Positions 1 through 44,163 of a stretch of 44,163 nucleotides of DNA are shown here, in pieces. The number at the start of each line of letters is the position of its first letter. Positions within the stretch are counted from its first letter, which is position 1. Both the position numbers and the translations under genes were made by a program. This DNA comes from a virus. Location of the stretch: positions 1-44,163 of the IMG/VR virus record IMGVR_UViG_3300022745_000007; one strand, written 5' to 3'. The notes beneath the pieces were generated by a model. It searched no databases and was not told the DNA's origin. It saw only the letters and a list, made by a program, of their open reading frames with translations.

Positions 1-127
1 ATATCTTGGCCCGCTGATCCATCGGGAACTTGATGTCCTGTCGAGCCTCGGCCTTTTGCCACCCATGCCACCGTTGCTGCGGGAGGCGAAAGGTGCCTAT
101 CACGTCTCTTACACCAGCCCGCTGTCC
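1..127. repeat. Terminal direct repeat (circular closure), left copy
   Basis: The first 127 bases recur without mismatch at 44037-44163. The portal reading frame runs through the junction unbroken: the frame leaving the right end continues at base 2 here. This is what an assembler leaves when a circular or circularly permuted genome is written as a linear contig, and 127 is a common assembler k-mer size. I therefore read it as an artefact overlap, not as a biological terminal repeat. Real phage ends cannot be located from it. Confidence 0.93.
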
Positions 128-430
128 CGTGCTATGCGGGCGCAGGAAGCGTCTGGCTTTATGCGCACACTGGAGACAGTCCTTAATGTCGTCAATGCCA
201 CGCAAGACCCCAGCCACATGGATGTGTTCGATCTGGATACTGCTCTTCCTGCTATCGCAGAAATCAACGCAGTCCCTGTTAGCTGGATGTCCGACGCCGC
301 GCGGATCAATTCGATCAGGCAGGCACGCGCCCAGCAGGCACAAATTCAACAGCAAATTCAAGCCGCCCCCGCTGCGGCGTCGATGGTCAAGGCGGGAGTG
401 GACGCCAAGAAAGCAGGGGTGGCGAAATGA
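2..430 (+). CDS. Portal (head-tail connector) protein, C-terminal part
   Basis: This is the 3' part of the portal gene that starts at 42796; the map junction cuts it. Joined across the junction the protein has 556 residues, normal for a T7 gp8-type connector. The part here carries the end of the conserved core followed by an Ala/Gln-rich tail (about residues 515-556) that looks flexible. The stop at 428-430 overlaps the ATG of the next gene (427) in an ATGA arrangement, which implies translational coupling. The portal forms the dodecameric ring through which DNA enters and leaves the capsid. Confidence 0.9.
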   Translation, partial: YLGPLIHRELDVLSSLGLLPPMPPLLREAKGAYHVSYTSPLSRAMRAQEASGFMRTLETVLNVVNATQDPSHMDVFDLDTALPAIAEINAVPVSWMSDAARINSIRQARAQQAQIQQQIQAAPAAASMVKAGVDAKKAGVAK

Positions 431-723
431 AGCTAAAAGAAATCTGGCGCAAGGCCTATGACTTCCTCCACCGGCGCAAGCAGTCGTATATGCTGGCCTT
501 TGGCGGCCCCGCCGGTCATGAAGTCCTTGCTGATCTGGCCCGGTTCTGCCGGGCGAACGAGACCTGCTTCAATGCAGACCCCCGCCTTCATGCTGTCCTG
601 GAAGGACGCCGGGAGGTGTTTCTTCGCATTCAGCAGCACTTGAACTTGACGCAGGCGCAGCTTTATGCCCTGTATAACCACAACCCGCAAACCATGATCC
701 TAGAGGAAGATGACGATGACTGA
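427..723 (+). CDS. Bbp19-like small phage protein
   Basis: A 98-residue acidic-tailed protein between portal and scaffold. The central stretch (FGGPAGHEVLADLARFCRA, then a Cys-Phe, then a Gly-Arg-Arg segment) matches my memory of the Bbp19-like family found beside the portal in BPP-1-type podoviruses. Its role is unknown, and its position suggests a head assembly or connector-associated function. It starts inside the portal stop codon and ends inside the scaffold start region, so the three genes form one translationally coupled block. The C-terminus is Glu/Asp only. Family assignment rests on motif recall, not on a search. Confidence 0.7.
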   Translation: MKLKEIWRKAYDFLHRRKQSYMLAFGGPAGHEVLADLARFCRANETCFNADPRLHAVLEGRREVFLRIQQHLNLTQAQLYALYNHNPQTMILEEDDDD

Positions 724-1615
724 TATCGTTCCCCCCACCACTCCGCCAGTGGCTCCGCCCACCACTCCGCCCACCACTCCGCCCGTGGCTCCGCCCACCA
801 CTCCGCCCGTGGCTCCGCCCACCACTCCGCCCGTGGCTCCGTCCGGGCATTGGGCTGACAGTGTCTCGCCGGAACTGCGTGGGACGTGGCAAAACAATGG
901 GTGGGACCACAATGACCCGGCCAAACTGGCCGTCACCCTGACCCAGGCTCTGATCAAGGACCGTCAGGCGCTGGGTGCGCCCGCTGACAAGCTGGTGAAG
1001 CTGCCGGAGAACGACACTGACGCCGCCGCTTTTTGGGCGCGCCTGGGTAAGCCTGCGTCCCCGGCTGATTACGGTCTGGCTGACTTTAAGGGGTCAGACG
1101 GAAAGCCGTTTGACCCGACCTTTGCCGCCGCGTTCCAGCAGGCTGCCCATCAGGCAAACCTGCCGAAGGACGCAGCCTCTCGCCTGTTCTCTGAACTGGT
1201 GAAGTTCGGCGAGGCGCAGCAGGGCGCGGCCCGCCAGAACCGTGATGCTGCGTTGGCGTCGGAGAAGGCCGAACTGGCAAAGAACTGGGGCCAGTACCAC
1301 GCTGCCAATATGATGGTGGCCCAGCAGGCTGCCAGCAAGCTGGGTGTGACGCCGGAAACCGTCGCCGCGCTGGAAAACAATATTGGCTATGCCAAGACCA
1401 TGGAACTGTTCCGGGCCATTGGCCAAAAGACTGGCGAGGCACAGTTCGTTACCGGCGGCGGGGCGAACCCGGCTATCTTGAGCCGGGATCAGGCCATCGC
1501 CAAAAAGGCCGAACTGATCGCCGACAGCGCCTGGACGAAGCGGTATCTTGACGGGGGCACCAGTTCCGCCGAATTCAAGCAGATGGAAAGCCTGCTGACC
1601 ATCATTGCGGGTTGA
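716..1615 (+). CDS. Probable capsid scaffolding protein
   Basis: 299 residues from the ATG at 716, which I prefer to the in-frame ATG at 710 because AGAGGAAG at 702-709 sits too close to 710 but 6-9 nt from 716. The N-terminus (about residues 4-42) is a Pro/Thr/Val/Ala repeat (unit TPPVAPPT). The rest is helical, Ala/Lys/Glu/Gln-rich and charged, typical of scaffolds. Position directly before the major capsid gene supports the call. The scaffold templates procapsid assembly and leaves before or during DNA packaging. The repeat could be a flexible spacer that contacts portal or capsid. No protease motif is visible. Confidence 0.7.
   Translation: MTDIVPPTTPPVAPPTTPPTTPPVAPPTTPPVAPPTTPPVAPSGHWADSVSPELRGTWQNNGWDHNDPAKLAVTLTQALIKDRQALGAPADKLVKLPENDTDAAAFWARLGKPASPADYGLADFKGSDGKPFDPTFAAAFQQAAHQANLPKDAASRLFSELVKFGEAQQGAARQNRDAALASEKAELAKNWGQYHAANMMVAQQAASKLGVTPETVAALENNIGYAKTMELFRAIGQKTGEAQFVTGGGANPAILSRDQAIAKKAELIADSAWTKRYLDGGTSSAEFKQMESLLTIIAG
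731..840. repeat. 24-bp tandem repeat inside the scaffold gene
   Basis: About four and a half units built from CCGCCCACCACT and CCGCCCGTGGCT half-units, coding the Pro-rich TPPVAPPT motif. One 12-base half-unit (CACCACTCCGCC type) is doubled, which breaks the strict 24-bp period near the middle. The unit length is a multiple of three, so copy-number change would lengthen or shorten the Pro-rich arm without shifting the frame. Confidence 0.9.
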
Positions 1616-1641
1616 CATAGGGGGTCGTCAGGGGGTACAGT
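1612..1641 (+). promoter_or_regulatory. Candidate promoter for the capsid gene
   Basis: TTGACA at 1612-1617, an 18-base spacer and TACAGT at 1636-1641 lie in the 86-bp gap before the capsid gene, with TTGACA overlapping the scaffold stop codon. The -35 is a perfect sigma-70 consensus and the -10 is weak. Two leftward promoters in this genome share the GTTGAC plus 18-base-spacer layout. An extra promoter here would raise capsid over scaffold. No transcription evidence is available. Confidence 0.4.
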
Positions 1642-1701
1642 TCCAGATGATAGCTGGCCCCCCGGCGTCTCGGATGAGGCCAATAACTGAAAGGGTGAGC
1701 A

Positions 1702-2619
1702 ATGTCCGAAAATATTCCGCAACTGTTCGTGAGCCAATTTTCCACGAACCTGCAGCTTCGTCTGCAGCAGATGGAAAGCAAGCTGCGGGGGCGTGTTACC
1801 GAAGGAAACCATAAGGGTTCCCGTATGGCGTCTCCGGTCCAGTATCTGACTGCCATGCAGATGAAACAGCCTGCTGGCCGTTTCGCCCCGAAGAACCATC
1901 AAGACCCGTCGTTCACCCGTTACTGGGTTATGCCGCAGGACAAGGAAAATGATGTCCTGATCGACAGCTTCGACGAACTGAAGACCATCATTGATCCGAA
2001 GTCGCAGTATGTCTCCAGTGTGTCTTCGGCCTGTGGCCGCGCCTGGGACGACGCGATTATCGCGGCTGCCTTCGCTCCGTCTACCATCGGCACGGACGCT
2101 AACAGCCTGACCACTGAATCTTTTGACACGTCCCGCTTCCAGATCGCCGCTAACTTTGGTTCATCCTCTGCCGTTGGCCTGACTGTGTCCAAGCTGATTG
2201 AAGCCCGTCGTGTCTTCCGCCACAACCATGTTGATCTGGAAAGCGACCCGGTCACTCTGATCATCGGCAGCCAGCAGGAAGCTGATCTGCTGAACCAAGT
2301 CCAGATCGTCAGTACCGAGTTCAACGACCGTCCGGTTCTGGTCGATGGCCGCGTTACCCGGTTCCTGGGTTTTGATATCGTCGTGTCCGAACGTCTGAGT
2401 TACAGTTCCGGCGTCCGCAACCTGATCGCCTTTACCAAGTCTGGTATGTATCTGGGCATGTGGAAGGACATTACTAACCGGATCAGCATCCGGAATGACC
2501 TGTCCGGTGAACCGTATGACCTCTACACGTCGATCAGTTTCGGTGCAACCCGTCTGGAGCAGGGCCGTGTCCTGCAAATCCAGGTGGCCGACGCTACCAC
2601 TGGTGACATCACCCTGTAA
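1702..2619 (+). CDS. Major capsid protein
   Basis: 305 residues, a usual length for HK97-fold capsid proteins of the Phage_capsid_2 type. The N-terminal helix (SQFSTNLQLRLQQMESKLRG) is followed by beta-rich segments with the spaced SRMASPVQYL and DLYTSISFGATR blocks typical of this family in podoviruses. It forms the icosahedral shell. The ribosome site GAAAGGGTGAGC ends one base before the ATG. A hairpin follows the stop. The position after the scaffold and the high use of common codons fit a very highly expressed gene. Confidence 0.88.
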   Translation: MSENIPQLFVSQFSTNLQLRLQQMESKLRGRVTEGNHKGSRMASPVQYLTAMQMKQPAGRFAPKNHQDPSFTRYWVMPQDKENDVLIDSFDELKTIIDPKSQYVSSVSSACGRAWDDAIIAAAFAPSTIGTDANSLTTESFDTSRFQIAANFGSSSAVGLTVSKLIEARRVFRHNHVDLESDPVTLIIGSQQEADLLNQVQIVSTEFNDRPVLVDGRVTRFLGFDIVVSERLSYSSGVRNLIAFTKSGMYLGMWKDITNRISIRNDLSGEPYDLYTSISFGATRLEQGRVLQIQVADATTGDITL

Positions 2620-2625
2620 TAAATA

Positions 2626-2672
2626 GCCCCCAACGCCTCTTAACAATGCGCACCATTGGGGGCACCTTCTTC
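2626..2672 (+). terminator. Hairpin after the capsid gene
   Basis: GCCCCCAA (2626-2633) pairs with TTGGGGGC (2656-2663) across a 22-base loop, followed by a pyrimidine-rich ACCTTCTTCT. The tail is a poor U-tract, so it more likely acts as a partial terminator or as a barrier protecting the capsid mRNA from 3' decay. It lies between the capsid gene and the probable cement gene. Confidence 0.5.
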
Positions 2673-2686
2673 TGAAAGGATGAGAA

Positions 2687-3223
2687 ATGGCTGTTGAAAC
2701 TCTGAAGGGTGGGGGTGTTACGGCTTATGACACCATTCCGACCGTTTTCCCGACGACCGGCAAAGGGTCTCCGGGCCGTCTGCGCAAGCAGACTGACTAC
2801 GCCACTGCGTCGGCTGGGGCTTCCGTTGGTTCGACCTACCGTCTGGCCCGTATTCCGACCAATGCTGTTGTCAAGGAAGTGAAGCTGTATTCCGTGGCCC
2901 AGGGCGGTTCTGCGGCTGTTGACATCAATGTCGCTTTCTCTGACAGCACCTTTGACGGAACCCCGGTCGGCCTGCAGGGCACGATCCCGCAGATCAGTTC
3001 GGCCAACAACAAGCTGTTCGGTTCGGCCACGTCGCTGGTGAGCGCGGTTAATGCGGATGTCACCTACGCCAATGGGTTCACTTTTGCCAACCGGTCCGAC
3101 GCCCTGTATAAAGCGCTTGGCTATACCGCTGATCCGGGCGGCTACTTCGACATCCTGCTGGTTGTCACGGGTGCTCTGACCAACGGCGGCGTCGTCGGGG
3201 TTGATGTGAACTTCGTGGAATAA
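2687..3223 (+). CDS. Probable capsid cement/decoration protein
   Basis: 178 residues with few charged residues, predicted mostly beta. The block YRLARIPTNAVVKEVKLYSV, followed by a repeated small-residue/Asp pattern, resembles jellyroll-type cement proteins such as BPP-1 Bbp16. The gene lies right after the capsid gene, where such proteins usually sit. It would bind the outer capsid surface and stabilise the expanded head. A strong ribosome site (GAAAGGATGAGAA) precedes the ATG. The function is inferred from position and composition; a head fibre base would be an alternative. Confidence 0.5.
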   Translation: MAVETLKGGGVTAYDTIPTVFPTTGKGSPGRLRKQTDYATASAGASVGSTYRLARIPTNAVVKEVKLYSVAQGGSAAVDINVAFSDSTFDGTPVGLQGTIPQISSANNKLFGSATSLVSAVNADVTYANGFTFANRSDALYKALGYTADPGGYFDILLVVTGALTNGGVVGVDVNFVE

Positions 3224-3234
3224 AGGGAACGATC

Positions 3235-3900
3235 ATGGCGCTTGTTGCTATTGGGGTCACTATCGGGTCACAGGACAGCAGCGCCGTGGTTTCCACCACT
3301 TCCAGCAATCTGTCGGCGAGCATTGCGCAAGCTGTGTCTGACACTTCGGCCCTTGGGGCCAATATCAGCACAGCAGCCACAGATAGCGCGGCGGCGGTTT
3401 CTGCTGCATCGGCAGCGTTAACGGCGGCGGGGACTGCCGTCACTTCGGCGGCTGTTGTCCCAACCAACATCACCACGGCACAGACGGCCCAGACAACGCT
3501 GGCGAATTACCTGACAACGGTTCTGGCAACCCCGGCAACGTATCTGGCGACGCAGGTTCTTGGTGTGGCGACAGTTACCCAAATCCAGACATACGCCGCT
3601 GCTGTGACATCTGCTCTGGCAACTGCCAGCACCAACGCGGGGACAGCAAACACTAATGCTCAGTCCTCATACTCTGCTGTGGCGACGGCTAACCTCCGGG
3701 TCACGAACCTTAACACAGATGTCACCGGGCTGTCTGTCTCCGCTATCAATTCAGACCTGACAGCCGCGCAGGCCATCATTTCGTCTGCCCATGTGTTCAT
3801 CCAGACCGATACAAGCCGTGTTGGGTCCGTGTCTGTCCTGAACGGGGCGTTTCTTTCTGCTTTGGCTTTCACACGGCAGAATGCTATCCTTCCGACCTGA
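3235..3900 (+). CDS. Ala/Ser/Thr-rich putative virion protein
   Basis: 221 residues, of which most of the first 150 are Ala, Ser, Thr or Val, with almost no aromatic or charged residues until the C-terminus. The pattern resembles long helical or fibrous linkers in phage head fibres. The last 50 residues look more globular. I recognise no family. Its place between the cement protein and the tail genes suggests a virion component, perhaps a head fibre. AAAGGGAACGATC precedes the ATG. It could also be a low-complexity protein of no conserved structure. Confidence 0.6.
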   Translation: MALVAIGVTIGSQDSSAVVSTTSSNLSASIAQAVSDTSALGANISTAATDSAAAVSAASAALTAAGTAVTSAAVVPTNITTAQTAQTTLANYLTTVLATPATYLATQVLGVATVTQIQTYAAAVTSALATASTNAGTANTNAQSSYSAVATANLRVTNLNTDVTGLSVSAINSDLTAAQAIISSAHVFIQTDTSRVGSVSVLNGAFLSALAFTRQNAILPT

Positions 3901-3919
3901 TTTTTGAAAGGACACGTCC

Positions 3920-4132
3920 ATGGCTCGCCAGTACATTGGCCTCAATAGGGGCACCCTGCAGACCCTGACCGACAGCAATGTCTCCACCGGCACCTCCACC
4001 ACTGGTGCCGACATTGAGATCTCCTACGATACGTCGAAGGGGCTTACCCGAGAAGACTTCTTTCTGGCCGTCGAGCGCTTCGAGTATCTGCTGGCCTCAA
4101 CCCTCGCGCCGTCGATCCTGCCGGGCCTGTAA
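3920..4132 (+). CDS. Small conserved-type head/tail-joint protein, unknown
   Basis: 70 residues, starting MARQYIGLNRG and containing TREDFFLAVERFEYLLAS, a likely amphipathic helix. Short proteins of this kind often lie just before the gp11-like adaptor gene in podoviruses, but I cannot name a family. GAAAGGACACGTCC precedes the ATG and 12 bases separate it from the next gene. It is probably co-translated with the tail adaptor. Confidence 0.65.
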   Translation: MARQYIGLNRGTLQTLTDSNVSTGTSTTGADIEISYDTSKGLTREDFFLAVERFEYLLASTLAPSILPGL

Positions 4133-4144
4133 GGAGCACGGGCC

Positions 4145-5431
4145 ATGGCGGTTTCAGGCTTCAATACCCGTCTTGATGTTCTGAACGCTGCCCTGCAGAG
4201 GCTGGGCGCTGGGATGATCTCGTCAGAGGCGGACGGCAGCAAGAACGCTTCTGAAGTCGTCGCTGCTTATGACCAGTGCCGCCGGGCGGAGCTTGCCAGG
4301 AACGTCTGGGCGTTCGCGACCCGCAAGACCATGATCAGGGCACTGGCCCAAGATGACATGAGGATCCAGCCCGCAAAGTGGGATGCGGCCATTGGCTACC
4401 CGACTGGGTCCATCGTGGCGTTGAATGATGTCTGGTATATCTGCATGGCTGGGGTTGTCGGGACAAGCCCGGAAGCAGCGGATCATGATAACCCGTGGGA
4501 AGCGTATTACGGACCTGTCACAGCGTCCAGGTATGACGCTGATACAACCTATTCAAGTGGGGAGATTGTCTATGTCCCAACCAGCAAGCCGGGCAAAGCG
4601 CAAGTATTCCTGTCGCTTACCAGTGGTAACACGCAGGGACCGATGGCCTCTGTCGTATTTGATCCGACTGTTGAATACGCCAGAGGCTCCGTGGTTATCT
4701 ACGGAGGTTTCTATTACATTAGTCTGATTGACTTCAATACCGGCAACCAGCCGGATCAGTCACCGGCCCCGTGGAACTCCAAATCTGTCTATGGGGCAGG
4801 GGATAAGGTAGGGGGTAGTGATGGTTCAATTTATGTCTCTATTACTGGCAGCAACGTGGGAAATCAACCTGTTGCCGATACGAGTGGCCATTGGGTTCAG
4901 TCAGTTGACCTCTGTGCATGGTCCCCGTCGTTTGCCACAGACGTAGGGGCGGAGGCGTGGCTGTCTCTTGCTGTGACGCTGCGCCCAGTTGTCTTTGTCT
5001 ATCCGGTTGGCGCTGGGCCACGGTCTGATCAGTCGTCGCGGAATGTCTTCATGCTGCCAGCCGGGTATCTGAGGCAGGCCCCGCAAGACCCGAAGAACGG
5101 GGCAGTGTCATACCTTGGTGCCCCAAGCTGGAACATTGTCAAAGACTGGGTCTTTGAGGACAACCATTTCACCAGTTCTGAACCCGGCCCTATCCTATTC
5201 CGGTTCGTGGCCGACATTGTCAATGTTCGGCAATTCAACCCAATGTTCGCCGTAGGGCTGGCCTGCCGCGTGGCGGAGCAGGTCTGCGAAGCCTTGACAC
5301 AAAGCGGGGCGAAGGTTCAGACTATCCAGAGGCAATATGATGTCTTCATGGGCGAGGCCCGGACCCTGAACGGGATTGAGACAGGTCCAACAGAACCCCC
5401 TGAAGATGACTGGGTTGCCTGCCGTATCTGA
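4145..5431 (+). CDS. Tail adaptor (T7 gp11-like tail tubular protein A) with inserted modules
   Basis: 428 residues, about twice the length of a plain gp11-type adaptor. Residues 1-67 hold the family start (NAALQRLGAGMISSEADGS, then YDQCRRAELARNVWAFATRK), and residues about 350-428 hold the family end (lineup of Phe-Asn-Pro-Met-Phe, AEQVCEALTQS, YDVFMGEART). Between them lie four repeats of a pattern with Tyr-x-x-Gly-x-x-Val-x-x-x-x-x-x-Tyr followed by Pro and Trp, as in CBM5/12 (chitin-binding-like) modules. The adaptor ring joins portal to nozzle. The inserts would point outward and could bind surface sugars. Their identification rests on pattern only. Confidence 0.8.
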   Translation: MAVSGFNTRLDVLNAALQRLGAGMISSEADGSKNASEVVAAYDQCRRAELARNVWAFATRKTMIRALAQDDMRIQPAKWDAAIGYPTGSIVALNDVWYICMAGVVGTSPEAADHDNPWEAYYGPVTASRYDADTTYSSGEIVYVPTSKPGKAQVFLSLTSGNTQGPMASVVFDPTVEYARGSVVIYGGFYYISLIDFNTGNQPDQSPAPWNSKSVYGAGDKVGGSDGSIYVSITGSNVGNQPVADTSGHWVQSVDLCAWSPSFATDVGAEAWLSLAVTLRPVVFVYPVGAGPRSDQSSRNVFMLPAGYLRQAPQDPKNGAVSYLGAPSWNIVKDWVFEDNHFTSSEPGPILFRFVADIVNVRQFNPMFAVGLACRVAEQVCEALTQSGAKVQTIQRQYDVFMGEARTLNGIETGPTEPPEDDWVACRI

Positions 5432-5442
5432 AGGAGCCTAAA

Positions 5443-8400
5443 ATGCCTAATGCCAGCTATATCCAACCGAGCTTTTCCGGTGGGGAATGGGCACCATCCA
5501 TGCAGGGGCGGCTTGACCATAAGTCATACACGACTGCCATGAATTCCTGCCTCAATGCCTACCCAACTGAGACAGGGGCTTGGACCCGTCGTCCCGGCAC
5601 GGTGTTTGCGGCGCACACACGGAACGGGCTCCCTGGTCGGCTCATCAAGTTTGATTACAGCATCGGCCACAGGTTCACCCTTGAACTGACTGACGGGTTT
5701 ATGCGCATTTTCGCTGGGTCTACCCTGGTGAAAGATGGCAGCCCTGTCCCGGTGGTGGATATCACCCCGGATGCTGTTGCGCAGGTTACTGTGGGCAATT
5801 CGACAGGCTTTTCCGCTGGCGATCAGGTACAGTTCATCATCCGTGATGCAAACCCGTCCTATGGCCCGGCTGTGCTGACGGACCGTGTGTTTAACATTTC
5901 CTCCATCACGGGCGGGGTGATGACCCTAGCCGACAGCGTCACAGGCGAGGTACTGGACGGGAGGAAGATCAGCTACAGCCCGTCAACAATGACGCTGTCC
6001 CTGGCGAAGATCCTTAACCTCCCCACTCCGTGGACAGATGGGGCGTGGGCAACTGTGGTCTCTATCAGGCTTCAGCTTGACAGCCAGAACACCGCTGTGC
6101 TGGTGAACGGGACGAACAGGCCGCAGGTTCTGGCAGCATCCCCTAGCACATCATCTGAATTTACAACATTCACCCTGTCAGACCTGAGCCTGATTGATGG
6201 GCCATACCTTGATCCAGTGGCCGGGGCTCAGCTTAACTGCACTGGCAAGACAGGGGTTATCACGGCCTACATTGGGTATCAGGCGTTCAGTTCCACCCAG
6301 GTATATTCGGCCAATGACTTCGTTGGGTATCTTAATCAGACGTGGAAGTCACTGAAAGACGCGAACATTGGCAACATCCCCGCCGACGGGTCCAGCTACT
6401 GGACGCCAGTTGCAGCCGGTGGGGCTGTTGGGGATAGCGGGTTTACCAGGCTGGACGTTGGCCGCCATATTAGGATGCATAGCGAACCAGAAGACTGGAT
6501 TGAGACCGGCACATATGCGGCGGGGACGGCTGTGAAATACGCCAACGCGTATTACACAGCGCATACCGGGGTAGGTGCTGGCATCAAACCTGACAGCGAC
6601 CTTACCCGCTGGCAGATCGCAGTGACCGCCCATGTCTGGACATGGGGGAGGATCACAGAAGTCCTGTCGGCTTCCATGGTGAAAATCCAGCTCATTGGCC
6701 CTGATCTTCTTTACACCGCGACGCCGGTTAAAACATGGATGGCTGGGGCCTACTCTGATCAGGTCGGGTATCCGTCTTGCGGCCTCTACCACCAGGGCCG
6801 CCTCTGGTTTTCCGGTCCATTCCCGAACCGGTTTGACGCCAGCCAGAGCAATCTTCCTACCACGTTTTCCCTGACTGATCAGTGGGGGACGGTCGGGGAT
6901 GCGTCTGGTATCACCTATACGATGAATTCGTCCGACCTCAATCATATCTTCTGGATGTATCCAGGCCAGTCTGGGCTGGTCATGGGGTCAGATGGCGGCG
7001 AGTGGCTCATTCAGGCCAGCCAGCTTTCGGACCCCATCACCCCCACTAGTATTCAGGCATATCAGATCACGAAGTACCGGTGTGCAGAGATACAGCCGGT
7101 TAAGGTTGGCCCCGCCACAATATTTGTGCAGCGGGAGAAACACAAGGTTCTGGAGCTTCTGCCGAACGCCTACACAGGCCGGTATGACGCGAACAATCTT
7201 GCTGTCATGGCCCCGCACCTTACCAAAGATCAGGTTCTGGAGATCGCATACCAGGAAGAGAGCACACCCATTCTGTGGTGCCGTACAGGGTCCGGGCAGC
7301 TTATTGGGTCCACCTATTCCCGGACCAATGCCGCCACAGCGGATGGCCCCCAGTTCAACGGCTGGCACCAGCACATCCTCGGGTCAGGCAATTCTGTCAT
7401 CTCCGTTCAGGTCATCGCCGGTCCAGATGGGAAGTACGACACGCTTTGCATGGTCACACAAGATGCAAGCGGGGTTTGCTCTGTTGAGCTTCTGTCGTCT
7501 CCGCTGGCGGATGGTGAGGATCAGACCGCCGCATGGTATCTGGACTGCGCTGTAACTCCGTCTGGGGTGAAAGGAAGCAGCACGGGGGCCACGTTTTACG
7601 GGCTCAACCATCTTGAAGGTCAGACCGTGGCCGTCTGGGCGGCTGGTGTTGACTGCGGTGACTTCACAGTCACCAATGGGTCGGTCTTTGTCCCATACAG
7701 CGGGCTTTTCACCCATGCCCGGCTGGAACAGATGTCCAGCAGTGGGCAGAACTTCGGTGCGCTGGCAACGGAGTTGGATACCGTCGTGACTGTCATCCCG
7801 GCCCGGACCCAGACGACTGGGTCGATCCTGTCTTACAATTGGACCAATCCGGCTTATGCAGTCCACCCGCAAAGTATCCAGAACACAGTCTTTGACTGGG
7901 ATAATGGGTTCGTCTATACGGTCCGTGCTGGCACAGGAGACGCCGGGGTCATCACTCAGTTCCGGATGTCGGACGGTGCGATCCTGCGGGAAGCAACCGG
8001 AACCTATATTTCCCAGAACCTTGTGTTCCATGGCCTTGGGGAAGGCGAGGCCTACAACAGGTGGGTTAACTCATACGGGATGACGCTTGGCACACGTGGG
8101 ATGACTGTCCCCGCCGGGGGAGAGGTGCTGAAAGGAAGCTTCTATGAATATCCCAGTTCTGACTATGTCAGCCTGAGCGGCCTCATTACCCTTCTCCCAG
8201 ACAAGCAAATCCTGATCGTCATGAACTCCATTACGGAGGCTGGCCCCCGTCTTGTCAGGCTGGAGCCTGACGTGTGGCAGTTCAACGCTGTCACAAAATA
8301 TCGCTGTTCCCCAACCAATTCTGAACCTGTGTCGTGGCTGACTGGGGTTAACCCGTCTGATCCGAACACGATCCTGAACTGGTGGACAAATGCCCTGTGG

Positions 8401-10023
8401 GTGCTGAAGACCCCGTACTATGCTTGCCCTCTTGTTATCTATGACAGAAACAAGATGGTCATTAATGATCACACTGACGCCCCTCCGCTTGCTGACGGGG
8501 TAATCCACGCAGTTGCCCTGAGTGGTGACAATGGTCGGATGACCATCTACCTGACCAACGTTGCTATTCCGGCGTATTGGGGCCAGAACGGCGCGGTCAT
8601 TGGATCCCCGGCGGGTGTGGCCGGGCTGTCAGGGTATGCCAATACGCCGGGGGTTGCCCAAAACCTTAATGGGTTTGACTATGAGACCCATATGGCCGCC
8701 AAGCCTATGGGAGGGTTCACCAAGACTGATCTGGTCCCCACCTATTCAGAGCTTATCACAGGGTTCCCAGGCTACCCGTATCCGTTCCCGGGGCCGGAAG
8801 GAAGCGTATATGTGTGCCATGGAAACGGTAACGATCAGGCGTTCAGGTTCTGGAGTATCTCCCTTGACTTTGGCCGTGAGTTTCTGAAGAAGTCTAATGA
8901 CACTCCGCCGTCGGCTGCAACTATCCCGTGGCAAGTGTGGGCGTATGGGTTCCTTGGAAATGGGACGACCATCCCCGCGATTGACTGCGCGTATGGTGCT
9001 CCTGGGTCTGGCTACTTCAACACTGATCGCCCCGGAACAAAGAACAGCGGTTGGTTCACGACGGCAGAGCAGGCTGTTCTGGAAGGGAACTGGTACGCAA
9101 CTGACTGGAAGCAGCGCCAGCTTTTCGATATCCACCCAACTGACATTAATCAGTTCTGGTCTGGGTTCGTCGGGGTTAACCCGTATCTGGCGGCGTATCC
9201 TGTGGTGGATGCGCTCGACGGTAACTTTATCATGACGTTCCAAGGAACCCTGTCCGCCGCCGGGGCAGCGCTGACCCCTCAGCCACCAACCACGTATCTG
9301 GTGAAGATTAACCAGTCAACAGGAAAGGTTGTGTGGAAGCTGGATTGCCCGGCCCCTACCCAGATCAATCCGTACAGCCGGATCAAGGGTGTGATGGGCT
9401 TCTTCCACAACAGCACGTATTACACTGTTGACACGAAGCATGGCGTTCTGACTTCTGGGACCGTTCCGGAGACCATTGTCACCGACGATCTTTATGCGGT
9501 GAACTCAGATTTCGGGTGGGTCATCCAGATGTCAGGGGCCAGCACAGCGTCAACCAGGGCGCTGAAGCCGCTTTACAACACCCCGCCCACATTCAGCGAC
9601 ACATGGGCCAGGGTGGATATGGGTGGGCGTTTCCGGGGTGACATCATCACTCAGACCCGCCTCACTGTTCCTGTGGTCATTGGCAAGCCATATGTGAGCC
9701 GTGGCCAAATCCTGAGGCCGCAGGTTGGGGCTGCGACTGGCCCGGCTCTGTTCAAGGTTGGCCGGACCCACCGCTACGGCGCTCTGCTGGTGCAGGCCCA
9801 GAATGTCCAGTTTGGCATTGACTTCGGTAAAATGCATTCCGCCCCTCTTCTGCTTCCGGACGACAAGACCCCAGCCCCGCTTGACCAGTTGTATTCCGGG
9901 ATGTTCTGGAGTACCTTACAAGCTGACTATGGTCTTAACCAGATGGTTTGCTGGCAAGTGAGCCGTGGCTATCCGGCGACCGTTTGCAGTGTCGGCGGGT
10001 TCATTAGCACCCAAGACATGTAA
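5443..10023 (+). CDS. Giant tail nozzle (T7 gp12-like tail tubular protein B)
   Basis: 1526 residues, roughly twice the 600-800 usual for this family. The N-terminus (FSGGEWAPSMQGRLD, then AWTRRPGTVFAAH) and the C-terminus (GRTHRYGALLVQAQ, then LYSGMF) match the conserved ends of podoviral nozzle proteins. Two short CBM5/12-like stretches occur at about residues 285-325 and 355-385. Around residue 723 the family motif HLEGQTVAVWA appears, but the IGKPY motif that normally follows soon comes only near residue 1410. The 640 residues between are extra, with PQQ-propeller-like pieces (QFRMSDGAILRE; LVKINQSTGKVVWKL). The nozzle closes the tail tip. The insert is likely a receptor-binding or enzymatic outer domain. 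Confidence 0.85.
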   Translation: MPNASYIQPSFSGGEWAPSMQGRLDHKSYTTAMNSCLNAYPTETGAWTRRPGTVFAAHTRNGLPGRLIKFDYSIGHRFTLELTDGFMRIFAGSTLVKDGSPVPVVDITPDAVAQVTVGNSTGFSAGDQVQFIIRDANPSYGPAVLTDRVFNISSITGGVMTLADSVTGEVLDGRKISYSPSTMTLSLAKILNLPTPWTDGAWATVVSIRLQLDSQNTAVLVNGTNRPQVLAASPSTSSEFTTFTLSDLSLIDGPYLDPVAGAQLNCTGKTGVITAYIGYQAFSSTQVYSANDFVGYLNQTWKSLKDANIGNIPADGSSYWTPVAAGGAVGDSGFTRLDVGRHIRMHSEPEDWIETGTYAAGTAVKYANAYYTAHTGVGAGIKPDSDLTRWQIAVTAHVWTWGRITEVLSASMVKIQLIGPDLLYTATPVKTWMAGAYSDQVGYPSCGLYHQGRLWFSGPFPNRFDASQSNLPTTFSLTDQWGTVGDASGITYTMNSSDLNHIFWMYPGQSGLVMGSDGGEWLIQASQLSDPITPTSIQAYQITKYRCAEIQPVKVGPATIFVQREKHKVLELLPNAYTGRYDANNLAVMAPHLTKDQVLEIAYQEESTPILWCRTGSGQLIGSTYSRTNAATADGPQFNGWHQHILGSGNSVISVQVIAGPDGKYDTLCMVTQDASGVCSVELLSSPLADGEDQTAAWYLDCAVTPSGVKGSSTGATFYGLNHLEGQTVAVWAAGVDCGDFTVTNGSVFVPYSGLFTHARLEQMSSSGQNFGALATELDTVVTVIPARTQTTGSILSYNWTNPAYAVHPQSIQNTVFDWDNGFVYTVRAGTGDAGVITQFRMSDGAILREATGTYISQNLVFHGLGEGEAYNRWVNSYGMTLGTRGMTVPAGGEVLKGSFYEYPSSDYVSLSGLITLLPDKQILIVMNSITEAGPRLVRLEPDVWQFNAVTKYRCSPTNSEPVSWLTGVNPSDPNTILNWWTNALWVLKTPYYACPLVIYDRNKMVINDHTDAPPLADGVIHAVALSGDNGRMTIYLTNVAIPAYWGQNGAVIGSPAGVAGLSGYANTPGVAQNLNGFDYETHMAAKPMGGFTKTDLVPTYSELITGFPGYPYPFPGPEGSVYVCHGNGNDQAFRFWSISLDFGREFLKKSNDTPPSAATIPWQVWAYGFLGNGTTIPAIDCAYGAPGSGYFNTDRPGTKNSGWFTTAEQAVLEGNWYATDWKQRQLFDIHPTDINQFWSGFVGVNPYLAAYPVVDALDGNFIMTFQGTLSAAGAALTPQPPTTYLVKINQSTGKVVWKLDCPAPTQINPYSRIKGVMGFFHNSTYYTVDTKHGVLTSGTVPETIVTDDLYAVNSDFGWVIQMSGASTASTRALKPLYNTPPTFSDTWARVDMGGRFRGDIITQTRLTVPVVIGKPYVSRGQILRPQVGAATGPALFKVGRTHRYGALLVQAQNVQFGIDFGKMHSAPLLLPDDKTPAPLDQLYSGMFWSTLQADYGLNQMVCWQVSRGYPATVCSVGGFISTQDM

Positions 10024-10034
10024 GGAGGTTCCAA

Positions 10035-10475
10035 ATGTCATTTTTCGGGGGTATGGGGTCAGGGCTTGCAGGTATCTACTCTGCCCAGGGAAGCCGGAAC
10101 ATGGCCTCCGCCTATAATCAGGCGGCGCTCTACGCTGAACAGAACGCCATCATCGCCAAGACGAGCGAGGCCATTCAGAACCGTCAGAACGACCGGAAAA
10201 TCTTCCAGGTTATTAGTGGCCAGCAGGCCGACATTGCCGGGGCTGGGATGGCAAATTCCGGGTCTGCCAGAATGCTCCTCATGGACAGTGCGGAGCAGGG
10301 TGGCCTGGCCCACGCAACAGTCGCGGCTCAGGGCCAGATTGAGCAGCAGAGTTATGCCCAGCAGGCTGACATGTACAGGAAGATGGCAAAGTCAGCAAAG
10401 ACCAGTGCAACAGGTTCGATAATTGGGGCGGCGTTCAGCTTCTTGGATGCTGGTTCGTCGTTGATGGGGGACTAA
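10035..10475 (+). CDS. Internal virion protein A-like (T7 gp14-like)
   Basis: 146 residues. The Gly-rich start (SFFGGMGSGLAGIYSAQG) and the Gln/Ala-rich helical body (YNQAALYAEQNAI, GQQADIAGAGMANSGSARM) are typical of the smallest ejection protein in T7-like virions. The C-terminus holds a short hydrophobic stretch (SIIGAAFSFLDAGSSLMG). In T7, gp14 leaves the head first and forms the pore in the outer membrane. AAGGAGG sits 7 bases before the ATG. Gene order (nozzle, gp14-, gp15-, gp16-like) supports the call. Confidence 0.75.
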   Translation: MSFFGGMGSGLAGIYSAQGSRNMASAYNQAALYAEQNAIIAKTSEAIQNRQNDRKIFQVISGQQADIAGAGMANSGSARMLLMDSAEQGGLAHATVAAQGQIEQQSYAQQADMYRKMAKSAKTSATGSIIGAAFSFLDAGSSLMGD

Positions 10476-10479
10476 GTCC

Positions 10480-12420
10480 GTGGCAAATATCCGTGAATAC
10501 AACGCGCCTGATACAACCCGCCTGACCCCGTCCGACCGGGCTGCCTATGCAGCCGTCCATGGGGCGCATGTGCTTGGTCAAGCTGTGTCAGAGGGGGCAC
10601 AGGCTATCCGCAACGCCGGGAATGCGCTTCAGAAGGCGTATGATAAATACCAGGATAATCAAGCACAGTCTGAAATCGCCCATGGTGTTGCCTCCCTTGC
10701 CACACTGACCAACAACCTTAGCAACCAATGGAACGAGACGGCGAAGACGGTTGACCCGAATGATCGCAGTATCTTCCAAGGATTTCAGGAAAAGGCTGTC
10801 CAGCCTGCCATGGATGACTTCGTCGGGGCATTCAGCACCGACAAGGGCAAACAGTGGGCGCAGATGCAGACCGCCCGTGTCACCCAGCATTTTCAAGAGC
10901 GCATGTCCGCTGACATGGCAACCCGTGCAGGGCTGGCCGTTAATCAAAACTTAAATGTGCTGGGCAGCCAGACATCCGAGATGGTCAGGAAAGACCCGAC
11001 CAGTCTTGATCAGGCCCTTGGCATGATCGACAGCGCCGTTGGTGGGATTGTCCAGGCCAGCCCGAACCTGACGGCTGCCCAGTCGTCCAAGGTGCAGACA
11101 GACCTTAACCAGCAGCTTAAGGAGCAGGCTGTCAAGTCAGCGTTTCAGGGAATGGCCGACAGCAACCCGCAGGCCATGGCGAAACTCCTGGATAGTGGGA
11201 AGTACTCCCAATATATTGATGGATCTACGGACCAATCGCTGCGCCGGTATGCTGATCAGCAAGCAAGGGCCAAGGCCGTCGAAGCGAGGGCTGCCGACGC
11301 TGACAACCGCCGCCAGCAGGCGGAGGCCAGTCAGGACCGGATGCACCAGTATCTGGCAAGCTTTGTTGACAAATCTGGCCGTATCTCCATCCCCCCGTCT
11401 GCGGATGTGGCAATCCTGAGGGATAACACACTAAAGCCGCATGACCAGGAGAACCTTCTGGCGCAAACCAACGCTCTCCGTAACCGGCTGCAGCAGGAGA
11501 GCAGCAACGCGACTGTTGACAACCCAGATGTTTACAAGGGGTTTGCAGATCGCAGCAGGAAAGGAGAGCCCATTAACCGGTCAGAAATCTGGCAGGCTGT
11601 TGTTGACAAGCAACTGACCAGGGACAGCGCCAATCTTCTTCTTGGGGCGGTCAATGCCAAAGCCTCAGAAGTAAAGGAAGCAGCAAGGCCGACTGACAAT
11701 CAGGCCATTCTGGATAGCTACCAGAACCGGGCGCTCCTGTCGGCCACGGACCCTAACGCCTTGTCTGTGCAGGAGTTGGCCAAGGCGCATATGGACGGCC
11801 AGATTACCGATAGGGCATTCAGAGACCTGAAGACTGTCATTACCGCGACGACCCGTGTGTCCAAGCCTACCGATGACCCGCATACGCTGGAGGAATTCCA
11901 GCAGCGGGCGGGGCTGGACGCCCATAGCCCTGGGGCTCTGAACCTTCCGGATATCGCCAAGGCCAGGGCGCAGGGTCTTATCACTGATAAGACATATACC
12001 CGTCTCGCGGCTGTCGTGAACTCTTCAAAGAATGACCCTGGTATCAGGCTTGAGGAGAAGCAGTTCGGGGAATTCCTTGCGGGTATGAAGCCGTCGATCA
12101 CCCACAGCAGCCCGACCACTGGCCGGTTTCCCGAGCAGGATCAGCGGTATGCCCAGTTCCAGCTTGACGCGCGGGAACTGTTCGACCAGGGGCGGGCTGC
12201 GGGAACCCCAGCAAAAGCCTTGCTTGACCCCACAAGCAAGGATTATATTGGCAATATCCTTCCGCGTTATGTCATTGGGGCAAAGCAGTCAATGAACACG
12301 TTCATCAAGGATCAGACCAGAGGGCCTAGCCTCATGGCCCCGGTTCCCCACCAGCAGCCGGTATCCCGACTGCCGGGGGAAAGCGCAGCGGAATATTTGG
12401 TAAGAACCGGAGTAAAATAA
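10480..12420 (+). CDS. Internal virion protein (T7 gp15-like)
   Basis: 646 residues, beginning with GTG at 10480 four bases after the previous stop; no in-frame ATG lies near, and GGGGGAC upstream serves as the ribosome site. The protein is helical and Gln/Ala/Asp-rich throughout, with repeated blocks resembling one another near residues 405-520 (for example DPNALSVQELAKAHMDGQIT and SPGALNLPDIAKARAQGLIT). That is the build of the middle ejection protein, which forms the periplasmic part of the DNA-delivery tunnel. Sequence is weakly conserved in this family, so the call rests on order, size and composition. Confidence 0.7.
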   Translation: MANIREYNAPDTTRLTPSDRAAYAAVHGAHVLGQAVSEGAQAIRNAGNALQKAYDKYQDNQAQSEIAHGVASLATLTNNLSNQWNETAKTVDPNDRSIFQGFQEKAVQPAMDDFVGAFSTDKGKQWAQMQTARVTQHFQERMSADMATRAGLAVNQNLNVLGSQTSEMVRKDPTSLDQALGMIDSAVGGIVQASPNLTAAQSSKVQTDLNQQLKEQAVKSAFQGMADSNPQAMAKLLDSGKYSQYIDGSTDQSLRRYADQQARAKAVEARAADADNRRQQAEASQDRMHQYLASFVDKSGRISIPPSADVAILRDNTLKPHDQENLLAQTNALRNRLQQESSNATVDNPDVYKGFADRSRKGEPINRSEIWQAVVDKQLTRDSANLLLGAVNAKASEVKEAARPTDNQAILDSYQNRALLSATDPNALSVQELAKAHMDGQITDRAFRDLKTVITATTRVSKPTDDPHTLEEFQQRAGLDAHSPGALNLPDIAKARAQGLITDKTYTRLAAVVNSSKNDPGIRLEEKQFGEFLAGMKPSITHSSPTTGRFPEQDQRYAQFQLDARELFDQGRAAGTPAKALLDPTSKDYIGNILPRYVIGAKQSMNTFIKDQTRGPSLMAPVPHQQPVSRLPGESAAEYLVRTGVK

Positions 12421-15400
12421 ATGCCGCAACCAGGAATGATTGACACGCCTCCCCTTGCTGAGGGGCAGATGGCCCTGAACCGGTTGGGGGAAGCTGGGTT
12501 CTCCAATGACGAAATCCTTGGTTACAAGGCCCAGACCAGTGACAAGCTGCGTCAGGCTGGGTTCAACGATGACGAAATTAATAGTTATTGGGGGGCACAG
12601 ACCCCTGATCACAGTCAGGACATCGCCAACATGGCCCGCCATGCGGAGATGATACACTGGGCAGACAAGGATAAGCGGGGGTCATTCGACACACTGGCCG
12701 CTCTTAATGCCGGGTTCCAGAACTCTGTGGTGGGGCTTATGGTGCGGGGGAAGGCCCCGGATCAGTACCAGTCACAGGTCAGTGACCTGACCCCAGGTAG
12801 CCCGGCGGCAGCCAATGCACGCGGGTTGCAAATTGCTGAAAAAGCAATGATTGGCGCTGGCCAGATGGTAGGCGACCTTCCAGCCTCCATTGGCGGTGCG
12901 GTTGCTGGCGCGGCTGCTGGCGCGGCCCTTACGGCTGAGGGTGGGCCAATGGCCGCAGTAGGTGTGACTGTCGGGGCTGGTGTTGGATCCACGGCAGTCC
13001 CGGAGGCCATCCGTCAGGGGCTGATCACAGCCTACCGCACCAACAAGGAGACGACGGCTTCCGAGTTCATTAATAACGTGGGGTCGGGGTTCCTGGAGAC
13101 CATGAAGGCCGGTGCGGCTGGGGCAGTTGGGGGCGTGGCCGGAAAGGCAGTCGGGGCAGCCGTTGGGTCCATTGGTGCCCCCCGTGTCATCGCTGGGCTG
13201 TCCGACGTGGTGGCGAATGCTTCGGCGTTCAGCACTGCAAGTGCCGCTATGAATGGGAAGCTCCCCGACGCTGACGAGTTCATTGTAGGGGCCATCCTGG
13301 GTGTTGGGGCAGCCGGGGCTGGAGCCATGGTCCATGGGGTGTTCAAGCCGACAGAAGCAACCAACCGGGTCAAGACCAATCTCGAAGGTGCTTTTGCCCA
13401 GACTGGGGCAAAACCTGGGGATATCATTGGCAGCAAGGACCGCATGACGCGGTCTGAAGTCTTTCAGCAGGACGCAAACGGAGACCCAGTTATCCCATCC
13501 ATCCGCACCCAGATGCTGAACCGGCAACCTGAACCAGCGTCCCCGCCAGACTATTCGGGGCGGATGGAGATCAACCCGGACCCCAAGGATCAGCAGCCGC
13601 TGTTCAAGACTGCGGGGGATATTGCCCCGCTTATCCGGACCGTTACAGGGGATAATGTTCCGGCTGGGACGCTCCGCCATATTGGGATGGACCCGGCGGA
13701 CATTAAGACCCCGGAAGACAGGAAGGCCGCATCTGATCTGGCCGTCGAGCACATGTTCCGGCAGTTCGGCAGCGACCCGGTCAAGACGATGGTTGGGTAT
13801 CTTGAAGGCCCGTATCGTGTGTCAGAATGGGCCAATGGAAAGATGGACCCGGCTGATCTTCCTCCGTCAACCGCCGCCGCTCTGGAAAACGCAGGGTTCC
13901 ATTATAGCGAGACCGCCGGGAAGTTCTTCTATGTCAACCCCAACCGTGAGATCAGGACAGCAGGTGGGGCGCTCCCGGTTGACCCTGGGAAAGAAGTCGT
14001 CGGGTGGATGGGGGACCAGATCAGGAAGCTGGGCGAGATGCTCAACGTCCATTATATTGTCAACACAGGCGGCCTTGATAAGAGCAAGAACGGGCCAGGG
14101 TACTACGCGGCAAGGGGTGATAAGACATCATCAATCGCCCTGCCCGACAGCGCAGAGATGGACTATGCCTACCGGTATGGGGTGAGCAGGAACGAAGTCG
14201 CTTACCATGAGCTTGGCCATGCAATTGACCACAGGGTCTCTGGTGGCGCTGCGTCCCTTGTTGTAAAGAAGAGCCCAGAACTTCAGGCGGAAATGTCTCG
14301 GGTTAACCGGATGGCGTTCCCTAAGCTGTATGCCATGGGGGAAGAGTACCGCAGCAAGCCGCATGAACTGTTTGCTGACAGCGTGGCAGTCTGGCTTTCC
14401 CACCCCGACCTGCGGGCAGAAATGCCCCTGTTCGCTGAGAAATTCGGAAAGCTCCTCAAGCCATATCTCGACGTTGTGAGCCAGCAGTTGCCTGTCAGGA
14501 CCGGCAAGGTCACGGGCGAGAAGTTTGTCCCGGATGAAACACAAGATGCTGGGTGGGCTTCGCTCTCGAAGGATATCGTTGACAGTGCTAGGACAGCAAG
14601 GGGGCTTCCGGCCATCTCGGAGGAAGCAGCGAACGCTGGGGGCGGCGGTGCAGAACCTCCGGCCATTCCACCACAGGCAGGTGGGAAGGGCATTGGTGAA
14701 CCAAGGGGAGACCTCCCCCATCTGTCAGAGCAGGACATCAACGACATATTCAACCAGAAGATCAAGGCTGCCCCGGTCCAGAAGGGGGACGGCCTGTCTC
14801 TGTCAAAGTTCTATGACAAGTTCATCTCAGAGCTTGGCCCATTCAAGCGGCTGGATAAGTACCTTGAGGAAGCGCATGTACTGGACCGCCGGACACAGCC
14901 GGGACTGGAAGACGCATTTCGCATGACTTATACCAGCGGGGACACTGCTGGGGACTTTGTCAATCGTGGCATATATGACCCCATCACGCGGGAACGGGTG
15001 AGCGACGACAGCCTTCAGAAGGCGGTCAAGTCCGCCGAAAAGAACGGTGGAGACGCCAACGGCTTCCGGAATTACCTTCTTGCGAAACGCACTCTCGCCA
15101 AAACCGAGCAGGGGTTTGAGACCGGGTTTGACCCAGCCCTGTCGAAGCATCTGGTCGAGATGGGGAAGGACAAATATGGGGAGGCGGAAGCCATCTGGAA
15201 CCGTGTCATGGACGGGGTGCTTCAGTACGGGAGGAACAGCGGGGTCTTCAATGACGCCCAGATCGAAGCCATGTCAAAGATGAACCCGACGTACATTACC
15301 ATGCGGCGGCTCACGGGGGACGTTTCACCGCTGGGAAAAGCTGGCCGTGGGTTCAATGTCCGCAACCCGGTAAAACGCTTCGAAGGGTCGGATGCTGACA

Positions 15401-17358
15401 TTGTGGATCCTATTCTGGCGTCCATTGATAATATCCACCAGATCGTCAAAATGGCCGACCGCAACAGGGCCACGGGCCAGATCGTCGGACTGGCCGAACG
15501 GTTCGGGAAGGATATCGGGCTTACCCAGCTTGAGCACACCCAGACCATATTCCTTTATGAGCCCGGCAGCAAAGATGGCATTCCCCTTGTCGATGGAAAG
15601 CCAGTTGACCCCCAACAGAACGCGCCGTTCCTTGCGGCCCGCGCGGTGCGCAAGGGCCAAGTCAAAGCGGACCAGTTTGTCTATATCCGAAACGGGGTTC
15701 CGGAGCTTTGGCGCGCAACTGACCCTGATCTGGCGACGGCGGTTCGTGGGGCAGAACACCCTATCGAGAGCAATATCGTCATGGACGCTATGAGCTTCAC
15801 AACCCGGATGTTACAGGGGGCTCTGGTGCTTGACCCCAGTTTCGAGGCCCGCCGGTGGATGCGAGACACTCTAATCCCCAGCATCATGGCCCCGCATAAT
15901 ATTGTCCCCTTCTTCTCTGCCGTCCGTGGGATGAAGGAAATGATGAAGGGGCGTGATGTCTCTGAAATCTATGATGAGTTCCTCCGGAACGGCGGCGGGT
16001 CAGGCACAATGACCGACCTCTCCCCGGATGGGCAACTGCGCCGCCTTTATGACAGCCTGGAAAGCTCGGGTGCATATTCGAAGGTCTGGAACGTCGTGAA
16101 CCATCCTCTCGAAGCAGCGGAGATCTTCAGTAGTCGGATCGTGACTGCTGACCGGCTTGGGGTCTATATGAGCTACAGGGGTAAGGGGGTTCCCCCAGAA
16201 CGGGCGGCAATGGCAGCGCGGACTTCGACCCTTGACTATTCAGAGCGCGGCACCAGTGCCTTCATGAGTTCATGGGGAAGGATCACAGCCTTCATGCGGG
16301 CTGACCTTCTTGGCCTTGATCAGGTTATCTCCGGGGTCAAAGATCATCCTGCACAAGTGGCCCGGAACGTCGCGGCCTATATTATCATCCCTGCTATTGC
16401 GCTGAGGGCCATGAACGCATTTTGGGATGCTCACTGTGCCAATGATGAAGGGGAGAAATACACCGAAATACCGCAGTGGGAACGGGACAATTACTTTATC
16501 ACCCCGCCGGTCATGGGCCAGCGAATTCGTATTGCTGTTCCCCACCTCCCGATGCTGGGGGTCATCAAGGCGCTTCCGGAGAGGTTCATTGACTACATGC
16601 GGACCAGCGACCCGGATGCGTTCGAAGGCATAGTTGAGCACATGACCAAGCACTGGGTACCCCCGCTGATTCCGGACGTGGCGAAGCCGGTTCTGGAAGG
16701 ATGGACGAACAAGAACTTCTATACCGGCAAGCCACTGGTCCCGGAAAGTCTTCTCAAGGCCAGTGGCCCAATGCAATACACTGAGGCAACTAGCATGGTG
16801 GGGCGCAAACTGTCCCAGATCATTGAGCCTATCGCAGACCATCTTGACGCCAAGGTCAGCCCAATCGTCATTGACAACTATGTCAAGTCCTGGACTGGTC
16901 CTGTTGGCATGGCCGCGCTGCAGGCGGTTGACGCTGTTACCAAGGACCACAATGCACCGTTCCAGTTGACCGATACCCCATTCCTGAGGTCTTTTTTGGT
17001 CAGGAACCCTGGGGCAAATGCTGCCAGTATCCAGCAATTCCATTCCACCATGGATGAGGCGCAGAAACTGGCAGCAGACTATGTGAGGGAAAAGAAGCTT
17101 CTGCGCCGTGGGGAGACAACCCCGGAAGAGTTTGCGGAAGCCGCCTCTAATATGTTAAACCTTGGGCCAGCGCGCCATGCACAGAAGGCCCTGTCAAACA
17201 TGAACGATATGATCTATGCTGTGAACAACCGGACCGACCTGACTGTTGACGAGAAGCGCCAGACAACTGACACTCTCACCAGAAACATGATCCTGGTCGC
17301 ACGGGCGCAGACGCAGGCGTTGCGGGAAGGAATGAAGGCTCTGAAGGATGTCCGCTAA
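12421..17358 (+). CDS. Giant ejection protein (T7 gp16-like) with zinc-peptidase motif
   Basis: 1645 residues; ATG follows the previous stop directly. Residues 1-60 hold two copies of a short helical repeat (AGFSNDEI and AGFNDDEI). Residues about 140-305 are Gly/Ala-rich and hydrophobic, as in membrane-inserting segments. At 596-600 lies HELGH in the context AYHELGHAIDH, and at 648-653 HELFAD, giving H596, E597, H600 and E649 as a likely zinc site of a gluzincin. The C-terminal third resembles the large polyvalent proteins of phages, with a hydrophobic segment near 1317-1335. It likely forms the inner-membrane part of the ejection tunnel. T7 gp16 carries a transglycosylase instead; none is visible here. 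Confidence 0.75.
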   Translation: MPQPGMIDTPPLAEGQMALNRLGEAGFSNDEILGYKAQTSDKLRQAGFNDDEINSYWGAQTPDHSQDIANMARHAEMIHWADKDKRGSFDTLAALNAGFQNSVVGLMVRGKAPDQYQSQVSDLTPGSPAAANARGLQIAEKAMIGAGQMVGDLPASIGGAVAGAAAGAALTAEGGPMAAVGVTVGAGVGSTAVPEAIRQGLITAYRTNKETTASEFINNVGSGFLETMKAGAAGAVGGVAGKAVGAAVGSIGAPRVIAGLSDVVANASAFSTASAAMNGKLPDADEFIVGAILGVGAAGAGAMVHGVFKPTEATNRVKTNLEGAFAQTGAKPGDIIGSKDRMTRSEVFQQDANGDPVIPSIRTQMLNRQPEPASPPDYSGRMEINPDPKDQQPLFKTAGDIAPLIRTVTGDNVPAGTLRHIGMDPADIKTPEDRKAASDLAVEHMFRQFGSDPVKTMVGYLEGPYRVSEWANGKMDPADLPPSTAAALENAGFHYSETAGKFFYVNPNREIRTAGGALPVDPGKEVVGWMGDQIRKLGEMLNVHYIVNTGGLDKSKNGPGYYAARGDKTSSIALPDSAEMDYAYRYGVSRNEVAYHELGHAIDHRVSGGAASLVVKKSPELQAEMSRVNRMAFPKLYAMGEEYRSKPHELFADSVAVWLSHPDLRAEMPLFAEKFGKLLKPYLDVVSQQLPVRTGKVTGEKFVPDETQDAGWASLSKDIVDSARTARGLPAISEEAANAGGGGAEPPAIPPQAGGKGIGEPRGDLPHLSEQDINDIFNQKIKAAPVQKGDGLSLSKFYDKFISELGPFKRLDKYLEEAHVLDRRTQPGLEDAFRMTYTSGDTAGDFVNRGIYDPITRERVSDDSLQKAVKSAEKNGGDANGFRNYLLAKRTLAKTEQGFETGFDPALSKHLVEMGKDKYGEAEAIWNRVMDGVLQYGRNSGVFNDAQIEAMSKMNPTYITMRRLTGDVSPLGKAGRGFNVRNPVKRFEGSDADIVDPILASIDNIHQIVKMADRNRATGQIVGLAERFGKDIGLTQLEHTQTIFLYEPGSKDGIPLVDGKPVDPQQNAPFLAARAVRKGQVKADQFVYIRNGVPELWRATDPDLATAVRGAEHPIESNIVMDAMSFTTRMLQGALVLDPSFEARRWMRDTLIPSIMAPHNIVPFFSAVRGMKEMMKGRDVSEIYDEFLRNGGGSGTMTDLSPDGQLRRLYDSLESSGAYSKVWNVVNHPLEAAEIFSSRIVTADRLGVYMSYRGKGVPPERAAMAARTSTLDYSERGTSAFMSSWGRITAFMRADLLGLDQVISGVKDHPAQVARNVAAYIIIPAIALRAMNAFWDAHCANDEGEKYTEIPQWERDNYFITPPVMGQRIRIAVPHLPMLGVIKALPERFIDYMRTSDPDAFEGIVEHMTKHWVPPLIPDVAKPVLEGWTNKNFYTGKPLVPESLLKASGPMQYTEATSMVGRKLSQIIEPIADHLDAKVSPIVIDNYVKSWTGPVGMAALQAVDAVTKDHNAPFQLTDTPFLRSFLVRNPGANAASIQQFHSTMDEAQKLAADYVREKKLLRRGETTPEEFAEAASNMLNLGPARHAQKALSNMNDMIYAVNNRTDLTVDEKRQTTDTLTRNMILVARAQTQALREGMKALKDVR

Positions 17359-17896
17359 CTTCTCTATCCCGAATATCTCCATTACCGGGATCAGGCAGAC
17401 CCTGATCCCGCCGGGGTATATTCTTGGCCGTGCGGACGGGCAGGGGCGTGGAGAAGCCCAGCTTATCCCCCTTGGGATGCTGGGCCACCAGCTTGTGTCA
17501 GCCGGAATTGTCCAGAAGCCGCAGGTAATGTACCATGGGCTTGGCATGTCAGCCCCTGGGCCTTTCTCAGCAGGCCAGCAGTTTACCTGTGCGCCTTCTC
17601 CGTCGGCTCTGTCCATGCCCAGCACCTCTAAGGCCACTGTCGCGTCTGCCACGGTCGGCCCCACCGCCACGCGGGTATTCTACCTTGTCAATGACCTGCC
17701 CGCGTTCATGGCCTCTGGTGCCCCGCATGGGTGCTTTGCGTCAATCACTTTCTCCACTGGATCCACTACAGGCATAGTTTCCACTCTAAGCACAGTGACG
17801 ATCGCAGCCGGTGCAGTGATCAGGCTGGTAGCGCCGTCCCCTGCGGACCCTGTGCTGTCTGGGATCAGCATCGTGATCTATGGAGATAGCGCATGA
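17348..17896 (+). CDS. Putative tail fibre-associated protein
   Basis: 182 residues overlapping the end of the ejection gene by 11 bases. The N-terminal block (TLIPPGYILGRADG, then GEAQLIPLGML) is of a kind often seen at the start of short fibre or spike-associated phage proteins. The remainder is Ser/Thr/Ala-rich and beta-like. It is probably a virion surface protein, but I cannot assign a family. AAGG about 10 bases upstream may serve as the ribosome site within the preceding gene. The 3' end overlaps the next gene (ATGAGC at 17893). Confidence 0.6.
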   Translation: MSANFSIPNISITGIRQTLIPPGYILGRADGQGRGEAQLIPLGMLGHQLVSAGIVQKPQVMYHGLGMSAPGPFSAGQQFTCAPSPSALSMPSTSKATVASATVGPTATRVFYLVNDLPAFMASGAPHGCFASITFSTGSTTGIVSTLSTVTIAAGAVIRLVAPSPADPVLSGISIVIYGDSA

Positions 17897-18867
17897 GCTT
17901 CTCAGTTGCCCTCAATACCTCCACGAGCTATTCCAGCGTAACGACTAAGTCGTTCACGTCTGATTATCAGTCTGGCAAGCTGCACCTCATTGTCATCTAT
18001 TACAAGTGCCCAGTGGCCAACGGCACACCGGCTATCACCAGTTTGACTTCAGGGTATGCGGGCTGCACCCTTGCCCGGTACAGCCAGAACTCGTTCACAC
18101 AAAACGGGGTCAACTGTGGGGTCGAAGTCTGGTGGGGCGTGTCATCTGGTAATTCAACAGCGTCAGGATTTACCGTCAATTTCGACAGGACTGTTGATAC
18201 CGGGGCGATGGTTCTGATTGCCACCGGGCTTTACAGCAATACAGCACCATTCGATCCGGGAAGCTTCCCGCTGTTCATTGCCCCCCCGGCCAGTGGCACA
18301 GCGTCCAGCACCTACTCCACGGCGGAGAGCAGCAGCTATCTGGTCCTGCTGGAGTTCAACTGTTCTGCAGGGACAGACGTATCGGCCCAGTCGTCACCGT
18401 GGACCTCTCTTGCTCACCTCTATTTCGGCGGGGCCACCCCATATTTCATGTCCCGTCTCAATGGGCGGGAACTGACAACTGCGGCGTCCGGGGTCAACGT
18501 GTCGGCCACAGGGGCACAGAATGGCCTGTTAATGGTCGCGCTGGCCGGGTCGTCCCCCACCGTTACCGCCACTGGGTCAATGGTCTTCAAGGCTGCTTCA
18601 CTGGCGGGGGTGGGGGAGCAGAACATCCCAGGCACCGCCGCACTGGCGTTCAGGAATATTGGGCTGTCAGGGGATGCTGCCCAGATTGACCCGGCGTATG
18701 GGAACCCGGTGTTCCCCCGGCCCCAGCTTGGGGGCAGTGGCCCAGGAAGCGCTATCGTCTCCTATGGTGGTCTGGTCCTGCACAATGGGAAGACGGCGGG
18801 GACTGGGTTCCCCGGCGCGGCCTCTGGAAACCCTCAGTTCACATCATACTGGTCATACAGCCCTTGA
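17893..18867 (+). CDS. Putative fibre/virion surface protein, beta-rich
   Basis: 324 residues, Ser/Thr/Gly/Ala-rich with many alternating hydrophobic residues (LHLIVIYYKC, MVLIATGLY, YLVLLEFNC, LLMVALAGS), the look of a beta-sandwich. Similar proteins with an SYSSVTT-type start sit in fibre clusters of other phages. I recognise no catalytic motif. It follows the previous gene in a four-base overlap, so the two are coupled. A role in receptor contact is likely from position but not shown. Confidence 0.6.
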   Translation: MSFSVALNTSTSYSSVTTKSFTSDYQSGKLHLIVIYYKCPVANGTPAITSLTSGYAGCTLARYSQNSFTQNGVNCGVEVWWGVSSGNSTASGFTVNFDRTVDTGAMVLIATGLYSNTAPFDPGSFPLFIAPPASGTASSTYSTAESSSYLVLLEFNCSAGTDVSAQSSPWTSLAHLYFGGATPYFMSRLNGRELTTAASGVNVSATGAQNGLLMVALAGSSPTVTATGSMVFKAASLAGVGEQNIPGTAALAFRNIGLSGDAAQIDPAYGNPVFPRPQLGGSGPGSAIVSYGGLVLHNGKTAGTGFPGAASGNPQFTSYWSYSP

Positions 18868-18892
18868 AGTTCGGGAAGTCGTGGCATACACT
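18864..18892 (+). promoter_or_regulatory. Candidate promoter before the small fibre/lysis genes
   Basis: TTGAAG at 18864-18869, a 17-base spacer and TACACT at 18887-18892 lie in the 51-bp gap before the gene at 18919. Three of the six -10 bases and four of the six -35 bases match sigma-70 consensus in an ideal spacing. The gap is one of few in the late cluster, which makes the site plausible as an extra late promoter for lysis functions. Confidence 0.25.
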
Positions 18893-18918
18893 GAACACAC
18901 CATAGAGGAGTACAATAT

Positions 18919-19335
18919 ATGACTACTCAACCTATCTTCTCTTCTGCGTCTGCAGTGTCTGCCCTGTCAGCAGTCATCACGGCCATGGGGTCGGGGGCTT
19001 TGCTGAAAATCTGGTCAGGAACAGTCCCGGCAACGTGTGAAGCATCGGACACGGGCACCCTGCTGGTCTCTTTGCCGATGTCGTCAACCCCATTCGGAAC
19101 CCCTGCCGACAGCGGCAGCCAGTCGGTCATTGCCACGGCCAATGCCATCACGACGACGAACGCTAGCACCGGGGGAACCGCAGCCTATTTCCGCGTCACG
19201 ACGTCAGGGGGAACCTGCGTGGTTCAGGGGCTGTGTGGCACCTCAAGTGCTGACCTTAATCTGGCCTCGCTCACCATCGTGTCAGGGGGTCCGGTGCAGA
19301 TCACCTCCCTGACCATGACGCTCCCCTATAAGTGA
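18919..19335 (+). CDS. Small putative virion protein, unknown
   Basis: 138 residues, rich in Ser, Thr, Ala and Gly. The stretch GALLKIWSGTVPATCEASDTG, with a later FRVTTSGGTCVVQG, is a pattern I have seen in uncharacterised proteins of phage fibre regions; it looks like a small beta-domain. TAGAGGAGTACAATAT precedes the ATG and is a strong ribosome site. No membrane segment or catalytic motif is visible. It may be a fibre or decoration subunit. Confidence 0.6.
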   Translation: MTTQPIFSSASAVSALSAVITAMGSGALLKIWSGTVPATCEASDTGTLLVSLPMSSTPFGTPADSGSQSVIATANAITTTNASTGGTAAYFRVTTSGGTCVVQGLCGTSSADLNLASLTIVSGGPVQITSLTMTLPYK

Positions 19336-19347
19336 TAGGGGGAAGAG

Positions 19348-19563
19348 ATGCTGGAACCTCAGATCCACACTCACCCTCTTGCCCCCATTGGGGAACTGAC
19401 GTCTATTAGCATGATTGCCGGGGCAGTTATCGGGGCTCTCCCTATTTTTGCTACCATACTGGCCATCGTTTGGTATATGATCTGCATCTATGACAGCCGT
19501 CCTGTGCGCCGTTGGAGAGCCAGACGTCTGTGGAAGAAACATAAGGAGGTCAACCATGAGTAA
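19348..19563 (+). CDS. Single-pass membrane protein, putative holin or antiholin
   Basis: 71 residues: a short N-terminal part, a hydrophobic segment at about 20-46 (MIAGAVIGALPIFATILAIV core) and a strongly basic C-terminus (RRWRARRLWKKHK). This plan fits a small holin-type or antiholin membrane protein with its basic end in the cytoplasm. Its stop overlaps the start of the next membrane protein, and the AAGGAGGT ribosome site of that gene lies inside this one, so the two are translationally linked. It could also be an inner-membrane spanin, but the short C-terminus argues against it. Confidence 0.5.
   Translation: MLEPQIHTHPLAPIGELTSISMIAGAVIGALPIFATILAIVWYMICIYDSRPVRRWRARRLWKKHKEVNHE
19543..19550 (+). 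promoter_or_regulatory. Perfect Shine-Dalgarno inside upstream gene
   Basis: AAGGAGGT at 19543-19550 is fully complementary to the 16S rRNA tail, five bases before the ATG at 19556. It decides that start over upstream in-frame codons (from 19490) and allows independent, high-level translation of the second membrane protein. Confidence 0.8.
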
Positions 19564-19879
19564 TTGGCTTGTTAACCGGCTGTCTGAGAGTTCGACGCAG
19601 GCAGCCTTGACGACTTTTGCCGGGGCCACCGCGACCGTAAGTGCCGCCGCTTTAAGCGGACAAGCGACGTGGTCCCAAGCGTTCGTGGCCCTGCTGCCCA
19701 TTCTTGCACAGACGATCTCGGTCTTTGCCACCCCTGATAAGGTGAAGACCAACGCTGACGCGGTGGCGCAGGTTGCTGCCCCGCTGCTGCCCGTCGCCGC
19801 TGGGGCCATCGCCACCGCCATTGCCCCGGCCCTGTCTGACCCCAAACCGGCGTCCCCGACTGTGGGACCGACCAGCTAG
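19556..19879 (+). CDS. Putative holin (multi-pass small membrane protein)
   Basis: 107 residues with three hydrophobic stretches at about 15-35 (FAGATATVSAAAL), 42-60 (AFVALLPILAQTISVFA) and 70-95 (VAQVAAPLLPVAAGAIATAI), and a short polar tail. This resembles the three-segment holin families of phages of Proteobacteria. A holin makes the inner-membrane hole that times lysis. A strong hairpin terminator follows at 19903-19924. The two-gene membrane pair would fit holin plus antiholin. Confidence 0.55.
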   Translation: MSNWLVNRLSESSTQAALTTFAGATATVSAAALSGQATWSQAFVALLPILAQTISVFATPDKVKTNADAVAQVAAPLLPVAAGAIATAIAPALSDPKPASPTVGPTS

Positions 19880-19902
19880 AAGGGGGGTGATCCTTATCTG
19901 GG

Positions 19903-19930
19903 GAGCCCCCTTCATTGGGGGCTCTTCCCC
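19903..19930 (+). terminator. Strong hairpin terminator after holin gene
   Basis: GAGCCCCC (19903-19910), loop TTCATT, GGGGGCTC (19917-19924), followed by TTCCCCCTC. The eight-base GC-rich stem is strong, but the tail is only weakly U-rich. It separates the holin pair from the following fibre genes. Confidence 0.65.
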
Positions 19931-19955
19931 CTCTACCTTACAAGGGAGTTAGTAT

Positions 19956-20273
19956 ATGTCCACCATGTCACGTGATACGGGAAACGCTGCGTTTCAGGCC
20001 ATCACTCAGGGCACAGCACAGACCGTGGCCCTTGGTGCCTCAAGTGTGGCGTCTTCAGCATTCGGGGCCGGAACGTCCATTGTCCGCCTGCTGGCGTCGG
20101 TGGACACATGGGTCACTTTCGGCACCGCGCCGACGGCGTCAGCGTCCAATGGCATTTATCTGGTTGCGTCAGCGCCGGAATACTTCGCTGTCCCTATTGG
20201 CAAGTCTTACAAGGTTGCCGGTCTTCCTGTGTCCGGGTCAACCGGGAACCTCTATATCACGGAAGGTGCGTGA
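19956..20273 (+). CDS. Small beta-structured virion protein
   Basis: 105 residues. The pattern TAQTVALGASSVASSAFGAG, RLLASVDTWVTFGTAPTAS, SNGIYLVASAPEYFAVPIGK and LYITEGA is a recurrent small all-beta domain in phage structural clusters, often next to fibres. Function is unknown; a capping or decoration role is plausible. Its stop codon overlaps the start of the large fibre gene as TGATG, which implies coupled translation and perhaps a shared complex. CAAGGGAG lies nine bases before the ATG. Confidence 0.65.
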   Translation: MSTMSRDTGNAAFQAITQGTAQTVALGASSVASSAFGAGTSIVRLLASVDTWVTFGTAPTASASNGIYLVASAPEYFAVPIGKSYKVAGLPVSGSTGNLYITEGA

Positions 20274-21502
20274 TGCAACCGGGGGCCATTGGGCGACCCC
20301 TGTTGATGGGAACACAGGCAACCGTGCAGCCCGCTCTGACGCTGGATTTCACCGGCGCAACGCTGCCGTCTCTGTCCTTTGTCCGGGGCAGCACCGCCAC
20401 ATTTATCGGCAGCACTGGTCTGATCCAGGCAGCAGCGGCGGGCGTCCCCCGGCAGAACCGGGATCCTCAGACCCTGACCTGCAAGGGCCTGCTGATCGAG
20501 CGGCAGGCTACCAATCTGATTACCTCTTCGTCCAGCCCGCCGGTCGGGGTCTTTAACAATGTTGGGACGCCGGGGGCGACGACCGGGCCTGATGGCGTTG
20601 CAGGATCAGCATGGGTGTTCCCGTCCAGCCAGACAGGATTTATGCAGTCCAACTATTCTGTTTCTGGCCTCCCGTCTGTCTGCACGTTCTCAGTTTTCGC
20701 CAAAAAGACCGGCGTTGGCGCGCGTGTCTATCTTGGGCTGACCCAGGTCACGACCGCTTATGTCGCAGTGGGCGGATATTATGACTTTGCGTCGGACAGT
20801 TTTGTGAACTGCCCCGCCGGGTGCTACTCGGTCCCCCATGCCAATGGCTGGCGGCGGCTGATCTATCCAGTCTCGGGAGTGACGTCAGGTGCCAGCTCGT
20901 TCGTTTGGCGTCTGGACGCTGGCGGCACCTATGGCGGCGACATGCGAGGGATTGCCTTCTGGGGGGCGCAGCTGGAAGCCGGGGCTGATGCGACCAGCAT
21001 CATTCCGACGGCTGGCAGTACGCAGACACGCGCCGCTGATGTCGCATCGGTGAGCGTCTCCGGACTGTCATTGGCCACGGGGGCGGTTTCCATCGGGCTG
21101 CGGGCCAACACCGCAGCCACAGAGGCATCCAACCGCTGCGGCTTGGCCCTCACAGGGGCAACATCAAGTATCTACGCCCTGAATTGGTACAGAACGGCGG
21201 TGACGGGGGGAGAGGATGGCCCCTATCTTCCCTCTGCTGCGAAAGCTGGTCTTCCGGCCATCACAGACACTGCCCTGCATAAGGTCGCCATGTCATGGGA
21301 CTGCTCCGCCGGATGGGGAGGCGTGAGCGCTGACGGGGCTGCTGCCTCAGTTGGGACACAGGCGGCTGTTACCCCTCTGGCACTGACCACGCTGTACTTG
21401 GGGGCGGATCGATCTGCGAGTGCTGGCAACATGACAATCGCATCAGTCGCTGTCTATAGCCGCCGCCTGCCGGTTTCCGTACTGCAAAGGATGACACGAT
21501 GA
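20273..21502 (+). CDS. Tail fibre/spike protein with head-spike-type and ConA-like domains
   Basis: 409 residues from the ATG at 20273, which overlaps the previous stop. The N-terminal half contains LTLDFTGATLPSLSFVRGST, GLLIERQATNLI and WGAQLEAGADATSIIPT, the signature series of phage head-spike/fibre proteins with a carbohydrate-binding beta-sandwich. The C-terminal half (about 270-400) looks like a LamG/concanavalin-type domain (LHKVAMSWDCSAGW, LTTLYLGADRS). It probably binds a host surface polysaccharide. No hydrolase motif is evident. The small gene after it overlaps by four bases. Confidence 0.7.
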   Translation: MQPGAIGRPLLMGTQATVQPALTLDFTGATLPSLSFVRGSTATFIGSTGLIQAAAAGVPRQNRDPQTLTCKGLLIERQATNLITSSSSPPVGVFNNVGTPGATTGPDGVAGSAWVFPSSQTGFMQSNYSVSGLPSVCTFSVFAKKTGVGARVYLGLTQVTTAYVAVGGYYDFASDSFVNCPAGCYSVPHANGWRRLIYPVSGVTSGASSFVWRLDAGGTYGGDMRGIAFWGAQLEAGADATSIIPTAGSTQTRAADVASVSVSGLSLATGAVSIGLRANTAATEASNRCGLALTGATSSIYALNWYRTAVTGGEDGPYLPSAAKAGLPAITDTALHKVAMSWDCSAGWGGVSADGAAASVGTQAAVTPLALTTLYLGADRSASAGNMTIASVAVYSRRLPVSVLQRMTR

Positions 21503-21831
21503 CCATTGTTTCTGATCTGCGGCTGGATGCGCCGCTGGGAACACCGCTGGATAGTCTGCAGGCTGCTATCAAGTCTGCGGGCATCGCCCCTTATCTGCTG
21601 TCGATGATTGGGCCACTGCCGGGGCTGGCCGCAAGCTCCATCTCATTGCCCGACGGTACTGTGGTGCCGGTGGCGGGGGCTGGTGATCCGGAACGGGTCT
21701 ACATTGCCCTGAGGTCAGCCACTGCCGCTGATCTGCCGCCCGGTCTGACGCCGCCTGCGCCGTGGGTCATCAGTGACCGGGCTGCCTCGGTGGCGGTGCT
21801 TGGGCTGTGGGCTGGGGAGGTCTGGTTATGA
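21499..21831 (+). CDS. Small protein coupled to fibre gene, unknown
   Basis: 110 residues, hydrophobic and Pro/Gly/Ala-rich with a Trp near each end of the C-terminal part (PPAPWVISDRAASVAVLGLW). It starts in a four-base overlap with the fibre gene and ends in a four-base overlap with the next gene. Such small downstream partners often act as fibre chaperones or capping proteins, but I see nothing that proves it. No signal peptide and no clear membrane segment. Confidence 0.5.
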   Translation: MTIVSDLRLDAPLGTPLDSLQAAIKSAGIAPYLLSMIGPLPGLAASSISLPDGTVVPVAGAGDPERVYIALRSATAADLPPGLTPPAPWVISDRAASVAVLGLWAGEVWL

Positions 21832-21980
21832 CAGACGAACAGGCGGATAAAACGATTTTGGAAATAACGGAACGCCAGAGCAGTCTGCCCGCTCTTGAGG
21901 ATATTATGGATATGATAACCATAATCACCGAACTCAGGAAGGACCGGGACGCATGGCGCGACATGGCGCGGAGGGTCTGA
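21828..21980 (+). CDS. 50-residue charged protein, unknown
   Basis: Translation from ATG 21828 gives 50 residues (start MTDEQADKTILEITERQ) with a heptad-like helical pattern and an Arg/Asp-rich end. It overlaps the previous stop as ATGA and lies two bases before the lipoprotein gene, so it sits in a tight chain of five coupled genes. The length and coupling suggest a real gene, perhaps a small coiled-coil regulator of lysis. No homologue is recognised. Confidence 0.5.
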   Translation: MTDEQADKTILEITERQSSLPALEDIMDMITIITELRKDRDAWRDMARRV

Positions 21981-21982
21981 AG

Positions 21983-22171
21983 ATGAAGACAGGTATCTTG
22001 ATTGTGCTGGCCATGGCCTTGGCAAGCTGCTCTCAGCCGGAGCCGGGCAAGATGGTGATCACAGGATGCAGGAGTGCTCCCCTCCTGGCCGAACGCCAGT
22101 GTGTGGACCATCCGGACAGCCCGGCCTGCCATGCAGACACAGCCAGCCCGGTGCGCAGGGGGTGCCCATGA
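21983..22171 (+). CDS. Small lipoprotein, possible outer-membrane spanin
   Basis: 62 residues from ATG 21983. A basic start, a short hydrophobic run (GILIVLAMA) and the lipobox Leu-Ala-Ser-Cys with Cys16 mark a signal-peptidase II lipoprotein. The mature part has about 47 residues, four further Cys and several Pro. Small phage lipoproteins in the lysis region are usually o-spanins (Rz1-like), but no clear i-spanin partner is visible, so a superinfection-exclusion lipoprotein is an alternative. It overlaps the next gene by four bases. Confidence 0.65.
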   Translation: MKTGILIVLAMALASCSQPEPGKMVITGCRSAPLLAERQCVDHPDSPACHADTASPVRRGCP

Positions 22172-22596
22172 TCGACATGCAGGCCCTTGAGGCAGAATAT
22201 AATGACCTGCAGATGCACTTTGAATATGTTAACCGGCCACTGGATCAGACGCTCCAGCAAGCTAGGTTCATGCCAGAGGCAGAGCTTGGGTCAGATGGGG
22301 TCTATCGCGGATGCTGTGCTGGCTGGTCAAGGGAAATGCAGATCAGGGCCAAACGGATCACGCCAGACGCCACGATCCTGCTGGTCGCCACGGAGGTCTG
22401 CCCGCATGGCCAGGAGTACGACCATGCTGTCCTGGCGGTGTGGGAAGACCAGAACACGATTGCCGCCATCTATGACCTGCGCATGACAACCCCAGTATCC
22501 CCGGCTGATCTTGTGAAGCGGGGGTATGGAAACAGCGCATGGATCGAGAACTCGGGTGTTGGGGATAGCTGGGGATACGGTCAGTTCACCGCATGA
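22168..22596 (+). CDS. Putative papain-fold (transglutaminase-like) cysteine peptidase
   Basis: 142 residues from ATG 22168. The order of Cys50 (GCCAGWSREMQIRAKRI), His86 (YDHAVLAVWED) and Asp103 (IYDLR) matches the Cys-His-Asp triad of bacterial transglutaminase-like cysteine peptidases, in which the Cys begins a helix and the His and Asp lie on adjacent strands. The family is normally about 180-200 residues, so this is a short version. Its place as the last gene of the lysis region, right after a lipoprotein, makes a cell-wall or membrane-protein cleaving role possible. No signal peptide is visible. The call is from motif spacing only. Confidence 0.45.
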   Translation: MIDMQALEAEYNDLQMHFEYVNRPLDQTLQQARFMPEAELGSDGVYRGCCAGWSREMQIRAKRITPDATILLVATEVCPHGQEYDHAVLAVWEDQNTIAAIYDLRMTTPVSPADLVKRGYGNSAWIENSGVGDSWGYGQFTA

Positions 22597-22614
22597 TATC
22601 TCTCAAACAAAAAA

Positions 22615-22641
22615 AGCCCCGGCGAACCGGGGCTTTTTTTC
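22615..22641. terminator. Strong bidirectional intrinsic terminator
   Basis: AGCCCCGG (22615-22622), loop CGAA, CCGGGGCT (22627-22634), preceded by a run of A and followed by a run of T. Read in either direction it gives a GC stem plus U-tract. It lies exactly between the + strand virion/lysis genes and the - strand replication genes, ending both. Confidence 0.95.
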
Positions 22642-22643
22642 AT

Positions 22644-23039
22644 TTAGCAGGGATCATAAAGCCTGCCGATATAATCGTTGTTCACCGGGATCATCCCTTT
22701 ATGGGGCGTGGGAGATTTCGGCGGGGGAGACGCAGCAGGCTTGCTGTTCGGGCGGGTATCCTGGCCAATCCCCCGCTGGCCGTAGGCAATCAGGAACAGA
22801 AGATTGCATACTGCGTGCGCCAGATGACTGCACCCGCTTTCTGGGTCTTTGTCTTCTCCGCCCCACCATGCCAAAAGATGGCGAAGGCAGGCGTCGTAGC
22901 AGAGATCCCACGACATCCCCTTTTCCCATTGCCGGGGGCCGTGCTTCTTCGCACCGAAGGTCAGGACAGCGACGACTTCCGCGATGGCTTGCATCGGGAG
23001 CAGGTGCCACTGGGTTTTTGTTCCAGTTGTGTCAACCAT
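22644..23039 (-). CDS. dATP/dGTP diphosphohydrolase-type protein (MazG-like)
   Basis: 131 residues. The segment WHLLPMQAIAEVVAVLTFGA, then KHGPRQWEKGMSWDLCYDA, RHLLAW, GGEDKDPESGCSHLAHA and NLLFLIAY matches the dATP/dGTP diphosphohydrolase N-terminal family (PF18909), related to all-alpha MazG-type enzymes that turn dNTP into dNMP and PPi. The Glu/Asp cluster (EDKDPE) is a likely metal site. Residues 95-131 are a Pro/Ser-rich tail. It is the last gene of the leftward operon. Relatives include MazZ of 2-aminoadenine phages, but the other genes of that pathway are absent here. GGAGG lies 8 bases before the ATG. Confidence 0.8.
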   Translation of the reverse strand: MVDTTGTKTQWHLLPMQAIAEVVAVLTFGAKKHGPRQWEKGMSWDLCYDACLRHLLAWWGGEDKDPESGCSHLAHAVCNLLFLIAYGQRGIGQDTRPNSKPAASPPPKSPTPHKGMIPVNNDYIGRLYDPC

Positions 23040-23135
23040 CTATTCATCCTCCAGGGTCATTGTTACCAGGGCGGTAATCGACATTATGACTGCGGCAGCG
23101 ACCACACACCCAGCAGAGCTAATAGTGAGCATCAT
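23040..23135 (-). CDS. 31-residue single-pass membrane microprotein
   Basis: The ATG at 23135 overlaps the stop of the phosphoesterase gene; GGAGGAG lies just upstream. Translation gives 31 residues starting MMLTISS, with one hydrophobic helix (about residues 8-27, core VVAAAVIMSITALV) and an acidic end (LEDE). The stop directly precedes the ATG of the diphosphohydrolase. Tight coupling on both sides and a clean membrane helix make a real gene likely. Function unknown. Confidence 0.5.
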   Translation of the reverse strand: MMLTISSAGCVVAAAVIMSITALVTMTLEDE

Positions 23136-24340
23136 CTCCTCCATTCAATCCAGTTGGACGTCTCAGCCGGTCGGTTGTACCGGCGGTCAAGATAGATAGG
23201 CCAGTTGGCAGTAATGCCATGGGCCGGGTGGACAAAGAACATGGCCTGCGTCGGGGGGCTGTAAGGAGCCCTCAGTGCAAGCCGGGTGAATTCATCATAC
23301 CCTTTCAGGGTGCCATTGACGATCAAGCCGGGCAGGGCGATATACTGGTGCCAATGGCCCATGATCAGCGTGTCAAAGTCCCGGCCAATCTGGGCTTCGC
23401 TGTTGGATACCTTGACCCTCCCCCGCATAATGGGGCCAAGAGCACCAATAATCCCATCCCCGCCCTTGACGCCCAGTGCGTCGCCATGGGTCAACAAGAA
23501 GCGGTGGCCGCAGACCCTGAAGTGAGCGTCCGTTTCATTAGGGATGAAGACGGTAACACGGGGATCGTTCTTAAAGTGGCGGGCAATCTGGCAATACAGG
23601 TTCCATTCATAGCTTTCGAAGACCCGGCCCTTCATGCGCGGCTTCATTGTGGTTCGGCCATGGTTCCCGACCACACACGGGATGAACAGCCGCCCGAAGG
23701 CAGACGCCAGAGCCCCCAGCGCAGAGCAAAGTTCATCCTGCAAACTCAGGATGATCTGCTGCAGGAAGCCCTGGTTGGTCTCCCGCAGTTCCTCATGAAT
23801 GTTTCCGCTGATCATGTCCCCACCAAGGCAGACAACAAGGCCAGGGTAATCAGGGTTCACCATGTGGTTGAAAGCAAGGTCGATAGTTGTGCTGGCCAGT
23901 TTCTTGATCCTGGCCTTGGCGATGTCGATGTCAAACGTGTTAACCCCGCCAACCTCGTCAGGGTTCACGACCTCCCCATAATGGAAGTCTGACCAGACAA
24001 CAACAGGAACCCCAGATGTGGATCCCGTCGGCTCTGGGGAGCCCAGCCATTCCGGTGGCTTCGGGGGGTTCTCGGAAATACCATAAATCTCCCGGCGCAC
24101 AGCCTCGCAGGTCAGCCGGTCAGCTTCTGCTGCCTTGAGCCGGGCCTCCAGCAGATCACATTTCCTCTGAAGCAGGGCCTCCGCAGTATCGACCACGTCA
24201 GGAGTGCTGTAGCTCCGGATAAACTCGCGGAAGGCACTGGCCTTCATGCCGCAGATTTTGGCTGCCCTGGAGGCGTTGTTTCCTTCGTCTTTGTACGCTT
24301 TGAGGCGGCGGGTGATTTCTGCTTGAGAGAGCTTTTCCAT
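23132..24340 (-). CDS. Metallophosphoesterase with N-terminal helix-turn-helix
   Basis: 402 residues. The calcineurin-like motifs are in order: D118-x-H120 (WSDFH), G174-D175 (LGGD), N226-H227 (GNHGR), H285 (THGD) and H329-x-H331 (GHWH). The first 45 residues look like a helix-turn-helix (AEITRRLKAYKDEGNNASRA, then AKICGM), followed by a coiled coil to about 80. It may be a phage nuclease or phosphatase acting on DNA or nucleotides; substrate unknown. Its first 97 bases overlap the resolvase gene in another frame. AGGGA before the ATG at 24340 supports this start. Confidence 0.85.
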   Translation of the reverse strand: MEKLSQAEITRRLKAYKDEGNNASRAAKICGMKASAFREFIRSYSTPDVVDTAEALLQRKCDLLEARLKAAEADRLTCEAVRREIYGISENPPKPPEWLGSPEPTGSTSGVPVVVWSDFHYGEVVNPDEVGGVNTFDIDIAKARIKKLASTTIDLAFNHMVNPDYPGLVVCLGGDMISGNIHEELRETNQGFLQQIILSLQDELCSALGALASAFGRLFIPCVVGNHGRTTMKPRMKGRVFESYEWNLYCQIARHFKNDPRVTVFIPNETDAHFRVCGHRFLLTHGDALGVKGGDGIIGALGPIMRGRVKVSNSEAQIGRDFDTLIMGHWHQYIALPGLIVNGTLKGYDEFTRLALRAPYSPPTQAMFFVHPAHGITANWPIYLDRRYNRPAETSNWIEWRR

Positions 24341-24816
24341 ACTGGCGTTCCCTTTCGGTCAAACATGATCTGGTCTTCGGCCATGTGCATAAGCAGCACA
24401 GCGTCGGCTTCGTGTTCATTGAGGCCAAAGTAACCCAATTCGGAGCTTCTCGCAATCATCAATTCTTTGCTGGCGTCTCCCCTGCCGGTTGCCCACTGCT
24501 TTATCTGGCCGGGGGTTGTGTCCAGCACCGCCACCCCATGGTGGGCGCAGGCGGCTTCAATGATGGCAGCGTATCCCCAGAGTGCGCGGGTGGCTGCCTG
24601 ACCCCTGGCAAACGGCCTCTCATAGACAGCGACCCATGGCCCCCCGTCTGTGCCATGGTACTGAAGGGCGTCGAGAAAGTCTGTTATGCGAGAAAGTGCT
24701 TCCGCCAGACGGTGGGGGCGGGAGGATTTCGGGTTCAGGTCATAGCAGACTGTGGCACACCCCGCCGCAGCTATGGCGAGGTGCTGGCCCAGATCAAAGG
24801 CAATGATGCGGGTCAT
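24244..24816 (-). CDS. RuvC-like Holliday junction resolvase
   Basis: 190 residues. Asp8 (IIAFDLG), Glu66 (VYERPFARG), and the cluster around His135/Asp138 (NEHEADAVLL) are the expected RNase H-fold catalytic residues. TTPGQIKQWATGRGDASKE is the conserved phage RuvC block. It resolves branched DNA before packaging. The last 35 residues are Lys/Ser/Pro-rich and overlap the start of the phosphoesterase gene by 97 bases in a different frame. The ATG overlaps the stop of the gene upstream. AGAAGGGGGA precedes it. Confidence 0.85.
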   Translation of the reverse strand: MTRIIAFDLGQHLAIAAAGCATVCYDLNPKSSRPHRLAEALSRITDFLDALQYHGTDGGPWVAVYERPFARGQAATRALWGYAAIIEAACAHHGVAVLDTTPGQIKQWATGRGDASKELMIARSSELGYFGLNEHEADAVLLMHMAEDQIMFDRKGTPVWKSSLKQKSPAASKRTKTKETTPPGQPKSAA

Positions 24817-24968
24817 TCCCCCTTCTCCCTATAAAACCGGGCACCGGCCACCCAGCAGAACAGGGCGACCTCAACACCTACCCCTCCAGAAGGGTCTATA
24901 CCAATCAGGATAGACGGAAGAAGAACGCTTATGCCATCCAACTGCTTTGTATAGAATGAAACTGTCAT
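24813..24968 (-). CDS. 51-residue hydrophobic protein, unknown
   Basis: The start at 24968 has AAGGAG eight bases upstream, whereas the longer upstream frame lacks a site. The protein (start MTVSFYTKQLDG) has two hydrophobic stretches (ISVLLPSILIGI and VEVALFCWVAGARF), so it may be membrane-bound. It ends in a four-base overlap with the resolvase gene. No family recognised. Confidence 0.55.
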   Translation of the reverse strand: MTVSFYTKQLDGISVLLPSILIGIDPSGGVGVEVALFCWVAGARFYREKGE

Positions 24969-24984
24969 CTGCTGGTCTCCTTCC

Positions 24985-25179
24985 CTAACACACATCATCA
25001 TAAACAGACCACAGCCGGACATGATCAGGCTGCCATGTCTCTTCATACCAACATTGCACCATGCTAATGAAATCCTTACCCCTTCCCTTTTCATAACCGC
25101 GCAGGAAAGCCCAGTTCCCACTCATGAACAGGGAAAGTTCATTGACAAGCTTGTTAATGGCCTCTTGAGATCCAGTCAT
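24985..25179 (-). CDS. 64-residue Trp-rich protein, unknown
   Basis: AAGGAG eight bases before the ATG, 12 bases downstream of the polymerase gene. The protein is 64 residues with five Trp, five Tyr or Phe, and a charged helix at the start (QEAINKLVNELSLFMSG). No family is recognised. Position between the polymerase and the resolvase suggests an accessory of DNA metabolism, but this is inference from context only. Confidence 0.6.
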   Translation of the reverse strand: MTGSQEAINKLVNELSLFMSGNWAFLRGYEKGRGKDFISMVQCWYEETWQPDHVRLWSVYDDVC

Positions 25180-25191
25180 TTCTCGCTCTCC

Positions 25192-27198
25192 TTATTTACG
25201 ATACCATGGGGAGGTCCATCCCTCCACCGCAATTGGTATCTGCATTTCCTTGGCCCATGCGGGGCCATCGCTCATGATCTGCTCCATGACCTTGTGGTCG
25301 GCCATGGCAGCATCTGGTTCACAGACCAGTTCGTCATGGACATTCATGATAACCGGGAACCCTGCTGCCTCCAGCTTGGTCCAGCCATCGACCATGATGT
25401 CCCTCTCAATCCCCATGACCACGTTCTCGGTCAGCAGGCCACCAAAGGCCTTAACTTCCTTCATCCTGCCATTCTTCCAGGCCTTGAAGGTAAAGGACGC
25501 CCGGATGTCGAACTCGTCCCATGGCATGGCCTCCCGGCTCTTTATTGGGTCAAAATACCATATAAGCCGACCACTGGGCAACCTGGCCGTAAGCCATTTG
25601 TCGATGACCTTGTAGGTGATAGGGCCGTGGGAATACGCCGTCCCTGGGTTCCACACGGCCTTTGTCGCCGCTGTGGTCAACCCACGCCACAGGCGGGGGA
25701 CCATCGGTGCCCATTCGTTCCGATAGACCTTAATGACATGCTCAATAAAGCTGAACTCCAGCCCCTTCCCCTCGCAGTAATTATCAAAGAACTTCTTCGC
25801 CCCCATGCCGAAGCCAAGGCCAAGAACGGCGTTCTTGCCGATGTGGCGTTCTTCAGGGTCGCGCTTCTTGTCGATAGGCCTCTTGTAAATCTGGGAAGCC
25901 ATGTCGCAATAGATGTCCTTCCCCGCCGCCATAATGGCAGCCTTGTCATGCTGGCCTGCGAGCGCGAGGACCACACGGGCTTGGATCCCAGCGTAGTCAC
26001 CTGCCACCAGCATCTTGCCCTTCCCCGCCTGGATGGCGTGGCGCAGGCCAGTGATAACGGCAGAAAAGCTGTCCCCGAAGACGCCCCTCACAAACTCAGC
26101 GTCACCAGTCCGCAGGACGCTGACCACAAGATCAGCCTTCTCCTGGTCTGAGAACTTAGGGTCGTCATAGTGAAGGATGGGGCGGGGGAAGTTCTGGGGC
26201 TGGAAGAGCCTCCCGGCCCACCGGCCAGGGGCAGTCCCGTGGTAGTTCAGGGCATACCGTGCCCGGCCATCACTGTTCGTCACCCGGTCCATGGCCTGAA
26301 GCTTCTTCACTGACGACGAGCCAATCATCCGGCGGATGGTCAGAGCCCGCCGGACCTCCCAAGGCATACGGACCTCTGTGTTGTCAGACAGGTCCGGCTC
26401 TTCGTCCTCTGACCCGAGAAGGTCGTCAATAGTCTCCTTGCGCAGGTTCTCCAGGGCCATCCCCCGGCCATTGGCCCATGAAATGATCTTGGCGTTCTGG
26501 CCTACGGACAGCCCGGTCAGGCTGGTGAACTCTGCAGCCAGGGGGGTCATCGTGTCAGTGATGATCTTCTGGCAGGCCCTGATATACGGGATATCCAGGC
26601 CTATCCCCCGCTCATTCGTCAGCTGGTCCATGAGCCAGACTTTGCGTTCACCAGGGGGAAGCCAACCCATACGGTAATGTAGAAGCGTCTGTTCTTCCAC
26701 GTCCTTGTGGCAGTATGCCACTACCCGGTCAAGCGCCTCCTTCGACCTGTCGTATTCCCCCTTCTTGCGGTAGGCGGTAGACAGAGAGATGGTGAACCGG
26801 CTCCCGGCCATGTCCTTCTCACCCGGCAGGTTCAGGGTGCGCACCACAGCGTCCAGCTTCTGGGGGACCGCCCGCATGGCGCAGACTGCCATGGTATCGT
26901 GCCATTGTTCCAAAGGAATGGGCGGGAACCCATACCGGGGCACCATGATATATTTCCAGATGGACTTCTCGAAGGCGGCATTGTGGGCCACGAACACCGC
27001 GCCAGCCCGGATCAGAGAGATAAGACGATCATTGCTGTCATGGTGGGGAACCCACTTCTCAGGCTGTTGCCCACCGACTTTGAAGCACAGGCAGAGAACG
27101 TCTGTGCTCGGGTGTTCGGCGTAGGCGCTGGCCCCTGAAACCTTCAAATCACACGCTGAGACGGTTTCAAAATCGAAGACGACGAATGTCTTTGCCAT
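25192..27198 (-). CDS. Family A DNA polymerase with 3'-5' exonuclease
   Basis: 668 residues from ATG 27198, preferred over 27210 because GGGGG lies just before it. Exonuclease residues: D9-x-E11 (VFDFET), HNAAFE near 75, and YCHKD near 170. Polymerase motif A is DYAGIQAR (D401 to R408), motif B RHIGKNAVLGLGFG (R451, K455) and motif C VHDE (H621-E623). It replicates the phage genome. Motif A has Gln406 where the family almost always has Glu, the steric gate against ribonucleotides; motif B has Leu459 and Phe463 at the positions of E. coli Pol I F762 and Y766. A hairpin terminator precedes the gene. Confidence 0.93.
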   Translation of the reverse strand: MAKTFVVFDFETVSACDLKVSGASAYAEHPSTDVLCLCFKVGGQQPEKWVPHHDSNDRLISLIRAGAVFVAHNAAFEKSIWKYIMVPRYGFPPIPLEQWHDTMAVCAMRAVPQKLDAVVRTLNLPGEKDMAGSRFTISLSTAYRKKGEYDRSKEALDRVVAYCHKDVEEQTLLHYRMGWLPPGERKVWLMDQLTNERGIGLDIPYIRACQKIITDTMTPLAAEFTSLTGLSVGQNAKIISWANGRGMALENLRKETIDDLLGSEDEEPDLSDNTEVRMPWEVRRALTIRRMIGSSSVKKLQAMDRVTNSDGRARYALNYHGTAPGRWAGRLFQPQNFPRPILHYDDPKFSDQEKADLVVSVLRTGDAEFVRGVFGDSFSAVITGLRHAIQAGKGKMLVAGDYAGIQARVVLALAGQHDKAAIMAAGKDIYCDMASQIYKRPIDKKRDPEERHIGKNAVLGLGFGMGAKKFFDNYCEGKGLEFSFIEHVIKVYRNEWAPMVPRLWRGLTTAATKAVWNPGTAYSHGPITYKVIDKWLTARLPSGRLIWYFDPIKSREAMPWDEFDIRASFTFKAWKNGRMKEVKAFGGLLTENVVMGIERDIMVDGWTKLEAAGFPVIMNVHDELVCEPDAAMADHKVMEQIMSDGPAWAKEMQIPIAVEGWTSPWYRK

Positions 27199-27210
27199 GA
27201 TAACCCCCAT

Positions 27211-27238
27211 AAAAAAGGACGTTGTTCATGGCACAACG
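27211..27238 (-). terminator. Intrinsic terminator/attenuator before the polymerase gene
   Basis: Read leftward: CGTTGT, loop GCCATGA, ACAACG (27238-27220), then TCC and six T (27219-27211). The stem is six pairs. It lies between the ssDNA-binding protein gene and the polymerase gene in the same direction, so it probably lets part of the transcripts stop and makes the binding protein more abundant than polymerase. Confidence 0.6.
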
Positions 27239-27278
27239 CCCAAAGCCACTGATACCCACTGCTTATTGTATGGGCGTA

Positions 27279-27968
27279 TCAGAACTGGACATCATCCCCG
27301 AATGGGGAGCCGCCCGCCAAAGGATCAGCCTGCACATAGTGCCCAACCACGGACCCGAAGGACTGCTGGCCAGAGGGAGCCCCACCAATCCGGGTTCCCT
27401 TGTTCAGCGTCAGGACATGCTGGAGATATGCCGTTACGCCGTTGTCATCAGAGCCTTCATAGGGCTCAAACTTGAAGACGCACAGGGCCTGAGAGCCCGG
27501 ATAGAACTGGCTGGCCATGGCCTTGACGCCTTCCGGATCAAGGTCAACAACCGCCCCATTGCGGACGATGGACAGCGTCGGCTGGAACTTGCTGCGGGCC
27601 TTCAGGACAAACGTTCCGCGCATATACTGGCTGTCATCCTGTGCGGACGGATCAACCATCCGGCGCTTTGCCAGACGCTTATCTGCCATCTCGTCCCCGC
27701 TGGTCAGAGGGAACAGGAATCCCATCGGGTTGTTCGCGTCCTTGCGGACAATAGCGGCACGGGGCCACTTCCGGCGGATCGCTTCGACGATGGCCTGCTT
27801 GATACCGGCAAGGTCAGGGCTGTCAGCCGGGATAAGGGCCTGGAGGCCGTATTTCGCCTCCCCGATGGGTTTCCCGTTCTTCATGAACGGCTTAGGTTCA
27901 ATCAGTTGGGGGAACACCATGGTGATTGGGGCTTGGGTCTGGTAGAAACCAGCATTCTTGTCAGACAT
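27279..27968 (-). CDS. ssDNA-binding protein, DUF2815/Enc34 type
   Basis: 229 residues. The arrangement (SFPQLIEPKPF-like FPQLIEPKPFMKNGKP, KYGLQALIPADSPD, a middle WPRAAIV region, QFYPGSQALCVFKFEPYE and QHVLTLNKGTRIGG) matches the phage DUF2815 family, shown for Enc34 to be an OB-fold ssDNA-binding protein. The acidic, Phe-ending tail (FGDDVQF) resembles the protein-interaction tip of SSBs. It coats single strands during replication and recombination. It has its own candidate promoter upstream and GAAAGGATAAATCCT before the ATG. Confidence 0.8.
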   Translation of the reverse strand: MSDKNAGFYQTQAPITMVFPQLIEPKPFMKNGKPIGEAKYGLQALIPADSPDLAGIKQAIVEAIRRKWPRAAIVRKDANNPMGFLFPLTSGDEMADKRLAKRRMVDPSAQDDSQYMRGTFVLKARSKFQPTLSIVRNGAVVDLDPEGVKAMASQFYPGSQALCVFKFEPYEGSDDNGVTAYLQHVLTLNKGTRIGGAPSGQQSFGSVVGHYVQADPLAGGSPFGDDVQF

Positions 27969-28021
27969 AGGATTTATCCTTTCACATACCCGGCGAGATT
28001 GCCGAGTGAACCGATGGGAAT

Positions 28022-28051
28022 AACTTACCCCGGATTGCCGTAGTAAGTCAA
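28022..28051 (-). promoter_or_regulatory. Candidate leftward promoter for ssDNA-binding protein
   Basis: Read leftward: TTGACT (28051-28046), 18-base spacer, TAAGTT (28027-28022), then about 50 bases to the ATG at 27968. The palindrome GTAATTAC lies just upstream at 28055-28062. The gap of 90 bp between genes supports a regulatory role. Same GTTGAC/18-base layout as the site at 30721-30750. Confidence 0.4.
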
Positions 28052-28058
28052 CGGGTAA

Positions 28059-28301
28059 TTACAGCTTGGTTGTGTCAGCCTTGAACAACACCCCGCCCAG
28101 AACGAACCACCGACCAAGGGGTTTACCGTCGCGGGTCAGCTTCAGTTCTCCCCCTATCCGTTCATAAAGGTGGCTGTGTTGGTACGCCGGGATTGTTACC
28201 TCAAACTCCATCACCCCCTCCGCAGCCAGTGCCTCCCACAGGGCTGCGGCAGCGGCGGCGACGGGGTGGTTCTTTGTGTTGGTCAGTGTGTCCAGGAACA
28301 T
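28059..28301 (-). CDS. 80-residue protein, unknown
   Basis: AAGGAGG five bases before the ATG marks a strongly translated start. The protein begins MFLDTLTNTKNHP, has an Ala-rich helix (AAAAAALWEALAAEGVMEFE) and a beta-like C-terminal half (GKPLGRWFVLGGVLFKADTTK). No family recognised. It lies between the exonuclease and the ssDNA-binding protein genes and may work with them. Confidence 0.65.
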   Translation of the reverse strand: MFLDTLTNTKNHPVAAAAAALWEALAAEGVMEFEVTIPAYQHSHLYERIGGELKLTRDGKPLGRWFVLGGVLFKADTTKL

Positions 28302-28317
28302 ATTGTCCTCCTTGGCC

Positions 28318-29469
28318 CTAGGCCTCCAGGCCTGACACTATGGACCCAAAAATGTCTTGCCCACTTGGTGGGGTAACACCCTCCCGGTTGTCAGACAGCG
28401 GGGCCACTGTATACCCGGTCTGCGGGGTGAACGCCCACTCAGCCACGAAGCCCCGCGCACCCTTGCTGATCTTAGACACTTCGGACGGGCTCTTCAGTTT
28501 TGGTTCGTTAAACGCTGCATCCCCCAGGACCGCCCGCAGTTGGGAGGCAGCTCCGTCCTTCCAGACACGATCCGCCCGCTTCGCCACCAGCTTCAGGCCA
28601 GGGACAGGCTTACCCTTCAGGAGCCGGGCCTCCACCTCCCGCTGCACCGCAGTGATATAAAACTTGACGGCCTCAATCTGCGCCCACTCAAGGCCAAGCT
28701 GCGCGTCGGTCATCTTTGGAACGCCGTCCAGTTGACTGGCCAGTGCAGCCCTGAACATTCCCGTCAGAGCCGGGCACTGCAGCTTGGCCGGGCAGAACTG
28801 GCAATGACTGCCGGGGCAGAAGCTTTCAGGGTTATCAGCAGACGCCACTTCCATGGCCGGGAGAAGAACCTCGGACCCCCATACCTCCAGTTCAGCGGAG
28901 GAAATGCAGTAGTCCTCAACCCCATTAAAGCCAAAGTAACGCGGCTGGACAATGGCCATGCTCACCGTTTCCGGCCTGTCGCCCTCTGGCAGAGACATGA
29001 GGACAGCATAGGCGTAATACATCATCTGCTCGTTTTCGGCGGTTTCCACCTTGACGCCTGCGCCGTGCTTGTAGTCAGCGATATAAAGCACATCCCGGCT
29101 GATCGCCACGAAATCGGCGGTGCCCCACAGGCTCTCATGGAGACGTTCGAGCTTCACCCCGTATTCGATGAATACCTTCACCCCTTTATCGGCCATGATC
29201 GAGCGGCAGTAATCAAGATAGACCTGAACTGCTTCGGCCATCTCGCAGGTTACATCGTGATCTTTTATCCTCTGCCCGACAATTTCCCAGGCGTCCTGAT
29301 CACCCTCAAGGCACATGGCAGCGACCTCATGGGCCACCGTTCCTTCCATGGCCCATTCGCTATCTTTGCCGATAATTTTTTGCTGGCGGATCAGTGTTGC
29401 AGAGGATGGGCAGGCCATCCAGCGCTTCGCAGAGCTAGCCCCTAAGGGGCTGTGCATACCATCACCCAT
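28318..29469 (-). CDS. PD-(D/E)XK exonuclease (DUF2800 type) with Fe-S cysteines
   Basis: 383 residues from ATG 29469; AGGAG seven bases upstream, and a terminator hairpin overlaps the longer upstream frame. Motifs: His47 (GTVAHEVA), Asp119 (GTADF), Asp132-Tyr-Lys134 (IADYKHG), Gln148 (NEQMMYYAYA). Cys20 plus Cys223, Cys226 and Cys232 (HCQFCPAKLQC) would hold a 4Fe-4S cluster as in Cas4/AddB-like nucleases; Cys218 is a fifth. It likely processes ends for recombination together with the ssDNA-binding protein. Members are widespread in phages beside DUF2815. Confidence 0.85.
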   Translation of the reverse strand: MGDGMHSPLGASSAKRWMACPSSATLIRQQKIIGKDSEWAMEGTVAHEVAAMCLEGDQDAWEIVGQRIKDHDVTCEMAEAVQVYLDYCRSIMADKGVKVFIEYGVKLERLHESLWGTADFVAISRDVLYIADYKHGAGVKVETAENEQMMYYAYAVLMSLPEGDRPETVSMAIVQPRYFGFNGVEDYCISSAELEVWGSEVLLPAMEVASADNPESFCPGSHCQFCPAKLQCPALTGMFRAALASQLDGVPKMTDAQLGLEWAQIEAVKFYITAVQREVEARLLKGKPVPGLKLVAKRADRVWKDGAASQLRAVLGDAAFNEPKLKSPSEVSKISKGARGFVAEWAFTPQTGYTVAPLSDNREGVTPPSGQDIFGSIVSGLEA

Positions 29470-29477
29470 GATGGCTC

Positions 29478-29513
29478 TCCTGAAAAAGAAACGGCGGGCC
29501 ATCACAGCCCGCC
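29478..29513 (-). terminator. Leftward intrinsic terminator before the exonuclease gene
   Basis: Read leftward: GGCGGGC (29513-29507), loop TGTGATG, GCCCGCC (29499-29493), then GTTTCTTTTTC. Good stem and U-tract. It stands between the small gene at 29528-29755 and the exonuclease, so readthrough or an internal promoter must serve the genes below. Confidence 0.75.
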
Positions 29514-29527
29514 GCAATTGGAATTGG

Positions 29528-29755
29528 TTATTTGAGGTGTACGGTCTGCTTGACGAACGGCTGCCGGAACACTTCCGGGTCTTCGGGGCGGCGGTCCAGG
29601 ACCGGACTGGTCTGGCGAACCTTGTTCAGCCGCCCCCGGATGATTGTCCCGTCAACGACGACGCCATAAGCCCAGTCTTCGGACGCCGGTTTGATCTTGA
29701 AACGGACATGGTCCCCCGGCTTGAATTCAACAGTGGCAACAGTCTTCTCGGTCAT
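29528..29755 (-). CDS. 75-residue SH3-like small protein, unknown
   Basis: AAGGAG eight bases before the ATG. The protein (start MTEKTVATVEF) holds KPGDHVRFKIKP and WAYGVVVDGTIIRGRLNKV, an alternating pattern like a small SH3-type beta-barrel, and a basic C-terminus. Similar folds bind nucleic acid or protein, but no family can be named. A terminator follows directly. Confidence 0.6.
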   Translation of the reverse strand: MTEKTVATVEFKPGDHVRFKIKPASEDWAYGVVVDGTIIRGRLNKVRQTSPVLDRRPEDPEVFRQPFVKQTVHLK

Positions 29756-29779
29756 GGTGTTTACTCCTTGGGTTTGGTT

Positions 29780-29825
29780 GGGTTACTTCAGCTTGGCCAG
29801 ATCAGCCAGGGAGGCATGACGCTGG
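29780..29825. repeat. 46-bp direct repeat, copy A
   Basis: Matches 29959-30004 with one mismatch (45 of 46). It covers the stop codon and the last 13 codons of the 53-residue gene plus some preceding bases. Confidence 0.9.
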
Positions 29826-29944
29826 CCCAGTTTTTCTTTCCGGGTACTGCTAGAAGCAAAAAAAGACGTCAGTTTAAAAGCGTCAACTCCCATCTCAAGG
29901 ATGGCTGATCTTACCGAAGCCCTTATGGCATTCTCCTCGGTCAT
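29783..29944 (-). CDS. 53-residue protein sharing its C-terminus with the upstream gene
   Basis: ATG at 29944 with AAGGAGG seven bases upstream; translation gives 53 residues starting MTEENAIRAS. The last 13 residues (QRHASLADLAKLK) copy those of the 238-residue protein encoded just upstream (QRHAFLADLAKLK), and a 46-base DNA duplication underlies it. The front part is helical and unrelated. It may mimic or compete for a partner bound by the shared tail. Too short for a family call. Confidence 0.6.
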   Translation of the reverse strand: MTEENAIRASVRSAILEMGVDAFKLTSFFASSSTRKEKLGQRHASLADLAKLK

Positions 29945-29958
29945 GGTGGTTCCTCCTT

Positions 29959-30004
29959 GGGTTACTTCAGCTTGGCCAGATCAGCCAGGAAGGCATGACG
30001 CTGG
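29959..30004. repeat. 46-bp direct repeat, copy B
   Basis: Second copy, covering the stop and last codons of the 238-residue gene. The reading frame is the same in both copies, so the protein tail is conserved; the only mismatch changes Phe to Ser. Confidence 0.9.
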
Positions 30005-30678
30005 TCCTGCGGGATATCAACGGAACGGCACGTAGGCGAGTAGGCGCGGATCAGATCCTTAATTTCCGTGGTCTTACCGGTTGACAGGTTAACGCTAGAG
30101 AGAGAGCGGGCCAGTTCGGTATCAGTGACCGGCGGCTTGGCCGGAGGTGCAACCGTTTCCCAGTCTTCGTCCACACCGTCATCACTGCCGACGGCGAACG
30201 GGTCCGGGCTGGACACAACCGGAGCAGGGGCCGGAGCATCAAACGGGTCAGTGTGCGAGACAACGGGCGCAGTCACCGATGCAGGGGCCGGACTGGGGGC
30301 AGGGGCGAAAGGGTCAGCCTTGGCCGGGTCCACCGTATCCTTCTTGCTGGTGCGTTTGGTTTTCGGCTTTTCTTCAGCGACCGGGGCCTGAGGGGCAAAC
30401 GGATCAGCCGCCGCAGCCTTGGCCTTAGTGTCTTCCGGGCCAGCCGTCACGACAACCGGGGCCTTCGCTTCACCGGCTGCAACCGGGACAATCGTCAGGG
30501 CGCGGTGTGCCCAACGGACATTTTCGTCTGACACAGCCCGGATAATGGTCGGGAAGTCATCACCCGGATTGATAATGAAGTGCAATGTGACTTCGCTTTT
30601 GACATGCTCATACGGAGCCCCCTGCTTGGTCACTGAATACGAGACGCTTCCGCCCGTGATATTCTGAGTGTGGGTCAT
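29962..30678 (-). CDS. Pro/Ala-rich protein with repeated DPF motifs, unknown
   Basis: 238 residues in three parts: a small beta-like N-domain (about 1-65, with YSVTKQGAPYEHVKSEVTLH), a long Pro/Ala/Lys-rich linker (66-175) with four Asp-Pro-Phe motifs (ADPFAPQ, ADPFAPA, TDPFDAP, PDPFAVG), and a helical tail (180-238) ending LADLAKLK. The repeated short motifs suggest several docking sites for one partner, for example the ssDNA-binding protein or the nuclease encoded nearby. I recognise no family. GAAGGGATC precedes the ATG. Confidence 0.65.
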   Translation of the reverse strand: MTHTQNITGGSVSYSVTKQGAPYEHVKSEVTLHFIINPGDDFPTIIRAVSDENVRWAHRALTIVPVAAGEAKAPVVVTAGPEDTKAKAAAADPFAPQAPVAEEKPKTKRTSKKDTVDPAKADPFAPAPSPAPASVTAPVVSHTDPFDAPAPAPVVSSPDPFAVGSDDGVDEDWETVAPPAKPPVTDTELARSLSSVNLSTGKTTEIKDLIRAYSPTCRSVDIPQDQRHAFLADLAKLK

Positions 30679-30720
30679 GATCCTGATCCCTTCGAGTTAC
30701 CCCCTGTGGGGCGTGATTAG

Positions 30721-30750
30721 AAATTACGGTAATTTACACATTACTGTCAA
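30721..30750 (-). promoter_or_regulatory. Candidate leftward promoter before the DPF-protein gene
   Basis: Read leftward: TTGACA (30750-30745), 18-base spacer, TAATTT (30726-30721), about 40 bases before the ATG at 30678. It overlaps the last codons of the methyltransferase gene. The surrounding sequence has near-palindromic GTAATTTAC and GTAATG segments. Confidence 0.45.
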
Positions 30751-31303
30751 CAAGAAAATTACCCCATTGCGCAGCCATTGCGTCCGCAATGCCCTGATAC
30801 GTCCGGCTGCGGTTTTTTGCGCGATCTGGCCCTGGGGGCATCCGATGAACAACAGCCTCCCTCCCTGGGACAATGTTCGTTGGGACCAGCTTCGGGAGCC
30901 CCTTCAGCCACAAGCACGTGGCCTTAGTCTCCCCGTGCCCAAACATCCACGGCTGGATGACCTGATCCGGCTTCCTGATCTTGCTGCTGATTACCGAGAC
31001 AGGGTTTTCGAGAGCAATCCGGGGAATGGGGGCAGCCAACAAGGCCGCAACGAACGCCAGCGCATCCTTCTGCTCTTGGACCTTGTCCTTGAACCATCGT
31101 GCCCCACTGACGGCAAGGTGGGTGCACGGCGGATGAAACACCGCCAAATCCCACCCGTCATCTAAGACAGTTAACAGATCGCCAATGATATGCTGCCCCG
31201 GAGTTTCGGACGGGATTAAGTCGCATGACCAAGCATCATGGCCACGTTTGGCGAATGCGTCGCGCACCCGTCCTGAGAACTCACAACCTACTAGAACCCG
31301 CAT
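30734..31303 (-). CDS. C5-cytosine methyltransferase-like protein
   Basis: 189 residues, short for the family. SAM-binding motif I (LVGCEFSGRVRDAF, 4-17), the PPC motif with Cys60 (VFHPPCTHLAVSG) and ENP (99-101) are present. FGHGETKATCLWLKGLPKL is a conserved block in this phage subgroup. Cys60 would attack cytosine C6. A full target-recognition domain seems missing, so specificity may be loose, or the enzyme may act on dCMP-like or other substrates. Methylation could protect phage DNA from host restriction. AGGAG lies six bases before the ATG. Confidence 0.75.
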   Translation of the reverse strand: MRVLVGCEFSGRVRDAFAKRGHDAWSCDLIPSETPGQHIIGDLLTVLDDGWDLAVFHPPCTHLAVSGARWFKDKVQEQKDALAFVAALLAAPIPRIALENPVSVISSKIRKPDQVIQPWMFGHGETKATCLWLKGLPKLVPTNIVPGREAVVHRMPPGPDRAKNRSRTYQGIADAMAAQWGNFLVDSNV

Positions 31304-31312
31304 TTGTGTCTC

Positions 31313-32938
31313 CTATAAGATCAGGTCGAGAGCCTTGTGCGTGGTCTGCAGCTTGCGCAGGGCTGCTGCGAGGATCCTTTCGGCCAGTGAGCCGGGCGCA
31401 ACGCAGATATCCCCCAGAACAGTTCTGGTCTGCCCGCCACGGTCCAGCCGGTCAAACGCCTGAATGTTGTTCCCCGGCGTCCAGTCAGGTTCTGAGATGA
31501 TGGCATGGTTGCAGACACGCTGCAGGCCATCTGTACCGGTCCCCAGTGACAGCAGGTTCCCCATCATAAGCCTGATCCCCGGCTCATTCATGAACCGGTC
31601 AACAGCCACCTGACGGCGGACCGGCGACGTGCTGCCTTCCACCCGGACGACGCCATATTTCCTCAGGTGCTGTTCCAAGATGTTACCGACCTCAATGTGC
31701 CAGTAAAACAGGACCAGCTTTTCTTCCCCACCCTCAAACAGCCCTTCGACATAGGAAGCGACGCTGGGGGCCATCGCCACGCCCATCATCTTCCGTACTG
31801 CCGATACCTGACCCAAGATAGAGGCGTCCGCGCCTTCCAAGTTCTCCGGGTCAATGTCCAGCAGCCGTTCGGCTTGGAGGGCCAGCTTGATGGCCCTGGT
31901 CTCCTCCATGCTGATCAGGTCATATTTCGGATAATGCAAGTCTGTCAGCACCTCCCGCTTGAGATGACGGCACATGAAGCCATGGCGCAGGCGGGCCTGG
32001 AGTTCCGCATGACGCCCTGTGCGCTCATCGGTAATCATGGCTACAGAGCCGTCCTTCTTCGTCACCTGCCGTTTCTGGCGCGGGTTGAACCTCTCACAAA
32101 AGCTGTCTTCTGACATCCAATCAATGGCGTCCGGGCACATGTTATGCGCCAGAACGAAAGCTTCGGCTGGCCGATTGGGCAAAGGCGTTCCGGTTAATGC
32201 TATGGACCGCTCACAGCGGGAGAAGATGGGGTCATGCGTCAGGCTCTTCCCTCCGCCGAAGATTGCCCGGCTGCGGTGGGCGTCACGGGTCTTCAGGTAA
32301 TGGGCTTCGTCCATGATCAGCAGATCATAGTTGCCTTTGGCCAGAGCTTTGCCAATCCCCTCAGTCCGGGCAAGGTCGTAACTGGTGATTGTCCAGTTTG
32401 CCTTGGGATGGATACCCTGCCGGGCGGACAGGACTGCATAGCTGGTGTAGGGCCAGCGCATGGTTGACCATTCCCTGATCTTCTTCAGCCACTGCAGCCG
32501 GATGTTGGCCGGGCACATAATCAGGATGCGCTCTGCACCAATCTCGTTGGCATAGACGATGGCCTGCATCGTCTTCCCAAGACCGGGTTCATCTGCAATC
32601 AGGGTATGCCGCCGCTGCAGGGCATAATGCAGATTGGCACGTTGGTAGGGCCAAAGGTCCAGACCCGCCGGGCAGTCCCAATGACGGGGCGGGGCGTCCG
32701 TGGCCCTGCTGGCCATAATCTCCGCTGCCATTGGCTCAAGTTCGGTCAGTGCGGCGGGGGTAGCATAGTTGATCCATGGCACTGCGGCGTATGGCGTCTT
32801 CGTGATCAGGCACGCTGTCTGTGCGGTGCTGGCGGGGACGGACAGGTCAAGACCATGGTTAGCCATGATTTCACTGACGTCTGCTTCGCGGCGGTCAACC
32901 ATGAGGATGAACCACGGATACCGATAATCTAGCTTCAT
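31313..32938 (-). CDS. SNF2-family (SMARCAL1-like) DEAH helicase
   Basis: 541 residues. Motif I DEPGLGKT (116-123), motif II DEAH (210-213), LTGTP (motif III region), a second RecA lobe with VLFYWHIEVGNILEQHL, and QAFDRLDRGGQT as motif VI place it in SNF2-type translocases, close to the short phage forms resembling SMARCAL1. They anneal or remodel forks rather than unwind long DNA. It is first in the leftward replication operon. AAAGGAG lies seven bases before the ATG, with a candidate promoter at 32964-32992. Confidence 0.88.
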   Translation of the reverse strand: MKLDYRYPWFILMVDRREADVSEIMANHGLDLSVPASTAQTACLITKTPYAAVPWINYATPAALTELEPMAAEIMASRATDAPPRHWDCPAGLDLWPYQRANLHYALQRRHTLIADEPGLGKTMQAIVYANEIGAERILIMCPANIRLQWLKKIREWSTMRWPYTSYAVLSARQGIHPKANWTITSYDLARTEGIGKALAKGNYDLLIMDEAHYLKTRDAHRSRAIFGGGKSLTHDPIFSRCERSIALTGTPLPNRPAEAFVLAHNMCPDAIDWMSEDSFCERFNPRQKRQVTKKDGSVAMITDERTGRHAELQARLRHGFMCRHLKREVLTDLHYPKYDLISMEETRAIKLALQAERLLDIDPENLEGADASILGQVSAVRKMMGVAMAPSVASYVEGLFEGGEEKLVLFYWHIEVGNILEQHLRKYGVVRVEGSTSPVRRQVAVDRFMNEPGIRLMMGNLLSLGTGTDGLQRVCNHAIISEPDWTPGNNIQAFDRLDRGGQTRTVLGDICVAPGSLAERILAAALRKLQTTHKALDLIL

Positions 32939-32963
32939 GGCGATTTCTCCTTTACAAGCCGCA

Positions 32964-32992
32964 TATTACCGTGGCTATAGTAATTACGCAAT
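32964..32992 (-). promoter_or_regulatory. Candidate leftward promoter for the replication operon
   Basis: Read leftward: TTGCGT, 17-base spacer, TAATAT, ending about 25 bases before the helicase ATG. GTAATTAC lies between the two boxes (32980-32987), where a repressor could block RNA polymerase. It stands back to back with the rightward primase promoter. Confidence 0.5.
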
Positions 32993-33008
32993 GCTGAATT
33001 TTTGTGGG

Positions 33009-33046
33009 TTGACATCCCACCCGGTTGGTAATAGCGTCTCAGACGC
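33009..33046 (+). promoter_or_regulatory. Rightward promoter/operator region of the primase gene
   Basis: TTGACA at 33009-33014 is a perfect -35, but TAATAG at 33029-33034 is only 14 bases on, so a standard sigma-70 promoter is doubtful without an activator or another factor. It is followed by the perfect dyad GCGTCT-C-AGACGC (33034-33046), a likely operator or 5' hairpin. The 133-bp divergent gap has no gene. Confidence 0.4.
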
Positions 33047-33071
33047 CCACAGCGAGAAGTGAGTTAACGCC

Positions 33072-35069
33072 ATGATCTCCCCCCGTCATCAAGCCGCCAA
33101 AGACCTCGCAGAATGCGGTATCCCGGTTTTTCCCTGCCTCCCTGGCCGGAAAGACCCTGCGACGCCCCATGGTTTTCTGGATGCGACGACGGATCAGGCT
33201 ATCATTGATGCTTGGTGGGGTGTGGCGGATTACAACGTGGCGTTTGAGCCGGGCAAGGCCGGTCTGTGCGTGGTCGATGTTGATGATAAAGCCGGGAAGT
33301 CCGGGTCCAGCAGCCTGTTCGGGCTGGAAATGACCTATGGGGAACTGAACCCCGGCTTTGTCGTCAACACCCCATCGGGTGGGCGGCACCTGTATTTCAA
33401 AGGATCCATGGCACCTTCGGCCAACAAGCTTGGCGACGGGCTGGACATTCGGGGCGAGCGCAGCTATGTCCTGCTGCCCCCCAGCATCGTAGGCGGCAAG
33501 CTCTATACGTCCCCAAGCCCCCTGTGGGCAGAGACATGGCAGCTTGATCAGGTGCCGTCATGGATCAAGACTGCTGTCGCGTCTCCTGTCACCTATGAGG
33601 CGCGTGATGCAGCCGAAGGGATTGAGATTGACAGCCATGTGAATTTCGTCCGGGCGGAAACCTATCTTATGTCCCTGGCTGACGAAGGCGACGTTGCCGT
33701 CGCTGGTCAGGGGGGCAATGACAGGACGTTCCGGGTAATCAATCGGGTGATGGATTTAGGCTTGTCACCCGAGGCGGCCTGTGCTTTAATTAGCGCAGTT
33801 TGGAACCCTGCTTGCATCCCTCCCTGGTCCGACGTTGAATTGCAAACGCTGGTGAGGAATTGCGCAAAGTACCGTCAAAATCAGGCGGGATGCGAAGGGG
33901 TTCAGGACGGGCAGAAGGCTTTCGCTGTGGCGCTGGAAGCCCTTGGTATCACTGGGGAGATTGGCGTTGACCCTGATACATGCCCGTCCATTACCGCCAC
34001 ACTCTCCCCCAAAGAAAAGCAGTTAGCCGCACAGGCCAAATTCAATTTCCGTGGTGCTGAAGGCCGCGCACGAGCCCGCCTGACCGCTAAGAAGCGGGAA
34101 TGGCTGCTGGACGGCCTTGTCCGCTATGGTGAGACGATGCTGATCGTCGCTGACCCACGATCCTTTAAGTCCTTTATCACCCAGCACATTGCCTTGTCTG
34201 TGGCCCATGGCCTGCCCCTGTGGGGGCGGGCGGTCAAGCAGGGACTGGCGGTCTATGTGGCGGCGGAAGGCCGTCATGGCATTGAGAATGACCGCCGGGA
34301 CGCATGGGAAAATGCCAACCATATTGTTGAAGACACTGAAGACTTCATTGTGACCGACGGGGTTCAGGTCTCCATGGTCGAGAGCGTCGAAGCCTTCATC
34401 GAAGGGCTACGCGGGCTGCCAAAGCAGCCTACCCTGATCGTGCTGGACACGATGGCCAAATGTATGCTGGGCATGGATGAAAATTCGGCTAAGGATGTTG
34501 GCTACCTGACCAGCTTTGTTGACCGGCTCAAGAATGAATTTGGGTGCACCGTGATCGTGCTGCACCACACCGCCAAGAACGGGAACAAGGTCAGCCCGCG
34601 CGGATCAGGGGCTTTGCTGGGCAATTTTGACAACGTCTTGTCACTCACCCGCGAAGGGAAGAGCAAGGTTGTCAAGGTCGAAGTCCAGAAGTTCAAGGAC
34701 GACGAAGAGCCCGAAGCCCCTTTAGTGTTGGCGGGGGAGACTGAAGGAGATAGCCTTGTGTTCTCTCTCGCCAATCCCGAAGTGGTGGCTGAAGCTGAAG
34801 AACAATACAGCCCTCTGTCAACCAGCAATATAGGGCGGGTTCTGGCAGATTTCTCCGAACCGATAGGGTCGGATGTGCTGGTGAGGGCCATTGTCATGCA
34901 GACGGCTAAGGCGCATGACACGCCTGATGATATTGAACACAATGTGGCTGAGACGCTGAAACGACTTAACGCAATGATCCGGAAAAATCCGTGGAAATAT
35001 ATCGCTTATGTCAACTCTATGCCCGGCAGGCCGGACATGTGGCAGGGAACTACCCCCACCCCTAAATAG
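33072..35069 (+). CDS. Primase-polymerase / RepA-like helicase fusion
   Basis: 665 residues. The N-terminal Prim-Pol domain (about 5-190) has D69-x-D71 (CVVDVDDK), His106 (TPSGGRHLYF) and Asp125 (GDGLDIRG). After a PriCT-like helical linker comes an AAA_25/RepA-type RecA-fold ATPase with a Walker A variant ADPRSFKSF (360-368; Lys366), Walker B VLDTMAKC (Asp459) and LHHTAKNG near 500. It primes and unwinds phage DNA at the origin. It is the only + strand gene of the replication part, set off by divergent promoters and a hairpin at its end. The ribosome site is weak. Confidence 0.88.
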   Translation: MISPRHQAAKDLAECGIPVFPCLPGRKDPATPHGFLDATTDQAIIDAWWGVADYNVAFEPGKAGLCVVDVDDKAGKSGSSSLFGLEMTYGELNPGFVVNTPSGGRHLYFKGSMAPSANKLGDGLDIRGERSYVLLPPSIVGGKLYTSPSPLWAETWQLDQVPSWIKTAVASPVTYEARDAAEGIEIDSHVNFVRAETYLMSLADEGDVAVAGQGGNDRTFRVINRVMDLGLSPEAACALISAVWNPACIPPWSDVELQTLVRNCAKYRQNQAGCEGVQDGQKAFAVALEALGITGEIGVDPDTCPSITATLSPKEKQLAAQAKFNFRGAEGRARARLTAKKREWLLDGLVRYGETMLIVADPRSFKSFITQHIALSVAHGLPLWGRAVKQGLAVYVAAEGRHGIENDRRDAWENANHIVEDTEDFIVTDGVQVSMVESVEAFIEGLRGLPKQPTLIVLDTMAKCMLGMDENSAKDVGYLTSFVDRLKNEFGCTVIVLHHTAKNGNKVSPRGSGALLGNFDNVLSLTREGKSKVVKVEVQKFKDDEEPEAPLVLAGETEGDSLVFSLANPEVVAEAEEQYSPLSTSNIGRVLADFSEPIGSDVLVRAIVMQTAKAHDTPDDIEHNVAETLKRLNAMIRKNPWKYIAYVNSMPGRPDMWQGTTPTPK

Positions 35070-35077
35070 GGTGGGGG
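35053..35077. terminator. Bidirectional hairpin between primase and early genes
   Basis: CCCCCACCC (35053-35061), loop CTAAATA, GGGTGGGGG (35069-35077): nine perfect GC-rich pairs that include the primase stop codon. No clear U-tract follows on either side. It lies between converging genes, so it probably ends or stabilises both messages. Confidence 0.65.
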
Positions 35078-35089
35078 CATTGGCCAAAG

Positions 35090-35287
35090 TCACACAATCG
35101 GATCCCCAAGGATTGGTGCCCCGATGGAGTAGACCAGAGGAGTAGAGTTGTCATACCAAGACCAGTATTCGTCACCCCCGTACCCTAATTCCCAGAGCCA
35201 AGCATTATGCATGACCACATCGGCTGAATAGTACCCCAGCCACATGTTCCGAAAATAGTCAGCTTCTACCGTTCTTTCGCGCGACAT
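35090..35287 (-). CDS. 65-residue aromatic-rich protein, unknown
   Basis: Start at ATG 35287 with GGGAGG seven bases upstream; the longer upstream frame has none. The protein (start MSRERTVEADYF) has five Trp and seven Tyr in 65 residues, mostly in NAWLWELGYGGDEYWSWYD. No family recognised. It is the last gene of the leftward early cluster and overlaps the gene before it by 29 bases. Confidence 0.6.
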   Translation of the reverse strand: MSRERTVEADYFRNMWLGYYSADVVMHNAWLWELGYGGDEYWSWYDNSTPLVYSIGAPILGDPIV

Positions 35288-35672
35288 GGTCAAACCTCCC
35301 GTCTTCTTCAGGGCTTCCGTTCTGCCCGTGCCAAATGGTAGGACGGGCCAGCATACGCAAGCCCGTTCGATGGTTGATCCTCTCAACCGGAACCCCGATT
35401 GTGAAATAGCGCCTCGCCAGCAGGTTACGCTTCACGATGGACGCCAGAGCTTGCATGAAATAATACCGGCCATCTGACCGCATGGCCACTTCGGGTGGCC
35501 AGAGGATATCGGCCAGTTCGGCTGTTGTGAGGTTCCGGGGATAAGCCAGATTGTCTAGAGCTGCTTTCACGTATGGAGTAATGACCCATTCCACATACCC
35601 CCGGACACGCTCTTGACAGGCTTCCCTGACCCTCAAAAAGTCGGCTGTGTTAGGTGGTGGTCCCTTTGGCAT
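35259..35672 (-). CDS. 137-residue basic protein, possible DNA-binding
   Basis: Start at ATG 35672 (GAGG six bases upstream) rather than the GTG at 35684. The middle (LTTAELADILWPPEVAMRSD, then YYFMQALASIVKRNLLARRY) has the helix pattern of a winged helix, and the protein is Arg-rich. It could be a phage regulator. No family match can be named. A stable hairpin lies just after its upstream neighbour. Confidence 0.6.
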   Translation of the reverse strand: MPKGPPPNTADFLRVREACQERVRGYVEWVITPYVKAALDNLAYPRNLTTAELADILWPPEVAMRSDGRYYFMQALASIVKRNLLARRYFTIGVPVERINHRTGLRMLARPTIWHGQNGSPEEDGRFDHVARKNGRS

Positions 35673-35704
35673 GATGTACCTCACAGATTGCCACAGATAA
35701 CCAG

Positions 35705-35724
35705 AAGGGGGCTTTCGCCCCCTT
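35705..35724 (-). terminator. Hairpin with GAAA tetraloop
   Basis: Read leftward: AAGGGGGC, loop GAAA, GCCCCCTT. The GNRA loop closed by C-G makes a very stable RNA hairpin. It follows the 41-residue gene and precedes the 137-residue gene; the U-tract is poor, so it may act as an mRNA stabiliser or partial terminator. Confidence 0.55.
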
Positions 35725-35726
35725 TG

Positions 35727-35852
35727 TCACCGCAGTCCGTCCGGCAGATGGTGCCGGATTGCTTCAAGGATTTCCAGAGCCTCAAGGGGCAGGACGCCCC
35801 CGTAGTGCTCCAGAAGTTCCTGATAAATGTCCATTGCCTGCTGTTCAGTCAT
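35727..35852 (-). CDS. 41-residue helical protein, unknown
   Basis: AAGGAG six bases before ATG 35852 decides the start. The product (start MTEQQAMDIYQELLEH) is a short amphipathic helical protein, Leu/Glu-rich. It overlaps the upstream gene by eight bases. Function unknown. Confidence 0.5.
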   Translation of the reverse strand: MTEQQAMDIYQELLEHYGGVLPLEALEILEAIRHHLPDGLR

Positions 35853-36060
35853 GCAGTTCTCCTTTCTCATCTGCTTGGAACAAAATATGCTGGCCGAACA
35901 TATCCATGATTTTCCTTTCTTTGTCAATAAGGCCCTTTACACCGGGGGCGTTGCGCCGCCGGGGATCCTGATCCTGCGCAATCCGGATCATGTCCAGATG
36001 TACCTTGAGCGCCGTCCAGATGATGGCCATTTCGGACGGTTTCAGAATGATTGTCAGCAT
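35845..36060 (-). CDS. 71-residue helical protein, unknown
   Basis: AAGGGGGGATA precedes ATG 36060. The protein begins MLTIILKPSEMAIIWTALKV, helical throughout, with a basic middle (QDQDPRRRNAPGVKGLIDKERK). Its ATG lies next to the stop of the upstream gene. No family recognised. Confidence 0.6.
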   Translation of the reverse strand: MLTIILKPSEMAIIWTALKVHLDMIRIAQDQDPRRRNAPGVKGLIDKERKIMDMFGQHILFQADEKGELHD

Positions 36061-36629
36061 TATCCCCCCTTATGGGAAATTTTCCCACCGCACAGACGGG
36101 TGCCAATGCTAGCATCAACCTTGCCCCCGTCGGCGACGATCCGCAGCAGAGACGACGGCGGGTTGCCATGCTCATCAACAATCAGGTCTTTGCCAAGCGC
36201 CGCGACACGGAGGCAAGCAGAGTGAATGCTGGGTCTCCAGCCGCTTTCAAGGCTTACAAGGCCATTGGATCCATGTGTATGGAACGCCGCAGAGAACCCG
36301 ATAATGACACCACCCGCATAGTAACGGTGGTGCTGCTGGGCAACTAGGACGCCTTCAATGGCGAACTCCCCTGTCGGGCTGGTGCCATACAGGGCCGCGT
36401 AATAAACTTTCTTGACGCCGTTCCTTCCCTTTTCAACGGCGGGCACATCAACAAAATGCACTCCATCGGGCGGCATGGTGACTTCTGCAGGCACCATCCA
36501 CGACCGGATGTTTTTCCGTGCTGGGTTCGTAGTGTACCATTGGCTTGACCGGCGGGTGCGGTCAACACGGACACCAATGATTTCCCCAGTTTCGGTATTG
36601 ACCCCAAACCGGCAATTAAATTTCGTCAT
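36060..36629 (-). CDS. 189-residue protein, unknown
   Basis: AAGGAG eight bases before ATG 36629. Mixed alpha/beta composition with many Gly, Val and His (VAQQHHRYYAGGVIIGFSAA). The N-terminus (CRFGVNTETGEIIGVRVDR) and SSLLRIVADGGKVDAS at the end are distinctive, but I cannot match them to a family. Linked to its neighbours by overlaps at both ends, so it is part of the early leftward operon. Confidence 0.65.
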   Translation of the reverse strand: MTKFNCRFGVNTETGEIIGVRVDRTRRSSQWYTTNPARKNIRSWMVPAEVTMPPDGVHFVDVPAVEKGRNGVKKVYYAALYGTSPTGEFAIEGVLVAQQHHRYYAGGVIIGFSAAFHTHGSNGLVSLESGWRPSIHSACLRVAALGKDLIVDEHGNPPSSLLRIVADGGKVDASIGTRLCGGKISHKGG

Positions 36630-37060
36630 TTCGCCAACTCCTTCATACGATCGATAAGATCAGAGTAATTCGCGCCCCTAGCCCTGTGCAGGCCTGCGAG
36701 AATCAGAGCATCCCATTCAACCCGGTTCTGACCGGTTGAGGCAATCTCGACGTTTTCGAGCTCCCGGAAGGTCTTGAGGAATGCCCCGAACCCGTTCCCC
36801 TTGGTTGAGAATGGGTGTTCAGGCGGTTCGACCCTTGGCAGAGCATCCAGCCAGCCGTGAGGCAGCTTGCCTACCCCGCCGCCAGTGAGCCTGATCCAGT
36901 CCCCGAACCGGGACAACATGGCCCTGTGAACCGTCCCCTCTTTGGTGACGATCATCCAAGGCAGGCACTTCTGTTTGCTGTTGCGCACCCCTGACCGGGG
37001 GATGGACTTGGAAAACACTCCGGCCAGTGTGTCGAGTGTCAGCGTTGCGATAGCGGGCAT
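36626..37060 (-). CDS. 144-residue protein, unknown
   Basis: AGGAG nine bases before ATG 37060. The protein has a beta-like first half (CLPWMIVTKEGTVHRAMLS) and a helical C-terminus (WDALILAGLHRARGANYSDL, IDRMKELAK). No motif recognised. It overlaps the next gene by four bases (ATGA). Confidence 0.65.
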   Translation of the reverse strand: MPAIATLTLDTLAGVFSKSIPRSGVRNSKQKCLPWMIVTKEGTVHRAMLSRFGDWIRLTGGGVGKLPHGWLDALPRVEPPEHPFSTKGNGFGAFLKTFRELENVEIASTGQNRVEWDALILAGLHRARGANYSDLIDRMKELAK

Positions 37061-37064
37061 GATC

Positions 37065-37571
37065 TTACGCTCCTACGCGATAAGGATGATCCAAGGATTG
37101 CCCCAAAGGCCATGTTGGCACGCCAGCGAAGAGATGGCGGCAGTTTGGTGCCACATTGCCCTCACCGGGGAAGGTTGCCAGAGCATACCATTCTGCATCC
37201 GAAGCGAACTGTGGGGCATAGTAGGTACCATCTTCCCGCTGGCGCGTGGCCCATACCGGGACATGGTCCATTGTGAACCTGTTGATGAACTTGGCTTTGG
37301 CCTGCTCAAGGGTCAGGGGACGCACTGTCTTCCCTGTCATATGACCTCCAACGGCGCGGTATAACTGGGCTTTTGAGCCATATTTCAGGCCGTTGAACTT
37401 ATATTGATACCGTGATGGGTTGACACTGACCAAGACACGGGTAGCTGCCCCGCATTCTTTGCCGTTCCAGTCCAAGAGGATCAGGGTCGGGGGACCAGCC
37501 ACCGCAGTATCATCCGCAGGGATGTATTTAGCGATACCAGACCCATTCGCGAAATATTCTTTCCACATCAT
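37065..37571 (-). CDS. 168-residue protein, unknown
   Basis: Start at the double ATG (37571/37568) after GGGGGTGTGCT; the longer upstream frame overlaps the neighbouring gene and has no ribosome site. The protein mixes beta-like segments (GPPTLILLDWNGKECG) with LTLEQAKAKFINRFTMDHVP and aromatic C-terminal parts (SDAEWYALATFPGEG). No family recognised. Confidence 0.6.
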   Translation of the reverse strand: MMWKEYFANGSGIAKYIPADDTAVAGPPTLILLDWNGKECGAATRVLVSVNPSRYQYKFNGLKYGSKAQLYRAVGGHMTGKTVRPLTLEQAKAKFINRFTMDHVPVWATRQREDGTYYAPQFASDAEWYALATFPGEGNVAPNCRHLFAGVPTWPLGQSLDHPYRVGA

Positions 37572-37581
37572 AGCACACCCC

Positions 37582-37770
37582 CTAATCAAAATATTGGCCA
37601 CAAACCGCATTCCAGACTGCCACACCGTGGAAAGATGCGGCGTCTGCCTCAGCGAGGAAGGTATTAGCGTCATCCCCCGGCTGGAAGAAAATTTCCTCCC
37701 CATCTGACAGCCGGGTAATCGTGACAGAACCAATCTTGTCCTCTGTCACCCTATATTCCTCTGTGGTCAT
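37582..37770 (-). CDS. 62-residue acidic protein, unknown
   Basis: Start ATG 37770 after GAGGTGTGCT, the same leader as the next gene has. Acidic, beta-like start (YRVTEDKIGSVTITRL) and a helical C-terminus. Such small acidic early proteins often bind host enzymes, but nothing specific can be said. Confidence 0.6.
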   Translation of the reverse strand: MTTEEYRVTEDKIGSVTITRLSDGEEIFFQPGDDANTFLAEADAASFHGVAVWNAVCGQYFD

Positions 37771-37796
37771 AGCACACCTCATTGTTAGGGGTTACG

Positions 37797-37812
37797 CCAG
37801 ATCACCATCTGG
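37797..37812 (-). other. Small hairpin between early genes
   Basis: CCAGAT, loop of four, ATCTGG in the 73-bp gap between the genes at 37582-37770 and 37844-38041. No U-tract follows, so it is not a good terminator; it may shape mRNA processing. Confidence 0.4.
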
Positions 37813-37843
37813 GATGATGACCTGTGGAAACCTCTAATCGCCC

Positions 37844-38041
37844 TCACAGCCTTCCGGGGGGAGTGTGGATCAAGCTAATTTCGTCATCGATTAGGAAATA
37901 GACTTCTTCGCCTGCGGCCCTGCCATAGCCCCTAAGGCTGTCTTCGACGTACATCCAGTACGTTAGTTTGACCTCTTCTTCATCGTCACAGCCATACACC
38001 GTTCCGACGTTACTGACGACGACTTCATATTTGCTGGCCAT
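37844..38041 (-). CDS. 65-residue acidic protein, KYEV family member 1
   Basis: Start ATG 38041 with GAGG six bases upstream. Begins MASKYEVVVSNVGTVYG and continues acidic (DDEEEVKLTYWMYVED). Its N-terminus resembles that of the 63-residue protein encoded at 38548-38739 (MTNKYEVIVGTSS), and both have an aromatic Trp-x-x-Tyr-type core and a hydrophobic strand near the end, so they may be paralogues. Function unknown. Confidence 0.6.
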   Translation of the reverse strand: MASKYEVVVSNVGTVYGCDDEEEVKLTYWMYVEDSLRGYGRAAGEEVYFLIDDEISLIHTPPGRL

Positions 38042-38049
38042 GATCAACC

Positions 38050-38532
38050 TCATACAGCTTGGAAGACAGCAAATCCGCTGTCCAGACGGCGAATAGCGTC
38101 ATACCAATAATGACCAGCATCTGCTTGCAATGCAGCAAGCAACTGATCCAAGTCACTATTGGCAAAAGCGCACCTGTCATGCCCCCCGTTTGTGTCCAAG
38201 TACGCCTTGATTTTCTCAGCAGCCTTAGCCACCGCAGCACTGCCCTTGTCATACCCGTAGCCGTCCGCGGACACGCGGACGACTACGGGTAAGCCCAATA
38301 TATGCACATACGCCCACAGGTGGCTTGCGCCATCGCGCGGATATTTGACAGTCACGGTGGCGACGGGCTCGCCATACTGCAGGATGACCCAAGCGGACAT
38401 GATCCGGAATGCTGCGCGGTGCTGGTCATAGATCCTATCGGCGTTACCAATAGCATCACGGGCGGGGCGGTTGGTCCGGGTTTGGTCGCAGACCATGTTA
38501 TGCCGGGCGGCGGCTGCGTAGCGTGTGGTCAT
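38050..38532 (-). CDS. 160-residue protein, unknown
   Basis: CGGAG seven bases before ATG 38532. N-terminal helices (RYAAAARHNMVCDQTR), a beta-like middle (AWVILQYGEPVATVTVKYPR, LWAYVHILGLPVVVRVSADG) and a helical end. The middle could be a small alpha/beta domain. The gene contains a strong internal hairpin at 38254-38289. No family recognised. Confidence 0.65.
   Translation of the reverse strand: MTTRYAAAARHNMVCDQTRTNRPARDAIGNADRIYDQHRAAFRIMSAWVILQYGEPVATVTVKYPRDGASHLWAYVHILGLPVVVRVSADGYGYDKGSAAVAKAAEKIKAYLDTNGGHDRCAFANSDLDQLLAALQADAGHYWYDAIRRLDSGFAVFQAV
38254..38289. other. Large imperfect hairpin inside a coding sequence
   Basis: CCCGTAG (38254-38260) and CGTCCGCG (38262-38269) pair with CGCGGACG (38274-38281) and CTACGGG (38283-38289), with one C/A mismatch and a four-base loop: fifteen pairs, mostly GC. 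It codes part of the VVVRVSADGYGYD segment of the 160-residue protein. Confidence 0.85.
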
Positions 38533-38547
38533 GATATTACTCCGTTA

Positions 38548-38739
38548 TCAGATGTCTTGGGGATTGTCGGTCGAGCGAATGATCAGACCGTCCATCACGA
38601 GATGGACAGGGCCAATGCCAACAGCCGTAGCAAGCCATGCATAGTCCATCCAAGCAGATATGGCACCGTCCGCATTGTCATAGTCCCGCCATACCGGGCG
38701 GGACGATGTACCGACGATGACTTCATATTTATTGGTCAT
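38548..38739 (-). CDS. 63-residue protein, KYEV family member 2
   Basis: Start ATG 38739 with GGGGAGG seven bases upstream. Begins MTNKYEVIVGTSSRPVW, then DYDNADGAISAWMDYAWLA. Likely paralogue of the protein at 37844-38041. It overlaps the upstream gene by 11 bases. Function unknown. Confidence 0.6.
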   Translation of the reverse strand: MTNKYEVIVGTSSRPVWRDYDNADGAISAWMDYAWLATAVGIGPVHLVMDGLIIRSTDNPQDI

Positions 38740-38923
38740 GGTGGTTCCTCCCCGCCCATGGGACCAGCCCGTTTTCTTCCATGATGGTCTCCAGCAGAAC
38801 AATCACGCATTCAAACTCAGTGTCCGCCCGCGCAGACTGGAAGTCATTTTCACCCCTGTCAGAGGCTTTCGCTGCCCGCACCATGCGGCTAACGGCAGCG
38901 GCAATTTCGGCCTGTGTGGTCAT
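38729..38923 (-). CDS. 64-residue helical protein, unknown
   Basis: Start ATG 38923 with AGGAG seven bases upstream; the longer upstream frame overlaps the next gene and lacks a site. The protein (start MTTQAEIAAAVSRMVR) is helical and charged with a hydrophobic helix FECVIVLLETIMEENG. No family recognised. Confidence 0.6.
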   Translation of the reverse strand: MTTQAEIAAAVSRMVRAAKASDRGENDFQSARADTEFECVIVLLETIMEENGLVPWAGRNHHDQ

Positions 38924-38933
38924 GATGCATCTC

Positions 38934-39260
38934 CTAGAAATTTTCGTTGTAATAGCGCCACGCGTCCCATTCAGTTTCGAACGTCGCCACCGGATCATGC
39001 CTGCCGGGGATATGGAGTTCCCAAGGCTTCCATGCGTTACGATGCTCAACCCTGACGCCCTCACAGGCAAGCCACCATCTCGCATCTTCCAGGGTCGGTT
39101 CAAGGTGCAGACGCGGGTAGACGCCTGTCAGAGGCACCAGATACCAGCCTGCCCCGTAGCCTTCTATGTATGTCTGTTCGAGCCGGAACGTCTCGCCCCG
39201 ACCATGGCCTTTGTAACCGCCGTCTGCGGTTTTGGTGATAGTGGTTGGTGTGGCGGTCAT
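38934..39260 (-). CDS. 108-residue protein, first gene of the leftward early operon
   Basis: Start ATG 39260 with GGAG eight bases upstream, where the ribosome site is held in the loop of a small hairpin (39262-39279). The protein has a Thr-rich start (MTATPTTITKTADGG) and an aromatic C-terminal half (EDARWWLACEGVRVEHRNAW, DAWRYYNENF) with a mixed alpha/beta look. Function unknown. All 13 early genes could be read from one promoter upstream. Confidence 0.6.
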   Translation of the reverse strand: MTATPTTITKTADGGYKGHGRGETFRLEQTYIEGYGAGWYLVPLTGVYPRLHLEPTLEDARWWLACEGVRVEHRNAWKPWELHIPGRHDPVATFETEWDAWRYYNENF

Positions 39261-39261
39261 G

Positions 39262-39279
39262 ATGTTAACTCCATAACAT
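39262..39279 (-). promoter_or_regulatory. Hairpin presenting the ribosome site of the first early gene
   Basis: Read leftward: ATGTTA, loop TGGAGT, TAACAT, then C and the start codon ATG. The GGAG sits in the loop and the stem ends one base before the ATG. A six-pair AU-rich stem could melt with temperature or be stabilised by a protein. Confidence 0.5.
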
Positions 39280-39299
39280 GAGGTTGCCGTTTCGACCCA

Positions 39300-39518
39300 C
39301 ACCCCTGATTGAGGGGTGACATGGGGTTGCCAAAGGCCAGCGGCAGGGGCTGGCCTTGAGGAACACCGTGTCGGGTTCAGATGTTACATGATTAGCTTAC
39401 GCATCTTGTGTTTTCGCGCCCCACCATCACATGGGTTTCGTCTTACCCGGCCCTTGACCGAGATAGGGTGCATTGAGGGTTGGCCCTCTGTATGGCCTTA
39501 AGACCGCTTTTGGTCTTA
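39300..39518. other. Chain of short hairpins in non-coding DNA
   Basis: Successive inverted repeats: CACCCCT/AGGGGTG (39300-39318), AAGGCCAGC/GCTGGCCTT (39333-39357), GAAC-CC/GG-GTTC (39361-39378), AGATG/CATCT (39379-39406), GGGT/ACCC (39433-39448), CCCT/AGGG (39451-39468), GAGGG/CCCTC (39475-39488) and TAAGACC/GGTCTTA (39499-39518). No reading frame with a ribosome site lies here. Strand is undecided: as RNA it would be either a 5' leader of the leftward early operon or a rightward non-coding RNA. Individual 4-5-bp hairpins could be chance; the 7- and 9-bp ones are not likely to be. Confidence 0.6.
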
Positions 39519-39522
39519 TTGT

Positions 39523-39644
39523 GACGGTTTTAAGTTTACCGTCCTCTGAGGTAGCCTAGGCTAGCCCGCAATCTGGCGTCACCCTCCCGAAGGGGGGCGA
39601 CTGGATTGTGGTAGCCGCTTGGCTCACTCAACACGGTAAACTTA
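39523..39644. ncRNA. Branched structured element closed by a 12-bp stem
   Basis: TAAGTTTACCGT (39531-39542) is exactly complementary to ACGGTAAACTTA (39633-39644), enclosing 90 bases. Inside lie the palindrome TAGCCTAGGCTA (39552-39563), a long rod (39566-39573 with 39604-39611, capped by CCCTCC/GGGGGG at 39582-39597) and AGCC/GGCT (39613-39624): a cloverleaf-like shape. A competing hairpin, GACGGT/ACCGTC (39523-39543), uses the same left arm, so two folds exclude each other. Leftward reading gives a UUCG tetraloop in the rod; rightward reading gives more G-U pairs. It is not a tRNA (no T-loop, wrong stem lengths). Confidence 0.45.
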
Positions 39645-39677
39645 CCTGGTGATTTGTCGGAAATCAACTATACTAAA

Positions 39678-39705
39678 GTATTAGAATAGACTTTTTTCTC
39701 AGCAA
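39678..39705 (-). promoter_or_regulatory. Candidate leftward early promoter
   Basis: Read leftward: TTGCTG (39705-39700), 16-base spacer, TAATAC (39683-39678). Transcription would start near 39670, just before the branched element, giving a leader of about 410 bases in front of the first early gene. Four of six bases match in each box. It is the best leftward sigma-70 site I see between the G-rich tract and the early genes. Confidence 0.4.
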
Positions 39706-39755
39706 GCGACTGGCCGAATGGTAACGGATGATGACGCTAGGTGACTGTCAGTCGC
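39706..39755. repeat. Inverted repeat GCGACTG/CAGTCGC
   Basis: GCGACTG at 39706-39712 and CAGTCGC at 39749-39755, seven pairs 36 bases apart. Inside the right arm the shorter dyad GACTG-T-CAGTC (39743-39753) overlaps it, again offering two exclusive pairings. It lies just upstream of the candidate leftward promoter and may be an operator. Confidence 0.5.
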
Positions 39756-39858
39756 CCGTGATGTTGCCATATGTGCGTGCTAGGCAGCCCCGGATGACCA
39801 TTGTTTCGATCCCGTTTTACCGGCTGGATGGCGTTCCCCACCGAATAAATTTTTTTTT

Positions 39859-39892
39859 CACGAAATAAAATTTCGCGCAAGATTGTTGCGTG
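39859..39892. repeat. 34-bp iteron-like element, copy 1
   Basis: CACGAAA-N5-TTTCG followed directly by CGCAA-GATTG-TTGCG and TG. Each copy therefore holds two adjacent inverted repeats with five-base centres. A nine-base T run precedes it. Typical of binding sites for a replication initiator or a repressor. Confidence 0.85.
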
Positions 39893-39934
39893 GCAATCCA
39901 TGCCCCATCGGCACCCACCGACGCCTACCGACGC

Positions 39935-39968
39935 CACGAAACTTTCTTTCGCGCAAGATTGTTGCGTG
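39935..39968. repeat. 34-bp iteron-like element, copy 2
   Basis: Same as copy 1 except for the first five-base centre (CTTTC in place of TAAAA); all arm bases are kept. Start-to-start distance is 76 bases. Between the copies lies a short ACCGACGCC repeat with a 10-base period (39918-39936). Confidence 0.85.
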
Positions 39969-39989
39969 ATGCTAGAGGACATGGGGCAT

Positions 39990-40096
39990 ATGCCCGCGCG
40001 TGTGCATCATACGGGCGCGCGTAATAATCTTTCGCGCATGTGTGGTCATTACTCGCGCATACCCGCGCGTAGATATATCGCGCCCGCGCGCGTAGT
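39990..40096. other. Alternating CG/GC-rich tract, possible Z-DNA
   Basis: Many CGCGC and GCGCG runs (for example GGGCGCGCG near 40013, CCCGCGCGT near 40061, CCCGCGCGCG near 40083) separated by short AT patches such as TAATAAT and AGATATATCG. Alternating purine-pyrimidine DNA of this kind readily takes the left-handed form under supercoiling. No gene fits. Confidence 0.7.
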
Positions 40097-40101
40097 AATA
40101 T

Positions 40102-40128
40102 GGGGGGGGGTGGGGTGGGGGGGTGGGG
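40102..40128 (+). other. Four-run G-quadruplex motif
   Basis: G runs of nine, four, seven and four bases (40102-40110, 40112-40115, 40117-40123, 40125-40128) joined by single T. Single-base loops and long runs give an extremely stable parallel quadruplex. It is the only such tract I saw in the window. Immediately after it the DNA turns AT-rich (40141-40160). Confidence 0.9.
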
Positions 40129-40174
40129 TCGGCGGCCCCGTAATTAATATAAAATTTCGTCTAAAGCCTCTAGC

Positions 40175-40256
40175 GCGGACCGATTGATAATCGTTGCTAA
40201 TCAATTAGCATACAGGGCGGACCGATTGATAATCGTTGCTAATCAATTAGCATACA
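40175..40256. repeat. Two 40-bp tandem direct repeats
   Basis: Copies at 40175-40214 and 40217-40256 are identical and two bases apart (period 42, four helical turns). Each begins GCGGACCGATTGAT and contains the dyad GCTAAT-CA-ATTAGC near its end. They lie 130 bases before the small terminase gene and upstream of a TATAAT box, so they are good candidates for operators or small-terminase packaging sites. Confidence 0.95.
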
Positions 40257-40342
40257 AGACGCCCAACCACAGAAACCAACCGTTACAAAATGCATTTCAC
40301 AGACAAAGTGTGTAGAATGAAATTGTCTTGCGTCAATTAGTA

Positions 40343-40388
40343 TATAATGATAAGTTTGTAGCTCAGGCACATATAAAGGAGACAAGCA
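40343..40388 (+). promoter_or_regulatory. Candidate late promoter and ribosome site of the terminase operon
   Basis: TATAAT at 40343-40348 is a perfect -10, but no good -35 lies 16-18 bases upstream (TTGTCT at 40323-40328 is only 14 away), suggesting that an activator is needed. AAAGGAG (40376-40382) lies just before the ATG at 40388 and fixes that start against upstream in-frame codons. Confidence 0.45.
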
Positions 40389-41020
40389 TGTCCGAAAGAA
40401 ACCCTGTGGTGGCGTTCCCACGCGATGATGAGCTTGAGCGAACAACGCGACTTGGCCCGCATATGGCGGCGCTGACCGACATGCAACGCGATTTTATCGC
40501 AGCATATCTTGAAAGCCCTATGCAGCCAGCAAATGCAGCAAAGGCCGCCGGATACTCTGCATCCAGCACAAACAATCTCAGAGTGACGGCAAGCCGCCTT
40601 TTGTCTGACAGCAAGGTCCAGGCCGCCCTGAAGGAAGAAGCAGTCCGGAGGCTTGGGTCAGCGTCCGTTATGGCCGCAGCAGTCGTGATGGAGATCTGCA
40701 TGGACCCAACCGTCAGGGCCAGTGACCGGCTTAAGGCGGCGGGGATGATCATGAAGGCAACCGGGATCGAAGGCGACACGACGGTCAACGTGGTCATCTC
40801 AGACGACAGTGCCAAAATGAAACGGGTTCAGGAACTGGCTGGTGTTATGGGTCTGTCTAAAGAAGATGTTGAACGCATGGCCGGGGTTGTCATCGAAACT
40901 GACTGGACGACAGTCAAGCAGCCGGTCGCAGGGGACAGTGGCGTCCTTAACCTTCCTGACAGCCCTGATATTCTTCCGGACTGGGTTGATGGTCTCAAAG
41001 GACTGGAGGACTGGGTGTAA
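40388..41020 (+). CDS. Terminase small subunit
   Basis: 210 residues. Residues 30-84 hold the classical small-terminase helix-turn-helix domain (MQRDFIAAYLESPMQPANAA, KAAGYSASSTNN, ASRLLSDSKVQAAL). The middle helices (residues 90-130) would form the ring, and the C-terminus is acidic and aromatic (ILPDWVDGLKGLEDWV). It recognises the packaging site and recruits the large subunit, whose gene follows without a gap. First gene of the rightward late operon. Confidence 0.93.
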   Translation: MSERNPVVAFPRDDELERTTRLGPHMAALTDMQRDFIAAYLESPMQPANAAKAAGYSASSTNNLRVTASRLLSDSKVQAALKEEAVRRLGSASVMAAAVVMEICMDPTVRASDRLKAAGMIMKATGIEGDTTVNVVISDDSAKMKRVQELAGVMGLSKEDVERMAGVVIETDWTTVKQPVAGDSGVLNLPDSPDILPDWVDGLKGLEDWV

Positions 41021-42472
41021 ATGGCTAAGCAACCAAATATGAAGGTCAGTGACCCGCGAAAGCTGGAAACTGCCGCAGAACTCGCAGAACTTGTCAATCA
41101 TCTTCGGAAGTTCAGAAAAAAGGCGTCGTTCAAGCCTTACGCTAAGCAAGTCGAATTCTTCTATATGGGGGACAGATACCGGGAACGACTTCTCATGGCC
41201 GGGAACCAGCTTGGAAAGACAGAAGCCGGAGCGTTTGAAACGGCCTGTCACCTGACAGGAGAATATCCGGACTGGTGGGCGGGGAAGCGTTTCGATGAAG
41301 CTGTCAACTGGTGGGCCGCAGGCGTCACAGGGGCCATTGTCCGCGACGCCCAGCAAGCCAAGCTGTGTGGCCCTCCGGGTGTTATCGCAGACTTTGGGTC
41401 CGGTCTGATCCCGAGAGAAGCTTTCGCCCAGCCGCCCAGTACCAGCCGTGGAACGCCGGACGCTTATGACACAATTTATGTCAAGCATAAGTCTGGCGGT
41501 ATCTCAACCCTCACATTCAAGTCATATGAGAGTGGACGAGGAAAATTTCAGGCCGTTACCCTGGATGGTATCTGGCTGGACGAAGAGCCGCCTCTGGACA
41601 TTTATGGCGAGTGTCTGGCCAGGATCGCCGCGACAAACGGTATCCTCTATATGACCTTCACCCCGCTCATGGGGATGACAAAGATCGTAGAGGACTTCCT
41701 CAGTGGCCGGTCAAAGGACCGGGGCGTCGTCACAATGACAATTGAGGACGCCGAACACATTCCAAAGGAGATGAGGGCAAGGATCATTGAAGGCTACCCG
41801 GCCCACGAACGGGATGCACGTGTCAAGGGGATCCCAATGATGGGGTCAGGTAGGGTCTTCCCGTACAGCGATGATGCCGTCATTGAAGGGTCATTTGACC
41901 TTCCGAAGCATTGGCCTCTGATATGGGGAGTTGACTTCGGTATCGGCCACCCGTTCGCGGCTGTTTTGGCTGCGTGGGACCGTGATCTTGATGTCATTCA
42001 TATCCTGAATGGGTTCAAGATGTCGGACAGCCTCCCTCTGGTCCATGCCAAGCGGATGAAGGCGATCTGCGCGTCGGCACCTGTGGCATGGCCGCATGAC
42101 GGCAACCAGCGCGAGAAATCGTCAGGCAAGACTTTGGCCTCCGTGTATAAGCAAGAAGGCCTTAGTATGCTGGGGTCGCACAGCACATTCCCGGATGGCG
42201 GTATGAGCCCTGAAGCCGCCATTCTCGAAATGTCATCAAGGTTCAATGAGGGGAGGCTGAAGGTGGCCTACCATCTCACAGACTGGCTGAATGAATTCCA
42301 GATGTACCACAGGAAGGACGGCCTGATCGTTAAAACCAATGACGACCTTCTGGACGCGACGATGAAGGTGATCATGATGAAAAGAATGGCCCGCATTTGC
42401 CCACTGGGGGCCGGGTATGGAAAGAGGGACAGGCAGAAGGTTGCTCATGATGTTGACTTCGACGTAAGTTAA
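41021..42472 (+). CDS. Terminase large subunit
   Basis: 483 residues. The ATPase has Walker A GNQLGKT (61-67) and Walker B with catalytic Glu (IWLDEEPP, D187-E189). The nuclease domain has Asp305 (WGVDFGIGHP), a second acidic site near WPHDGNQ and a third at DDLLDATMKV. Length and order are normal. It pumps DNA into the procapsid and cuts concatemers. It starts at the base after the small-subunit stop. The family group would help tell pac from cos packaging but cannot be settled here. Confidence 0.95.
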   Translation: MAKQPNMKVSDPRKLETAAELAELVNHLRKFRKKASFKPYAKQVEFFYMGDRYRERLLMAGNQLGKTEAGAFETACHLTGEYPDWWAGKRFDEAVNWWAAGVTGAIVRDAQQAKLCGPPGVIADFGSGLIPREAFAQPPSTSRGTPDAYDTIYVKHKSGGISTLTFKSYESGRGKFQAVTLDGIWLDEEPPLDIYGECLARIAATNGILYMTFTPLMGMTKIVEDFLSGRSKDRGVVTMTIEDAEHIPKEMRARIIEGYPAHERDARVKGIPMMGSGRVFPYSDDAVIEGSFDLPKHWPLIWGVDFGIGHPFAAVLAAWDRDLDVIHILNGFKMSDSLPLVHAKRMKAICASAPVAWPHDGNQREKSSGKTLASVYKQEGLSMLGSHSTFPDGGMSPEAAILEMSSRFNEGRLKVAYHLTDWLNEFQMYHRKDGLIVKTNDDLLDATMKVIMMKRMARICPLGAGYGKRDRQKVAHDVDFDVS

Positions 42473-42514
42473 GGGTACGATCAAATTGTAATTTCCAATA
42501 ATCAGGGGTGTACG

Positions 42515-42733
42515 ATGGGAAGCATCTTTGACATGTTCTCAGGTGGGAATGGAGGGTCCAGTGGATCCTCAGCCTTTTCTGATCTCAGCAACCCGTCCTC
42601 CCTTGATGAGGAAGAGTTCAAGAAGCGGCTTGGGTCCAACAGTGCCCTTGGGTATCTGGGAAGAGGTATTGACGCGAACTTTATCCCAGGTGGGGGTGGT
42701 CTGTCTGGCCTCATGTCCATGTTCGCCCGATGA
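42515..42733 (+). CDS. 72-residue Gly/Ser-rich protein, unknown
   Basis: GGGGTG lies a few bases before ATG 42515. The protein (start MGSIFDMFSGG) is Gly/Ser-rich at both ends with a charged helix (LDEEEFKKRLGS) in the middle. Small proteins in this place between terminase and portal occur in related podoviruses, without known role. Possibly a virion or packaging accessory. Confidence 0.6.
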   Translation: MGSIFDMFSGGNGGSSGSSAFSDLSNPSSLDEEEFKKRLGSNSALGYLGRGIDANFIPGGGGLSGLMSMFAR

Positions 42734-42795
42734 AACAGCACTGGAGCGAGAACGTCTCACTGTGTTAGAAGCCTTTTTGAAAGACGTGGTGCGAA

Positions 42796-44163
42796 ATGGA
42801 CACTTCAATGTTTCGGGAACAGACAGATGAGCAGCGCAGCTATGTTTTGCGTGTCAAGGAAGTCTTCTCCCAGCTTCAGGTGGTTCGCAATACATTCGCT
42901 TCCCACTGGGAAGAAGTGGCAGAACTGATCCTCCCGAACAGCCGTAACACTTTTATGTATGGGAGCTTCAACTGGCAGGGCCAGAAGAAGACCGACCGGC
43001 AGGTGGATGCTACCGGCATGATGGCCCTGCAGCGGTTCTCTGCGATCTGCGACAGCCTTCTGACCCCCCGCAACATGTTCTGGCACTCCCTGGAAGCTGA
43101 CGATGAGAACCTGAAGAAGGACCGCAATGTCCGCCTCTGGTTTGAGCAGGCTACCAAAATCCTGTTCAAGCAGCGGTATATGCCAACGGCGAATTTCTCG
43201 GGCCAGAACATCCAGAATTATGAAGGTCTTGGGGCCTTCGGCAATATGGCTATGTTCATTGACGCCCTGGACCCGAAGCATGGTATTGGCCTGCGGTACA
43301 AGGCGATCCCCCTTGGCGAAATCTTCGTCCAGGAAAACCACCAGGGAATTGTTGACGGGTTTGTCCGCTGGTTCAGGATGACTGCCAGGCAGGTCAGGCA
43401 GAAATGGCCTGACAATTTCCCTCCGGCTCTGCAGCCAGCGCTGGAGCAGGGAAGCGAAGTTCCGTTCGACATCCTTCATTATGTCCACCCGAACGATGAT
43501 TATGACCCGGAACGGATCGACTATAAGGGAATGCCGTACCGGTCCTGCTATGTGTCTGTTACTGGTGAATGGCTGCTGGAAGAAGGTGGGTTCAATACCT
43601 TCCCGCTGGCGTTCAGTCGGTATGCTATGGCACCGGGCGAGGTCTATGGCCGCAGCCCCGCCATGATGGTCCTTCCTGCCCTGAAGACACTGAATGCCCA
43701 GAAGCGAGTGTTCCTGAAACAGGGCCACCGGGCGGCTGATCCTGTCCTCCTGACGGCGGATGATGGGCTGCTGGATATCTCCCTGAAGCCTGGGGCAATC
43801 AACAAGGGAGGTGTGTCAACTGACGGCAAGCTTTTGGTCCAGACCCTTCCGACTGGCAGTGTCCAGATCAACAAGGAGATGATGGACGAAGAACGGGCTC
43901 TTATTAATGACGCCTTCCTTGTCAGCCTGTTCCAGATTTTGACTGAGACCCCGACCATGACGGCAACGGAGGTTATCGAGAGGACCAATGAGAAGGGAAT
44001 TCTGCTGGCCCCGACTGTCGGGAAGCAGCAATCCGAATATCTTGGCCCGCTGATCCATCGGGAACTTGATGTCCTGTCGAGCCTCGGCCTTTTGCCACCC
44101 ATGCCACCGTTGCTGCGGGAGGCGAAAGGTGCCTATCACGTCTCTTACACCAGCCCGCTGTCC
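42796..44163 (+). CDS. Portal (head-tail connector) protein, N-terminal part
   Basis: 456 residues here, continuing at base 2 of the window to 430 (556 in all). The pattern (ASHWEEVAELILPNSR, DSLLTPRNMFWHSL, NYEGLGAFGNMAMFID, FAFSRY-like PLAFSRYAMAPGEVYGRSP, TATEVIER) is that of the podoviral head-tail connecting family (T7 gp8 type). It forms the vertex ring that anchors the terminase motor and later the adaptor ring. The ATG has only a weak ribosome site; a stop at 42778 in the same frame limits upstream starts. The gene is intact across the junction. Confidence 0.92.
   Translation, partial: MDTSMFREQTDEQRSYVLRVKEVFSQLQVVRNTFASHWEEVAELILPNSRNTFMYGSFNWQGQKKTDRQVDATGMMALQRFSAICDSLLTPRNMFWHSLEADDENLKKDRNVRLWFEQATKILFKQRYMPTANFSGQNIQNYEGLGAFGNMAMFIDALDPKHGIGLRYKAIPLGEIFVQENHQGIVDGFVRWFRMTARQVRQKWPDNFPPALQPALEQGSEVPFDILHYVHPNDDYDPERIDYKGMPYRSCYVSVTGEWLLEEGGFNTFPLAFSRYAMAPGEVYGRSPAMMVLPALKTLNAQKRVFLKQGHRAADPVLLTADDGLLDISLKPGAINKGGVSTDGKLLVQTLPTGSVQINKEMMDEERALINDAFLVSLFQILTETPTMTATEVIERTNEKGILLAPTVGKQQSEYLGPLIHRELDVLSSLGLLPPMPPLLREAKGAYHVSYTSPLS
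44037..44163. repeat. Terminal direct repeat (circular closure), right copy
   Basis: Exact copy of bases 1-127. Removing one copy gives a circle of 44,036 bp with the portal gene intact. Confidence 0.93.

Follow-up and report, generated by a model that had tools for sequence, protein, structure and literature searches.

What lies in the noncoding DNA that separates the leftward genes of an uncultured tailed phage from its terminase genes, and does it work as RNA or as DNA? The phage is represented by a 44,163-base IMG/VR virus record, which was analysed in its whole length and is referred to here as the window; it is apparently circularly permuted, as the open frame that follows TerL continues past the right end. 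A preliminary description of positions 39262-39705 had pointed to a dense, branched, RNA-like structure of about 400 bases and read it either as a long leader of 13 early genes or as a phage RNA of no class that could be named. Judged from sequence, the region appears to hold a noncoding, structured element of putative function directly ahead of leftward early-type genes. It lies outside the Rfam classes and recurs in related phages, but a leader of the kind first proposed is not supported as described.

The intergenic region and its predicted fold

Codon usage backs minus-strand genes from 35.1 to 39.26 kb, rules out plus-strand genes at 38.3-39.3 kb and supports no coding at 39261-40327. PolA, an SNF2-type helicase and a DUF2800 protein are encoded among the leftward genes of the window, and it is from such gene content and from orientation that we label these genes early. 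The adjoining leftward block comprises about nine genes (35.1-39.26 kb) before the Prim-Pol gene intervenes on the plus strand, which shortens the run of 13 described earlier. Coordinates of these and the following features are collected in Table 1.

The whole 444 nt folded on the minus strand to -167.7 kcal/mol (z -5.33), with none of 100 shuffles as stable, and gave a z of -4.92 on the plus strand. Strong folding was thus confirmed for both strands, but its density is uneven. The signal is concentrated in the right part (39531-39667, minus strand, z -5.85), while the left two thirds (39262-39530) are moderately structured (z -2.79 minus, -2.80 plus) and folding is unremarkable in the 120-nt windows from 39320 to 39500. 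Small hairpins, as had been described, are present in number at 39262-39530. The perfect 12-bp stem is likewise present, but what it encloses is a single unbranched imperfect hairpin and not a cloverleaf. A tRNA-like identity was rejected on this ground and on a negative ARAGORN search for tRNA and tmRNA. An Rfam covariance-model search yielded no meaningful match, even at E <= 5, in agreement with the earlier failure to name a class; a separate noncoding RNA is possible. The hairpin said to compete for the stem was also recovered, and it is predicted for minus-strand RNA that is missing the left arm. In the models, the full RNA and the RNA from the predicted start take different folds, so the suggested switch between two folds is predicted as well.

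The left arm of the stem starts at the -10 of a leftward σ70-type promoter that is weak in the window (TTGATT-N17-TAAGTT). RNA from its predicted +1 is strongly folded by itself (z -5.62). A further leftward promoter-like site had been placed at the far end of the region; it exists but is weak, with about 6 of 12 consensus matches, and was not among the hits of the promoter consensus scan.

Table 1. Features of the window, and promoter loci of the 20 phages listed by the first T of the -35 on the minus strand
Feature	Position	Strand	Remarks
Capsid gene	1702-2619	+	
Prim-Pol/AAA gene	33072-35069	+	interrupts otherwise leftward block
First longer leftward gene, 108 aa	38934-39260	-	ATG 39260; Shine-Dalgarno GGAG 39269-39272
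7-bp hairpin CACCCCT/AGGGGTG	39300-39318	-	
9-bp hairpin AAGGCCAGC/GCTGGCCTT	39333-39357	-	without T-run
Possible basic leader ORF, 29 codons	39384-39473	-	ATG 39473; unproven
Small hairpin GAGGG/CCCTC	39475-39488	-	overlaps possible Shine-Dalgarno
Small hairpin AAGACC/GGTCTT	39500-39517	-	
Competing hairpin	39523-39543	-	plus-strand letters GACGGT 39523-39528 with ACCGTC 39538-39543; predicted only without left arm
Stem right arm ACGGTAAACTTA	39531-39542	-	pairs with 39633-39644
Inner part, long unbranched imperfect hairpin	39543-39632	-	predicted transcription start near 39632
Stem left arm TAAGTTTACCGT	39633-39644	-	perfect 12 bp; -12 to -1 relative to predicted start
-10-like hexamer TAAGTT	39639-39644	-	17 nt after -35; first half of stem left arm
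-35-like hexamer TTGATT	39662-39667	-	position of relatives' TTGAC[AT]; left edge of inverted repeat
Weak upstream promoter-like site TTGCTG-N16-TAATAC	39678-39705	-	RNA from here would hold whole hairpin
Terminase small subunit (terS)	40328-41020	+	
TerL	41021-42472	+	
Promoter loci 1-7	window 39667; L104 3438; L095 777; L116 1234; L127 3089; L094 3269; L101 2573	-	
Promoter loci 8-14	L090 796; L007 3992; L115 683; L295 1975; L421 3792; L315 3347; L323 909	-	
Promoter loci 15-20	L388 955; L310 2959; L328 1210; L312 3027; L382 3327; L336 3045	-	

Other features of the window were recorded alongside. Its cumulative GC skew turns near 40 kb, and the noncoding DNA from the leftward promoter to terS holds two palindromes of the CGCAA-N5-TTGCG type (39876-39891 and 39952-39967), a candidate operator or origin element that is also found in L090, L094, L095, L104, L115 and L007, which otherwise lack nucleotide similarity. 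Directly upstream of terS are two tandem 42-nt copies, 90% identical, with an ATTGAT...ATCAAT dyad (40165-40248). A G-run tract at 40102-40135, also upstream of terS, is a possible quadruplex, and similar G-runs lie upstream of the terminase genes in L005, L125, L103, L110, L116 and L117. The interval that separates the capsid gene from its neighbour contains a match to the Rfam abiF RNA (RF03085) at 2627-2663; its 44 bits exceed the gathering score, and an accompanying abiF gene was not noticed. Two good terminator-like hairpins with T-runs are found near leftward intergenic gaps (29515-29491 and 27241-27217, minus strand).

A promoter at the edge of an inverted repeat in related phages

A blastn search of 50,697 phage records gave no match to the region, nor did a nucleotide search of plasmid records, and scanning the searched collections for the pattern of the window's own stem gave no hit. 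Relatives were gathered by TerL, capsid and first leftward gene, with genome contigs searched too. None was close enough for base-by-base covariation, and when their regions were compared, essentially only identical copies were alike in nucleotide sequence. The divergent layout was missing from the annotated cultured or named TerL relatives, namely Achromobacter CF418P1, Microcystis MJing1 and Manatee Spring ctDrO704.

L090 has a structured element at the equivalent site, before its first leftward gene, and the promoter TTGACA-N17-TATTGT there coincides with the left arm of the stem. The corresponding promoters are TTGACT-N17-TATGCT in L101 and L116 and TTGACA-N17-TATGTT in L094. In all, 20 TerL-related phages (the window and 19 others) carry a leftward TTGAC[AT]-N17-TATrnT-like promoter at the left edge of an inverted repeat. 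The composition of these promoters is cTTGAC[AT][AT], with a G placed two bases ahead of the -10, a feature of extended -10 promoters; no second conserved promoter was found upstream by eye. Nucleotide similarity between the non-identical regions is absent beyond one side match, and the layout, a promoter inside a hairpin arm, appears to be kept while the letters change completely. Base changes that break the stems without compensation, which the preliminary description counted, along with the absence of a transcript, as refuting its reading, are not what the 20 phages display: pairing is kept as sequence changes. Some relatives, among them L106 and L085, have a comparable leftward promoter without the repeat. 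The window departs from the family in its weaker promoter, in a leader of about 270 nt with extra small hairpins and the possible ORF, and in folding strongly from +1 as well.

The imperfect inverted repeat measures 114 bp in the window and mostly 85-130 bp in the relatives, the weakest being L382 with a short repeat of about 48 bp. It starts at -22 to -31 in 19 of the 20 phages and at -12 in the window, just inside the -35; the search for its start was limited to -31, and both a repeat-first scan and a complementarity profile give the same edge. The -35 therefore sits just outside the repeat, and the -10 and the start inside its left arm. The right end falls no more than 20 nt before the Shine-Dalgarno sequence in 16 of the 20; in the window the distance is 42 nt to the possible one and about 260 nt to that of the 108-aa gene. 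The arms are about 80% identical, with bulges and mismatches. Complementarity is specific to each phage and highest from -15 to +2, where 8.5-8.6 of 12 positions pair versus 7.0 with the leaders of other phages. Upstream of -36 there is no complementarity of this kind, and the -35 is left out of pairing.

From -30 to the right end, the mean z of the 20 phages is -5.31, with every one below -2, an average inflated by selection because the sites were chosen partly by repeat score. It is -1.37 from +1 onward, and -0.35 and -0.46 in the flanks. The element is thus not simply a 5' leader, since the family-wide fold needs the promoter part. It requires DNA that precedes the start predicted for the native promoter, so that a leader RNA from this promoter would not contain the exceptional fold, and the long leader of the early genes is not upheld in its original form.

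These results bear on an RNA of the put type of phage HK022, a cis-acting leader whose folding would begin near +1 and which would attach to RNA polymerase during elongation and carry it past terminators of the leftward operon. The position right after an early promoter is that of putL (PMC9378689), RNA from +1 is strongly folded in the window, and the two terminator-like hairpins noted above lie in leftward gaps. Nevertheless, across the family the RNA from +1 is only mildly structured and the fold needs -15 to -1, even though the window also folds from +1. Known put RNAs share sequence similarity (PMC9378689), whereas no conserved sequence appeared here, either by blastn in the 50,697 phage records or in the comparison among the 20. 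Terminator-like sites are no commoner in the window than in shuffles (15 vs 15.4). We consider this reading unlikely.

The association of promoter and repeat was also approached from both sides, in checks that, like the comparison with the leaders of other phages, suffer less from this selection. Among 80 strong promoter-like sites found by sequence pattern (one that took in the window's own site), the repeat z exceeded 3 in 12, nine of which come from the present set. An earlier set had given a duplex z below -4 at 4 of 76 leftward sites versus 0 of 445 others. In the promoter-blind, repeat-first scan of 190 repeats, a promoter score of at least 9.5 was reached at 6 on the minus side versus 1 on the plus side, and all six belong to the 20-phage set.

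Two other arrangements were observed. L094 has a second leftward promoter (2957, minus strand), TTGACA-N17-CATTGT, whose -35 overlaps the preceding stop codon and which is centred in a near-perfect palindrome, CTAGCGCGCGGGCA-TTG-TGCTCGCGCGCTAG. L205, a beta-proteobacterial MAG (1415, minus strand), has tandem promoters and an inverted repeat, of which the right arm and not the left holds the second -10 (TATTTT), immediately ahead of the Shine-Dalgarno sequence.

Possible roles of the hairpin

Our preferred explanation, held tentatively and with less than even confidence, is an intergenic hairpin that processes or insulates read-through RNA and has a promoter embedded in it. The paired form would act as RNA. 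Polymerase coming from an upstream promoter, or from upstream genes of the same leftward operon, would transcribe across the site, and the read-through RNA would fold into one long hairpin before the next gene. As an RNase III-type site, this hairpin would leave a clean 5' end on the message downstream and protect the 3' end of the one upstream, as T7 sites do. Transcripts from the embedded promoter would begin within the hairpin, would not include its left arm and would require no processing, and both sources would yield nearly the same mature message. In the promoter-start RNA of the window, the right arm is predicted to refold into the GACGGT/ACCGTC hairpin.

The preference rests on the recurrence of the element, its phage-specific complementarity and its need for the promoter part, on leftward ORFs upstream of the site and on likeness to the T7 promoter E[6] (see below). 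Such ORFs are present in at least L323, L116, L328 and L312, so that read-through RNA with the entire hairpin is expected there. The bulged, mismatched arms would also fit a single-strand fold. Against processing count the window itself, in which the upstream DNA is noncoding and offers a single, weak promoter candidate, an exposure of the Shine-Dalgarno sequence that the left arm leaves unchanged, and relatives such as L106 and L085, whose comparable promoters lack the repeat.

A translational variant would have read-through RNA hide the ribosome site, which native RNA without the left arm would leave free, by the logic of IS10 or T4 lysozyme. A promoter in the left arm provides the right geometry for such fold-back inhibition, but the predicted mean exposure of the Shine-Dalgarno sequence is 0.38 with the left arm and 0.41 without it (more open in 8 and less open in 4 of the 20 phages). 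Since exposure is the same, no translational effect is predicted; occlusion by the left arm was rejected, and we regard this variant as very improbable.

Mismatches between the arms offered a test of whether RNA or DNA is under constraint. In the 20 phages, 20 were of the G-U type and 23 of the A-C type, with no enrichment. The same procedure gave 62:45 on 16 6S RNAs and 14:12 on 16 4.5S RNAs, a bias so small that the test has no power. As known RNAs give similar ratios, it cannot decide between RNA and DNA, and a DNA-level constraint deduced from the ratio was dropped.

Two readings place the paired form in DNA. In the first, the hairpin would form in single-stranded DNA, during replication or in an R-loop, as a priming site, a protein-binding site or a means of making the -10 unavailable. 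The two strands fold with about equal stability (the minus strand is the stabler in 10 of the 20), and with DNA energies each reaches about -30 kcal/mol in the window; the adjoining noncoding palindromes, the skew turn near 40 kb and the Prim-Pol gene also speak for it. The -35, however, is consistently unpaired, unlike in Frpo. To our knowledge, no single-stranded stage of the early promoter has been described for such phages, which also counts against the reading, and we give it a low probability.

The second is a switch in duplex DNA, in which supercoil-driven cruciform extrusion would break the promoter or a looping regulator would bind both arms. There is a precedent in the N4 work, where a hairpin between -35 and -10 abolished an E. 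coli promoter in a gyrase-dependent manner (PMC4496689), and the palindrome around the second L094 promoter, with its 3-nt loop, would suit the idea. Here, extrusion is less likely because the arms are imperfect: there are many bulges and mismatches and several G+C-rich centres, and extruding about 115 bp looks unfavourable by our own estimate. From phage to phage the arms have no motif in common, and they contain gaps, in contrast to protein sites; a switch of this kind seems improbable.

A rather doubtful idea is a widespread phage device that has not been described, in which almost all of the DNA from the -35 to the ribosome site would be kept self-complementary, with promoter melting, start site and hairpin coupled and selection acting on pairing alone. 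No prior description of the layout was found in a limited search of the open-access literature, which is weak evidence of novelty. What recurs is a sharply placed arrangement in which the region where a promoter melts is complementary to the last part of that promoter's leader; no cultured close relative of the phages that have it was found here. If read-through processing proves true, message processing in the manner of T7 also occurs in an unrelated group with host-type promoters; otherwise the layout indicates that the opening of a promoter is tied to a hairpin in a way not yet described.

Comparison with known systems

Processing in T7 is experimentally known. With promoter positions taken from the T7 record, the E. 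coli promoter E[6] at 36836 was found in the left arm of a hairpin (z -4.1 vs -0.8 with the same scripts). Like the phages described here, T7 has at E[6] and at C (3113) a σ70 promoter with its -10 in the left arm of a hairpin that precedes the next gene, and at E[6] the fold also depends on sequence upstream of +1. The T7 hairpins are shorter, and only E[6] among the host promoters has the full signature, whereas the repeat here fills the space from the -35 to the Shine-Dalgarno sequence and recurs in 20 phages. The intergenic hairpin ends just before the Shine-Dalgarno sequence in most of the set, and the -10 is in the left arm both in the set and at E[6], which we take to lie near the RNase III site R18.5 (Dunn and Studier 1983). 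By this analogy the element may be a site of the T7 RNase III type with putative cleavage, an assignment that we favour with less than even confidence.

The putL and putR RNAs of HK022 resemble the element as structured RNA near the start of an early transcript and need no protein factor. They comprise about 70 nt in two stem-loops, are conserved in sequence and lie wholly downstream of the promoter (PMC9378689), in contrast to the present case, where the key arm lies in the promoter and the sequence is not conserved.

The single-stranded-DNA promoters Frpo/ssi of conjugative plasmids likewise combine promoter elements with complementary stretches nearby, and Frpo has sequences complementary to each of its -10, -35 and UP elements (PMC11541004). 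Here the -10 pairs but the -35 is excluded, with no own complementarity upstream of -36, and the phage genome is double-stranded. A Frpo-type promoter fails because the -35 is unpaired.

The promoters of the N4 virion RNA polymerase also join a phage early promoter to a hairpin many of whose letters may vary if pairing is kept. Those hairpins are small, are used by the virion polymerase and form by extrusion from supercoiled DNA (PMC4496689), whereas the promoter here is of the host σ70 type and the hairpin is about 100 nt long.
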